A stretch of DNA of 43,396 nucleotides from Methanobacteriota archaeon. GTDB lineage: Archaea > Thermoplasmatota > Poseidoniia > Poseidoniales > Poseidoniaceae. Below are positions 1-43,396 of the stretch, in pieces. Location of the stretch: assembly GCA_011526375.1 (NCBI GenBank), contig WTIT01000087.1, positions 13,059 to 56,454 on the forward strand. The letters are read 5' to 3'. Under the pieces are notes generated by a model, which was not told where the DNA came from, did not search any database, and saw nothing but the letters and a program-made list of their open reading frames with translations. How positions within the stretch are numbered: position 1 is the first letter of the stretch; each line of letters opens with the position of its first letter. The position numbers were made by a program, and so were the translations under genes.

Positions 1-867
1 TCAATGGCACTGGATAATCGAAATCAACCATTATTGGTTATCGGTCCCACAACAGATGGTGTGATTGATTCACTACTCTCTGGCCAACCGCTTCCTGATG
101 ACACTCCGCCGTCAGATCTTTCGTTACAATACCAGTTCTGGCATCAACTCGGTGGCACTTCGAGTAATCTAGGTTATGATGTGAAATGGGTTCTTGGTGC
201 TGTAAACAGTAACCGTTGGATTGAATTTTCACAACACAATGAGGTCATTGAATTATCTGAAATGCCGCAACCCGAAGGCTGGAATAACAATCGTATTCAA
301 GCGATTCCGACAGTTCATACCATCCCATCATGTGCGTGGCAACTATCTTCAAAGAACAAGCAAGGTAAATTCAATCGTTCACGAGCAGTAGAATTAGGTT
401 TGAGTGAAGATGAAAAGGCACAATTAGCGAGTGGAAAAGATATCACTAAAGCTGGAGAATTGCTGTTTAGTAAGGATTTCCGAGGAGAGGATTTACCTTC
501 ACTTTCGGTAATAATTTCGGGAGATACCGCCGAAATGGCACCAGGTCTTGTCGCCCTAAAAGGCTGTAATTTGCTAATTCATGAAGCCACTTTCCTCGAT
601 GATTTGACTCAACACGCCCAAGATTACCTTCATAGTACAGCGTCTGGAGCTGCCCGCACAGCAATTGCTTCTGGGGCTAAGCACCTCGTCTTGACACACT
701 ACGGGGCTAGAATTAAACAAACAACTCCGTCTCTAGAAGAGGCTATGTCAGTACTGGGAAATTCCAACATCGGCCTCAGTGCTGCATGGGACGGAGACAG
801 AGTTTTAGTCGAAGAATCCGGTGAAATTTCACATCTTTATTGGCGCGATGATGGTTGGACACGTTGA
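1..867 (+). CDS. rnz: RNase Z-like metallo-beta-lactamase-fold protein (5' end truncated by window)
   Basis: Frame is open from base 1. Motifs TVHTIPSCAW, VIISGDTAEM, LLIHEATF and LVLTHYGARI match the C-terminal part of RNase Z-type MBL proteins. The N-terminal HxHxDH motif would lie upstream of the window. Confidence 0.82.
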   Translation, partial: SMALDNRNQPLLVIGPTTDGVIDSLLSGQPLPDDTPPSDLSLQYQFWHQLGGTSSNLGYDVKWVLGAVNSNRWIEFSQHNEVIELSEMPQPEGWNNNRIQAIPTVHTIPSCAWQLSSKNKQGKFNRSRAVELGLSEDEKAQLASGKDITKAGELLFSKDFRGEDLPSLSVIISGDTAEMAPGLVALKGCNLLIHEATFLDDLTQHAQDYLHSTASGAARTAIASGAKHLVLTHYGARIKQTTPSLEEAMSVLGNSNIGLSAAWDGDRVLVEESGEISHLYWRDDGWTR

Positions 868-913
868 TTCATTGAAGCGTTCATTTCAAGTGTGTGGTCC
901 TTTACAGCGAGAT

Positions 914-3403
914 ATGCGTTGTACAGCAATAGTCACGGTTCTAGTTTTGCTGTTGATGATGCCTGCTGCGACTGCTCAAACCGCTGGCAGGGATGGGCCA
1001 AACTGTTTGGACCGAGATATTGAACAATTGCTAAATTCGGTAACGGTAGATAACACTGTATGTGTGAAAGTGAATCTGGGTACACTTCAACCAGGTGACG
1101 TCTACGAGGTCAGTGTCTCAATAATCAATGACGCAATCGATGTATTATTTTTTGACCAAAACCAAATTCTAACCTACGATGCAGGACAATCTTATCGCTC
1201 TCAGTTTAACCAAGTAATTTCAACTGAAAATGCTCTAGGCGGCTATGACTTCCATTGGAAAGTTCCAACATCAATAAATCCTAAAACATGGTATATGGTT
1301 TTGGATAATTTAGCTCATGATGGGGATAACGGGCAAGGCGACCAAGGTGGTTCTCAAGCACAAGTAGGTGTGACATTTTCTCAGATAGTAGAATCATATT
1401 GGACCCCTTATCACGATGTAGTTCAGGTTGATGCCGGTAATTATGCAACCTTGCTTTCAGACAACGATCTAAGACTTGATGCTGGAACAACAGTAGTTGT
1501 TACTGCGTGGGCTCTAGATGGTGAGGCAGATGTTTACTTACAGACTCGTGCTATGCATGATCTGTATACCTCAGGCGGAGTAGGCCAGTTATTCATTAGT
1601 GATTTGGACTTAACTTCAGTTGTAGATTCGGACTCAGACACTTGGGTTGTGCCAGAAGATTTGGATGGACAGGAATTATTGATCATAGTAGATAACACAA
1701 ACTCGCCAGTGGGCGGCGGTAACGGAGATTTCGATATTAGAATAACAGTCAGAGTAGAATTAGCACCAGTTCTATCACCGGTAATCAATTCAGCCGATAA
1801 CGGCGTAACAAGTATTGGGCAAACGCTGGCTTTAGATGCTAATGACTCGCCAAATAAAATCGGGCAAATAGCGAGCCTATCTTGGGATTTGGATGCTTCG
1901 ATAGATGTCGATCAAGACGGCATCTTCACCAATGATAACGATGCTCAAGGTTTCGAAGTTGATGCATCATGGGCAACCATCGGAACAAAAACAGTCACTT
2001 TGACAGTAACATCTCCAAATGCATTGACTGCGACGGTTAATTTCTCGGTGGAAGTAACTGACATAATGCCGCCAACTCCTGTAATCAGTAGCAGTGCTGA
2101 GTTGTTTACAGGTGGCTGGAAAACGGGTATCAATCTCGATACTGCATTCAGTTGCAGTTCGAGTAGTGATGATGATGCAGTTGCCAGTTGTTTTTGGGAA
2201 TGGGGTTCAGTTTTGTCCGATACCAACAATTCGATAGTGACCAGTTGGCCAAATATTGGAACTTATCAAATCAATTTGACCGTAACCGATAACTCTGGTA
2301 ACACGGCAATGACTACTGCAACAATTGTCGTTGATGATGCCTCGATACCGAACTTAGTTCAACAATCAATTCAGGAATTACCATCCTCTACCGTTGAGGA
2401 TAAGCCAATAACTCTTAGCATAGACGCAATTGATGCTTATGATCAATCGTATCAGTTAACTTATCACTGGGATCTAAACCCTACTATTGATACCGATAAC
2501 AATGGCAATCCAACCGATGACCCAGATTATGTTGGTTCTTCTGTTGATGTAGAGTTCAAAGATGACGGCAGGAAAGATGTTGTTGTCACAGTTTTTGACC
2601 AGTCAGGAAATTCCGATTCCCATGCATTTTCGATTAACGTCGCAGCAGCGGCGGAACCAACAAGCATGCTTGGAGTGATTATGGTCGCTTTATTCATTGG
2701 TTTAGTTACCATTTCAGTTGCTATGATTGGATTTAGGAAATGGCAAACAGGAATTGCAATACAGCTTCTCGAAGGTAGAGGGTTATCGGAATTAGAGGCT
2801 AAACAGCATATTGCCATGGTCAAACAGAGAAATAAAATTCCAATTTTTGCCGATGCTCCAGTAATTGCGGGCTTAGAATCTGGTCAACAAATTCTAACCA
2901 GCGAGCAACGAGCACAACAAAATCAAGATGCTGAATATCAGTCGATATATGGTGGATCAGCCACTTCCTCTCAATCTAATGCAGCATTTGCTCCACCACC
3001 TTCGAACGTTGCACCTTCAGGTTTTGCTCCTCAAGTAACGCAGTATAGCGCTGGATTACAAACAGCAGCAGAAGACGCAATGGCGATGTTCGCCGAGGAA
3101 GAAAATGAAGAAATAATTGAGACGAATACTGACTCAGAAGTAATAGAAAAAGTTACTCAAGTACTAAGCGGTGGCATTCAATTGCCGCATCAAGTAAAGG
3201 CAAAAATAGAGACGCAAAATGACCTTCCTGAAGAAAGTACAACTCAATCAAAGCCAAATCAAGAACAAGTAGAGGACAATATGATTCAAACGGTATCATG
3301 TCCACATTGCTCAGCCAATTTCAAAATAACCATACCAGAACACGATGAAGTAATCGTTGCATGTCCGTCATGTAACAAGGATTTCAAATTGAGATTTGCC
3401 TAA
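914..3403 (+). CDS. Secreted/membrane-anchored PKD-domain protein with C-terminal TM and cytoplasmic zinc ribbon
   Basis: Start set at the internal ATG 914 (signal peptide MRCTAIVTVLVLLLMMPAATAQ); the ORF-track start at 821 overlaps the upstream gene. PKD-like repeats, TM TSMLGVIMVALFIGLVTISVAMIGF, C-terminal CPHC...CPSC. Confidence 0.8.
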   Translation: MRCTAIVTVLVLLLMMPAATAQTAGRDGPNCLDRDIEQLLNSVTVDNTVCVKVNLGTLQPGDVYEVSVSIINDAIDVLFFDQNQILTYDAGQSYRSQFNQVISTENALGGYDFHWKVPTSINPKTWYMVLDNLAHDGDNGQGDQGGSQAQVGVTFSQIVESYWTPYHDVVQVDAGNYATLLSDNDLRLDAGTTVVVTAWALDGEADVYLQTRAMHDLYTSGGVGQLFISDLDLTSVVDSDSDTWVVPEDLDGQELLIIVDNTNSPVGGGNGDFDIRITVRVELAPVLSPVINSADNGVTSIGQTLALDANDSPNKIGQIASLSWDLDASIDVDQDGIFTNDNDAQGFEVDASWATIGTKTVTLTVTSPNALTATVNFSVEVTDIMPPTPVISSSAELFTGGWKTGINLDTAFSCSSSSDDDAVASCFWEWGSVLSDTNNSIVTSWPNIGTYQINLTVTDNSGNTAMTTATIVVDDASIPNLVQQSIQELPSSTVEDKPITLSIDAIDAYDQSYQLTYHWDLNPTIDTDNNGNPTDDPDYVGSSVDVEFKDDGRKDVVVTVFDQSGNSDSHAFSINVAAAAEPTSMLGVIMVALFIGLVTISVAMIGFRKWQTGIAIQLLEGRGLSELEAKQHIAMVKQRNKIPIFADAPVIAGLESGQQILTSEQRAQQNQDAEYQSIYGGSATSSQSNAAFAPPPSNVAPSGFAPQVTQYSAGLQTAAEDAMAMFAEEENEEIIETNTDSEVIEKVTQVLSGGIQLPHQVKAKIETQNDLPEESTTQSKPNQEQVEDNMIQTVSCPHCSANFKITIPEHDEVIVACPSCNKDFKLRFA

Positions 3404-3468
3404 TTGTTTGACGATTTCGACAAACTTCAAAGCGATAGTTTATCGTAGGGTGAAGACAACCAGTAATC

Positions 3469-6400
3469 ATGAATGAGGAGTCTCTTAGGTTAGTCCGACC
3501 GGGCCTGCCTCAATCAGGAGACCCTAGAAAACCAGCATTTTTCTTGGTAATACTGATGCTGTTATCAATTTCTAACCCAGTTGCTGCAGACACTACTGTG
3601 TCCCGTGATGATTTTGATGTAATTGATGCCTTGATGGAAACTCTTGCTGATAGAATACAGGGCGGTGAGCCAGATGTTGCGCTAAATTCAGCTCAAGGGG
3701 CACTCTCTCAAGTTGATGCGAACGCAAGAGGTATATCTTCAACTGACCCACTTTCAGTATCAAACTCATTCTTGGATGGAATTTCGATGCGTGATTCATC
3801 GTCATTTGAACCAGACCATCCAAGGCCATACGAATTCCTAATGGATGCTTCAACTCAGCCCGAGGGCTTCCCAAACAATCTCTTCCAGACACTATTCTCT
3901 GTCAGTAATCTCGACATCAACAATATACTAGCCATCGGAATCAATACCTATGCAGTGTATGTTAATTTCACTTCAAGAGATAACGGGCCATCCTATGAAG
4001 CCTGGGAACAGGGTACATTCACCGGAGAACTTTTTGTTGACGGACAAATTGTTTTGTTCGCTAATTATATCGATATTGATGGTGATGGAGAAGATGATTT
4101 ATCAGTTGCATTGACTATTGAGGGGATATTAACCCAAGGTGATGGTTGGGGAGTTGAAACAAGTGGTGGATTAATTCCAATTGTCGAAAAGTTGTGGATT
4201 AATCCAACCTTCCAATGGGAGGTAACTGCATTAGATCAAACAGACCCATTGTGGGATTCATTAGAGCATTTAGAAATCAGTTTAATGAAAGGATTAGCCT
4301 TTGATATTACGTTGGATGACTCTGAATCCTATGCGATTGTAATAGATACAAGATTCACCCAACCTCCACATCAATTTACCCTTGGCGTTGGGATAGAGAG
4401 AATTGAATTTAATGTCGCACCTCAAGACTTGATATCATTCCTCGCTGCTTTGTTGATTGGTGGAATAGACTCAAGCCAGTTATCACTTTCCTCTATAACC
4501 GCACCTTATTCAGTTCAAGTTAGAAATCCAAACGCCCCAGGAACGGACATCCAAACAGACTGTGAGGATGAGTCGTATTATGATCCAGTGGCGGACAACG
4601 AAGCACCAAGTCACGAACATAAATGCGGATTTGGAGTCGGTGTAGGATACATACGCTTTGATGGCGATGGAGGCGGTCAGTCGGCACCGGTGCTGGAGAT
4701 GAGTTATCTTGATGCTGGCTTCCACCCTGAGATCGGCGATACTAGATTACCAGAAGAAGTAGACATCACAATCAGAAATGATAACATTGGTGAAAATTCC
4801 TTCGATTCGGTAGAAATTTATTCTGACAAAGGCTCTGATGTTTACTTGCACTATTATGAAAATAGGGCGAATGTACAAGACGGAGAATCAGAATTTGGCA
4901 ATGTAACTGATGCCAGAGCTTGGATTCACGGCTTACCTTCTGGAAGCATGCCTCAGCAGGAAATAAATTCGATTTTCACCATGATTGGTGAGGCACCCAA
5001 TTCGGCAAACCTACCTGGAGAAGTTCCAAACCGTCTCTCTCTGATTATTGCTATCAAAAATTTCTCGGGAGATTCATCTGCTAATGTTAACGACCCAACA
5101 CTACCGGTAAACCCAACAAATCCACCAAATACTCTCATTGCGATTATTGGGACAGAATCAATCGATCGTTTGGAGTACCAATCGACCTTCGAGAGAGGTG
5201 GAGTTAGCAATGACCGCTCATCATTAGCTGTAGTTGTTGAAGATGTACCGAAAGCGATTCTTGTCGAGGGGAGTTTCCTGGTATCACCAACTGGCGTTGA
5301 CAGAGTGAATTATGATAATCCAAATCTCAATACTATTGCCCAGATATTTGACAATGCCCTTCTTACCGTGGTTCAAGTTATTTTGGACATTGGTGACATT
5401 GTGAATTCTTTACCAGATTCAATAATTAGCACAACGGGTTCTGAAGGTGGAACTTTAGAAATCCATTGTTACAATCAAATTACTGCAAATCTGGGCGGAA
5501 ATCTCAGAGAGTCAAGTGAAATCGGTACGGTTGCATTAGCCTTCTCCAGCAGCGATAATCCGGTAATTCCTGATCAAGACCACATACTACTTTCAGAAGA
5601 TACCAACATCGCGCTGGTTATTGGTCGTGATGGTCAACCGATCAAACCTCTGGTACCGGTTGCCATCAGTTTACGAGTTTCAGGATTATCCGATGTTGTG
5701 CAGACATTTGATCCAAATACTGACATTAGAGACATCGAAATAACAGGCTCAACAGGTGAATCAATACTGGTTGGCCATGTCAAGCACGACGATGGAGATT
5801 TAGGCAATGCAATTACGCAATCCGCAATGATTTCAAATAGGCCTGACACGCTAAAAATAATTCAAACTTCAAGTGCTCTTACATACCAAGCAAGTGAACC
5901 TATACAGTCAATAACATACGGAGGAAAAAGCCCTGCTCAGCAGAATTCAATTCAACTCAATGGTTTGCCTTCTGATTTTTCCCTTACCTTGGGCGACACG
6001 TTAGGATATACTGGTAATCAACCAATTGAATCGATAATTATTCAATTAACCAACTCTAGTGAACCAAAAACAATGGATGGCGACCATTTCAGATTCTGGG
6101 TTGACCAAGATACCGCTGAAGCAAGTATGAGTCTCAAAATTTCAGACATTATTAGTTTGACAAGACTATCACCACAAGTTCCAGACGCAGTCGGACCGGA
6201 AGGAAACTCCGAAATTCAGATGGTAAGAAGCCAATCGTCACCGTTCTACATCATGTTTGAGGATGAATCAGAATACGAAGACGAATTCCTTGGTATGAAC
6301 GGTAAGGCGATTCTTCAACCATTGCCCTCCAATATTTCTCTAGCATTCCCAAGCACTGTTGATTCCTCTGGCCTAGAACTGCCAAGTTTCGATGAAGGCG

Positions 6401-8130
6401 AAGGAATAGAATCTCTCTCATTCTTCCTTGGTGATTTAGTTGATTTTGGCAGTTCTGTCAACGATTTAATTTATGATTTTACTAAGGATTTGGTCGGTAC
6501 TGATGGCGAAGAAGAAGACTTCGCTCTTGGCTTAGAATTACTTACTGGTGAAGCATTCAATCTAACTGTTGATATGCGAAAAGGCTCGATCGCTATTGAT
6601 GAACCTCAGTGGGCTCACGGAGTTGCAATGAACGTTAAAGAAGCAACAAAACTAACCTACAACTTATCACGATTACCATTACTTACTCAATCAGATATAA
6701 CGAATTCAAATGAAATCTTAGCAGATTACAAAATTGACAAAACAGAGCGAGCATTAGCGATTGATATTTTGACGAGATCAAACATTACTGAGGCAATTAA
6801 ACTAGTAGACGCGTTGGAAGATGGAGTGATTTTTGATGCTGAGTTAGATTCTCTAAACGAGACCTTACTTGAGGAGGAGGGCATTACTCTAAACTTTAGA
6901 CGCTCATGGCACAATCGATTATGGTTACCACAATTACCTGCGGGTCAGATTTCTCTCGAGTATGATTTCAGAATGGTTGGCGATATACCATATTACGAAT
7001 TCGACCTATTCCTCGGACAATGGAAGCCACTGCGTGAACAAATCAGCATCGTGGTTAATGGCCTTCAGGGAAGAGATATGGATTTGGTAATCAATGGGCT
7101 CGATGTAACTAAACCAAATGATGTTAGTGCTAACGCATTATTTTTCACTCAAGATGATCTTATTGTACCTAGATTCAATGTGGATATGAGGTATGATTTT
7201 GGTTCTAATCTCGACTCAGTTTATGCAACTTTCATCGATCGAATCGAACAAACTAGGGTAGAGGCTTTGTTTATCGATGTTGCACAGTCGATGGATTTTT
7301 CAGCCACAATTGGTGACATTTTCAACATATCAATGGATGTACCCGAGGAGTTCAGAACTCAAGGCAAGTTTTCGGCAGAGAAATTAATGATTCAACAAAT
7401 GCGTTTTGTCGACGGATTTTGGTGGCCTGCTACAACATTTATGCGAAATTTGCCTAGTGTGATGACACTATCAGCTGTTCCAGCCAATGATTTTGACATT
7501 AGAGCCGATACCTCATTCCAAGGCATGATGACTCTTGATTATGCTTCAAACGGCGACAATTTAGACCTCTACCTCGAGGCTAGCGGCCGAGCAGTTGACT
7601 TCAGAGGAGATGTATTGATGATAGCACAAGGCCTTCCATCAACCTTCAAACTGGAACCAACAAATGATTGGGGTATGCGTGTGGCATCATCAGGAGATGG
7701 CGTCAAGAGTCTCTACATGAAACAAGAGAATATTCCTGTTCAGCCGGGTGTAACAGTCAATCGATTGGAGTTGATTGGTGAGGATTTGAAGTCTGCCGTG
7801 ATTAACGTCAAGCGTGGACCATATGAATATCCAGTAATAATTCTAGATGATATTACTTCTGGTAGGATAGTCGCAAGTGCTCAAGTTACCAGTCAGCCAG
7901 GCTACTATGTGGACTTCTTTGGCGATCGGAAGTTTGACGGCAGAGCAGTAATGTTGGACACACAATTTACCGGAATAGTACCAGTTTCTTCTTCACTTGG
8001 AGTAAATGGCATGGTCTCTGATTTGAGTTTGATTGGTACATTAACTGGAGGTAATGTTGAAACTACCCACATATTGTTGGTTGAACCGGTTACTTCCATG
8101 GTTGCAAGTACACTTGCTATGCTGGGGTGA
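3469..8130 (+). CDS. Giant (about 1550 aa) secreted beta-rich protein of unknown function
   Basis: Long uninterrupted ORF with N-terminal hydrophobic signal (PAFFLVILMLLSISNPVAA); no family recognised; recurrent LPS-x(3)-L segments. Confidence 0.8.
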   Translation: MNEESLRLVRPGLPQSGDPRKPAFFLVILMLLSISNPVAADTTVSRDDFDVIDALMETLADRIQGGEPDVALNSAQGALSQVDANARGISSTDPLSVSNSFLDGISMRDSSSFEPDHPRPYEFLMDASTQPEGFPNNLFQTLFSVSNLDINNILAIGINTYAVYVNFTSRDNGPSYEAWEQGTFTGELFVDGQIVLFANYIDIDGDGEDDLSVALTIEGILTQGDGWGVETSGGLIPIVEKLWINPTFQWEVTALDQTDPLWDSLEHLEISLMKGLAFDITLDDSESYAIVIDTRFTQPPHQFTLGVGIERIEFNVAPQDLISFLAALLIGGIDSSQLSLSSITAPYSVQVRNPNAPGTDIQTDCEDESYYDPVADNEAPSHEHKCGFGVGVGYIRFDGDGGGQSAPVLEMSYLDAGFHPEIGDTRLPEEVDITIRNDNIGENSFDSVEIYSDKGSDVYLHYYENRANVQDGESEFGNVTDARAWIHGLPSGSMPQQEINSIFTMIGEAPNSANLPGEVPNRLSLIIAIKNFSGDSSANVNDPTLPVNPTNPPNTLIAIIGTESIDRLEYQSTFERGGVSNDRSSLAVVVEDVPKAILVEGSFLVSPTGVDRVNYDNPNLNTIAQIFDNALLTVVQVILDIGDIVNSLPDSIISTTGSEGGTLEIHCYNQITANLGGNLRESSEIGTVALAFSSSDNPVIPDQDHILLSEDTNIALVIGRDGQPIKPLVPVAISLRVSGLSDVVQTFDPNTDIRDIEITGSTGESILVGHVKHDDGDLGNAITQSAMISNRPDTLKIIQTSSALTYQASEPIQSITYGGKSPAQQNSIQLNGLPSDFSLTLGDTLGYTGNQPIESIIIQLTNSSEPKTMDGDHFRFWVDQDTAEASMSLKISDIISLTRLSPQVPDAVGPEGNSEIQMVRSQSSPFYIMFEDESEYEDEFLGMNGKAILQPLPSNISLAFPSTVDSSGLELPSFDEGEGIESLSFFLGDLVDFGSSVNDLIYDFTKDLVGTDGEEEDFALGLELLTGEAFNLTVDMRKGSIAIDEPQWAHGVAMNVKEATKLTYNLSRLPLLTQSDITNSNEILADYKIDKTERALAIDILTRSNITEAIKLVDALEDGVIFDAELDSLNETLLEEEGITLNFRRSWHNRLWLPQLPAGQISLEYDFRMVGDIPYYEFDLFLGQWKPLREQISIVVNGLQGRDMDLVINGLDVTKPNDVSANALFFTQDDLIVPRFNVDMRYDFGSNLDSVYATFIDRIEQTRVEALFIDVAQSMDFSATIGDIFNISMDVPEEFRTQGKFSAEKLMIQQMRFVDGFWWPATTFMRNLPSVMTLSAVPANDFDIRADTSFQGMMTLDYASNGDNLDLYLEASGRAVDFRGDVLMIAQGLPSTFKLEPTNDWGMRVASSGDGVKSLYMKQENIPVQPGVTVNRLELIGEDLKSAVINVKRGPYEYPVIILDDITSGRIVASAQVTSQPGYYVDFFGDRKFDGRAVMLDTQFTGIVPVSSSLGVNGMVSDLSLIGTLTGGNVETTHILLVEPVTSMVASTLAMLG

Positions 8131-8134
8131 TTAA

Positions 8135-8734
8135 ATGGTTGAAGAGGAAAATGGGGTAATCATCAATGATGAGGGAGAGCTCCTAATTCATGAGGATTCA
8201 ATCATTGAGACAACAGAGATGTCAGCGGAAGATTTGGCAATCTTACAAGCCTCAAAGGATGCAGCAAAATTCGTCCAAGATTTACAAAAAGAAATCACTC
8301 CAAACAGAGTTGCTACTGCAGGACTAATTTTACTCCTACTTGTTGGTGCCATATTCAGCACATGGTACTGGGTTATTCCACGAGACTCAGTGATGGTCGA
8401 AACTCTATATCTCCAACGTAGCGGTCACTTAGTGATGTCAGAAATTCACAATACAGGCAGCAGAGAAATAACCGATGTCGATTTCCAAGTTACCTTCCAA
8501 TCATTGGACGGAGAGGTTTTACAAACAATGGGAATCGAAGTAGATTCCATTTCAGCACACTCATCAGTTGCTGGTGATGACTTAGAGATGTTGATAGTTG
8601 GTTACACTGTTTGGGACAATTATGTCATCGCAATAGATCTAAAATATACCGATCATCGGGGCGACCAACAATTCTTACTTGTTACTCATGAAGTGGGAGA
8701 TTGGGCATGGGAAGAATTCAAGGATAGAAATTGA
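8135..8734 (+). CDS. Single-TM protein with extracytoplasmic domain, unknown function
   Basis: 199 aa ORF, TM VATAGLILLLLVGAIFSTWYWVI followed by a beta-rich domain; starts 5 nt after the upstream stop. Confidence 0.75.
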   Translation: MVEEENGVIINDEGELLIHEDSIIETTEMSAEDLAILQASKDAAKFVQDLQKEITPNRVATAGLILLLLVGAIFSTWYWVIPRDSVMVETLYLQRSGHLVMSEIHNTGSREITDVDFQVTFQSLDGEVLQTMGIEVDSISAHSSVAGDDLEMLIVGYTVWDNYVIAIDLKYTDHRGDQQFLLVTHEVGDWAWEEFKDRN

Positions 8735-11700
8735 GCAAAGTCTCACATGATACCCCAAGCAATAAAACGCACCGGAACTGGGCTAATACTATGCAAAGCA
8801 GGCGTTCTGCAGGAGCAGTTATGTTCCTTGTGACACTGTTCATTTTGCAAAGTGCATCTCATTTGGCAGTAAATGAATCATCATCAATCGAAGTAATCGA
8901 GGAGGCAAATCAAATTGAGCGCGTTCATTTTGAGTTACGAGATGATGTTTTTAACGAAGCAGTTGGAGTTTACAATTACCGTGATTTAAGTGAACAGAGG
9001 TTAATTCAAGCAGATTCTATAATCGGTTCTTTTGATGAGTTTGGCCTAGAATTAAATCGGCCGATTAGTGCGGAATGGTTGCAACCACGTGATGATTTAA
9101 TTCTCGTTTTAGCTTCTACAGAAGTTACACTAAAAGAGGTTAGAACGGCAATCAACGACATCCCAGAACTGGTGATTAGAGAGTATTTGCCGCCATCAGG
9201 ATTTGTTCTTCAAGGTACACAATCTGCATTAATTGAAGCGGCAAGTCTTCCATCGGTGCAAGTAAGCCATAATGTGCCAGTCGCCTTGATATTGCAATCA
9301 GAGTTACAGGACGTCTTATTGGTAGAGGGCAGTGAATCTGCTTTGCTCGGCGAGAAGATGAGAATTGAGGGCTGGTATGGCGAAAATGGGCCCGAACAGT
9401 CAGTATCATTCAGCGATGAATCTGGAGAGTTAAAGCAAGATTTATCAGAGGTTGTGGAGCAATCACTAGAAAATACAATTCAATGGGACTCTGGCAGATA
9501 TGAAGGTGATTTAGTTAATGCTGACCTAATTAATATCGCTCTACAACCTTCGGTAGCAGTTATTCGATATAATCCGGTTTTTGAGATTCAAAATAACAAT
9601 GCAAGAAGCCATATGAAGACCAATAATATGCAATCTTATTTCACCACAGATTTAGATGGCTCAGGTCAGATAGTCGCAGTCGCTGATTCAGGACTTGATG
9701 AGGATCACGGTGATTTTGGCACTAGGGTTATAGCCAATAATGACGTGATTAATGATGGCTCAACCGCTGATAAATGGTCGGGACATGGAACCCACGTATC
9801 TTGTACGGTGCTCGGTGATGGTTTCAGAGGAGGCTATGCAGGGGTTGCTCCAGAAGCCCAGCTATATTTCCAAGCAATGGAGAATGATAATACTGGAAAT
9901 TTCCAATCACCTTCACTAAATAGTCTAATCAACTCTGCCTACAGTGCAGGCGCTAGAACTCATACCAATTCATGGGGTAATAGCGGTGGTTTTGGACAAT
10001 ATTCTTCTGAAAGTAGAGATGCAGATGACAGAGCTAGTAATTATGACCGATATTATTCAGGTGGAGAAGGGTTGACCATACTATTCGCCGCAGGTAATGA
10101 TGGTCCAGATTCCGACACAGTTACTCCACCGGCAACTGCCAAGAATGTCGTAACTGTTGGTATGCATCAAAATCGCTACCAAGGAGCACCTGATTATATC
10201 ATGCAAGGCTCTTCACGAGGGCCAGTTGATGATGGGCGAATCAAACCTGATGTTCTTGCACCAGGCGGATATGTTTGGTCTTGCCGGGCTCAAGAAGCAG
10301 CAGATACGGGAGGTGCATCGGGAAGTAGCACTTGGTACCTTGAATACACAGGTACTTCGATGGCTACACCAAATGCCGCTGGAGCAGCAGCAATGATTAG
10401 GGAATATCTCGAAGAAATCGCCCTCAGAGAATCTCCTCAAGGGGCTTTAGTCAAGGCTTTACTTATCCTTGGTGCTGAAGATGTTGGATCACGTGATATT
10501 CCCAATAATGACGAAGGTTGGGGGAGGGTAAATCTCAGAAATTCCCTTGCTCCGCCCGACGGTCAGGGAGTATGGGTGGATGACAGGTCTTTGCTCTCAG
10601 CGACTGGAAATTCAAAATCCTACACCTTTGATATTGACGATAGCGGTGACCAATTCAAAGCTGTACTGGCATGGTCAGATGAAGCAGCATCAACGTGGTC
10701 ATCAACACAATTAGTGAATAATCTAAACCTTGAGGTTACAGACCCAAACGGACTGACCTATCTTGGCAATGATTTCGCCAATGGGCGTTCGACTACAGGT
10801 GGAACAGCAGATTCGCTGAACAATGTGGAGGTTGTATTGATAGATTCAGCGATAGTCGGCACTTGGACAGTCGAAATTATTGATGCTAACCATGGAGGTA
10901 GTAGAGGTCAGCCATATTCTCTTGCGGTAATGGGTCACGGAATCAATGACCTCAAGCCGGATTTAGTTATGCTAGAGGATGGATTCACCATTGATGTAGC
11001 GATTCCAAGTGTTGGACAAACGGTTGAATTAGAATGCGTAGTCGCTAATACAGGCAACATTCGCTCAGACCCATTCGAAGTGACTTTGGAGGTAGACGGT
11101 CAAGAAATCGATACACAGTCACTTGAACTAGGTGGGGGTAGTGAAAGAACACTGGTTTGGTCGTGGACTCCACAAAGTGCCGGAGAAAATATACTCTCAT
11201 TCATAATTGATAACGATCAACAAATTATCGAAACTCTCGAAACGAATAATCGCCATGATGTTTCTATCAATGTATCACAACCGGGAGTGGCTATTTCTTC
11301 TGTTCAAGCGATAAAGAATCTTCAAGACTCAGAGCAAACTTCCACTACCTGGCAAATTAGTCTTCAGAACACGGGGTTATTGAGCACTAATGCATCAATA
11401 GGCGAAACAGGTCTTACTTACGTGCAAGATGGTACCGTATTAAATTGGTATGTCGGGCTTTCAGGCAATCAGTATCAGCTTCAAGGTAGTGAATCAGTAG
11501 ATTTGACTGTTACAGTAGTTCATCCAAATTCTCCAGCACCAGGCACCTACAGAGTTGCATTAAGTGCTACGGATATCGATAATTCTCTAACCACGACCTT
11601 TGATTTGGATATGGTAGTAGGTGAAATTCCTGATGTAGGAATAGAATCTGATTATGATGTAATTCCTGTCAGTCCTATTGAACCAACAACAATTCCGCTT

Positions 11701-13389
11701 TACTTGTTTAATTATGGCAATACGCAAATAGCCTATGATTTACAAGTACAAGCGCCAAATGGTTGGGAGGCATTCTTTGTACAGGATTTCACCGAGAGTC
11801 AATTTGCCACAAGTTCGCCAATTCCAGTCGGCGATTTTGAAACCATCGAAATGGTGATACAACCGCCATCAGTAGTTCCTAATTCTGGTCTCCAAACAGC
11901 CGTAACAATTAGTGTCAATTCAGTTACTGACCCAGTAGTCAATTGGTTAATTCAGGTTCCGATTGAAGTTGAAGCAGTCAAATCTGTTGAAATTAGAACC
12001 GAATCGTCATTGGTCAATCTACTGCCAGATTCCGAAGTTGTAACCGTTTTCACCATTGAAAACAAAGGCAACTTGGCTGTAAGATTATCTCCTACATTCA
12101 TACTACCACAGGGTGTTCAAATGATAAATTCGGGAGGTACTCTCGATCTTGGTATTGGTGATACAGAATTATATCTTGTAACATTCCAAATCTCTAGCAG
12201 TGCTAAATCAGGTGAAGCGAAACTACACTTTGACAATGGTTCAGATAGATTTACCTGGAGTGATAATTTTGACATCCAAATTTTCCCGCAGCCAAGTTTG
12301 CAATTCAGCAAGGTTGTTTTCCCTGATGGAGAAGAATATACTGCATCTTTCTATGGCCCTGGATCTCATCCTGCAGGTGCTGAGTTGCGATTTGTCTGGC
12401 AATTAACCAATGATGCAGACATACAATGGCAACCAATTGTAACGCCTCTAGGGGATTCGCAACTGTCGGTAACTTGTGATACACCTTCAATGATTGGCTA
12501 CGGGGAATCCACTGAACTATCTTGCACAGTGTTTACCAGTGTAGCAGCAGAACCGTTTACTGAACCCAGTTTCATTTTGAGATTTTCAGGCTCTGGCGCT
12601 GATTATTCAGAGCCATTTTCATTATACATTGGTGGTACTGAAGAGGTAACTTGGTCTGAATTGACTTCTAATTCATTCAAACAGGGTGAATCTAAAGAAA
12701 TTCAAGTATTAGTAACCAATTCAGGAACATTGCCCTTTACCCATATAGTTTCAGGATCTGCTAATCAAGATTGGGATATTGAGGTTATTGGTAACGGCAT
12801 AGTTGATTTGGAAGTTGGTGAATCAAAAACCATCAAATTACTAGTCACTCCAAACACCGACGGATTAGCCGATATTACATTGACATTCAAGGCTGCAGAG
12901 AATGCCGAATCAGCAACTTATGTCTTCGCAGCAAATGCCGAAAAACAGTCCTCGGAGTCGACAGCATTTGGCATTCCGCTAAGTCAAATTGGCTTACTTT
13001 CACTACTAATATTGGCGATTATCGCAGCTGGACTGATGTTACTCAAACCGAAATCAACTAAACCACCTATGTCAGTGATGCCAACAATTCCTATGAATAC
13101 AATGCCTATTCAACCAATAATTCCTTCGCCCACTCAGCATAGAGTGACTCAACCACAACCTATGCCTACGATTGCTCAACCGATTCAACCCGCGGTTGCA
13201 AAACAGACTGAAGTTAGCAAACCATCAGCGATTTGTTGGCAATGTCGCAGTCCAATTACTGGCAAAGTTGTTGGTTGTCCACAATGTGGCGCAAGATATT
13301 GTGGTAGTGATTCAGAATCCTGTAATATTTCAAGCCTTGAAACATGTTTGAGTTGCCAATCACCTGCTTCAACTTTCATCGGCGAGTGA
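8731..13389 (+). CDS. S8 subtilisin-like serine protease with CARDB/Ig-like repeats, C-terminal TM and zinc-ribbon tail
   Basis: Catalytic motifs VAVADSGLDEDHG (Asp), SGHGTHV (His), GTSMATPNAAG (Ser); CARDB-like NTGNIRSDPFEVTL; TM IGLLSLLILAIIAAGLMLL; C-terminal CWQC...CPQC...C...CLSC. TTG start at 8731 overlapping the previous stop; ATG 8791 is an alternative. Confidence 0.9.
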   Translation: MSKVSHDTPSNKTHRNWANTMQSRRSAGAVMFLVTLFILQSASHLAVNESSSIEVIEEANQIERVHFELRDDVFNEAVGVYNYRDLSEQRLIQADSIIGSFDEFGLELNRPISAEWLQPRDDLILVLASTEVTLKEVRTAINDIPELVIREYLPPSGFVLQGTQSALIEAASLPSVQVSHNVPVALILQSELQDVLLVEGSESALLGEKMRIEGWYGENGPEQSVSFSDESGELKQDLSEVVEQSLENTIQWDSGRYEGDLVNADLINIALQPSVAVIRYNPVFEIQNNNARSHMKTNNMQSYFTTDLDGSGQIVAVADSGLDEDHGDFGTRVIANNDVINDGSTADKWSGHGTHVSCTVLGDGFRGGYAGVAPEAQLYFQAMENDNTGNFQSPSLNSLINSAYSAGARTHTNSWGNSGGFGQYSSESRDADDRASNYDRYYSGGEGLTILFAAGNDGPDSDTVTPPATAKNVVTVGMHQNRYQGAPDYIMQGSSRGPVDDGRIKPDVLAPGGYVWSCRAQEAADTGGASGSSTWYLEYTGTSMATPNAAGAAAMIREYLEEIALRESPQGALVKALLILGAEDVGSRDIPNNDEGWGRVNLRNSLAPPDGQGVWVDDRSLLSATGNSKSYTFDIDDSGDQFKAVLAWSDEAASTWSSTQLVNNLNLEVTDPNGLTYLGNDFANGRSTTGGTADSLNNVEVVLIDSAIVGTWTVEIIDANHGGSRGQPYSLAVMGHGINDLKPDLVMLEDGFTIDVAIPSVGQTVELECVVANTGNIRSDPFEVTLEVDGQEIDTQSLELGGGSERTLVWSWTPQSAGENILSFIIDNDQQIIETLETNNRHDVSINVSQPGVAISSVQAIKNLQDSEQTSTTWQISLQNTGLLSTNASIGETGLTYVQDGTVLNWYVGLSGNQYQLQGSESVDLTVTVVHPNSPAPGTYRVALSATDIDNSLTTTFDLDMVVGEIPDVGIESDYDVIPVSPIEPTTIPLYLFNYGNTQIAYDLQVQAPNGWEAFFVQDFTESQFATSSPIPVGDFETIEMVIQPPSVVPNSGLQTAVTISVNSVTDPVVNWLIQVPIEVEAVKSVEIRTESSLVNLLPDSEVVTVFTIENKGNLAVRLSPTFILPQGVQMINSGGTLDLGIGDTELYLVTFQISSSAKSGEAKLHFDNGSDRFTWSDNFDIQIFPQPSLQFSKVVFPDGEEYTASFYGPGSHPAGAELRFVWQLTNDADIQWQPIVTPLGDSQLSVTCDTPSMIGYGESTELSCTVFTSVAAEPFTEPSFILRFSGSGADYSEPFSLYIGGTEEVTWSELTSNSFKQGESKEIQVLVTNSGTLPFTHIVSGSANQDWDIEVIGNGIVDLEVGESKTIKLLVTPNTDGLADITLTFKAAENAESATYVFAANAEKQSSESTAFGIPLSQIGLLSLLILAIIAAGLMLLKPKSTKPPMSVMPTIPMNTMPIQPIIPSPTQHRVTQPQPMPTIAQPIQPAVAKQTEVSKPSAICWQCRSPITGKVVGCPQCGARYCGSDSESCNISSLETCLSCQSPASTFIGE

Positions 13390-13458
13390 GCATTGTTGTC
13401 CTAATTTTCTCGAACATTAGAGGATAGGCTTTTGATACTAAGTCGTTCACCCCTAAAC

Positions 13459-16400
13459 ATGGTCAACCGGGGGGAAACCGTATCTCGTTCAAATCGAACG
13501 GCGTTTTTCTTGGTTAGTTTGATGCTGGTTGCGCTCTTACCAATGATAGCAACCCCGGTCTCGGCAGCTCCTAGCATAAGCCTGAATGTTAGTCCAAGTT
13601 CACAAACCGTAAACCCCGGCGATTCGGGAGAATATACCGTTAGAGTTACCAATACGGGAAGCGACCCGGTAACTGTAAATCTTCAAGCAAGTAATGAACC
13701 AGGTGAAGACTGTAACGGTTTTACCTCCGCAATCGGTCAAATACCAGGCCAAATTGACGCTGGTGCTACTGAAGAAACAACGATGAATGTTACAGTTGGA
13801 CAAACTGTTGAAGCAGATACTGCTTGCGATACGACGGTAACTGCTACCATCACCGGAGTCATCGGTGCACCGGCTGCTGAAATTCCAGAACCATCTACTC
13901 AAACCGTAACCACAACTGCAGGCGATGGGTCTGGTGGAGCGGTATGGGGGGTCGACCTATACTTTGACAATGTCGTGGACAGGAACCAGAAGACGCTAAC
14001 TTACACTGGATCTTCTTCTATTCTTACCTATTCAATAACCGTGGAAAACACCGGCCAGCAAAACTCCACAACAGTCAACCTAACACTCGAGGAGCGCGAT
14101 GATAGCGGTTGTGGGAATGCTGGAGGTTTGACTGCCGAATTAAGCGACTCTACTGTAACTTTAGATGCCGAAGATGAGGATGATGATGATGCAAACAAAC
14201 AGGTTGTATTTGTTGACGTTGAGGTGCCAGATGGGCAAGAAGCAGATGATTACTGCTGGGAAGTCACTGGCACGGTGACTACGCCGAATCCTACCGAAGA
14301 GATATCTGATACGGTTGATCTGGAACTCGAAGTTCCAATACTCAAAGAGTGTTCTATGTCGTTATCAAAAACCAGTTTGAACCTCAACCCCGGTCAACAA
14401 GGAACCTTCACTGCAACTCTTACCAACGACGGCAACAGTGACTGGTCAGTATCCATGGCGCGCACTGGTGAGCGAGCAAGCTGGGTCTCATTTGATGGAC
14501 CATCTAGTGGAGTATTACCATACGGCGACGGTTCTGGAACCAAAACGTTTGATTTGATTGTGGTACCGGATGATTCAGAAAATGCTGGTTCGTCTAATTC
14601 GATTACGATACAAGCCAAAGATGGTAACACTGTAAAGTGTAGTAAGGTAATATCCATCATCTTGGGTCAATCATTTGGTGCAGAATTAAGCCTAACGACA
14701 AGTTCTCTCGGGCCAATTGAGCCCGGTGAAAATAGAACCTCCTCTCTAACCGTCACCAATACCGGTAACGGTCAAGACAATTTGCGAATATCGGTATCAA
14801 CTCCACCGTCGGGTTGGGGCGTTCAACTCGACCAATCCACTGTGACGGTAAACAGCAGACATGGTTCAGGAAAATCGGTCAACGTTCAGTATTCAGTGAG
14901 TGTGCCGTTGGACGCTTTGGCTACCGAGAGCATCGAGCTAACATTCTCAGTTTTACCAGCCGGTGGTGGCCCAGCCTACCAAAGTAAAATCCTCACTGTT
15001 ACGGTAAGCGAAACCCATGGTATGTCCACAAGCTCAATAATTCCGGTAGATAGCCAAGGATATATCTCGCAAACCGGCGATTATAATGACATTCTGGTGT
15101 TCCCAATCGAAGTTGAAAATCTCGGTAACAACGACGATGTTTTCCGCTTCTACACCAAGCAACAACGACCATCTTCTGGAGGAAATTGGGATATTACATT
15201 CACTGATTCGCAAGATAATTCTCAAACCGAATTCAATATCCCTGCTAGACAAACCGTTGTAATCAATGTCAATGTACTGGTGCCAAATGTTGGTAATTAC
15301 AACAATAATGACATCATTATTGAGGTGACTAACTTAGAACACTCCACTAATGCTGATGATAACGATGATGGCCTGCCAGATAACAAGGCACAGTTTAGCA
15401 TTAGGGCGATTAAAAATAACATCACTTATTCGATGGATGCTAGATTTGGTGAAGGAGAATATTCCTCAGTTACTATCGATAACAAGGCAGCATCAGTAAT
15501 ACTTGCTCCTGAAGGCACCATGATGTTCGAGTTCTGGATAGAGAATGTTGGAACGCCTCAAGTTGGTCCATCAGGATTGTTGAGAACAGACTTAGCAGTT
15601 ATCGATATCAATGGTCTTGAAGGAATCGCCACCCGACAAATTCTGGTCAACGGAGAATTATATGATGAAAGCATACCGATTACTACAAAATATGCTATAT
15701 TCAATGTAACCTCACAATCCTACATGCTTGATGGTGATGGCAATTTGTATCTTGCCGAATCTGTCGCAGGAGCAAATGCCATCATGCTAAGCAACAACAT
15801 AAGCTTGTTTGGCAACGAGGTAAGAAAGTTCAAGCAGAAGATAACGGTAATTGTTGAAGTAAGTCCGACCGCACAAACCGGTGATGCAGGAATTCTGGAA
15901 GTGGTTGTGTTCAGTCAAGAGAATGCGGCTGACAGGACAACTGGAAGACTGATTCTAAACTTAGAAGTACAAACAATCTATGATATTCAATTCAGTGAAG
16001 AAGTAGAGTTATACCACGAATTAGAGTATCCTGGCAGACAAACCATTCCAGTGAATATTACCAATGATGGTAACACTAGGACTGAATTCATAATCTACAC
16101 TCCTGAAGGTTTCCGCGGCTGGTCTGTTTTCCTAGAGGAAGATAATTCTGAATGTAGAGACTACAACGAAGATCTGAAGTGTACTTTAGAATCAGGGGAA
16201 TCCACACAAATCCAAGTAATCGTTCGGCCGCCAAACAACGCAGAGATTAAGGATAATTACACATTTACTCTCTCAGTCGAACCATTTGTCGATGGCGAAC
16301 CAATGATTGTTGGCAGAGAAAATATCGAGATTTCCGTTCTTGGCAAACCTGATGAAGGTCTGCTAGGCCTTGGATTATCACAAGAAGAGATTGCTAGCGG

Positions 16401-16491
16401 AATATATGTTATCATCGGCCTTCTATTCGTTGGAATCCTGTATCGTACTGCAAGGCCGACGATCACTCAGTTATTTAGGAAGAAGAATTAA
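13459..16491 (+). CDS. Secreted multi-repeat Ig-like (NEW3/CARDB-type) surface protein with C-terminal TM anchor
   Basis: Signal peptide TAFFLVSLMLVALLPMIATPVSA; recurrent N-[TDLV]-G motifs (NTGSDP, NTGQQN, NDGNSD, NTGNGQ, NLGNND, NVGTPQ, NDGNTR); C-terminal TM YVIIGLLFVGILY. ORF track start 13432 is a TTG; ATG at 13459. Confidence 0.8.
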   Translation: MVNRGETVSRSNRTAFFLVSLMLVALLPMIATPVSAAPSISLNVSPSSQTVNPGDSGEYTVRVTNTGSDPVTVNLQASNEPGEDCNGFTSAIGQIPGQIDAGATEETTMNVTVGQTVEADTACDTTVTATITGVIGAPAAEIPEPSTQTVTTTAGDGSGGAVWGVDLYFDNVVDRNQKTLTYTGSSSILTYSITVENTGQQNSTTVNLTLEERDDSGCGNAGGLTAELSDSTVTLDAEDEDDDDANKQVVFVDVEVPDGQEADDYCWEVTGTVTTPNPTEEISDTVDLELEVPILKECSMSLSKTSLNLNPGQQGTFTATLTNDGNSDWSVSMARTGERASWVSFDGPSSGVLPYGDGSGTKTFDLIVVPDDSENAGSSNSITIQAKDGNTVKCSKVISIILGQSFGAELSLTTSSLGPIEPGENRTSSLTVTNTGNGQDNLRISVSTPPSGWGVQLDQSTVTVNSRHGSGKSVNVQYSVSVPLDALATESIELTFSVLPAGGGPAYQSKILTVTVSETHGMSTSSIIPVDSQGYISQTGDYNDILVFPIEVENLGNNDDVFRFYTKQQRPSSGGNWDITFTDSQDNSQTEFNIPARQTVVINVNVLVPNVGNYNNNDIIIEVTNLEHSTNADDNDDGLPDNKAQFSIRAIKNNITYSMDARFGEGEYSSVTIDNKAASVILAPEGTMMFEFWIENVGTPQVGPSGLLRTDLAVIDINGLEGIATRQILVNGELYDESIPITTKYAIFNVTSQSYMLDGDGNLYLAESVAGANAIMLSNNISLFGNEVRKFKQKITVIVEVSPTAQTGDAGILEVVVFSQENAADRTTGRLILNLEVQTIYDIQFSEEVELYHELEYPGRQTIPVNITNDGNTRTEFIIYTPEGFRGWSVFLEEDNSECRDYNEDLKCTLESGESTQIQVIVRPPNNAEIKDNYTFTLSVEPFVDGEPMIVGRENIEISVLGKPDEGLLGLGLSQEEIASGIYVIIGLLFVGILYRTARPTITQLFRKKN

Positions 16492-16671
16492 CGTCTCAAA
16501 TTGACTATCTTTCTTCACTTCACTTGACGGTAATTGATTGGCTTTGGTTGTTGAAAATATCACCCCATTTGCTTATTTCAAAAGTAAAAAAAAATCAAAC
16601 ATTTGGCAACCCTTATTGAGGGGTAATTATTGGAACGTTTGCTAAGCGTATGCTTTGCACTGGGTGAATAA

Positions 16672-17157
16672 ATGTCCGGACTAGAATCAGTGCCAAGTGC
16701 GTACCTCTCAATCGGCTTTCTAACCGTCGTTGGGATACTAATGCCGCTGACAAATTTCATCATCACCTGGGTTGTCAGGCCAAGAGTAGATCCAGCCCGT
16801 CCCCACATAACAAAATCATATCTTTTGGAGGGTTACGAGAGAGACCACAGCCTGTATCCTCGAAGATTAACCACTTTTGAGTGCGGTAGCGAGCCTGTTG
16901 GAGAAGCAATGATACAGTTTCACTTCCAATATTACTGGTACGCCATCATCTTCTTAGTTTTTGATGTTGCTTTCATGTTCCTAGTTCTTGGCGGTATGGT
17001 TGCCTCGGATGCTACAGCCGCAGATTTAGCAGACAGTGCTAGGGAAAGTGCGGTTGCTAAGGCAAAAGATGCATTGATGGTATTGAGCGCCTACTTTGCA
17101 ATCATGTCCCTTGGCGTTTGGTACGTATTTAGAAAGCGAGGAAGAATCTACATTTGA
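16672..17157 (+). CDS. nuoA: NADH-quinone oxidoreductase-like subunit A
   Basis: TFECGSEPVGEAMIQFHFQYYWYAIIFLVFDVAFMFL is the NuoA signature; operon context. Confidence 0.95.
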   Translation: MSGLESVPSAYLSIGFLTVVGILMPLTNFIITWVVRPRVDPARPHITKSYLLEGYERDHSLYPRRLTTFECGSEPVGEAMIQFHFQYYWYAIIFLVFDVAFMFLVLGGMVASDATAADLADSARESAVAKAKDALMVLSAYFAIMSLGVWYVFRKRGRIYI

Positions 17158-17166
17158 GGTGAAATT

Positions 17167-17760
17167 ATGGCAGATACTGGAGAAAATTTTGCAGCATTTA
17201 ACAGCCGTGCTTTGGTTGAAATGGTTGGTGGAGTTACCGATGAAGCACTCAAAGTCACTCGAATCAAACAATTCCTGAGCGTTCTAGCCGGTCGATTTTT
17301 CAATTGGGCTGGCAGAAAGTCGTTATTTACTCTCCACCTTGGAATCAAGTGTTGTGCTATCGAAATGGCCGCTGCTGCAACTCCAAGATTTGACGGAGAC
17401 AGATTCGGAGTTCTATTCCGTTCATCACCAAGGCAATCAGACGTATTGTTAGTCAATGGTCCAATTTCTAAGAAATTCGCCGACAAAATCGTCAGGCTTT
17501 GGGAGCAGATGCCAGAGCCAAAATACTGTATTGCTATGGGCGAATGTGCAATTTCAGGCGGCCCATATTTTCAATCTTACAATATCCTAGAAGGCGTAGA
17601 TACTGTCATACCAGTTGACGTATATATTCCAGGATGCCCACCAAGGCCAGAAGCTCTAATCGATGGGTTTGGTTTGTTGCGTGAGAAGATTATCAGAATC
17701 GGCGGTGCACCAAGCGCAGGTAGAGATTCCGAGAAGCCAATTATTGTAGGTGATGAATAA
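17167..17760 (+). CDS. nuoB: NADH-quinone oxidoreductase-like subunit B
   Basis: Cluster N2 ligands in IKCCAIEM, YCIAMGECAISGGPY and VYIPGCPPRPEAL. Confidence 0.96.
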   Translation: MADTGENFAAFNSRALVEMVGGVTDEALKVTRIKQFLSVLAGRFFNWAGRKSLFTLHLGIKCCAIEMAAAATPRFDGDRFGVLFRSSPRQSDVLLVNGPISKKFADKIVRLWEQMPEPKYCIAMGECAISGGPYFQSYNILEGVDTVIPVDVYIPGCPPRPEALIDGFGLLREKIIRIGGAPSAGRDSEKPIIVGDE

Positions 17761-18413
17761 TGGGCATGGCAATAACTCTGGAACAAAACGCAGTAGCGGT
17801 TACCGAATGCGCTGATGCCATTAATGACCGATTCAGCGGCAGTGGCATCAATGCTGATATCATACAACATTCAAACGCAAAGAAGTACTCATTCGTTAGA
17901 ATAACAACACCGCCTCAACACTGGCAGGCTCTTGCCAAGTGGATGAAGTTTGAAGGTGGTGTGAACTATTGCTCGATGATCACTGGAACTCATTTCCCAG
18001 ACGGCGGCGATGAAAGAGGTTGGGAAGTTGTCTATCATTTACTTCGCCAACCAATCGTGAATCAGTTGCCGAATACAAACACGGTATTTGTTGCTGAGAA
18101 GATGCTAGGTTCGCAAATCCCGGTCGAGTTTGAAGTTATTATCAGCTTACCAAATAATGACACTCCATCCGTACCGACCGTTCAACACATCTGGAATGGT
18201 GCAGATTGGAATGAGAAAGAGACATGGGATTTGGTAGGAATCAACTTCGAAGGCCACGAAAACATGCACAGAGTTCTCAACCCTCACGATAGCCCAGACG
18301 GATTCCATCCTTTACAAAAGCAACACAAAATCCGTTATCACGATTACAATGAAATGTACGACGATGCCCAAGGCTTCGTCAGAAAACCGGCAGATGAGGG
18401 CCGGGTAAAGTGA
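17760..18413 (+). CDS. nuoC: NADH-quinone oxidoreductase-like subunit C
   Basis: Located between nuoB and nuoD (overlap TAATG); NWNEKETWDLVGINFEGHENMHRVL resembles the NuoC signature. Confidence 0.9.
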   Translation: MGMAITLEQNAVAVTECADAINDRFSGSGINADIIQHSNAKKYSFVRITTPPQHWQALAKWMKFEGGVNYCSMITGTHFPDGGDERGWEVVYHLLRQPIVNQLPNTNTVFVAEKMLGSQIPVEFEVIISLPNNDTPSVPTVQHIWNGADWNEKETWDLVGINFEGHENMHRVLNPHDSPDGFHPLQKQHKIRYHDYNEMYDDAQGFVRKPADEGRVK

Positions 18414-18422
18414 GGTGACAAC

Positions 18423-19562
18423 ATGGCACAAATGTGGATTACAATGGGCCCGCAACATCCGATGACACACGGTTTGTGGACTCTAAGAGTCAAAGTAGAT
18501 GGTGAAACAGTAGTCGATACTGAAGCCGAATTAGGCTATATTCATCGTGGTGTTGAGAAAATTTGTGAGGCAAGAGATTTCACTCAAGTCACACCTTATT
18601 GCGACCGTCTATGCTATGTTAGCGCTATGACATGGTCTAATTCATACATTTACGCTGCTGAAGACCTGCTTGAGGCAGACGTGCCAGAAAGAGCAGAGTA
18701 TATTCGACTGCTTGCTGCTGAATTACAAAGACTTGCAAGCCACTTGATGTGGCTAGGTGCTTTTGGACCGGACATTGGTAATCTAACGCTGATGACTTGG
18801 TGTATGAGAGATAGAGAAATGTTCCTTGACCTACTTCAAGAATTAGGCGGCTCAAGGATGCACTACAATTATCCAAGAATTGGTGGAGTCAAGCGAGATA
18901 TTCCAATCGGCTTTGCCGACAGAATGATTGCTAAGGTCAAACTGTTCGAAAAGCGTATTGAAGAATATGAAATGATGCTTGATGAATCAACAATTTGGCT
19001 AGTAAGGCTTCAAGGAGTTGGTTACGCAAACGCCGAAGAAATGGTCGAAGCAGGAGTTTCTGGGCCGAATGTCCGTGCTGCTGGTGTTAACTATGATATC
19101 CGCTGGGCACATCCTTACTCTGTTTATGATGAAATCGATTGGGAGCCAGCTGTTGAAAAGCCGACTTCTGTTAAGGGTGCAGATTGCTACGATAGATATC
19201 GCGTTAGAATCGAAGAAATGCGCCAGTCATGCAGAATGCTATTAGATGCTATCGAGAAAATACCTGGTGGTAAGAATACTCATTATTCTGCAGGCGATGA
19301 AATGATTTTCACCAAGGCACCAACTAGAGCCCCAGAAGGTGCTACCGGATTTAGCAACTATGAATGTACCAGAGGAGCTTCACAGTTTTACATTCAAGGA
19401 GGCGGAGAAGGAAGAGGCAAAATGCCTTACAGACTCTCAATTAGGTCGCCAATGTTCATTACTATTCCATTCGTTGCAAAAACCATGATTGGTTACAAAG
19501 TTGCTGATATTCCAGCAATTATGGGTAGCTTTGACCCGTGTATTGGAGAGACAGACCGCTGA
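18423..19562 (+). CDS. nuoD: NADH-quinone oxidoreductase-like subunit D
   Basis: MGPQHPMTHGLWTLRVKVDGE, ELGYIHRGVEKICE, C-terminal GSFDPCIGETDR. Confidence 0.96.
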   Translation: MAQMWITMGPQHPMTHGLWTLRVKVDGETVVDTEAELGYIHRGVEKICEARDFTQVTPYCDRLCYVSAMTWSNSYIYAAEDLLEADVPERAEYIRLLAAELQRLASHLMWLGAFGPDIGNLTLMTWCMRDREMFLDLLQELGGSRMHYNYPRIGGVKRDIPIGFADRMIAKVKLFEKRIEEYEMMLDESTIWLVRLQGVGYANAEEMVEAGVSGPNVRAAGVNYDIRWAHPYSVYDEIDWEPAVEKPTSVKGADCYDRYRVRIEEMRQSCRMLLDAIEKIPGGKNTHYSAGDEMIFTKAPTRAPEGATGFSNYECTRGASQFYIQGGGEGRGKMPYRLSIRSPMFITIPFVAKTMIGYKVADIPAIMGSFDPCIGETDR

Positions 19563-19571
19563 GGTGAAAAT

Positions 19572-21074
19572 ATGGATGACAAGTACGACCTTAGAGAACT
19601 GATTTTCTCAACATTCGACAGTTTCATTCCTTCACTGTTAGAAGGAACGCCCCTAGAGGAAAGTTCTGGCGCAATTGCTTTCGGAGCTGCAACATTTGCT
19701 GTGGTCAATATCGTGTTTTTGATGCTGTTCTTTTCACAGTTCGCAATTCTATGGATCGAGCGAAAGGCCGTTGCTAGAATGAATGACAGGCGTGGCGCAA
19801 CAACAGCTCTACGTTCTCTCTGGGTTGGAGAAAACGGTGTCACAGCAGGTGATTGGTGGAATATGTTGCCGTTTGGATTAGGCAAACCAATCGGTGGACT
19901 GAACAAGTGGCTGAACAATAAATTTGGTAACCGTGATGAAAAATTTGCCACTGTTGATAGAGTAAACAACCGTTCTTGGATGGGCTACTCAATCTTCCCA
20001 GGGTTCTTCCAAAACGTTGCAGATGGAATGAAGTTCCTAGTCAAAGAACACATGGTTCCACAACGTGCAGACAAGTTAATTTTCGAGGTTTCACCGTTCT
20101 TGATTGTTTCCTCCACACTGCTGATTCTTGGTATTATTCCACTATCTAGTGGCATGTATGCAACTAACCCTGACCTGTCAATATTGTATGCAATCGCCAT
20201 CTTTGGAATTGCACCAATTGGGGTTTTCTTCGCTGGATGGTCCTCTAACAATAAGTATACTTTGATTGGTGGAATTAGGTCTGCTGCCCAACTTACTGCA
20301 TACGAAATTCCACTATTGCTTACCTTGTTGTCCGTTGCCATTCTAAGCGGTACCTTCAACATCATTGAGAGTATTCACTTCCAACATTCAGCTGGTTCAT
20401 GGAACCTATTCCTAATGCCGCTTGGCGCAGGGTTATTCCTGTTGACTATGATTGCTGAGGTAGAACGTGTACCTTTCGATATGCCTGAGGCTGAAGCAGA
20501 ATTGGTCGAAGGTTGGTGGACTGAGTATGGTGGCATGAGATTCGGAATGCTGTTTATGGCAGAATATATCCGAACTTACGCTGCTTGTTTCCTGTTCACG
20601 CATTTCTTCCTAGGGGGATGGCATTTGCCATTCCAAGGATTGATTAGCCAGGTACCAGTTCTTGGTGACTTGTACCTGTTGATTCCAGGAGCGATTGTAG
20701 TGCTGTTGAAATCATGGTTAGTGTTCTTGCTTGTATTCGTTTGGGCTAGGTTCTCACTTGCAAGAATTAGAACTGACCAGATTCTTGAATTCGGTTGGAG
20801 AATCTTGTTACCACTGGCGGTTTTGCAAGTAGTTCTAGCAGGAATTTACCGATTGTATCTATTCGATCCTACAGCAATGAAGGACACAGATGCAGGCGGT
20901 TGGGCTTGGGATGCATTTGGCATACCAATGCTAGTACCAATTGTAACCACAATTGTTTGGTTAGGAATCTTCGTACTATTCCTCAATGATGAGGATAAGA
21001 GTGGAAATACCGAGCGTATGTTCCACGTATATACAGAAAAGCCTGCGGGAACTTATGTCCCGGGGCAGGAGTGA
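19572..21074 (+). CDS. nuoH: NADH-quinone oxidoreductase-like subunit H, with a cytoplasmic-loop insertion
   Basis: WIERKAVARMNDRRG, EVERVPFDMPEAEAELVEGWWTEYGGMRFGMLFMAEYIRTYA are canonical NuoH motifs. Confidence 0.95.
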   Translation: MDDKYDLRELIFSTFDSFIPSLLEGTPLEESSGAIAFGAATFAVVNIVFLMLFFSQFAILWIERKAVARMNDRRGATTALRSLWVGENGVTAGDWWNMLPFGLGKPIGGLNKWLNNKFGNRDEKFATVDRVNNRSWMGYSIFPGFFQNVADGMKFLVKEHMVPQRADKLIFEVSPFLIVSSTLLILGIIPLSSGMYATNPDLSILYAIAIFGIAPIGVFFAGWSSNNKYTLIGGIRSAAQLTAYEIPLLLTLLSVAILSGTFNIIESIHFQHSAGSWNLFLMPLGAGLFLLTMIAEVERVPFDMPEAEAELVEGWWTEYGGMRFGMLFMAEYIRTYAACFLFTHFFLGGWHLPFQGLISQVPVLGDLYLLIPGAIVVLLKSWLVFLLVFVWARFSLARIRTDQILEFGWRILLPLAVLQVVLAGIYRLYLFDPTAMKDTDAGGWAWDAFGIPMLVPIVTTIVWLGIFVLFLNDEDKSGNTERMFHVYTEKPAGTYVPGQE

Positions 21075-21083
21075 GGTGAAAAC

Positions 21084-22067
21084 ATGCCAATGCACCCCCA
21101 TGCAAAGCCGAATTTTAGAAATCTATTTTGGTATCCGTTCAAAATTACCTTGATTACCGCTCTGAGAACCTTCCCGATCTTTGGAAAGTGGTTCGGCAAG
21201 CGCTTAGGTATGGGATATCACAACACTACCCATCCGGAATTTTTGGACGACGGTTCTAAGGCTAGAGCGACGAAAAACAGTCAATTCAATGACATTAGTC
21301 AGCAAGAATTCGCACCAGACCGGGTGACTTCTGATTTGTTCCCAACGTTGTGGAAGCCACAGACGGTACAGTACCCATACGAGCGATTAGAGGATATGGA
21401 GCCATGGTTATTCGTTCCTGGAAACTACAATGGTAGAATTGGCGTGATTTGGGAAACATGTACTGCTTGTAAATTGTGTGTAACAGCCTGTCCTAATGAC
21501 TGTCTACACATGACTACTGAGCTAAGAGTAGATGTTTTAGACGGCGCAGATGGTGAACATGGTGGCCTAGGTGCAGAATTAGAAGTTGGAGGCTATGCAG
21601 CACAACTTATTCCTGAAGTTGCCGAAAATATTGATGATTTCAATCACGTCACAGCCCACGCAGATACTCCTGACCAGTGGCGATTTGCTGAGGTTTTAGA
21701 CCTCTCTGGCGATACCGCAACAGTAAGATGGAATGATTCAGGGATGGAGCAAGAAATTGAACAATCCGACCTCTTTGTTGCCGACGATCAAATCGTCTCA
21801 GGAAGAATTGATTTGGGACGCTGTATGTTCTGTGGATTGTGTATGGAAGCATGTGGCTTTACTTCATTCTTCATGACTAATGAGTATGATGGAATGTCCG
21901 GCTTTACCCGCCAAGACTTGTGGTTTGACGCAAGCCGTACTCGTGTTTTACCTTCAGTTCACCAAGAAGCAGTTGACGCAGAACTAGCCAAGCGTGCTAA
22001 CAAGGAAAGAGACAAGCGTGCTAAAAAGGCGGCAAAAGCAAAGGCGGCCGCTGAGGAAGGTGCCTGA
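21084..22067 (+). CDS. nuoI: NADH-quinone oxidoreductase-like subunit I (2x 4Fe-4S), with large inter-cluster insertion
   Basis: CTACKLCVTACP and CMFCGLCMEAC ferredoxin motifs; operon position. Confidence 0.93.
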   Translation: MPMHPHAKPNFRNLFWYPFKITLITALRTFPIFGKWFGKRLGMGYHNTTHPEFLDDGSKARATKNSQFNDISQQEFAPDRVTSDLFPTLWKPQTVQYPYERLEDMEPWLFVPGNYNGRIGVIWETCTACKLCVTACPNDCLHMTTELRVDVLDGADGEHGGLGAELEVGGYAAQLIPEVAENIDDFNHVTAHADTPDQWRFAEVLDLSGDTATVRWNDSGMEQEIEQSDLFVADDQIVSGRIDLGRCMFCGLCMEACGFTSFFMTNEYDGMSGFTRQDLWFDASRTRVLPSVHQEAVDAELAKRANKERDKRAKKAAKAKAAAEEGA

Positions 22068-22068
22068 G

Positions 22069-22344
22069 ATGGATGTTGCAGGTATTGTCGAAGCAGGGGT
22101 TTTCTTCCTTTTTGCTACGATAACTATCGGTGGTGCACTGGGACTAATTTTAGCTCAGAGAGTTGCCCATTCGATGTTATCACTGATTTTTTGTTTCATG
22201 GCAGTATCTGGAATATTCATCTTATTAGGTGCTGAATTCCTTGCAGCGATCCAAATTCTTGTGTATCTTGCAAGTGTTGGGCTTGTTGTTCTGTTCGGAA
22301 TTATGCTTACTAGAAGGCAAATCTTGGAGGAGGATTTCGAATGA
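22069..22344 (+). CDS. nuoJ: NADH-quinone oxidoreductase-like subunit J, N-terminal part
   Basis: ALGLILAQRVAHSMLSLIFCFMAVSGIFILLGAEFLAAIQILVYLASVGLVVLFGIML is typical NuoJ. Start placed at ATG 22069 (ORF track start 21994 lies inside nuoI). Confidence 0.92.
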   Translation: MDVAGIVEAGVFFLFATITIGGALGLILAQRVAHSMLSLIFCFMAVSGIFILLGAEFLAAIQILVYLASVGLVVLFGIMLTRRQILEEDFE

Positions 22345-22610
22345 AGTTCGTTTCCTTGGTCACAAGAATTGGCCTCTTAGCATTGGCAATGATACTAATT
22401 TCAGTGCTCAGTGCAGAGGAGGTTTGGGCAGATTCAAGCGATGAACAACCTACCACCAATGGTTTAGCAGATTCATTGCTCAATGACTGGGCACTTCCTC
22501 TGATATTCATCGGAGTATTGATGGCAGCATCAATGATAGGAGCCGCTTATCTTATTCGTGACGAAAGAAGAGAGAATCTTCTATGGGAATTTGGAGGTGA
22601 AGAGGAATGA
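22341..22610 (+). CDS. NuoJ C-terminal-part-like small membrane protein (split NuoJ)
   Basis: Overlaps the previous ORF (ATGA); two TM segments; ends LPLIFIGVLMAASMIGAAYLIRDE as expected for the NuoJ C-terminus. Confidence 0.8.
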   Translation: MKFVSLVTRIGLLALAMILISVLSAEEVWADSSDEQPTTNGLADSLLNDWALPLIFIGVLMAASMIGAAYLIRDERRENLLWEFGGEEE

Positions 22611-22909
22611 TAGATCCAGCATGGGTTTCCGCACTCTCAGCGATTTTGTTCATTATTGGTTTAGGCGGCGCATTCACTAGGAAAAACGCAATTATTGTTT
22701 TGATGTGTATAGAGTTGATGCTAAATGCAGCAAATATGCAATTTGCTGCAGCCGCAGTGCACCACGGCGACCCAACAGGGTGGGTTTACACCATATTTGC
22801 CATTGCCATTGCAGCCAGTGAAGTAGCGATTGGATTAGCTATATTCTTGGCCATGTATGGTAAGCACGAGACGATATCATTGGACGATGTAGACGTCCTG
22901 AGGAATTGA
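22607..22909 (+). CDS. nuoK: NADH-quinone oxidoreductase-like subunit K
   Basis: KNAIIVLMCIELMLNAANMQF and AIAASEVAIGLAIFLAMYG are NuoK signatures. Confidence 0.96.
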   Translation: MIDPAWVSALSAILFIIGLGGAFTRKNAIIVLMCIELMLNAANMQFAAAAVHHGDPTGWVYTIFAIAIAASEVAIGLAIFLAMYGKHETISLDDVDVLRN

Positions 22910-22915
22910 GGTGAT

Positions 22916-25198
22916 ATGATGGCAGGAACTGGTTCAAACACTATCATAGACAGCGATATGATGCAATTCGCCCCGCTTATTATTTTACTTCCAATGCTTG
23001 CATTCCCAGTTATTTTATTCCTGGGTCATATTTTCAATCGCAATCCATTTTGGAAGGCTACAATGAAAGAAGGCGGTATTATTGCATTGGTAGTTATGGC
23101 TGCGAGCCTAGTAATTTCACTACTTTTGATTAAAGACCACCTCGGTGGTTTTGCGGGAATTAAAGACTCTGTAGATTTCTTGTGGCTAAACTCGCAAGTA
23201 TATGACGGAGGGTCACTCGAACCGATTACCTTCGGCTTTGGGATATACATCGATCACATCACTGTAATGCTGTTATTTATCGCATCTTTCCTTTGTCTAT
23301 TAATCAACATATTCAGTATTGGTTACATGAATACAGACCCAATCAATGACGATCGAAATCATCGATTCTATGCTGAATTCGTGTTGTTTTGTTCTGGTAT
23401 GCTAGGTATGGTTCTTGCGGACTCATTCTTGTGGCTGTTTATTTTCTGGGAAATAATGGGTCTCTGTTCTTACCTATTGATCGGATTCTATTACGAGAAA
23501 CCAAGTGCAGCATACGCAGCAAAAAAGGCATTCCTCACCACACGTGTTGGTGACGTTTTCCTGATGATTGGATTAGTAATGATGTGGGACTTGTTTGGTT
23601 CGCTCGACTATGCCGTTGTATTTGACGAGGCTAATATTGCAGCAGTCGCTGCTGAATCCTCAGGAACTCTTCAGTGGGCATTAGGGATGATGTTTATCGG
23701 TGCTGTGGGCAAGTCTGCTCAATTCCCACTACACGTTTGGTTACCAGATGCTATGGAGGGTCCAACCCCAGTATCTGCGTTAATTCACGCCGCTACAATG
23801 GTCAATGCTGGTCTTTACCTAGTTGCTCGAATGTTCCCATTCTTTGGCTCAGAATATCTACAAAATGACCTAGTCGACCTAGCATTCATAATTGCTCTAA
23901 TCGGAGGAATTACCGCAGTAATGGCGGCAGCAATCGCCTTCGTTCAACACGATTTGAAGAAGGTACTGGCATACTCTACTATGAGTCAATTAGCGTACAT
24001 ATTCACTGGTCTAGGTTGTGCAATGTTCCTTGCCAACACCCTAGACTGGCACAATGATGACGATGCTCATTACATCGTGATTATTGCCTTCGGTGCAGCA
24101 TTGTTCCACCTATTCAATCACGCAATGGCTAAGGGTATGTTGTTCATGGCTAGTGGTTCAGTTATCCACGAAGTACACCATGCACATCATCACTTACACC
24201 ATCACGATCATCATGACGACCACCATGCAGGTGACGATCATCACGACGACCATCATGACGATGATTTCGATGCCCAATCAATGGAAAACATGGGTGGTCT
24301 TGCTTCAAAGATGCCGCTGACTGCGACTGCAATGCTTGTTGGTTCAGCCTCTATCATGGGTCTTCCGTTCATTGGCGGATTTTGGTCTAAGGAAGGTATT
24401 ATTGCTAACGCATGGAGAGTGGCTTTAGAAGATCCACGTTTCTTCATCCCAGCAATTTGTGTTTTAATCGGTGCTGGAATGACCGGATTTTACATGTCAA
24501 GAATGTGGCTGAAAACCTTTGCTGGAAAGCCCAAAACAGAGGTTGCTGCCCACGTAGGTCCAACTAATACATGGATTAAGATTCCATTATTTGTCTTGAC
24601 TTTTGTTTCACTTTCGGCGATAATATTCGCTGGAATGGGCTTTACTCACTGGGCCCCAGACAGTGAGTATGGTTTGATGTCAGAAAAGAGTTTGATTGAT
24701 GGTATTGTCTATGAGATCAATCACGCCTTTGCTAATAGTGATACATTCTTCTTCATTCTAACCTACATTGCGATAGCGATTGGAGCGTTCCTAGGTCCAG
24801 GTATCGCGCTGTCATTGTATGGTGGTAACCTGGCTGAAGGCGAGAAGGTAAAACCATGGATGAAACCAATCATCAGGCTAAACTCGTGGGCTTTTGACCG
24901 ATTCCACTTTGACAATAAGGCAGTAGCAGATTCCGGCTTGTCAAGAGCATTGGAGAATCGCTTGTACTTTGACCATTACTACGATATGGCAATGCTGAAG
25001 TTAGTCGCTGGCTTCTCGAACAAATCTGCTGAGACCGACAAGAATGTGGTCGATGGAGTAATCAAGAAAATAGAATCTGGCAGTCAATCAATTTCCAAGG
25101 TTGTTCGCTCGATGACCACAGGCTCAGCTAGAGATTACATTTTGATGGTCTCTGTGGGGGCCTTAGCGATATTCTTCCTGCTATGGGGGGTGGCCTGA
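22916..25198 (+). CDS. nuoL: NADH-quinone oxidoreductase-like subunit L, with His/Asp-rich loop
   Basis: WEIMGLCSYLLIGFY, QFPLHVWLPDAMEGPTPVSALIHAATMVNAGLYLVARM; 760 aa. ATG at 22916 or 22919. Confidence 0.96.
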   Translation: MMAGTGSNTIIDSDMMQFAPLIILLPMLAFPVILFLGHIFNRNPFWKATMKEGGIIALVVMAASLVISLLLIKDHLGGFAGIKDSVDFLWLNSQVYDGGSLEPITFGFGIYIDHITVMLLFIASFLCLLINIFSIGYMNTDPINDDRNHRFYAEFVLFCSGMLGMVLADSFLWLFIFWEIMGLCSYLLIGFYYEKPSAAYAAKKAFLTTRVGDVFLMIGLVMMWDLFGSLDYAVVFDEANIAAVAAESSGTLQWALGMMFIGAVGKSAQFPLHVWLPDAMEGPTPVSALIHAATMVNAGLYLVARMFPFFGSEYLQNDLVDLAFIIALIGGITAVMAAAIAFVQHDLKKVLAYSTMSQLAYIFTGLGCAMFLANTLDWHNDDDAHYIVIIAFGAALFHLFNHAMAKGMLFMASGSVIHEVHHAHHHLHHHDHHDDHHAGDDHHDDHHDDDFDAQSMENMGGLASKMPLTATAMLVGSASIMGLPFIGGFWSKEGIIANAWRVALEDPRFFIPAICVLIGAGMTGFYMSRMWLKTFAGKPKTEVAAHVGPTNTWIKIPLFVLTFVSLSAIIFAGMGFTHWAPDSEYGLMSEKSLIDGIVYEINHAFANSDTFFFILTYIAIAIGAFLGPGIALSLYGGNLAEGEKVKPWMKPIIRLNSWAFDRFHFDNKAVADSGLSRALENRLYFDHYYDMAMLKLVAGFSNKSAETDKNVVDGVIKKIESGSQSISKVVRSMTTGSARDYILMVSVGALAIFFLLWGVA

Positions 25199-26827
25199 TT
25201 GACTGACTGGATTTCTATACCACTTGTTGCATTCCCGCTGATTGCTAGTATGGTTTTGTTAGCATTTGTCTCGAACGGTACTGAGAGAATGCGTGAGAGG
25301 CTTACTGCTCCGATTAGAATGGCTTGTCTAGTATTCTCTCTAGTGATGTTAGCGATAACAACTGGTATGTTTTTCCAATACTTTGGCGATGTGAGTTGGA
25401 TGAACATTGCGTTCAATGATTACGAGTATCGAACCACATACACTTGGATTGAGAGTCTAGGAATTAATTGGGCTGTCGGACTTGATGCCTTGTCATTCCC
25501 GATGGTATGGCTGACTACTTTCTTATTGCCGGTTACGATTATTGCTACTTGGAATGAAAAGAGTGGTGCTACTTACTTCCCTCTATTGTTGATGATGGGT
25601 GGTGCTTTGATTGGGGTATTCGTTTCTCTTGATCTATTCATGTTCTATGTGTTTTGGGAATTGACATTGATTCCAATGTTCTTCTTGATACTAAAGTGGG
25701 GTGGTAAAGACAGAAAATACGCATCACAAAAATTCTTCATTTACACATTTACCGCCTCAGTTGTAATGCTTCTTGGATTGATTACCCTTTACTTCCTTCA
25801 AGATCCGTACTCTCTGCCATCTGCAGGAACAATGACCGGTAGAAGTTTCTCGATACCTGAATTGATCGACAGTGCCAGTAAGAGCAATGTTGGAGAGAAT
25901 TGGTATCTCGGAGAGAAGATGCAAAAAATTCTATTCGTCATGCTGATGATTGGATTCTTGGTAAAATTACCTGCAGTACCTTTCCACACATGGTTGCCAG
26001 ACGCTCACGTTCAAGCACCAACAGGCGGTTCTATGCTGCTTGCCGGTGTAATGTTGAAGATGGGTGCTTATGGAATGTTTAGACTGCCAATCAGCCTTTT
26101 CCCTCATGCATTGTACCACTTCCAATTAGCCTTGATGATAATTGGTATGGTTTCCCTTGTTTGGGGTGCAATTGTCTGTTTAGGACAAACCAATCTAAAG
26201 AAAATGGTTGCTTATTCTTCAGTATCTCACATGGGTGTAATACTGATCGGTATTGCGACAATGCAACCGATGGGTTGGGCTGCCGCACTATTCATGATGT
26301 TCGCTCACGGCATCATTAGCCCGATGCTATTCGCTGTATGCGGTGCATTCAAGCACCACTATCACAGTATGGAAATTGGTGCTATGCGAGGAATGGCAAA
26401 GCATTCACCGTGGCTAGCAACATCAATGATGTTTGCTTGGATGGCTTCTCTAGGTTTACCACTACTAGCAGGATTCGTCGCTGAGATAATGATGCTAATT
26501 GCCCTTTGGCACATGATTTCGCTAGATGGATGGAGTATATGGTGGATGGTTGGGCCAGCCTTGGTACTTGCACTCACTGCAGCTTATTATCTGTGGTCGA
26601 TGCAAAGAACAATCTTTGAGGGCGGTGAAAAAGGTCAACCTCCAGAAAACATGGTTGGTCATCCAATTCCTGATATCACAAACTCAGAAAAGTTTGCGAT
26701 GTTGATTATGGCATTCTTCACAATCCTGTTTGGTATCATGCCATGGATTGGTTTAGACATGATGGACGATTGGACTAAGCAAATCTTTGAGGGTTTAATC
26801 ATATTCGTTGGTAAAGGAGGTGCCTGA
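25199..26827 (+). CDS. nuoM: NADH-quinone oxidoreductase-like subunit M
   Basis: FWELTLIPMFFLI, PAVPFHTWLPDAHVQAPTGGSMLLAGVMLKMGAYG; non-ATG start immediately after nuoL stop. Confidence 0.96.
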   Translation: MTDWISIPLVAFPLIASMVLLAFVSNGTERMRERLTAPIRMACLVFSLVMLAITTGMFFQYFGDVSWMNIAFNDYEYRTTYTWIESLGINWAVGLDALSFPMVWLTTFLLPVTIIATWNEKSGATYFPLLLMMGGALIGVFVSLDLFMFYVFWELTLIPMFFLILKWGGKDRKYASQKFFIYTFTASVVMLLGLITLYFLQDPYSLPSAGTMTGRSFSIPELIDSASKSNVGENWYLGEKMQKILFVMLMIGFLVKLPAVPFHTWLPDAHVQAPTGGSMLLAGVMLKMGAYGMFRLPISLFPHALYHFQLALMIIGMVSLVWGAIVCLGQTNLKKMVAYSSVSHMGVILIGIATMQPMGWAAALFMMFAHGIISPMLFAVCGAFKHHYHSMEIGAMRGMAKHSPWLATSMMFAWMASLGLPLLAGFVAEIMMLIALWHMISLDGWSIWWMVGPALVLALTAAYYLWSMQRTIFEGGEKGQPPENMVGHPIPDITNSEKFAMLIMAFFTILFGIMPWIGLDMMDDWTKQIFEGLIIFVGKGGA

Positions 26828-26828
26828 G

Positions 26829-28556
26829 ATGTCAGGAGTTGAAAATGTTGAACCATTTGGTGATGGATTTATCGCTGCATTATGTCCAGAGCTAATCATT
26901 TTTGCTGGTTTGATTTTGTTAATCATTGTACCCAATTTAGGTAAAGGAACTGTCCGTATTCCTGGCACACAAACTAGAGTGATGTGGTTCCTTGGAGGAG
27001 AGCGATTCAAATTAACCAGTAATCCAAGACTACCAGCTTGGATTGCAACAATTACCCTTGGTGCGGCCTTTGTCCAAACAATATTGTCCTTCCAAGACGG
27101 TGTCGATAGAACCGCAATCGTTACCGATAGCGGCAAGCAATTGATGCTCGTTAACGGATTTAGCAGAGTATTTGAATTGATTTTCTTCGGTGCATTAACA
27201 CTTGCAGCATTCGCTTCTATGAATCGTCTTGAGGTTCGAGGAGTTGGGCCAAATCTTTCAACAGACGACCTATACAACAATCGCCGTCAAGCAGATTTCT
27301 ACATCCTAATGTTGACCTGCGGTCTTGGGATGTCTGTTGTAGCGCTTGCTCAAGACCTGTTTGTGCTCTTTATTGGTCTTGAACTTGCTTCATTCTCAAC
27401 CTATGTACTGGTCGCCTTCTACAAGGAAACAAAAGCCGGTACCGAGGCCGGAATGAAATATTTCATCGTTGGTTCAGTCGCTTCCGGAGTAGGATTGTAT
27501 GGTTTGTCAATGCTCTACCTTTGGGCAGGCTCACTACAATTCAATGTCTTAGCAGAACAATTTGTCATCAACGGTACAGATCCGCTTCCACTGATTGCCA
27601 TGGGCTTTGTCTTGGTTGGATTTGGCTTCAAGGTTAGCGCAGCACCGTTCCACTTCGCAGCACCAGATGCCTATGCAGGAGCCAGCAGTCCGATTGCTGG
27701 TATCCTAGCAACCGCAAGCAAGGCAATGGGAATTATTGGTTTGTTGCGAATGTTGCTAATCGTAGCGGCTCCAGAGGCAAGCGAGGACGGCACAGTCTGG
27801 TTGACACTACTCGGCGTGCTTTCCCTAGTCACTATGACTTGGGGTAACATTGCCGCACTAGGCAGTACTAACCCGAAGCGAATGTTAGCCTACTCTTCTG
27901 TAGCACATGCTGGTTACATGTTGGCGGCGATAACTGCAATTGGGGCGTGGAATTGGGATGCTTCACTCGCCGGAGATGCGGGAGAATCTGCAGTGGCAGT
28001 TCTTACTGCACTTATCTTCCACCTAATTGTGCTAGTTGCTTTCAAACTTGGTGCATTTTTGGTTCTGTCAATACTCGAATCAGATGGCGATGCATCACGT
28101 TTGTCTTCACTCGGTGGCCTTGCTAAGCGAGAACCATTCCTCGCCGTAGCTATGTTCATCTTCATGATTTCACTAGCAGGTGTTCCACCACTTGCCGGGT
28201 TCGTCTCTAAATTATTGGTGATAATGGGCATCGTCAAGGTCGCAGTCGGTGAGATTGGTGCCCAAATTATTGCGGGTGGCGATTTAGGTTTGGCTGATGT
28301 TCACTGGGTTTGGTGGCTAGCATTTGCCATGGTAATCAATTCGGCAATTTCGATGTTTTACTATTTGAGAATCGGTGTAGTGATGTTCTTTGAAGAACCT
28401 GAGGAAGGCAGAACTGGTCCGCTACCAGCAGGATGGCAAGTTAGATTTGCCGTGCTTGCTTGTTTGATGGTCACACTGTTCATGGGCGTAGCAAGCGATA
28501 AGTTGCTAGAGATTTGTGAAGTTGCTGCACAAAGCCTGAATTATGGTTGGAATTGA
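26829..28556 (+). CDS. nuoN: NADH-quinone oxidoreductase-like subunit N
   Basis: ELASFSTYVLVAFYK, KVSAAPFHFAAPDAYAGASSPIAGILATASKAMG. Start placed at ATG 26829, preceded by GGAGGTG. Confidence 0.95.
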   Translation: MSGVENVEPFGDGFIAALCPELIIFAGLILLIIVPNLGKGTVRIPGTQTRVMWFLGGERFKLTSNPRLPAWIATITLGAAFVQTILSFQDGVDRTAIVTDSGKQLMLVNGFSRVFELIFFGALTLAAFASMNRLEVRGVGPNLSTDDLYNNRRQADFYILMLTCGLGMSVVALAQDLFVLFIGLELASFSTYVLVAFYKETKAGTEAGMKYFIVGSVASGVGLYGLSMLYLWAGSLQFNVLAEQFVINGTDPLPLIAMGFVLVGFGFKVSAAPFHFAAPDAYAGASSPIAGILATASKAMGIIGLLRMLLIVAAPEASEDGTVWLTLLGVLSLVTMTWGNIAALGSTNPKRMLAYSSVAHAGYMLAAITAIGAWNWDASLAGDAGESAVAVLTALIFHLIVLVAFKLGAFLVLSILESDGDASRLSSLGGLAKREPFLAVAMFIFMISLAGVPPLAGFVSKLLVIMGIVKVAVGEIGAQIIAGGDLGLADVHWVWWLAFAMVINSAISMFYYLRIGVVMFFEEPEEGRTGPLPAGWQVRFAVLACLMVTLFMGVASDKLLEICEVAAQSLNYGWN

Positions 28557-28616
28557 TAACATTCCAAGTAGTGAATTCAATAAGGGTGGTCTATTAGGCC
28601 GCAATAGTGAGCCTCA

Positions 28617-29285
28617 ATGGGTAGAAGACACGAAGAGAAAGTCGACGAAGAAGAACTAGCTCGTCTGGAGAATCCAGAGGATGGTTCGTCTGGTAAGATT
28701 CGTGTCAAAATGCCCAACCGTCGAATCAACGAGATGTTTGCTCTAGCCGATCAAATTCTCGGTGGCAGAAGAGTCTCAGTTCTATGTGAAGATGGTGAAA
28801 CTAGATTAGCTAGAATTCCGGGAAAAATGCGTCGACGTCAATGGGTTAGAGAAGGCGATTTGATAATTGTCTGGCCATGGGATTTTCAAGATTCAAAAGC
28901 CGATGTAAAGCATCGATATACCAAAACTCAGGCTATGTATTTGTCAAGAAAGGGCGTCTTACCAGACGATGTTGATGTCTTTGGCATGAATGTCACCCAC
29001 GACGATGATGATGAACACAGCGATATTTTTGGCGTTGTTGAGGATGAATTTGATGACATCGAATCAGTAGAAGATGATAGTGACGATGATGTTGATGACA
29101 TGTTTGGTAGTGATGATGATGATGACGTCGATGATATGTTTGCATCATCGGATGATGAAGCAGATGAAGAAGAGACAACTGAGGTTGTAGAAGAGGAATT
29201 TGTCCCTGTTGAAGAGTATCCTGATTCTGGTGATGACGAAGACGATGATGACGATGATATTGACATTGATTCGTTGTTTGGATGA
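28617..29285 (+). CDS. eif1a: Translation initiation factor aIF-1A with long acidic C-terminal tail
   Basis: GKIRVKMPNRRINEMFALADQILGGRRVSVLCEDGETRLARIPGKMRRRQWVREGDLIIVWPWDFQDSKADVKHRYTKTQ is the aIF1A OB fold; followed by a D/E-rich tail. Confidence 0.94.
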   Translation: MGRRHEEKVDEEELARLENPEDGSSGKIRVKMPNRRINEMFALADQILGGRRVSVLCEDGETRLARIPGKMRRRQWVREGDLIIVWPWDFQDSKADVKHRYTKTQAMYLSRKGVLPDDVDVFGMNVTHDDDDEHSDIFGVVEDEFDDIESVEDDSDDDVDDMFGSDDDDDVDDMFASSDDEADEEETTEVVEEEFVPVEEYPDSGDDEDDDDDDIDIDSLFG

Positions 29286-29306
29286 AGCGAGGCTCGAGGT
29301 GGTCGA

Positions 29307-30275
29307 TTGAAAGACCGAAGCGATGATTGGGATGAGCTTGCAATCAATAAGAATCGTAATCGTCGAAAGAAGTCGAGGCGAAAGAACTCAAAACCACTAA
29401 ATCAAGATGAAATCGATGACAGAGACTTTGTCGGTTCGCTTGAAACCTCATCGGGGAAATATGAATGGATGAAAGAAAAACGTTACAAGTCTATTTTCAG
29501 AGATATTGAAAATAAAATTCAAGGAGCGATGGGCAAAGGTCCTTTTGAATGGGTAGATAGGCGAGTTTTCGACCAGGTTTTTGATCGACTAACCCTTATG
29601 TCATTATACAAATTAATGAAAAACGAAGTTATTGACACGGTTGATTTCCCAGTCGCAAGAGGGAAGGAGGCGCATGTTTTTCACGGAACAGACCCACAGG
29701 GCAAGCCTGTAGCGATCAAAATTTTCCATACCTCAAACGCGGTGTTCAAGAATTTGATTCAATATATCGAAGGTGACCAAAGATTCGGTGGATTAAGACG
29801 AAGACACCGCGATTTAGTTGATATTTGGGTTAGGAAAGAACAGAGAAATTTGGCACGATTGTCAAAGTGGGGGCTGAGAGTTCCAAAGCCATTAGGATTA
29901 AACAAGAATGTTCTCGTAATGGAATATCTTGGCGATGATACCTCTCCATATCCTAAGTTGCGGGAAGTATTAGTGGAAAATCCACAAGAAGTCTTCGATG
30001 AATTATTGGAGTTTCTTGCTGTATCTTGGCAAAAAGCCAACCTTGTTCACGGAGATTTCTCTCCGTTCAATATTCTATGGACTAACGATGGTCCAGTGGT
30101 CATTGATGTGGGGCAAGCAGTGATTCAGTCGCATCCAAAAGCTCAAGAATTTCTCATTCGGGACGTGACGAGATTAGTTGAATGGGCTAACAAAAATGGC
30201 ATTGAAATAGATTTAGCAGAAGCAATGTACGAAGTCCTCAATATGGATTTGAGTCACGTTAAAGAAGAAGTGTAA
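29307..30275 (+). CDS. rio1: RIO1-family serine/threonine protein kinase
   Basis: VARGKEAHVFHGTDPQGKPVAIKIF, LVHGDFSPFNILW, VVIDVGQAV; TTG start, directly downstream of aIF1A. Confidence 0.92.
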   Translation: MKDRSDDWDELAINKNRNRRKKSRRKNSKPLNQDEIDDRDFVGSLETSSGKYEWMKEKRYKSIFRDIENKIQGAMGKGPFEWVDRRVFDQVFDRLTLMSLYKLMKNEVIDTVDFPVARGKEAHVFHGTDPQGKPVAIKIFHTSNAVFKNLIQYIEGDQRFGGLRRRHRDLVDIWVRKEQRNLARLSKWGLRVPKPLGLNKNVLVMEYLGDDTSPYPKLREVLVENPQEVFDELLEFLAVSWQKANLVHGDFSPFNILWTNDGPVVIDVGQAVIQSHPKAQEFLIRDVTRLVEWANKNGIEIDLAEAMYEVLNMDLSHVKEEV

Positions 30276-30287
30276 ATCATTCTTCTT
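30262..30287. terminator. Hairpin shared by two convergent gene ends
   Basis: AAGAAGAA (30262-30269) pairs perfectly with TTCTTCTT (30280-30287) across the 1-nt gap between rio1 and the KH gene; two further pairs are possible with one bulged G. Confidence 0.35.
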
Positions 30288-31020
30288 CCCAAGTGATATT
30301 CTCATCATCGGATAGTTCCATCATTTCTGCAACCGCTTCCTCATCTTCAGGGTCAACTTGACTAGCGCGCATTCTTCTAGAGCGTCTATCGCTCACCTCA
30401 GAAAGTCCAGGCACGAGATTTTCAAATCCGCCATCACTTGGTTCCACGGCCTTCAACTCGATTGAATCTAGTGAACGGTTAGATAGTTTTGCTCTCCTTC
30501 GGTCTTTTTCCAAGTAGCCTAAAACGGAACCGTGTTCAGATCCACCGGCCAGCATTTCAATCGCTTGTCTAGCAGCAAACAAACCCTCTTGTTCACCAAT
30601 AATTACTACAGTAGATTTGTAAATGGTGATTTCAGTATCCGTAAGGTTCTCAATCAATTTACGCACCTTACCTTGGCTTCCAATTATTCTAGAACGTACT
30701 CTACGTTGCTGATTTGACCTTTTTCCGACAAAGTCTCTAAGGTCTACCATTTCGAAGAAATGTTGGTCATCAAACAACCTGATTGCAGCCTTGGGCGCCA
30801 TTCCTCGACCAATCGCTTTGATCACATCTGGTAATTTCATCGCTTTAACGGGGTCATAACTGCCAGCTGCGCCCCACTGAACCTCAACATCACCGGTTTC
30901 AGAATTGATGAATAAATCTTCACAGCCAGACGCTTCTCGAATAGACTTAGCAGTCGCACCTTTAGAACCAATCAAGACAGCAATTCTGTCTTTAGGTACT
31001 CTAGGAAGTCCCTGTCGCAT
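30277..31020 (-). CDS. KH-domain RNA-binding protein, Dim2/Pno1-like (ribosome biogenesis)
   Basis: Two KH-like modules: VLIGSKGATAKSIREASGCEDLFINSETGDVEV and RIIGSQGKVRKLIENLTDTEITIYKSTVVIIGE; neighbourhood of aIF1A and Rio1 matches the conserved archaeal gene association. Confidence 0.9.
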   Translation of the reverse strand: MRQGLPRVPKDRIAVLIGSKGATAKSIREASGCEDLFINSETGDVEVQWGAAGSYDPVKAMKLPDVIKAIGRGMAPKAAIRLFDDQHFFEMVDLRDFVGKRSNQQRRVRSRIIGSQGKVRKLIENLTDTEITIYKSTVVIIGEQEGLFAARQAIEMLAGGSEHGSVLGYLEKDRRRAKLSNRSLDSIELKAVEPSDGGFENLVPGLSEVSDRRSRRMRASQVDPEDEEAVAEMMELSDDENITWEEE

Positions 31021-31045
31021 AGTCGTGCGGGAGGCTTCTTTCTTT

Positions 31046-32866
31046 TCAATCCCTTGTATTTCTTTGAATGAAAGTTATAATCAAGGCACACAAGAAAATT
31101 GCTCCAATTGACGGCATAAATGATGGTGCATTGATGACGCTGCTGACTGAAGCACCAGTTACTACCATGTAATTTTCATTATTTCCTTCATTATATTCAT
31201 CGATAACATCGGTTGGATCAATGACTAATCTTAGGTCATACTGACCTTCATTAGGAACAGTATAATTCCAGATTAGCAACTCTGATTTGTCAGTCATTGA
31301 ACCGGCATCCAGTGTTCTAGAATCAATAATTGTCCATGCAACATCAGCGAACCTATCAGCAGGTGCCGCTTCTAGTCGTACAGTAATACTGCCACCATAG
31401 TTCTCGTTCACTTCCAGTAGTCCGGTGACGGTTACATTGCCGGTATTATCACCTGGTTTGACAACGAGTCTGTCGATGTTGGTTTCGGTTAAATTCCACT
31501 GGAAATCTATTGATGGTAGTATCTGGTAGAATACAGGATTAGTGACAATTGTATTTCCAGCAACATCCATCACAGTTGCTCTTAACATTAGGTATTGTCT
31601 AGATTTCGTTGCCCAGCTTGATTGTGCAACAGTGCTGTCAAGCCCAGTGCCCATGGATGGCTGCCAAGTACCGGAAATATCAGGGGTTTGTCCAAAACCA
31701 TTGGAATCAAAACCATATTCAATAAACGAGTTAGCAATATCAACACCAGAGGTAAAATCAGTTGCTGTGAACTCAACACTTGCAGCACCAATTAGCGCCG
31801 TTGTTAATTCATCGACATTCCATTGACCCTCAATAGGTGCTTCAGTATCGACTTGAACGGTGATTTGACTTGTTGGCCCGACATTACCAACGTTATCTGT
31901 GGCTCTTAGCGAGATAGTATGGATACCATCGTTCAAAGTTAGAGAATATGAATCGCCTCCAGTTTGTGTCCATACGTTATTGTCTAGACTGATTTCGGTA
32001 AAGGCAACACCGCTACCAAGCCCGTCATCGACGGTGTTGACTAAACCTGTAAGGGTGACTGATGATGAAGTAGACCATCCTGTGCTTGAGCCGGTAGAAA
32101 CAGTACCTATGCTAGGCCCGGTACGATCAATACCAATGAACATAGTTTGAGTAGCAGTTAATCCAGAACTATCATATACAGTCAATCTAGGATTCCAAGT
32201 CCCTTCCGTGAAATCTCCTGAAGACCAATCCCAGCCATAATTGATAGTCGAAGGACCGTCACTAGCTGGAGTTCCCGGGCCAGGTACATTAGTCAATGTT
32301 GCCCGCAATAAATCATCATCAGCAGCATTCCATGAAAATTCCAATGTGCCATCAGTAGCGGTGGAGAACCATGCTCTGTCAGAGGCACTTGTTCCAGTTC
32401 CATATTCGATGTTATTGATGCTGAACTCGGTAATTACGGGTACTTGGTTATCGATAGTAAATGATGGTGATAACTGGATAACATTCTCTGAAGCAGAGGA
32501 ATCATATGCTGTTGCTCTTAATTCATAGGTGCCGTTTGTGAGTACAGTGGTGTCCAAATATGTGACCCACGGAGATGATGTCAATGTAGCAATATTGGAC
32601 CATGTAGTGCTATCATCGGAAATCTCAACATCAAGCGAGGTCACGGTTCCAGTGCCAGAAAATGAGAATGATAGTGTATAAACTCCAGTCAAACTTTGTC
32701 CGCTCGATGGGCCGTTGGAGTAACTGATAACAACGTCTGAATTTGACTCTTGTGCGGAGTATTCATCACCCAGGTAATCGCCTTCAACTTGGCTGTTTGG
32801 CATGCTGGCAATCACCATCATTAGGCACAAAACCGATGCCATGGCAATTGCTCGCATGTTAACCAC
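31046..32866 (-). CDS. Secreted Ig-like/CARDB surface protein with C-terminal TM anchor
   Basis: Signal peptide AIAMASVLCLMMVIASMPNSQVEG; Ig-like DNQVPVITEF, DNVGNVGPTSQITVQVDTEAP; C-terminal TM SIGAIFLCALIITFI. Confidence 0.8.
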   Translation of the reverse strand: MVNMRAIAMASVLCLMMVIASMPNSQVEGDYLGDEYSAQESNSDVVISYSNGPSSGQSLTGVYTLSFSFSGTGTVTSLDVEISDDSTTWSNIATLTSSPWVTYLDTTVLTNGTYELRATAYDSSASENVIQLSPSFTIDNQVPVITEFSINNIEYGTGTSASDRAWFSTATDGTLEFSWNAADDDLLRATLTNVPGPGTPASDGPSTINYGWDWSSGDFTEGTWNPRLTVYDSSGLTATQTMFIGIDRTGPSIGTVSTGSSTGWSTSSSVTLTGLVNTVDDGLGSGVAFTEISLDNNVWTQTGGDSYSLTLNDGIHTISLRATDNVGNVGPTSQITVQVDTEAPIEGQWNVDELTTALIGAASVEFTATDFTSGVDIANSFIEYGFDSNGFGQTPDISGTWQPSMGTGLDSTVAQSSWATKSRQYLMLRATVMDVAGNTIVTNPVFYQILPSIDFQWNLTETNIDRLVVKPGDNTGNVTVTGLLEVNENYGGSITVRLEAAPADRFADVAWTIIDSRTLDAGSMTDKSELLIWNYTVPNEGQYDLRLVIDPTDVIDEYNEGNNENYMVVTGASVSSVINAPSFMPSIGAIFLCALIITFIQRNTRD

Positions 32867-33024
32867 ACAAAGGCGGTAAGCCTTGAATGCTACCCTTGAT
32901 TATGGTATTTTTCGAGGATTGCCACATAAATGATTACGGCCGAGTAAATTCAATAGTTAATGAAGTAAAAAATTGCTAAGTTTAGAGATGGGTTCAAGTG
33001 CTTCATCAATAGTCCATAGTACTG

Positions 33025-35811
33025 ATGGCACGAGCAAGAGCACTTTTGATGGCAGCGATGATGGCCGTTGTGCTTACTTTGCCCTTCGGCGCATCTGCTT
33101 ATGACAGCGGGGGTATTCAAGCCTCTGAGGGTCAGGTTGCTATGATACCCGCAACAGGTTTGAATGTTGGCGATTCGGTTACGTTTTATCTTACTTTGAC
33201 TAATACACAACAAACTGAAGCGAATAATGTCGGGTATGCATTTTACAAAAACCAGTACAGCACTGCGAACAAGTTTGTTGAGAATGTAATAGACATTCAA
33301 GGCGAGGCTGCCGTGACGGTCGAAGCAACATGGGATGGGCTACTAGAAACAGATGATAAGATCTGGATTACCTTTGAATATCCTCGAAACAGCGGTAATG
33401 AGGTGTCATTTTTCGTCGAATTTGATGTTACTGGATTGCCTAATTTACGAGTGATTCAAACGGAATTAACCCCTTCTACAATGATTCATGCGGGGGACAT
33501 TGTTGAAATTTCTAGTTTAGTGAAAAATACCGGCTCCCAGCCTGCTGGTGTGACCCAATTGGAAGTAAACCTACCAGGCAATGTTGCAAATCAGTATCTA
33601 GAGACAAAATCTCTTAATGCTAGCGAGGAAACCTGGGTTAATACAACATTTACCGCACCGCAGACTGGCTCTTACACAATTTATGTAACACCAGATTTCA
33701 ATGATGATATTTTGGAGGCCTCTGAACAAGGCAAATCAGAGCAAGTTAGTTTAGTGGTTGAGCCAAGAATGGATTTGTTCCACATTGGAGAAATTTCGGT
33801 ATCACCTGATGGAGGGTCTTCAAGTGGACCATGGACTATTGATGGGATTCTTGGTAGAACCGGTGATTCCGGTAATACTGATCTCACCATGTGGCTTGAG
33901 ATTGATCACAGTGGCGGGATGATTGCCACCCAACCGTTTAGTGTTACATTCGCTCCTAGCACTACACAGCAGGCATGGAGTACTTCTTTCGACGATGATA
34001 TAGTTGGTTCGCTCAATCCTGGAAGTTACCAAGTTACCGCAGTTATTGACCCTTTCACAGACAGCGGATTTATTCAAGAAACCACTGATAATGACCGGAT
34101 TAGCACATCTTTCGTGATTCTTGAGGCACCGGATGTTTTGGTTGATTCTATCGCATTGCCATCATCCTCTGTCGTACAGGCGGGCGAGAAGGTTACATGG
34201 GGAGTATCAGTGACTAATCTTGGCGGAGAATCAGTTACGGGCAACCTAGAATACACCTTTGAAGGAGTTACCGATAGTTCTACTATAATATCTCTTCAAG
34301 CAGGAGAATCATTTTATTGGACTGTGGAGTTAAACACTGCTGCTGGTTCACACACGGCAGAGTTTGTTGCGGAGTGGATACCCTCGATAGGTTATACGGA
34401 TAGAGATTTGACCAACAATGTTGCATCAAACACCATCTCGGTTGAATCTGGATTGGTGCTGAATTGGGCAGGATCAAGCCTTAGAATTCTTGATGCAGAC
34501 GGAAATCCAGCAAACCAGCCGCTTCAAGAGGGCGAAACATACACCTTTGCCATTAATTTGACAAGCCAAGAACTTGGCTCGCTAACAATAGATTGTGTTG
34601 ATTCAACAACTAATTCATTAATCTCTACAATACCAGTTAATGTATCGACAATTGGCCAAAAAGTATCGCTTGAATGCCAATTTATTGCTTCAGCACCTTC
34701 CACAACAATCCAGATGGTTCCCTCAGACCCATCTGTAACAAACACTTACACCAGGAAACTAACGACAGAGTCCTCAGCGTCAAATAATGTTGATGATGAA
34801 CAATCAGGCATGGGAACCGCGGCTCTAATCGGAATTGGGGTTGCGGTTCTAATAGGCATATTTGTTGCCGCAATCTGGTTGACAAGAGAATCCGAAGAAG
34901 AAGTAGAACGAGACATATTCGAATATTGTCCAGCATGTGATGGTGAATTAGAAGGTGATGAAAATAGATGTCCTCACTGTAGCTTCAACCTAGCAAAGGC
35001 AAGAAAACAATTCCACTCGTGTCATGAATGTGGAGAATCAGTACCAGATTTGATGGATAACTGTCCTTATTGTGGTGCAGAGCAAGATGTTTCCAAATTC
35101 TTTGAGCGACGTGAAAGACGTGAAAGGAAATCTGTACCGACTCAAGAGATTGCCCTACCAGAAGAAGATGAAGACGCAATAGTCTCTGGAACAGAAAACT
35201 TTGCAGAAACCGTTAAGGAATTTGGTTATGATGAAGATCAATTAGAAGATGACTGGGATGAAAACATTGCAACAGCTGAAGCCCAGATAGCTGAAATTGA
35301 GCAAATGTATGAGGAAGAATTTGATACTGAGGGATTGACTCCTGAAGAAATCGAGGAATTGGAATCTCAGGTCACTACCAGATTGAAATCGATGAAGGAA
35401 CTAAGCGACAGCTCACAAGACCTTGATGAGATGCTCGCTGCCAAAGGTGATTTAGTAGCCCACAAAGATGATGATTCAGAGTTATCTGCAAGCGACGCAG
35501 AAATTAGAGGTAGACTGTATGAGATAACTGGTGAAGAAGGAGTCATGCCTGGTGATGAAGTTCACATCGGTATGGGATTATCAGACTCTTCAATAGCGGG
35601 TAACGAAATAGAGGAAGTGAGTTCTGACTTTACGGTTGAAGATGACGATCAACCACTCGCTAAGGTCGAAGAGGATGATGATTTACAACCTGCAAGGCAA
35701 AAACCGAGACGCCGCCAATCAACCAAGAAGACCGCTGAATGTGGTGCTTGTAGTGCTGAAATCCCAGTCATGGCTAAGCAATGTCCAGTTTGCGGTGCAG
35801 AATTTGAGTGA
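33025..35811 (+). CDS. Membrane-anchored CARDB-repeat protein with a large cytoplasmic region carrying several zinc ribbons
   Basis: Signal peptide ALLMAAMMAVVLTLPFGASA; CARDB NTGSQPAGVTQLEVNLPG; TM GTAALIGIGVAVLIGIFVAAIWL; ribbons CPACDGELEGDENRCPHC, CHECGESVPDLMDNCPYC, CGACSAEIPVMAKQCPVC. Confidence 0.85.
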   Translation: MARARALLMAAMMAVVLTLPFGASAYDSGGIQASEGQVAMIPATGLNVGDSVTFYLTLTNTQQTEANNVGYAFYKNQYSTANKFVENVIDIQGEAAVTVEATWDGLLETDDKIWITFEYPRNSGNEVSFFVEFDVTGLPNLRVIQTELTPSTMIHAGDIVEISSLVKNTGSQPAGVTQLEVNLPGNVANQYLETKSLNASEETWVNTTFTAPQTGSYTIYVTPDFNDDILEASEQGKSEQVSLVVEPRMDLFHIGEISVSPDGGSSSGPWTIDGILGRTGDSGNTDLTMWLEIDHSGGMIATQPFSVTFAPSTTQQAWSTSFDDDIVGSLNPGSYQVTAVIDPFTDSGFIQETTDNDRISTSFVILEAPDVLVDSIALPSSSVVQAGEKVTWGVSVTNLGGESVTGNLEYTFEGVTDSSTIISLQAGESFYWTVELNTAAGSHTAEFVAEWIPSIGYTDRDLTNNVASNTISVESGLVLNWAGSSLRILDADGNPANQPLQEGETYTFAINLTSQELGSLTIDCVDSTTNSLISTIPVNVSTIGQKVSLECQFIASAPSTTIQMVPSDPSVTNTYTRKLTTESSASNNVDDEQSGMGTAALIGIGVAVLIGIFVAAIWLTRESEEEVERDIFEYCPACDGELEGDENRCPHCSFNLAKARKQFHSCHECGESVPDLMDNCPYCGAEQDVSKFFERRERRERKSVPTQEIALPEEDEDAIVSGTENFAETVKEFGYDEDQLEDDWDENIATAEAQIAEIEQMYEEEFDTEGLTPEEIEELESQVTTRLKSMKELSDSSQDLDEMLAAKGDLVAHKDDDSELSASDAEIRGRLYEITGEEGVMPGDEVHIGMGLSDSSIAGNEIEEVSSDFTVEDDDQPLAKVEEDDDLQPARQKPRRRQSTKKTAECGACSAEIPVMAKQCPVCGAEFE

Positions 35812-35954
35812 TGTCCGTCGGCTTTCATAGGGTTCGTCATAGCGATTGCTCGGCCACCATGTGCGTCATTCGGACATCATGGGATGATTTTCTCCACTTC
35901 AAAAATTACTCGATTAATCACTTAATTGATAACCAAGATAATCATCGCAGACTC

Positions 35955-36515
35955 ATGAGGAGAAATAAACTAGTGGTTTTTCTTCTCATGACCCTAATGA
36001 CTTCTAGTCTTTCAGGATGTTTAGGACTACTACAAGCAAGAGAGACAATCGAAGGACTAAGAGAAGATGTCTACCAAGTTTCATATCCAGATAAAGTAGA
36101 TATGACGCACACATTTACCACAATTACAATCCAACCATACTCAAACCAAACAACATTTCCAGTAGATGAAACAGTCGAGCGAATTGAGATTTATTTCAAG
36201 GTAGGTATGAGCGGTTCTGACCAAATTTCCTGTATCGACGAGGTTCTTACGAGTGAATTACGATACGTAAGAGCGGAGGTTACAACGCCATCCGGCATCT
36301 CATTTTGGCTGCAGGATGTCTGTGAAGATGTAACTCCAACCGTCGATAGTTTTGAGCCAAGTCCTGAGTTTGAGGTTGGCGATTGGAAGTTGGATGTCGA
36401 AGCGAGGGGATGGGGAGAAAATACCATCGGTGCTTTTCAAGATAACTTCATCATTGTAATTACCGTTCACAGAATATGTCAACAATTTCCAATGGAACCA
36501 CCGTGTGACGAGTGA
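35955..36515 (+). CDS. Small predicted lipoprotein
   Basis: MRRNKLVVFLLMTLMTSSLSGCLG lipobox-type signal. Start placed at ATG 35955; the upstream 49 codons in the ORF track look non-coding. Confidence 0.7.
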   Translation: MRRNKLVVFLLMTLMTSSLSGCLGLLQARETIEGLREDVYQVSYPDKVDMTHTFTTITIQPYSNQTTFPVDETVERIEIYFKVGMSGSDQISCIDEVLTSELRYVRAEVTTPSGISFWLQDVCEDVTPTVDSFEPSPEFEVGDWKLDVEARGWGENTIGAFQDNFIIVITVHRICQQFPMEPPCDE

Positions 36516-37712
36516 TCAAACAAGTGATTCACTACAGGCATATTTCCTGGAACAATTTTCGCACTTACCAATGCGGTCATGATTGCGCTTTGCTCCACCT
36601 TCAACCATTAATCGTTGAATTTCTTGAACCTGCTCGAAAAGTTCGTTTTTTGCCGCCTCATCCCAAATGATTTGGTGGATATCGTCATTGCCATAACGTA
36701 GTATCCCATAGGGAGTACTTCGGTTGGTATTTTTTTCAACGAGGTGGATATAAGCCAATAATTGACGACGATGTGATGTATGCGGGCGCTTCGGGACTCT
36801 GCCAGTCTTTTGCTCGATTGGAATAAACTCACCATCGATTACAACAATTTGGTCTGGCCTACCTCTAATCCCTGTTTGTTTATCGATCAGTAACCCAGAG
36901 GATTCTTCATCATCCGAATATGCTACCTCAGATCCTGATTTTAGTCCAACATCTTTACGCGCTAATTCTGATTCATTCTCGGAAATAAGTGCTCTCTGTA
37001 ATTGCCAAGATGCTGCTAGAGTCCATACCATGGCTAAAACAATCAAAATAAATCCTGCTTGCTGGCGATTCTCAGCACCATTCAATGCTATTGAATGGAT
37101 GCCTAGTAGCATTGCAGCGAATAGTAGACCAATTTCGACCTTTCCTGCTTCAAACCAACCACCTTCAAATCCTTCAATCTCCCATTCAGGCTCGAGAATT
37201 TTGGTTTCTTGGATGATTTTGTTCTTTTCTACTTTGATAGTTTCTGCGAAGCCTAACCATTTTCTCCATGGGATGTAGATGGCGGTTAAGCCAGCAACTA
37301 ACACAGTAAGGCTCCACATGGCAAGATATTTCGCCATGTCTTTTGGATATAACATTACATCGTCAATCATCATAATCGCTACTGAATCAATCGCAATAGC
37401 AATAATCACGGTAAACCACCAAGTCCAAATTATCATCTGTCGCCTAAATTGGCTTTGCTTGGTCCTGAATTCAGAAACTCTGTTGTGGATTTCTGCGTGT
37501 TTCACTTTACCCAATTCTACGGCTTCTCCTTGGCCAGTGTTACCTTGTTTTGCTAATTCCCATGACAATGGGCAATAAGCGTGTCTTTCGATATCGCTAG
37601 CGCTTACTCTGAGTAGAGTGCCATTGTTGTCCCGCCAAAAACCGTCCTTACTTTTCTTGGCGCTGGAGAGGTCAAAATCCGAATGATTCTGCCTTCCCTC
37701 CTGCCCGGCCAT
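36516..37712 (-). CDS. Cas4-like PD-(D/E)XK nuclease with internal transmembrane insertion
   Basis: N-terminal VSASDIERHAYCPLSWELA...LGKVKHAEIH; RecB-type core GRPDQIVVIDGEFIPIEQKTG...RQLLAYIHLVE; C-terminal CENCSRKYAC (Fe-S type); hydrophobic segments between residues about 92 and 240. Confidence 0.85.
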   Translation of the reverse strand: MAGQEGRQNHSDFDLSSAKKSKDGFWRDNNGTLLRVSASDIERHAYCPLSWELAKQGNTGQGEAVELGKVKHAEIHNRVSEFRTKQSQFRRQMIIWTWWFTVIIAIAIDSVAIMMIDDVMLYPKDMAKYLAMWSLTVLVAGLTAIYIPWRKWLGFAETIKVEKNKIIQETKILEPEWEIEGFEGGWFEAGKVEIGLLFAAMLLGIHSIALNGAENRQQAGFILIVLAMVWTLAASWQLQRALISENESELARKDVGLKSGSEVAYSDDEESSGLLIDKQTGIRGRPDQIVVIDGEFIPIEQKTGRVPKRPHTSHRRQLLAYIHLVEKNTNRSTPYGILRYGNDDIHQIIWDEAAKNELFEQVQEIQRLMVEGGAKRNHDRIGKCENCSRKYACSESLV

Positions 37713-37812
37713 ATCTTGTCTTTACTGTCTTGAGACTTCTAATCTTCGCCCTCTTGGGCAACAAAAATTGCCTATTTTGCAAATTTTGAAAATCTAAGTT
37801 ATTGCGAAGCGG

Positions 37813-37820
37813 TTTAATAT
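37813..37820 (+). promoter_or_regulatory. Candidate archaeal TATA box for rps2
   Basis: TTTAATAT about 35-40 nt upstream of the ATG at 37855 in an otherwise non-coding gap. Confidence 0.35.
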
Positions 37821-37854
37821 GGGGGTCAAGTGGGGCGATTGCTGAGGTCATTTC

Positions 37855-38463
37855 ATGTCTGAAGAAGCAAGCCTACTATTGCCGTTTGAAACCTATGAAG
37901 AGAATGCTGTAAACATTGGTACTCAACAGAAGAGTGCTGATATGGCAAGATTCATTGATACAGTAAGAGATGACGGGTTATACCTGCTCGATGTCAACAT
38001 GACGGATTCCCGTATCAGAACTACTGCAGAGTTCCTTAACAAGTATGACGCACCAAGAATAATGGTGGTATCCGCACGTCAATACGGCCAAAGACCAGCA
38101 CGATTATTCGCCGAAGCAATTGGTGCAAATGCCGCTGTTGGCAGATTTATCCCAGGTTCACTGACTAACCCAGCTCTACGTTCATACGTCGAGCCTGATG
38201 TCTTATTCGTTACCGACCCTGCGGCAGACCAACAAGCATTGAAGGAAGCTGTTAACTCAGGTTTGCCAGTAGTTGGAATTGTTGATGCAAACAACAATCT
38301 CAGAAATGTCGACGTAGCAGTCCCAGCAAACAACAAGGGCCGCCGATCACTTGCCCTAGTGTACTGGTTGTTAGCAAGAGAGGTTCTCAAAGTTCGTGGT
38401 GAAACCACTGACGAAGATTGGGCAGCATCTCAAGATGTTGAAGAATGGCAATCTACCTTCTGA
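37855..38463 (+). CDS. rps2: 30S ribosomal protein S2 (uS2)
   Basis: [93 protein letters not shown]. Confidence 0.95.
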
Positions 38464-38468
38464 TTGCG

Positions 38469-39218
38469 TTACCAATAACCCATTTTCTTGCCTGCTTCGG
38501 CAACATACATCATGCCACTAGCAACTATGGCGACTAAAATACCAATTCTAATGTTGGATTGTTTCCACTTAGATAGCCATAATTTACCTAGATAGACACC
38601 AAGTATTGCAGAGATAACCAGACTAGGAATAAGGATATACTCATCAAGGATTGCAGTGCCTTCAAAGACTAGATAAATCGGTATTCTGGTTAGGTCAACC
38701 GCTAGCGCTAAAACACTCGCTGTCGCGGCATATGCTGCTTTATCAGGTAGTCTTCTTTGCAAAAACATCGCTCTAAGTGCGCCTTGATGGCCGGTTAACC
38801 CACCGAAGAAACCAGAGCCGAAACCGCCGATTCTATCTTCTGAATCAGGCAATCTGATATTTGTCCATCTTTCAGTTGCTGATAATATTGGGAGAACAAT
38901 TAGAGCCAATCCAACCACCAATAGTAGCGGGTTGGATGGAATGTATGAATGTAGTACTGCGCCGATAATTGCTCCTACAATCAAAGCCCAACCATATCGC
39001 TTAACAGCATTAAAATCAACGCTATTTCTCAGCAATTTCAACTTCCAAGCATTATGTGCACCGTGAATGATTGCCACCACAGCAATCGCCTCATGTGGTG
39101 GTAACCAAAACAAAACCACAGGGGTTAGCATGGTGGCTAAGCCAAAACCTGCGGGAACGGTTAGAGCAGCGGCCAATAGGGTGACGGCCATACTCAACAG
39201 TAGCAGATGAATCTCCAT
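38469..39218 (-). CDS. TauE/SafE-family sulfite exporter-like permease
   Basis: VPAGFGLATMLTPVVLFWLPPHEAIAVVAIIHGAHN, GFGSGFFGGLTGHQGALRAMFL. Start moved to the internal ATG at 39218; the ORF-track start is 39281. Confidence 0.82.
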   Translation of the reverse strand: MEIHLLLLSMAVTLLAAALTVPAGFGLATMLTPVVLFWLPPHEAIAVVAIIHGAHNAWKLKLLRNSVDFNAVKRYGWALIVGAIIGAVLHSYIPSNPLLLVVGLALIVLPILSATERWTNIRLPDSEDRIGGFGSGFFGGLTGHQGALRAMFLQRRLPDKAAYAATASVLALAVDLTRIPIYLVFEGTAILDEYILIPSLVISAILGVYLGKLWLSKWKQSNIRIGILVAIVASGMMYVAEAGKKMGYW

Positions 39219-39324
39219 GTTTTCACCAAAAGTTTCCTTACATAAGTAACACTCTATATAGGCAACGACAGGCATATACAATGAATTTTGTCGGGCAAAA
39301 GCCTAAGAGGCATAGAGAGATGTT

Positions 39325-40497
39325 GTGACCATAGAGGTGGCTTATTTGATAATGGACTTGGCTACGATTTTAGTTATCGTCAATGGTCTATTGGTCACTT
39401 TAATGGTCTCTGAGGGCTTGTTTAACCAATATGTAAGAAAGCATGAGTCGCCGTGGAAAGAGATGATTTACAACCTAAATTCTGGCCATTTGCTAATGTG
39501 GATCTGCCGTGGTTTGGAAATTATTGGTTATTATTACATCCTGTCTTATTCGCCTTATCGATTGTTTGAAAATTTACCAGTTTGGCAAACTTTCTTGATT
39601 GCCTTCATTGCTTGGGATTTTGGTTTCTACTGGTTCCATAGAGCACATCACAAATTTAGTGCACTGTGGGTTTTACATAATGTCCATCACCAAGGAGAAA
39701 ATTTCAATCTCTCCTTGGGTATTAGAAATGCTTGGTTTTCATCACTCACAGCCCTACCGTTCTATGCTATTCTAGCAGTTGCAGGGCTGCCTGTTGAGAT
39801 GTTCATAACAGTTGCAAGTATTCATATTGTCATTCAATTCTATAACCACAATAGCATTGTCAAAAAGTCAGGTATACTTGAGTTGTTTATGATTACTCCA
39901 TCACACCACAGGGTCCATCACGGTGTTCAAGATGTCTATGTTGACCGAAATTTTGGCGGCACCTTTGTGATTTGGGACAAATTATTCGGAACCTTTCAGG
40001 TAGAACTCGATGAAGTACCCGTTGAGTATGGGTCACATGAAAAAATTGAGACTTCCAACGTGTTTTGGGGCAACCTCATTCCAATTTTGCGATGGCTTGG
40101 CCTCAAAACTGAAAATCCAAAACTAGGCAATTACCGTATACCAAATTTCCATATCGTAATCAATGGACTGCTTGTGTTCGGTATTTATGTTCAATATCTA
40201 ATTTACGAGATAAGTGGTAATCTAACAGATATGGGGATAATTTTCGCAATTGGGTTTTCAGGAACATTAGGACTCGGATTTATCAGCGACCAAAAGCTCT
40301 GGGGTTATCGGTTAAATCTAATCTCATCAATAATTCTAGCAAGCATTTATTTTATTGCATTTAGAATTAATGACATATACCTTGAAGCTAATATCGTACT
40401 GATATTATTCTCAAATTTGCTGATGTATTTCTCTTTTGAGGATGTTAGTCTAAATTTGTCCACCGAGGATACAATAGACAGTAAATCTGTTGCTTAA
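39325..40497 (+). CDS. Fatty acid hydroxylase / sterol desaturase superfamily membrane protein
   Basis: His clusters FHRAHH, LHNVHHQ, SHHRVHHG; multiple TMs; GTG start. Confidence 0.9.
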   Translation: MTIEVAYLIMDLATILVIVNGLLVTLMVSEGLFNQYVRKHESPWKEMIYNLNSGHLLMWICRGLEIIGYYYILSYSPYRLFENLPVWQTFLIAFIAWDFGFYWFHRAHHKFSALWVLHNVHHQGENFNLSLGIRNAWFSSLTALPFYAILAVAGLPVEMFITVASIHIVIQFYNHNSIVKKSGILELFMITPSHHRVHHGVQDVYVDRNFGGTFVIWDKLFGTFQVELDEVPVEYGSHEKIETSNVFWGNLIPILRWLGLKTENPKLGNYRIPNFHIVINGLLVFGIYVQYLIYEISGNLTDMGIIFAIGFSGTLGLGFISDQKLWGYRLNLISSIILASIYFIAFRINDIYLEANIVLILFSNLLMYFSFEDVSLNLSTEDTIDSKSVA

Positions 40498-40517
40498 TTA
40501 TCATTAGAGGGTTATGC

Positions 40518-41558
40518 GTGACTCAGGGATTATTTCACAGTAAAATCCTCTCCTTCGCCAGTTACATACCTGAAAACTTTGTTCCGATTGAGGAATTTGC
40601 CGCAGTAGGTGACTTACCAGGTAAGTTAGACCTCCATAGATTAACAGGTATCGATGGCCATCGTCGAAGTGATTTAGCAGAAGGTAGTCTAGAACTAGCC
40701 ACCAAAGCAGCCAAAAAATGTATCCATAGATCTAAGATTGAGCCAGATAAAATAGATTTAGTAATCAATTGCGCAGTTAGTAACCTTTCTAGCAGTTTAG
40801 GCCTGCATATTTCACCGAGTATGGCTACGATTATCGCTAAGGAACTGGGTATTAATGAAGCAATTTGTTTTGATATTTCCAATGCCTGTTCAGGTATGAT
40901 TACTTCGTTGATGATTGCTGATTCAATGATAAAATCCGGTGAAATAGAGACGGCGCTAATCGTCTCAGGGGAAAATATCACTTCACTTATTGATGAAGCT
41001 AAATCAAATAATCTGTGGCTAAAAAGTAAAGCAATAGCATCCATGACCGTCGGTGATGGCTCAGCAGCATATTTGATCGGTAGGTCAGAGGCCCCCAACC
41101 AAGTTATTTTCAGTGAGCCATTTACTTTTGCTCAATACAATAAATTGTGCATAGGAGAAGCATCAAAGAAACGTGCAGGCCCACTGATGAGAACCAAGGC
41201 ATCTCAACTACAGCAGGGAGTGTTGGACAACCTTAGTGAATTTCTCACACGGTCAATGCGCCGTATGGAACTTAATTGGAGTGAAATAAACCATGTTTAT
41301 TCTCATCCAACCTCACCTAAAGCAGTGGATAAAGGGGCGGAGATTGCGATAGCAGCAGTTGGTCCAATCATGCAATTACATAATGATAGTCAGGACATTG
41401 CAAATACCGCGTCTACGAGCCACTGTATGCTGCTTGAGAAATCTCTCAAGGCTGGGAAATTGAATTCAGGTGACTCTGCTCTACTCATTTCTTTTGGGTC
41501 TGGATTGGCAATGCTAGCGATGTACTTCCATATGCCGGAGGGAATTGAACAATGGTAG
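40518..41558 (+). CDS. 3-oxoacyl-ACP synthase III (KAS III / FabH-like) thiolase-fold enzyme
   Basis: FDISNACSGMITSLMIADSMIKSGEIETALIVSGE (catalytic Cys), VYSHPTSPKAVDKG (candidate His), NTASTSHCMLLEKSLKAG (candidate Asn), SFGSGLAMLAMYF. GTG start. Confidence 0.85.
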   Translation: MTQGLFHSKILSFASYIPENFVPIEEFAAVGDLPGKLDLHRLTGIDGHRRSDLAEGSLELATKAAKKCIHRSKIEPDKIDLVINCAVSNLSSSLGLHISPSMATIIAKELGINEAICFDISNACSGMITSLMIADSMIKSGEIETALIVSGENITSLIDEAKSNNLWLKSKAIASMTVGDGSAAYLIGRSEAPNQVIFSEPFTFAQYNKLCIGEASKKRAGPLMRTKASQLQQGVLDNLSEFLTRSMRRMELNWSEINHVYSHPTSPKAVDKGAEIAIAAVGPIMQLHNDSQDIANTASTSHCMLLEKSLKAGKLNSGDSALLISFGSGLAMLAMYFHMPEGIEQW

Positions 41559-42256
41559 TCATTGTGGGCTGGAAATCATCGCCGATAGGCCGCAGTAGTT
41601 TGCTAAAATCAATTTGTAATTTGTCAAGAAAGTTGATTGCTGAATCCTCAATAACACTAAATGATGTTAATTTGATTATCCATGCCGGAGTATATCGACG
41701 GAATTTCAGAACTGAACCAGCATTTGCTAGTCATGTTCAGGGCGAATTAGGATTGAAGTGTAAACCAATCTCTCAGCAATCAAACCACTGTTTTTCTTTT
41801 GACGTAAGCGATGGTAGTTGTAGTCCATATGTTGCACTGAATTCTGCTAAACATATGTTGAAAATTAAATCTGGAGGATACGCTCTAATTACAGTAGGAG
41901 ACGAGCGACCAAATGCTCAATCAAAGTGGTCTTATCAACCGATATCTTGTGTGATGTTGGTTGCATTGGAGGGCGATGGAGCAAAATTGAAATCAACAAT
42001 ATTTGACTCAAAATTATTTGACTCATCAGCAGTAGTGTCAACGATTTTTGATGAAACTAAATCTGCGAACATTATTGCTGAACACACTCCATTTGAAAGA
42101 AAAGGTACTGTTGACGGTGAGAAATTTATCGGCAATGCCAACTGGTTGTCAGGGCAGCATATGCACGAGTTTCTAACCCAATATTCTCAAGCAATGACTA
42201 AAATCCATCAAATTAACGACCATTCAGGAAAAACAGTGACTGCAACCTGGATGTGA
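41552..42256 (+). CDS. Half-size thiolase-fold (KAS III N-domain-like) protein
   Basis: LNDVNLIIHAGVYRR...FDVSDGSCSPYVALNSAKHMLKIKSGGYALITVGDE resembles the N-terminal half of KAS III; overlaps the upstream gene (ATGGTAG). Confidence 0.65.
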   Translation: MVVIVGWKSSPIGRSSLLKSICNLSRKLIAESSITLNDVNLIIHAGVYRRNFRTEPAFASHVQGELGLKCKPISQQSNHCFSFDVSDGSCSPYVALNSAKHMLKIKSGGYALITVGDERPNAQSKWSYQPISCVMLVALEGDGAKLKSTIFDSKLFDSSAVVSTIFDETKSANIIAEHTPFERKGTVDGEKFIGNANWLSGQHMHEFLTQYSQAMTKIHQINDHSGKTVTATWM

Positions 42257-42261
42257 GATAT

Positions 42262-43396
42262 ATGGAAACGAGAAGCAGAGAAATCAATCTGCTCACCTAT
42301 TTTGTCGTGTTTCTTACCTTTTATCACGTAATTGCAAGATTTGGATTAGCCGTAGATTTACAATGGCATACCGATGTTGGCCGAGATAAATTACTGACTC
42401 CGCCTCATTTGATGATATTCAGTGGTACTATTCCAACGATGATATTCCTTGTTTGTTACATAGTTTGGCATAGTTTTGTCAAAATCAAGCCAAAAAGTGG
42501 CATGCAAGTATGGATATTTAGCGCCCCAATACCGATTTGGATTATCCTTAGCGGCATGATTACATTGATCCTTGGTGGACTTTATGATGACTTGTGGCAC
42601 TCAAGTTATGGCGTTGATACGACAATTATCACTCCGCCACACATTTGGACATTTGCTGGTGGGATGATAGTCGAACTTGCGACAATTATTCTTGCATTAC
42701 AGATTAAGCAGCGTACTCAGTCAAATCATCTGTTGCTAAACATATCGATGTTGTTTACTATGTGGGCCTTAATCTATCATTTGCACCTCGCGTTTGCTAA
42801 CTTTCTCGATCCGAGGGTTTGGGTAATTGAAATAATTGGAATAGAGATTATTTTGCATTTTATCTTCGCTGGCTCAGCATTATTGATCATGTTACCAATT
42901 ATGCGGTCAATTACAGGTGATGAAGGCATAATCTCGTTAGCTGGACTTATGCTTGCATCACAACTTCTATTCATCCTTCTAGTACCAAAATTGGTTGACT
43001 TAATGATGGGTACAGAACACGTATACAGACCAGGCACTCCAAATACCGTTTGGGCTGCACAATGCCTGCCTTGGTTACTATTCTTGGGTGTCATAATAAT
43101 CAAAAAGTACTCTTCGTTTGATAACCCCAGTTCAATGATTTCCTTGGTGATAATTGTTGATGCAGCATGGTTACCTACCTTTATTCAGCACATACCAAGC
43201 GAGGTTGGCGTTGTTAATACAGTAATTTCAGTAATTATATCAGTTGTTATACTGCGATTTATTTGGTTACTTAATCCAAAAATAATAATGGCTATTCAGG
43301 GGTTGTCACAGGATTATTCTAGCAAAGAAAATAGTAAATCGAAATTAGCAAAGTCTCTAGTGACAATTGTTTTGTTTTCCCTTTTGCTACCAAGTG
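42262..43396 (+). CDS. Polytopic membrane protein, unknown function (3' end beyond window)
   Basis: Manual translation from ATG 42262 (METRSREINLLTYFVVFLTFYHVIARF...) stays open to the last base, so it is missing from the ORF list; many TM segments; duplicated WH-x(n)-TPPH motif. Confidence 0.8.
   Translation, partial: METRSREINLLTYFVVFLTFYHVIARFGLAVDLQWHTDVGRDKLLTPPHLMIFSGTIPTMIFLVCYIVWHSFVKIKPKSGMQVWIFSAPIPIWIILSGMITLILGGLYDDLWHSSYGVDTTIITPPHIWTFAGGMIVELATIILALQIKQRTQSNHLLLNISMLFTMWALIYHLHLAFANFLDPRVWVIEIIGIEIILHFIFAGSALLIMLPIMRSITGDEGIISLAGLMLASQLLFILLVPKLVDLMMGTEHVYRPGTPNTVWAAQCLPWLLFLGVIIIKKYSSFDNPSSMISLVIIVDAAWLPTFIQHIPSEVGVVNTVISVIISVVILRFIWLLNPKIIMAIQGLSQDYSSKENSKSKLAKSLVTIVLFSLLLPS

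Follow-up and report, generated by a model that had tools for sequence, protein, structure and literature searches.

The window, the 43,396-nucleotide stretch of DNA analyzed here, comes from a Poseidoniales (marine group II) genome, and the nearest loci that carry a name come from Candidatus Poseidoniaceae and Poseidoniales. It carries the gene for initiation factor aIF1A, which runs from an ATG at 28617 to a stop codon at 29283 to 29285 and encodes 222 amino acids arranged as a short conserved N-terminal extension, an OB-fold core, and an acidic tail (Table 1). The product scored 68.8 bits against Pfam eIF-1a (PF01176; cutoff, 30.2). Because eIF-1a was the only domain detected, with no stalk protein fold (PF00428 and relatives) found in the same search, the product is not a stalk protein. 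Its best PDB relatives are archaeal aIF1As; it shares the OB-fold core with the canonical proteins of P. abyssi (4MNO and 5JB3) and M. jannaschii (1JT8) over residues 25 to 118 (E = 7e-27 to 7e-23), although those chains, at 102 to 134 residues, stop just past the core. Orthology to structures 5JB3 and 6SW9 suggests that the factor binds in the 30S A site. An AlphaFold2 model built from 21 sequences (the window protein and relatives) gave the OB core a pLDDT of about 75 to 87.

Table 1. Features of the aIF1A locus in the window
Feature	Position	Strand	Basis
aIF1A gene	28617..29285	+	ORF; Pfam eIF-1a, E=3e-19; one copy in the genome
OB-fold core (Pfam eIF-1a, residues 38-100)	28728..28916	+	Pfam; AlphaFold2 OB strands
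DDVDVFG, residues 117-123; canonical core end, not a tail mini-motif	28965..28985	+	tail-less relatives stop here; eIF1A equivalent
Acidic, disordered, Poseidoniales-specific extension	28986..29282	+	composition; low pLDDT; absence in sister order and other Thermoplasmatota
Element 2, DDDDEHSDIFG, residues 129-139; acidic-hydrophobic-F motif	29001..29033	+	alignment of relatives
Internal repeat DDVDDMFG, residues 157-164	29085..29108	+	
Internal repeat DDVDDMFA, residues 169-176	29121..29144	+	
C-terminal IDSLFG-COOH, residues 217-222; stalk-like peptide	29265..29282	+	conservation in relatives; aP1/aP0 ends
RIO1-type kinase, conserved downstream neighbor	29307..30275	+	Pfam RIO1, E=1.7e-52; gene order kept in relatives
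KH protein (Krr1/Pno1-like), conserved neighbor	30277..31020	-	Pfam KH_1, KH_KRR1_2nd

The N-terminal extension of Poseidoniales aIF1A, GRRxEExVDEExLAxL (28617 to 28667 in the window), includes many invariant alignment positions; neither the sister order nor the other Thermoplasmatota read showed it. Residues 11 to 18 are helical in the AlphaFold2 model. In genus g4 (L051, L053, and other g4 loci), an 8-residue insertion precedes the first OB strand (PNGGKKRGEFGFKGEMF versus PNRRINEMF).

The order aIF1A, RIO1, KH is preserved in the relatives whose sequences extend to these genes, and nuoM/nuoN usually lie upstream. A comparison of KH gene orientation that took in the window and L046, L048, L049, and L054 showed the KH gene opposite to aIF1A-RIO1 in most relatives and codirectional with them in some. 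This is an ordinary set of translation and ribosome biogenesis genes and indicates no partner for the tail. The initial annotation had listed Rio1 and the KH protein as candidate partners to model, a suggestion whose only basis is this neighborhood. Docking of the tail on a biogenesis factor encoded next door would suit the conserved gene order, but the order persists in genomes with few internal copies of the tail motifs described below (L046, L048, and L049) and therefore does not track the repeats, and we saw no sequence evidence of contact; we consider such docking improbable.

Counted from the end of residue 116, the tail spans residues 117 to 222 (28965 to 29282), and its 106 residues include 39 Asp and 16 Glu (55 acidic residues, or 52%), 7 Phe, and no Lys or Arg. 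The long D/E-rich tail reported in the initial annotation is thus borne out. Five [VIML]F[GA] motifs lie within it, a number reached in 0 of 100,000 shuffles of the same sequence. All of the motifs quoted in that annotation are present; the first, DVFG, nevertheless belongs to the core. It stands at this position in all Poseidoniales aIF1As, where it aligns with ETDTFG of human and ETDNFG of yeast eIF1A, and tail-less relatives terminate there: the aIF1A of the sister order (f3, same class) ends in ILDIY at the position of the first motif, and the proteins from 20 further Thermoplasmatota loci finish with LDIF, VDVF, VDVFNER, VDVFGK, and similar sequences, most of them 6 to 8 residues and at most about 20 residues past the core. 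DVFG was accordingly rejected as the first member of the tail array. With DVFG read as the end of an ordinary core, the alignments place the start of the extension proper after DVDVFG, at about 28986, and leave four motifs in the tail proper of the window protein.

In the AlphaFold2 model, the tail has a pLDDT mostly below 50 (residues 139 to 211), with a short, low-confidence helix at residues 218 to 221 (pLDDT, about 60). This is compatible with a disordered tether but supports no further conclusion. Element 2 recurs in 53 of 58 Poseidoniaceae tails, and its F138 is invariant in the alignment. Most differences between the two DDVDDM repeats of the window are synonymous.

To gauge conservation, we compared 78 distinct complete Poseidoniales aIF1A tails. 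Every complete Poseidoniales aIF1A that was read has a tail, with a median length of 93 residues past the core and a median acidic fraction of 0.47. A hydrophobic-Phe pair falls within the last five residues in 77 of the 78, and 69 end exactly in [LFMIV]F[GA]; the single genome without a terminal motif is L144 (genus g22, in the second family). The commonest ends are IDALFA (22 tails), INDLFG (14), IDSFFG (11), and IDSLFG (5). LFA or VFA closes the tail in about a third of the relatives; elsewhere the end is FFG, SLFGPA with two extra residues (five tails), or LFD or LFE (three tails). The terminal Phe is encoded by TTT and TTC equally (36:36), and six codons are used for the Leu; what is kept is thus the amino acid sequence rather than the DNA, which argues for selection at the amino acid level. 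Internal motifs total 156, compared with 5.1 expected from shuffled tails (maximum, 14), and share the consensus D-D-[LM]-F-[GA] around the Phe. Among the 75 tails without ambiguous residues, all 58 from Poseidoniaceae have at least one internal copy and up to five, while 12 of the 17 from the second family have none. The C terminus is the best-conserved part of the tail, and repeat number varies freely (0 to 5); therefore, the conserved element is the terminal motif and not the number of repeats.

These patterns bear on whether the tail is neutral low-complexity sequence produced by slippage of GAT repeats, an origin suggested by its GAY-rich DNA and by the variability of both repeat number and tail length. 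The retention of 77 of 78 terminal motifs despite synonymous codon turnover, the excess of internal motifs, and the synonymous differences among repeats of one gene largely refute this origin, to which we assign a minimal probability. The initial annotation had named poor conservation among relatives as a sign of neutrality; the alignment instead shows tail and motifs conserved across the order. The impression of a multivalent docking tail that it recorded is likewise upheld, as an appearance.

Neither the sister order nor any other Thermoplasmatota read has the tail, and it is likewise missing from the archaeal aIF1A chains in the PDB. The aIF1As of H. volcanii are about 11 kDa (PMC8576121) and so are tail-less as well, and literature searches turned up no description of a tail like this for the aIF1A of marine group II or Asgard archaea. 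Its absence from the sister order and from other Thermoplasmatota makes the tail probably convergent with that of eIF1A, as initially suggested; this is the parsimonious reading for the sample covered (Thermoplasmatota and PDB chains).

The tail shares several features with that of eukaryotic eIF1A: it occupies the same position in the same ortholog, starts at a DxFG, is acidic and disordered (here 52% D/E with no Lys or Arg and a low pLDDT), and closes with I-D-x-hydrophobic. The eIF1A C terminus (DEDIDDI in human) contacts eIF5B, a contact required for subunit joining (PMC4231746, PMC6122471), and mutating the last isoleucine reduces joining (PMC4231746). Docking of the same kind, in which the terminal I-D-x-[LF] would sit on domain IV of aIF5B with the same end effect (aIF5B recruitment and subunit joining), is a rival explanation that we think unlikely. 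The tail ends in F-G/A and not in isoleucine, in contrast to a DIDDI-like motif: the window protein ends in IDSLFG and relatives in LFG, LFA, or FFG, and an internal [LM]F[GA] array is present. As far as sampled, the tail appears independent of the eIF1A tail, the related archaea covered being tail-less. Furthermore, Poseidoniales aIF5B retains the C-terminal region, with its helix, seen in other archaeal aIF5Bs, which has been offered as a possible reason why archaea lack eIF1A-type docking on domain IV (PMC7531240). The DIDDI-type resemblance first noted for the tail end is not supported as written; that end lies nearer to the archaeal stalk C terminus (LGSLFG/LGDLFG) than to DIDDI.

In Poseidoniales genomes, we located aP1 and aP0, the ribosomal stalk proteins, with PF00428 and through inspection of adjacent genes. 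Both end in a Glu/Asp run followed by GF[DE]GLG[SD]LFG and retain the [LM]FG end, and the window's IDSLFG has the same form, namely, an acidic C terminus ending in hydrophobic-x-x-[LM]-F-G. We then scanned all ORFs of G011, a complete 2.06-Mb genome of the same genus as the window. Only four had an acidic [LIMVF]F[GAS] C terminus (aIF1A, aP0, aP1, and a 392-amino-acid HEAT-like protein); relaxing the scan brought in a small number of unrelated acidic proteins with a hydrophobic-F end. When C-terminal hexamers were scored against a matrix built from stalk C termini, LEDLFG of the G011 aIF1A ranked 4th among 5,757 ORFs, after aP0, aP1, and one HEAT-like protein, with 12.6 bits compared with 3.3 bits for the fifth-ranked ORF. 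The window's IDSLFG scored 3.2 and the LFA variants still lower, and dozens of unrelated ORFs matched as well as IDALFA and IDSFFG did, which weakens the stalk-likeness argument for these ends. Acidic [LMIV]F[GA] motifs number four in the G011 aIF1A and two in the runner-up protein. The HEAT-like protein (L333; G011:C1:453434-454612) ends in DDDDEEFSGLGSLFG, a perfect stalk C terminus; it was rejected as a second conserved stalk mimic since just 2 of the 38 family genomes contain homologs.

Published work on aP1 suggests how the likeness could be significant. Its conserved Leu/Met and Phe engage aEF1A whichever nucleotide is bound, the L-F pair being the contact common to the GDP and GTP forms; the Phe also occupies hydrophobic pockets of aEF2, aIF5B, and ABCE1; the aP1 end is helical in the aEF1A-GDP complex; and deletion of LFG from the last 14 residues of aP1, SEEEALAGLSALFG, abolishes aEF1A binding (PMC6791870). 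The aIF1A tail resembles the stalk C-terminal domain (aP1 and the aP0/uL10 end) in its acidic stretch followed by hydrophobic-x-x-[LM]-F-G at a free C terminus, in its disordered tether, and in the multiple copies per assembly. In contrast, aIF1A lacks the stalk fold, carries the peptide on a 30S-bound initiation factor, has acidic or polar residues in place of the GLG that precedes LFG, and bears its copies in series along one chain.

The tail might instead act on the 30S subunit itself, as a Phe-bearing acidic element that reaches the P site and tunes start codon selection in the manner of the eIF1A scanning enhancers SE1/SE2, with no protein partner. The acidic tail of eIF1A has two scanning enhancers (PMC6412873), and yeast eIF1A presents DNFGFESDED...NFEFGNAD in an acidic context. 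This account would, however, leave the best-conserved C terminus and its stalk likeness unexplained, and long-range scanning is said not to occur in archaea (PMC6412873); we judge it distinctly unlikely.

The reading that we favor, while holding its chances to be about evenly poised, is that the tail end is a stalk-peptide mimic by which the 30S-bound factor would recruit one of the translational GTPases, aIF5B being the likeliest. aIF1A and aIF5B act jointly at a late step of initiation. The tail would be a disordered acidic tether ending in a docking peptide (an acidic stretch and then hydrophobic-x-x-[LMF]-F-[GA]) that is repeated internally in Poseidoniaceae. From aIF1A in the 30S A site, it would present this peptide to the stalk-binding pocket of the GTPase, raising the local aIF5B concentration before the 50S stalk arrives and thereby promoting subunit joining. 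The terminal copy would be essential, and the internal copies would give avidity or rebinding. The job would be that of the eIF1A tail with eIF5B, done via another peptide and probably another pocket. Pocket binding, the choice of aIF5B, and the effect on joining are all inferred, the binding from motif resemblance, and aEF1A, aEF2, and ABCE1 are possible partners as well. Because Poseidoniales aIF5B keeps the archaeal C-terminal region, the stalk pocket seems a more probable site of contact than domain IV. No aIF1A-aIF5B contact is known in archaea, with the missing extension and the extra helix of aIF5B domain IV as possible reasons (PMC7531240).

Several observations count against stalk mimicry. 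The LFA/VFA, FFG, LFD, LFE, and SLFGPA ends diverge from the [LM]FG of aP1/aP0, L144 has no terminal motif, and the GLG before [SDA]LFG is missing in aIF1A. The internal copies have no free C terminus, and short acidic-hydrophobic peptides may bind many things.

The aIF5Bs of L284 to L287 (genera g1 and g10; the window's genome is L286) carry a zinc-finger-like insertion, roughly 31 residues long, that follows the domain II region and contains Cys-x2-Cys plus additional Cys/His residues (MCSKC...H...C in G011); the other Poseidoniales genera checked lack it. Being confined to two of the checked genera and not tracking the tail, it was rejected as a docking site.

Poseidoniales are an exception to review statements that archaeal aIF1A has no acidic C-terminal extension (PMC6412873, PMC7531240), and the likeness of the aIF1A tail to the aP1/aP0 ends of the same genomes, as read from their sequences, is new here. 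We speculate, at rather less than an even chance, that an aIF1A with a serial array of stalk peptides lets the 30S subunit recruit a GTPase by the code of the large-subunit stalk before the large subunit itself arrives, as a second, independently evolved form of the factor 1A-to-5B handover that eukaryotes have. If so, the coupling of factors 1A and 5B would have arisen at least twice, and the stalk peptide would be a transferable element open to adoption by other proteins.

Follow-up and report, generated by a model that had tools for sequence, protein, structure and literature searches.

A Cas4-type nuclease interrupted by predicted transmembrane helices in Marine Group II archaea and their relatives

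The window analysed here (the whole stretch of 43,396 nucleotides, from a member of the Poseidoniales, also known as Marine Group II or MGII) carries on its minus strand a gene with an ATG start whose product belongs to the Cas4/RecB-like family of PD-(D/E)XK nucleases and whose nuclease domain is interrupted by a block of four predicted transmembrane (TM) helices (Table 1). Family membership is well supported by profile matches, conserved residues and fold, while nuclease activity and Fe-S binding are inferred. Our preferred explanation, held with moderate confidence, is that the protein is a CRISPR-independent, vertically inherited, membrane-anchored solo-Cas4 which trims DNA ends at the membrane. 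Proteins with this architecture are called TM-Cas4 below; the taxonomic family of the source organism is labelled f1, its sister family f2, and further families are numbered likewise.

Table 1. Position of the TM-split Cas4-type gene and of its parts in the window (residues in ORF numbering).
Feature	Positions	Strand	Basis
TM-split Cas4-type nuclease gene, 398 aa	36516..37712	-	ORF, Pfam, orthologues across the order
N-terminal Cas4 segment, residues 35-91, SASD..YCPLSW with Cys1 (C47) and His motif (H72)	37440..37610	-	
TM helix 1 (predicted), residues 95-116, includes D109	37365..37430	-	AlphaFold model, hydropathy, conservation
TM helix 2 (predicted), residues 124-147	37272..37343	-	AlphaFold model, hydropathy
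Inter-hairpin linker, residues 148-190, predicted cytoplasmic, GGWFEAG motif	37143..37271	-	conservation
TM helix 3 (predicted), residues 191-212, includes H206	37077..37142	-	AlphaFold model, hydropathy, conservation
TM helix 4 (predicted), residues 216-240, runs on into the helix entering the core	36993..37067	-	AlphaFold model, hydropathy
Catalytic core, residues 257-393: GRPDQ, E-x-K-T-G, QLLAY, GKCxxCSRxxxC	36534..36944	-	Pfam, NCBIfam/PADLOC, PDB profile search, alignment
Cys2-Cys4 of the putative Fe-S site, C384-x2-C387-x5-C393	36534..36563	-	alignment

The window protein was matched above the gathering cut-off by two Pfam models, Cas_Cas4 (PF01930; E = 1.4e-9, 38.7 bits, cut-off 22.7) and PDDEXK_1 (PF12705; E = 7.8e-9, 36.3 bits, cut-off 22). 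Both matches were confined to residues 256-393, the C-terminal part, because the insertion breaks the family profile. Cas4 models of NCBIfam and PADLOC also matched the core. With the TIGR00372 equivalog model the window protein scored 61.9 bits, under the 65-bit cut-off, and of six further members scanned four passed (67.6-82.8 bits) and two failed (53.2 and 62.5 bits). The catalytic and cysteine residues were assigned as C47 (within SASD-x6-YCPLSW), H72, D287 (within GRPDQ), E300 and K302 (E300-x-K302-T-G), Q317/Y321, C384, C387 and C393. C47 and H72 were conserved in all 37 MGII sequences covering them and the remaining catalytic and cysteine residues in 38/38. Phylum-wide, the catalytic residues (H72, D287, E300, K302, Q317, Y321) were near-invariant, and all four putative Fe-S cysteines, the N-terminal one and the three near the C-terminus, were present in 32/32 sequences of the alignment.

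The AlphaFold model of the window protein was of moderate confidence (pLDDT 73.9, pTM 0.55), with helices at residues 63-115, 123-146, 191-212 and 216-255; the first and the fourth of these link nuclease domain and membrane block without interruption. Cas4 ranked first when this model was searched with Foldseek. A model of the shorter protein L093 (f3, 278 aa, one hairpin; helices 33-86 and 90-130) reached pLDDT 84.9 and pTM 0.76, and its best matches in the PDB were the type I-C Cas4 (8d3l_J, TM-score 0.67 on the target), Cas4/Cas1, Dna2, AdnAB, MGME1 and ACE1. Among the top Foldseek hits, which were Cas4, 8d3l_I had an E-value of 3.1e-6. The family profile (A3) searched against PDB sequences returned Cas4 chains only (8d3l, 4r5q, 4ic1, 7mi4). 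In the profile alignment to 8d3l the N-terminal cysteine segment formed a separate stretch ahead of the core, residues 35-91 of the window protein aligning with the N-terminus of Cas4 in that structure. The distance from the His motif to the catalytic Asp is about 30 residues in an ordinary Cas4, the CAS-Cas4 of Haloferax volcanii pHV4, and about 200 in the window protein, which places the insertion after the His-motif helix and ahead of the first strands of the catalytic sheet.

Hydropathy analysis of the window protein gave four TM-like segments (residues 98-116, 129-147, 192-210 and 220-238), and at the threshold used (1.4) only 0.65% of composition shuffles reached four or more. The retention of the TM block in 38 aligned homologues, with identity down to 41%, is stronger evidence than the shuffles, as chance would not produce it. 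Invariant within the block across these 38 sequences were W96, W98, P148-W149-R150, G190, E193, H206 and W230. Residue 109 was D or E and residue 206 was H in 38/38 MGII sequences, the two occupying equivalent places in TM1 and TM3. This polar pair inside the membrane block (D109, about 37386-37388; H206, about 37095-37097) is unexplained, and the hairpins of the homologue L112 seem to have Asn there.

In family f16 the protein was split into two adjacent ORFs in 40/45 genomes, representing 23/23 genera, and the same split was found in f27 and in one genome of f35. The upstream half (about 90 aa) carries Cys1 and the His motif and has a TM helix at its C-terminus, and the downstream half (about 160-200 aa) has an N-terminal TM helix followed by the catalytic core with Cys2-4; in f6 a C-terminal half with a leading TM helix was found. 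The break thus falls in the hairpin loop, leaving one TM helix on each half, and both halves should lie on the same side of the membrane because a single Fe-S site needs C47 together with C384, C387 and C393. One homologue (L058; G093, 5986-7443; genus g9) carries about 90 extra, secreted-looking residues (DSLGNGWNG...) in the TM1-TM2 loop, without a match to any Pfam family; a gene of equal length occurs in a second genome of that genus (G150:C17:36767-38212), the comparison being of length and not of sequence. The split sites and the loop insert are independent features which agree in placing, by inference, the hairpin loops outside and the nuclease inside the cell, the positive-inside rule being only weakly informative for these proteins.

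At most of the f16 junctions (L163-L192) no ATG, GTG or TTG stood where the downstream half should start. NNTATAG was preceded by a Shine-Dalgarno-like GRGGTGRT, and the codon that overlaps the stop of the upstream half was ATA in 26/30 loci and ATG (L168), TTG (L183) or CTG (L186) in single loci, as counted by eye. Overlapping gene pairs in archaea have been linked to translational coupling (PMC6728339, PMC10666635), and the sequences suggest, by inference, that the downstream half of f16 uses a conserved AUA start within an ATAG stop-start overlap and is translationally coupled to the upstream half. A programmed frameshift was considered and set aside, since the pattern of mostly ATA with single ATG, TTG and CTG fits a start codon better. 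One genome of f35 (G240) was observed to contain both a single-chain form with four TM helices and a split two-gene form (L148, L110).

In the class-level search the gene was found in 68/70 genomes of f1, both exceptions being about 80% complete, and, in the one-hairpin form, in 20 genomes of f3, which belongs to a different order of the same class. In f2 it was restricted to some genera, six genera being without it (counts for f1, f2 and f3 were tallied by hand from the search tables). The lipoprotein gene that flanks it elsewhere directly adjoined rpsB in 6/7 of the f2 genomes without the gene that were examined, which suggests clean loss; absence from f2 genera with smaller genomes indicates that the gene is dispensable. 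Its occurrence in 68/70 genomes of f1 and its conserved place beside rpsB indicate vertical inheritance. One genome (G022) has a second, broken copy near a contig end (L059, G022:C6:85774-86948), the intact copy lying on C7; the broken copy is possibly a relic or an assembly mix. The phylum-wide search matched 130/197 genomes; the survey covers this one phylum, and other archaeal phyla were outside its scope.

The insertion site was identical in every lineage compared, whatever the number of TM helices. By hydropathy, and hence approximately, two helices were counted in f3, f12, f15 and f20, four in f1, f2, f7, f8, f17, f18, f22, f24, f29, f30, f35 and f38, and about eight in f11, f26 and f33. 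In a tree of the nuclease parts the MGII sequences grouped together and the hairpin numbers were scattered, on a weakly supported backbone. A profile of the core-proximal hairpin, trained on members with two and four TM helices, also matched the upstream hairpins of L112 (37.6 bits), L126 (40.6 bits) and L110 (28.7 bits), against maxima of 15.9, 17.0 and 7.7 bits for the respective block-shuffled sequences, and we therefore infer hairpin duplication in these lineages. L126 and L110 had contributed their core-proximal hairpin to the profile; L112 had contributed nothing. In the window protein the profile matched the core-proximal hairpin alone (31.6 bits), of which TM helix 4 is part and which is homologous to the hairpin of other families, and the first hairpin was not detected by it. 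The best alignments of TM1 with TM3 and of TM2 with TM4 fell at offsets close to each other (97 and 93), which is only a weak signal for a duplication inside MGII, and the hairpin profile did not detect one. We conclude that the core-proximal hairpin is common to the single-chain family and that many lineages, including that of the window, have further hairpins ahead of it.

The first-pass annotation had described the ORF at 36516-37712 as a Cas4-like nuclease split by TM helices; this held, and the strand is added here. Its hydrophobic region (about residues 92-240, 36993-37439) was confirmed and refined to residues 95-240 (36993-37430), and the Cas4/RecB-type N-terminus, EQK-TG core and C-terminal cysteine motif it had named are all conserved in the alignment. 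It had proposed that its reading would fail if the hydrophobic region were not predicted as TM, if the core did not match PD-(D/E)XK, or if close relatives lacked the insertion. The region passed by hydropathy and AlphaFold helices, the core passed by profile and fold, and close as well as distant relatives keep the insertion; the models of the window protein and of L093 both match Cas4. With these three tests survived, the proposed membrane-tethered nuclease is well supported as an architecture, albeit by computation only, membrane insertion itself being inferred.

In MGII the gene lies between rpsB and a lipoprotein gene, oriented opposite to both, and its neighbours include a dihydrouridine synthase, a RIO kinase and a KH protein; in f3 the genes that come after it are THEP1, Trm1, one like RpoL, and TruD (several genes of both sets were named by eye), and in f30 glmS is near. 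No defence gene or defence island was seen among the neighbouring genes of the loci compared, the neighbourhood comparison recognised no helicase or Argonaute nearby, and no partner gene was found. Cas1 was absent from 112/112 genomes of the order, 9/14 control genomes being positive, and no CRISPR-type direct repeats or repeat array were found in the window. Nor was ComEC (PF03772) detected in any of these 112 genomes; a ComEC partner for DNA uptake is thereby made unlikely, but as the archaeal controls were also all negative this excludes that type of uptake machine alone. NurA (PF09376) went undetected in the same 112/112 genomes, though the archaeal controls were positive. Searches of phage records returned no relatives, and plasmid records contained only ordinary Cas4-type cores. 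The earlier statement that no cas1/cas2 or repeat array lies in the window held for repeats and is extended for cas1 to the whole order, and the neighbourhood survey it had proposed found housekeeping-type neighbours and no defence genes. Of the roles it had offered (incoming DNA, defence or repair) none is decided, CRISPR adaptation and a ComEC-type partner having become unlikely.

Two further observations concern the wider window. Relatives (E 5e-17 and 9e-7) of a giant secreted protein (3469-8130) and a membrane protein of 199 aa (8135-8734) are encoded directly upstream of TM-Cas4 in f3, about 28 kb separating them from it in the window; an old gene neighbourhood is possible. At 39325-42256 consecutive genes for a protein of the fatty-acid-hydroxylase family, a ketoacyl-synthase III-like protein and a companion that no Pfam model matches resemble a small lipid or polyketide cluster, which is not shared with the neighbouring loci compared.

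Among known systems the closest is solo-Cas4 (COG1468/PF01930 outside cas loci), which is common in archaea, of uncharacterised function and evolves vertically like ordinary genes (PMC5704561, Hudaiberdiev et al. 2017). TM-Cas4 shares with it the catalytic residues, Q-x3-Y, Cys1...Cx2Cx5C, the fold, the vertical inheritance and the absence of CRISPR neighbours. Solved Cas4 proteins such as 4ic1 and 4r5q are soluble chains of about 200 aa with an uninterrupted domain, whereas that of TM-Cas4 is broken up by TM helices, numbering from 2 to about 8. With a four-helix TM block inside its nuclease domain the window protein is therefore a variant of solo-Cas4 and not a plain member. The CAS-Cas4 proteins of CRISPR adaptation (8d3l, 7mi4) provide the best structural and profile matches but differ in that neither cas1 nor an array is found here. 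The RecB-like nucleases AddB/AdnAB, Dna2, MGME1 and EXO5 have the nuclease fold in common with TM-Cas4, which lacks a helicase domain; to our knowledge none of them is interrupted by TM helices. The split arrangement of four Fe-S cysteines is shared by AddB, Dna2 and EXO5. ACE1 (9iac, 9iab), an Argonaute-associated Cas4 family protein, is likewise a Cas4-family fold outside CRISPR, but has a link to Argonaute by name and is described without a TM block. Transmembrane forms are not mentioned in the text of the main Cas4 survey (PMC5704561), and no description of a membrane-bound or transmembrane Cas4 was found in the open-access literature searched (titles, abstracts and counts), so that priority is uncertain.

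In the mechanism we propose, the helices flanking the membrane block would join the N-terminal Cys/His segment and the core on the cytoplasmic side, the four cysteines would complete a single Fe-S site, and DNA would be cut with a metal ion at the D/E/K centre. The most likely substrate would be DNA ends that are free or single-stranded and lie at the membrane's inner face, and the protein would probably act as a constitutive housekeeping or surveillance enzyme. This explanation rests on the sequence and its conservation, the similarity in fold, the TM block predicted, the vertical inheritance and the lack of cas1; membrane insertion, Fe-S binding, nuclease activity and the nature of the DNA are inferred. 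Several points count against it: the evidence is computational, the model of the window protein is only moderately confident, an ordinary repair nuclease has no obvious need for a membrane, six f2 genera manage without the gene, no partner gene was found, and the large variation in length of the TM blocks is not explained by a simple anchor. As to the role, we rank first the handling of DNA entering across the membrane (by virus ejection, vesicles or transfer), although we would not call it probable; the processing of ends at the membrane, during repair or in the handling of the chromosome, follows just behind and also falls short of being probable, and some other role, ranked third, is possible. 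Near-universality in one family and the housekeeping neighbours favour a general function.

Several alternative explanations were weighed. The protein may be a surveillance nuclease for foreign DNA, innate and directed against viruses or uptake, that degrades DNA emerging on the cytoplasmic side. The membrane location with an inside-facing core and the lineage without cas1 speak for it, and for one Cas4 protein an Fe-S cluster and 5' to 3' exonuclease activity on DNA have been demonstrated (PMC3466216). Against it, the gene lies beside housekeeping genes outside defence islands, is near-universal in its family instead of patchy, and has no match in phage records; we hold this reading to be less likely than not. 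A repair or chromosome-maintenance nuclease that trims or resects the ends of membrane-attached DNA, perhaps in place of NurA, is possible. Vertical inheritance, the housekeeping neighbours, the failure to detect NurA in the order and the generally vertical evolution of solo-Cas4 genes are in its favour, but no helicase partner was recognised nearby, and the f2 genera without the gene are also without NurA, so that the absence of a complementary pattern argues against NurA replacement.

That the TM block is a signalling or transport module, the nuclease being regulated through the membrane or having a different substrate, is unlikely. It could draw on D/E109 and H206 at equivalent hairpin places, invariant in MGII, and on the varying number of TM helices (2, 4, about 8) with related hairpins repeated in several lineages. 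However, the four-TM proteins of other families show no evident Asp/His pair, a bare hairpin suffices in two-TM members, and no transporter or sensor family scored above cut-off, all Pfam hits in the block being sub-threshold. A CAS-Cas4 of CRISPR adaptation with its partners elsewhere in the genome is very unlikely: the NCBIfam and PADLOC matches are for it, and the order-wide lack of cas1, the window without an array and the sub-threshold TIGR00372 score are against it. An artefact (a frameshift, a chimera or the fusion of two genes by assembly) has nothing but the odd architecture in its favour and is practically ruled out, since the reading frame stays open and collinear and is conserved across dozens of independent genomes, including the single-contig G002.

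Returning to the membrane-anchored solo-Cas4, a bolder reading, which taken as a whole we regard as more doubtful than not, is that of a phylum-wide class of membrane-embedded Cas4 proteins serving as a general, CRISPR-independent checkpoint for DNA at the cytoplasmic membrane of archaea, with a catalytic domain assembled across a hairpin, with hairpin duplication and with translationally coupled half-nucleases in several families. TM-Cas4 represents a case of domain insertion that grows through added TM hairpins, and its split forms offer a natural split nuclease whose halves would have to meet in the membrane. Should the Cas4 retained by most of this phylum prove to be an integral membrane protein, its cellular workplace would be fixed, and the question of function would narrow to which DNA occurs at the inner face of the membrane.
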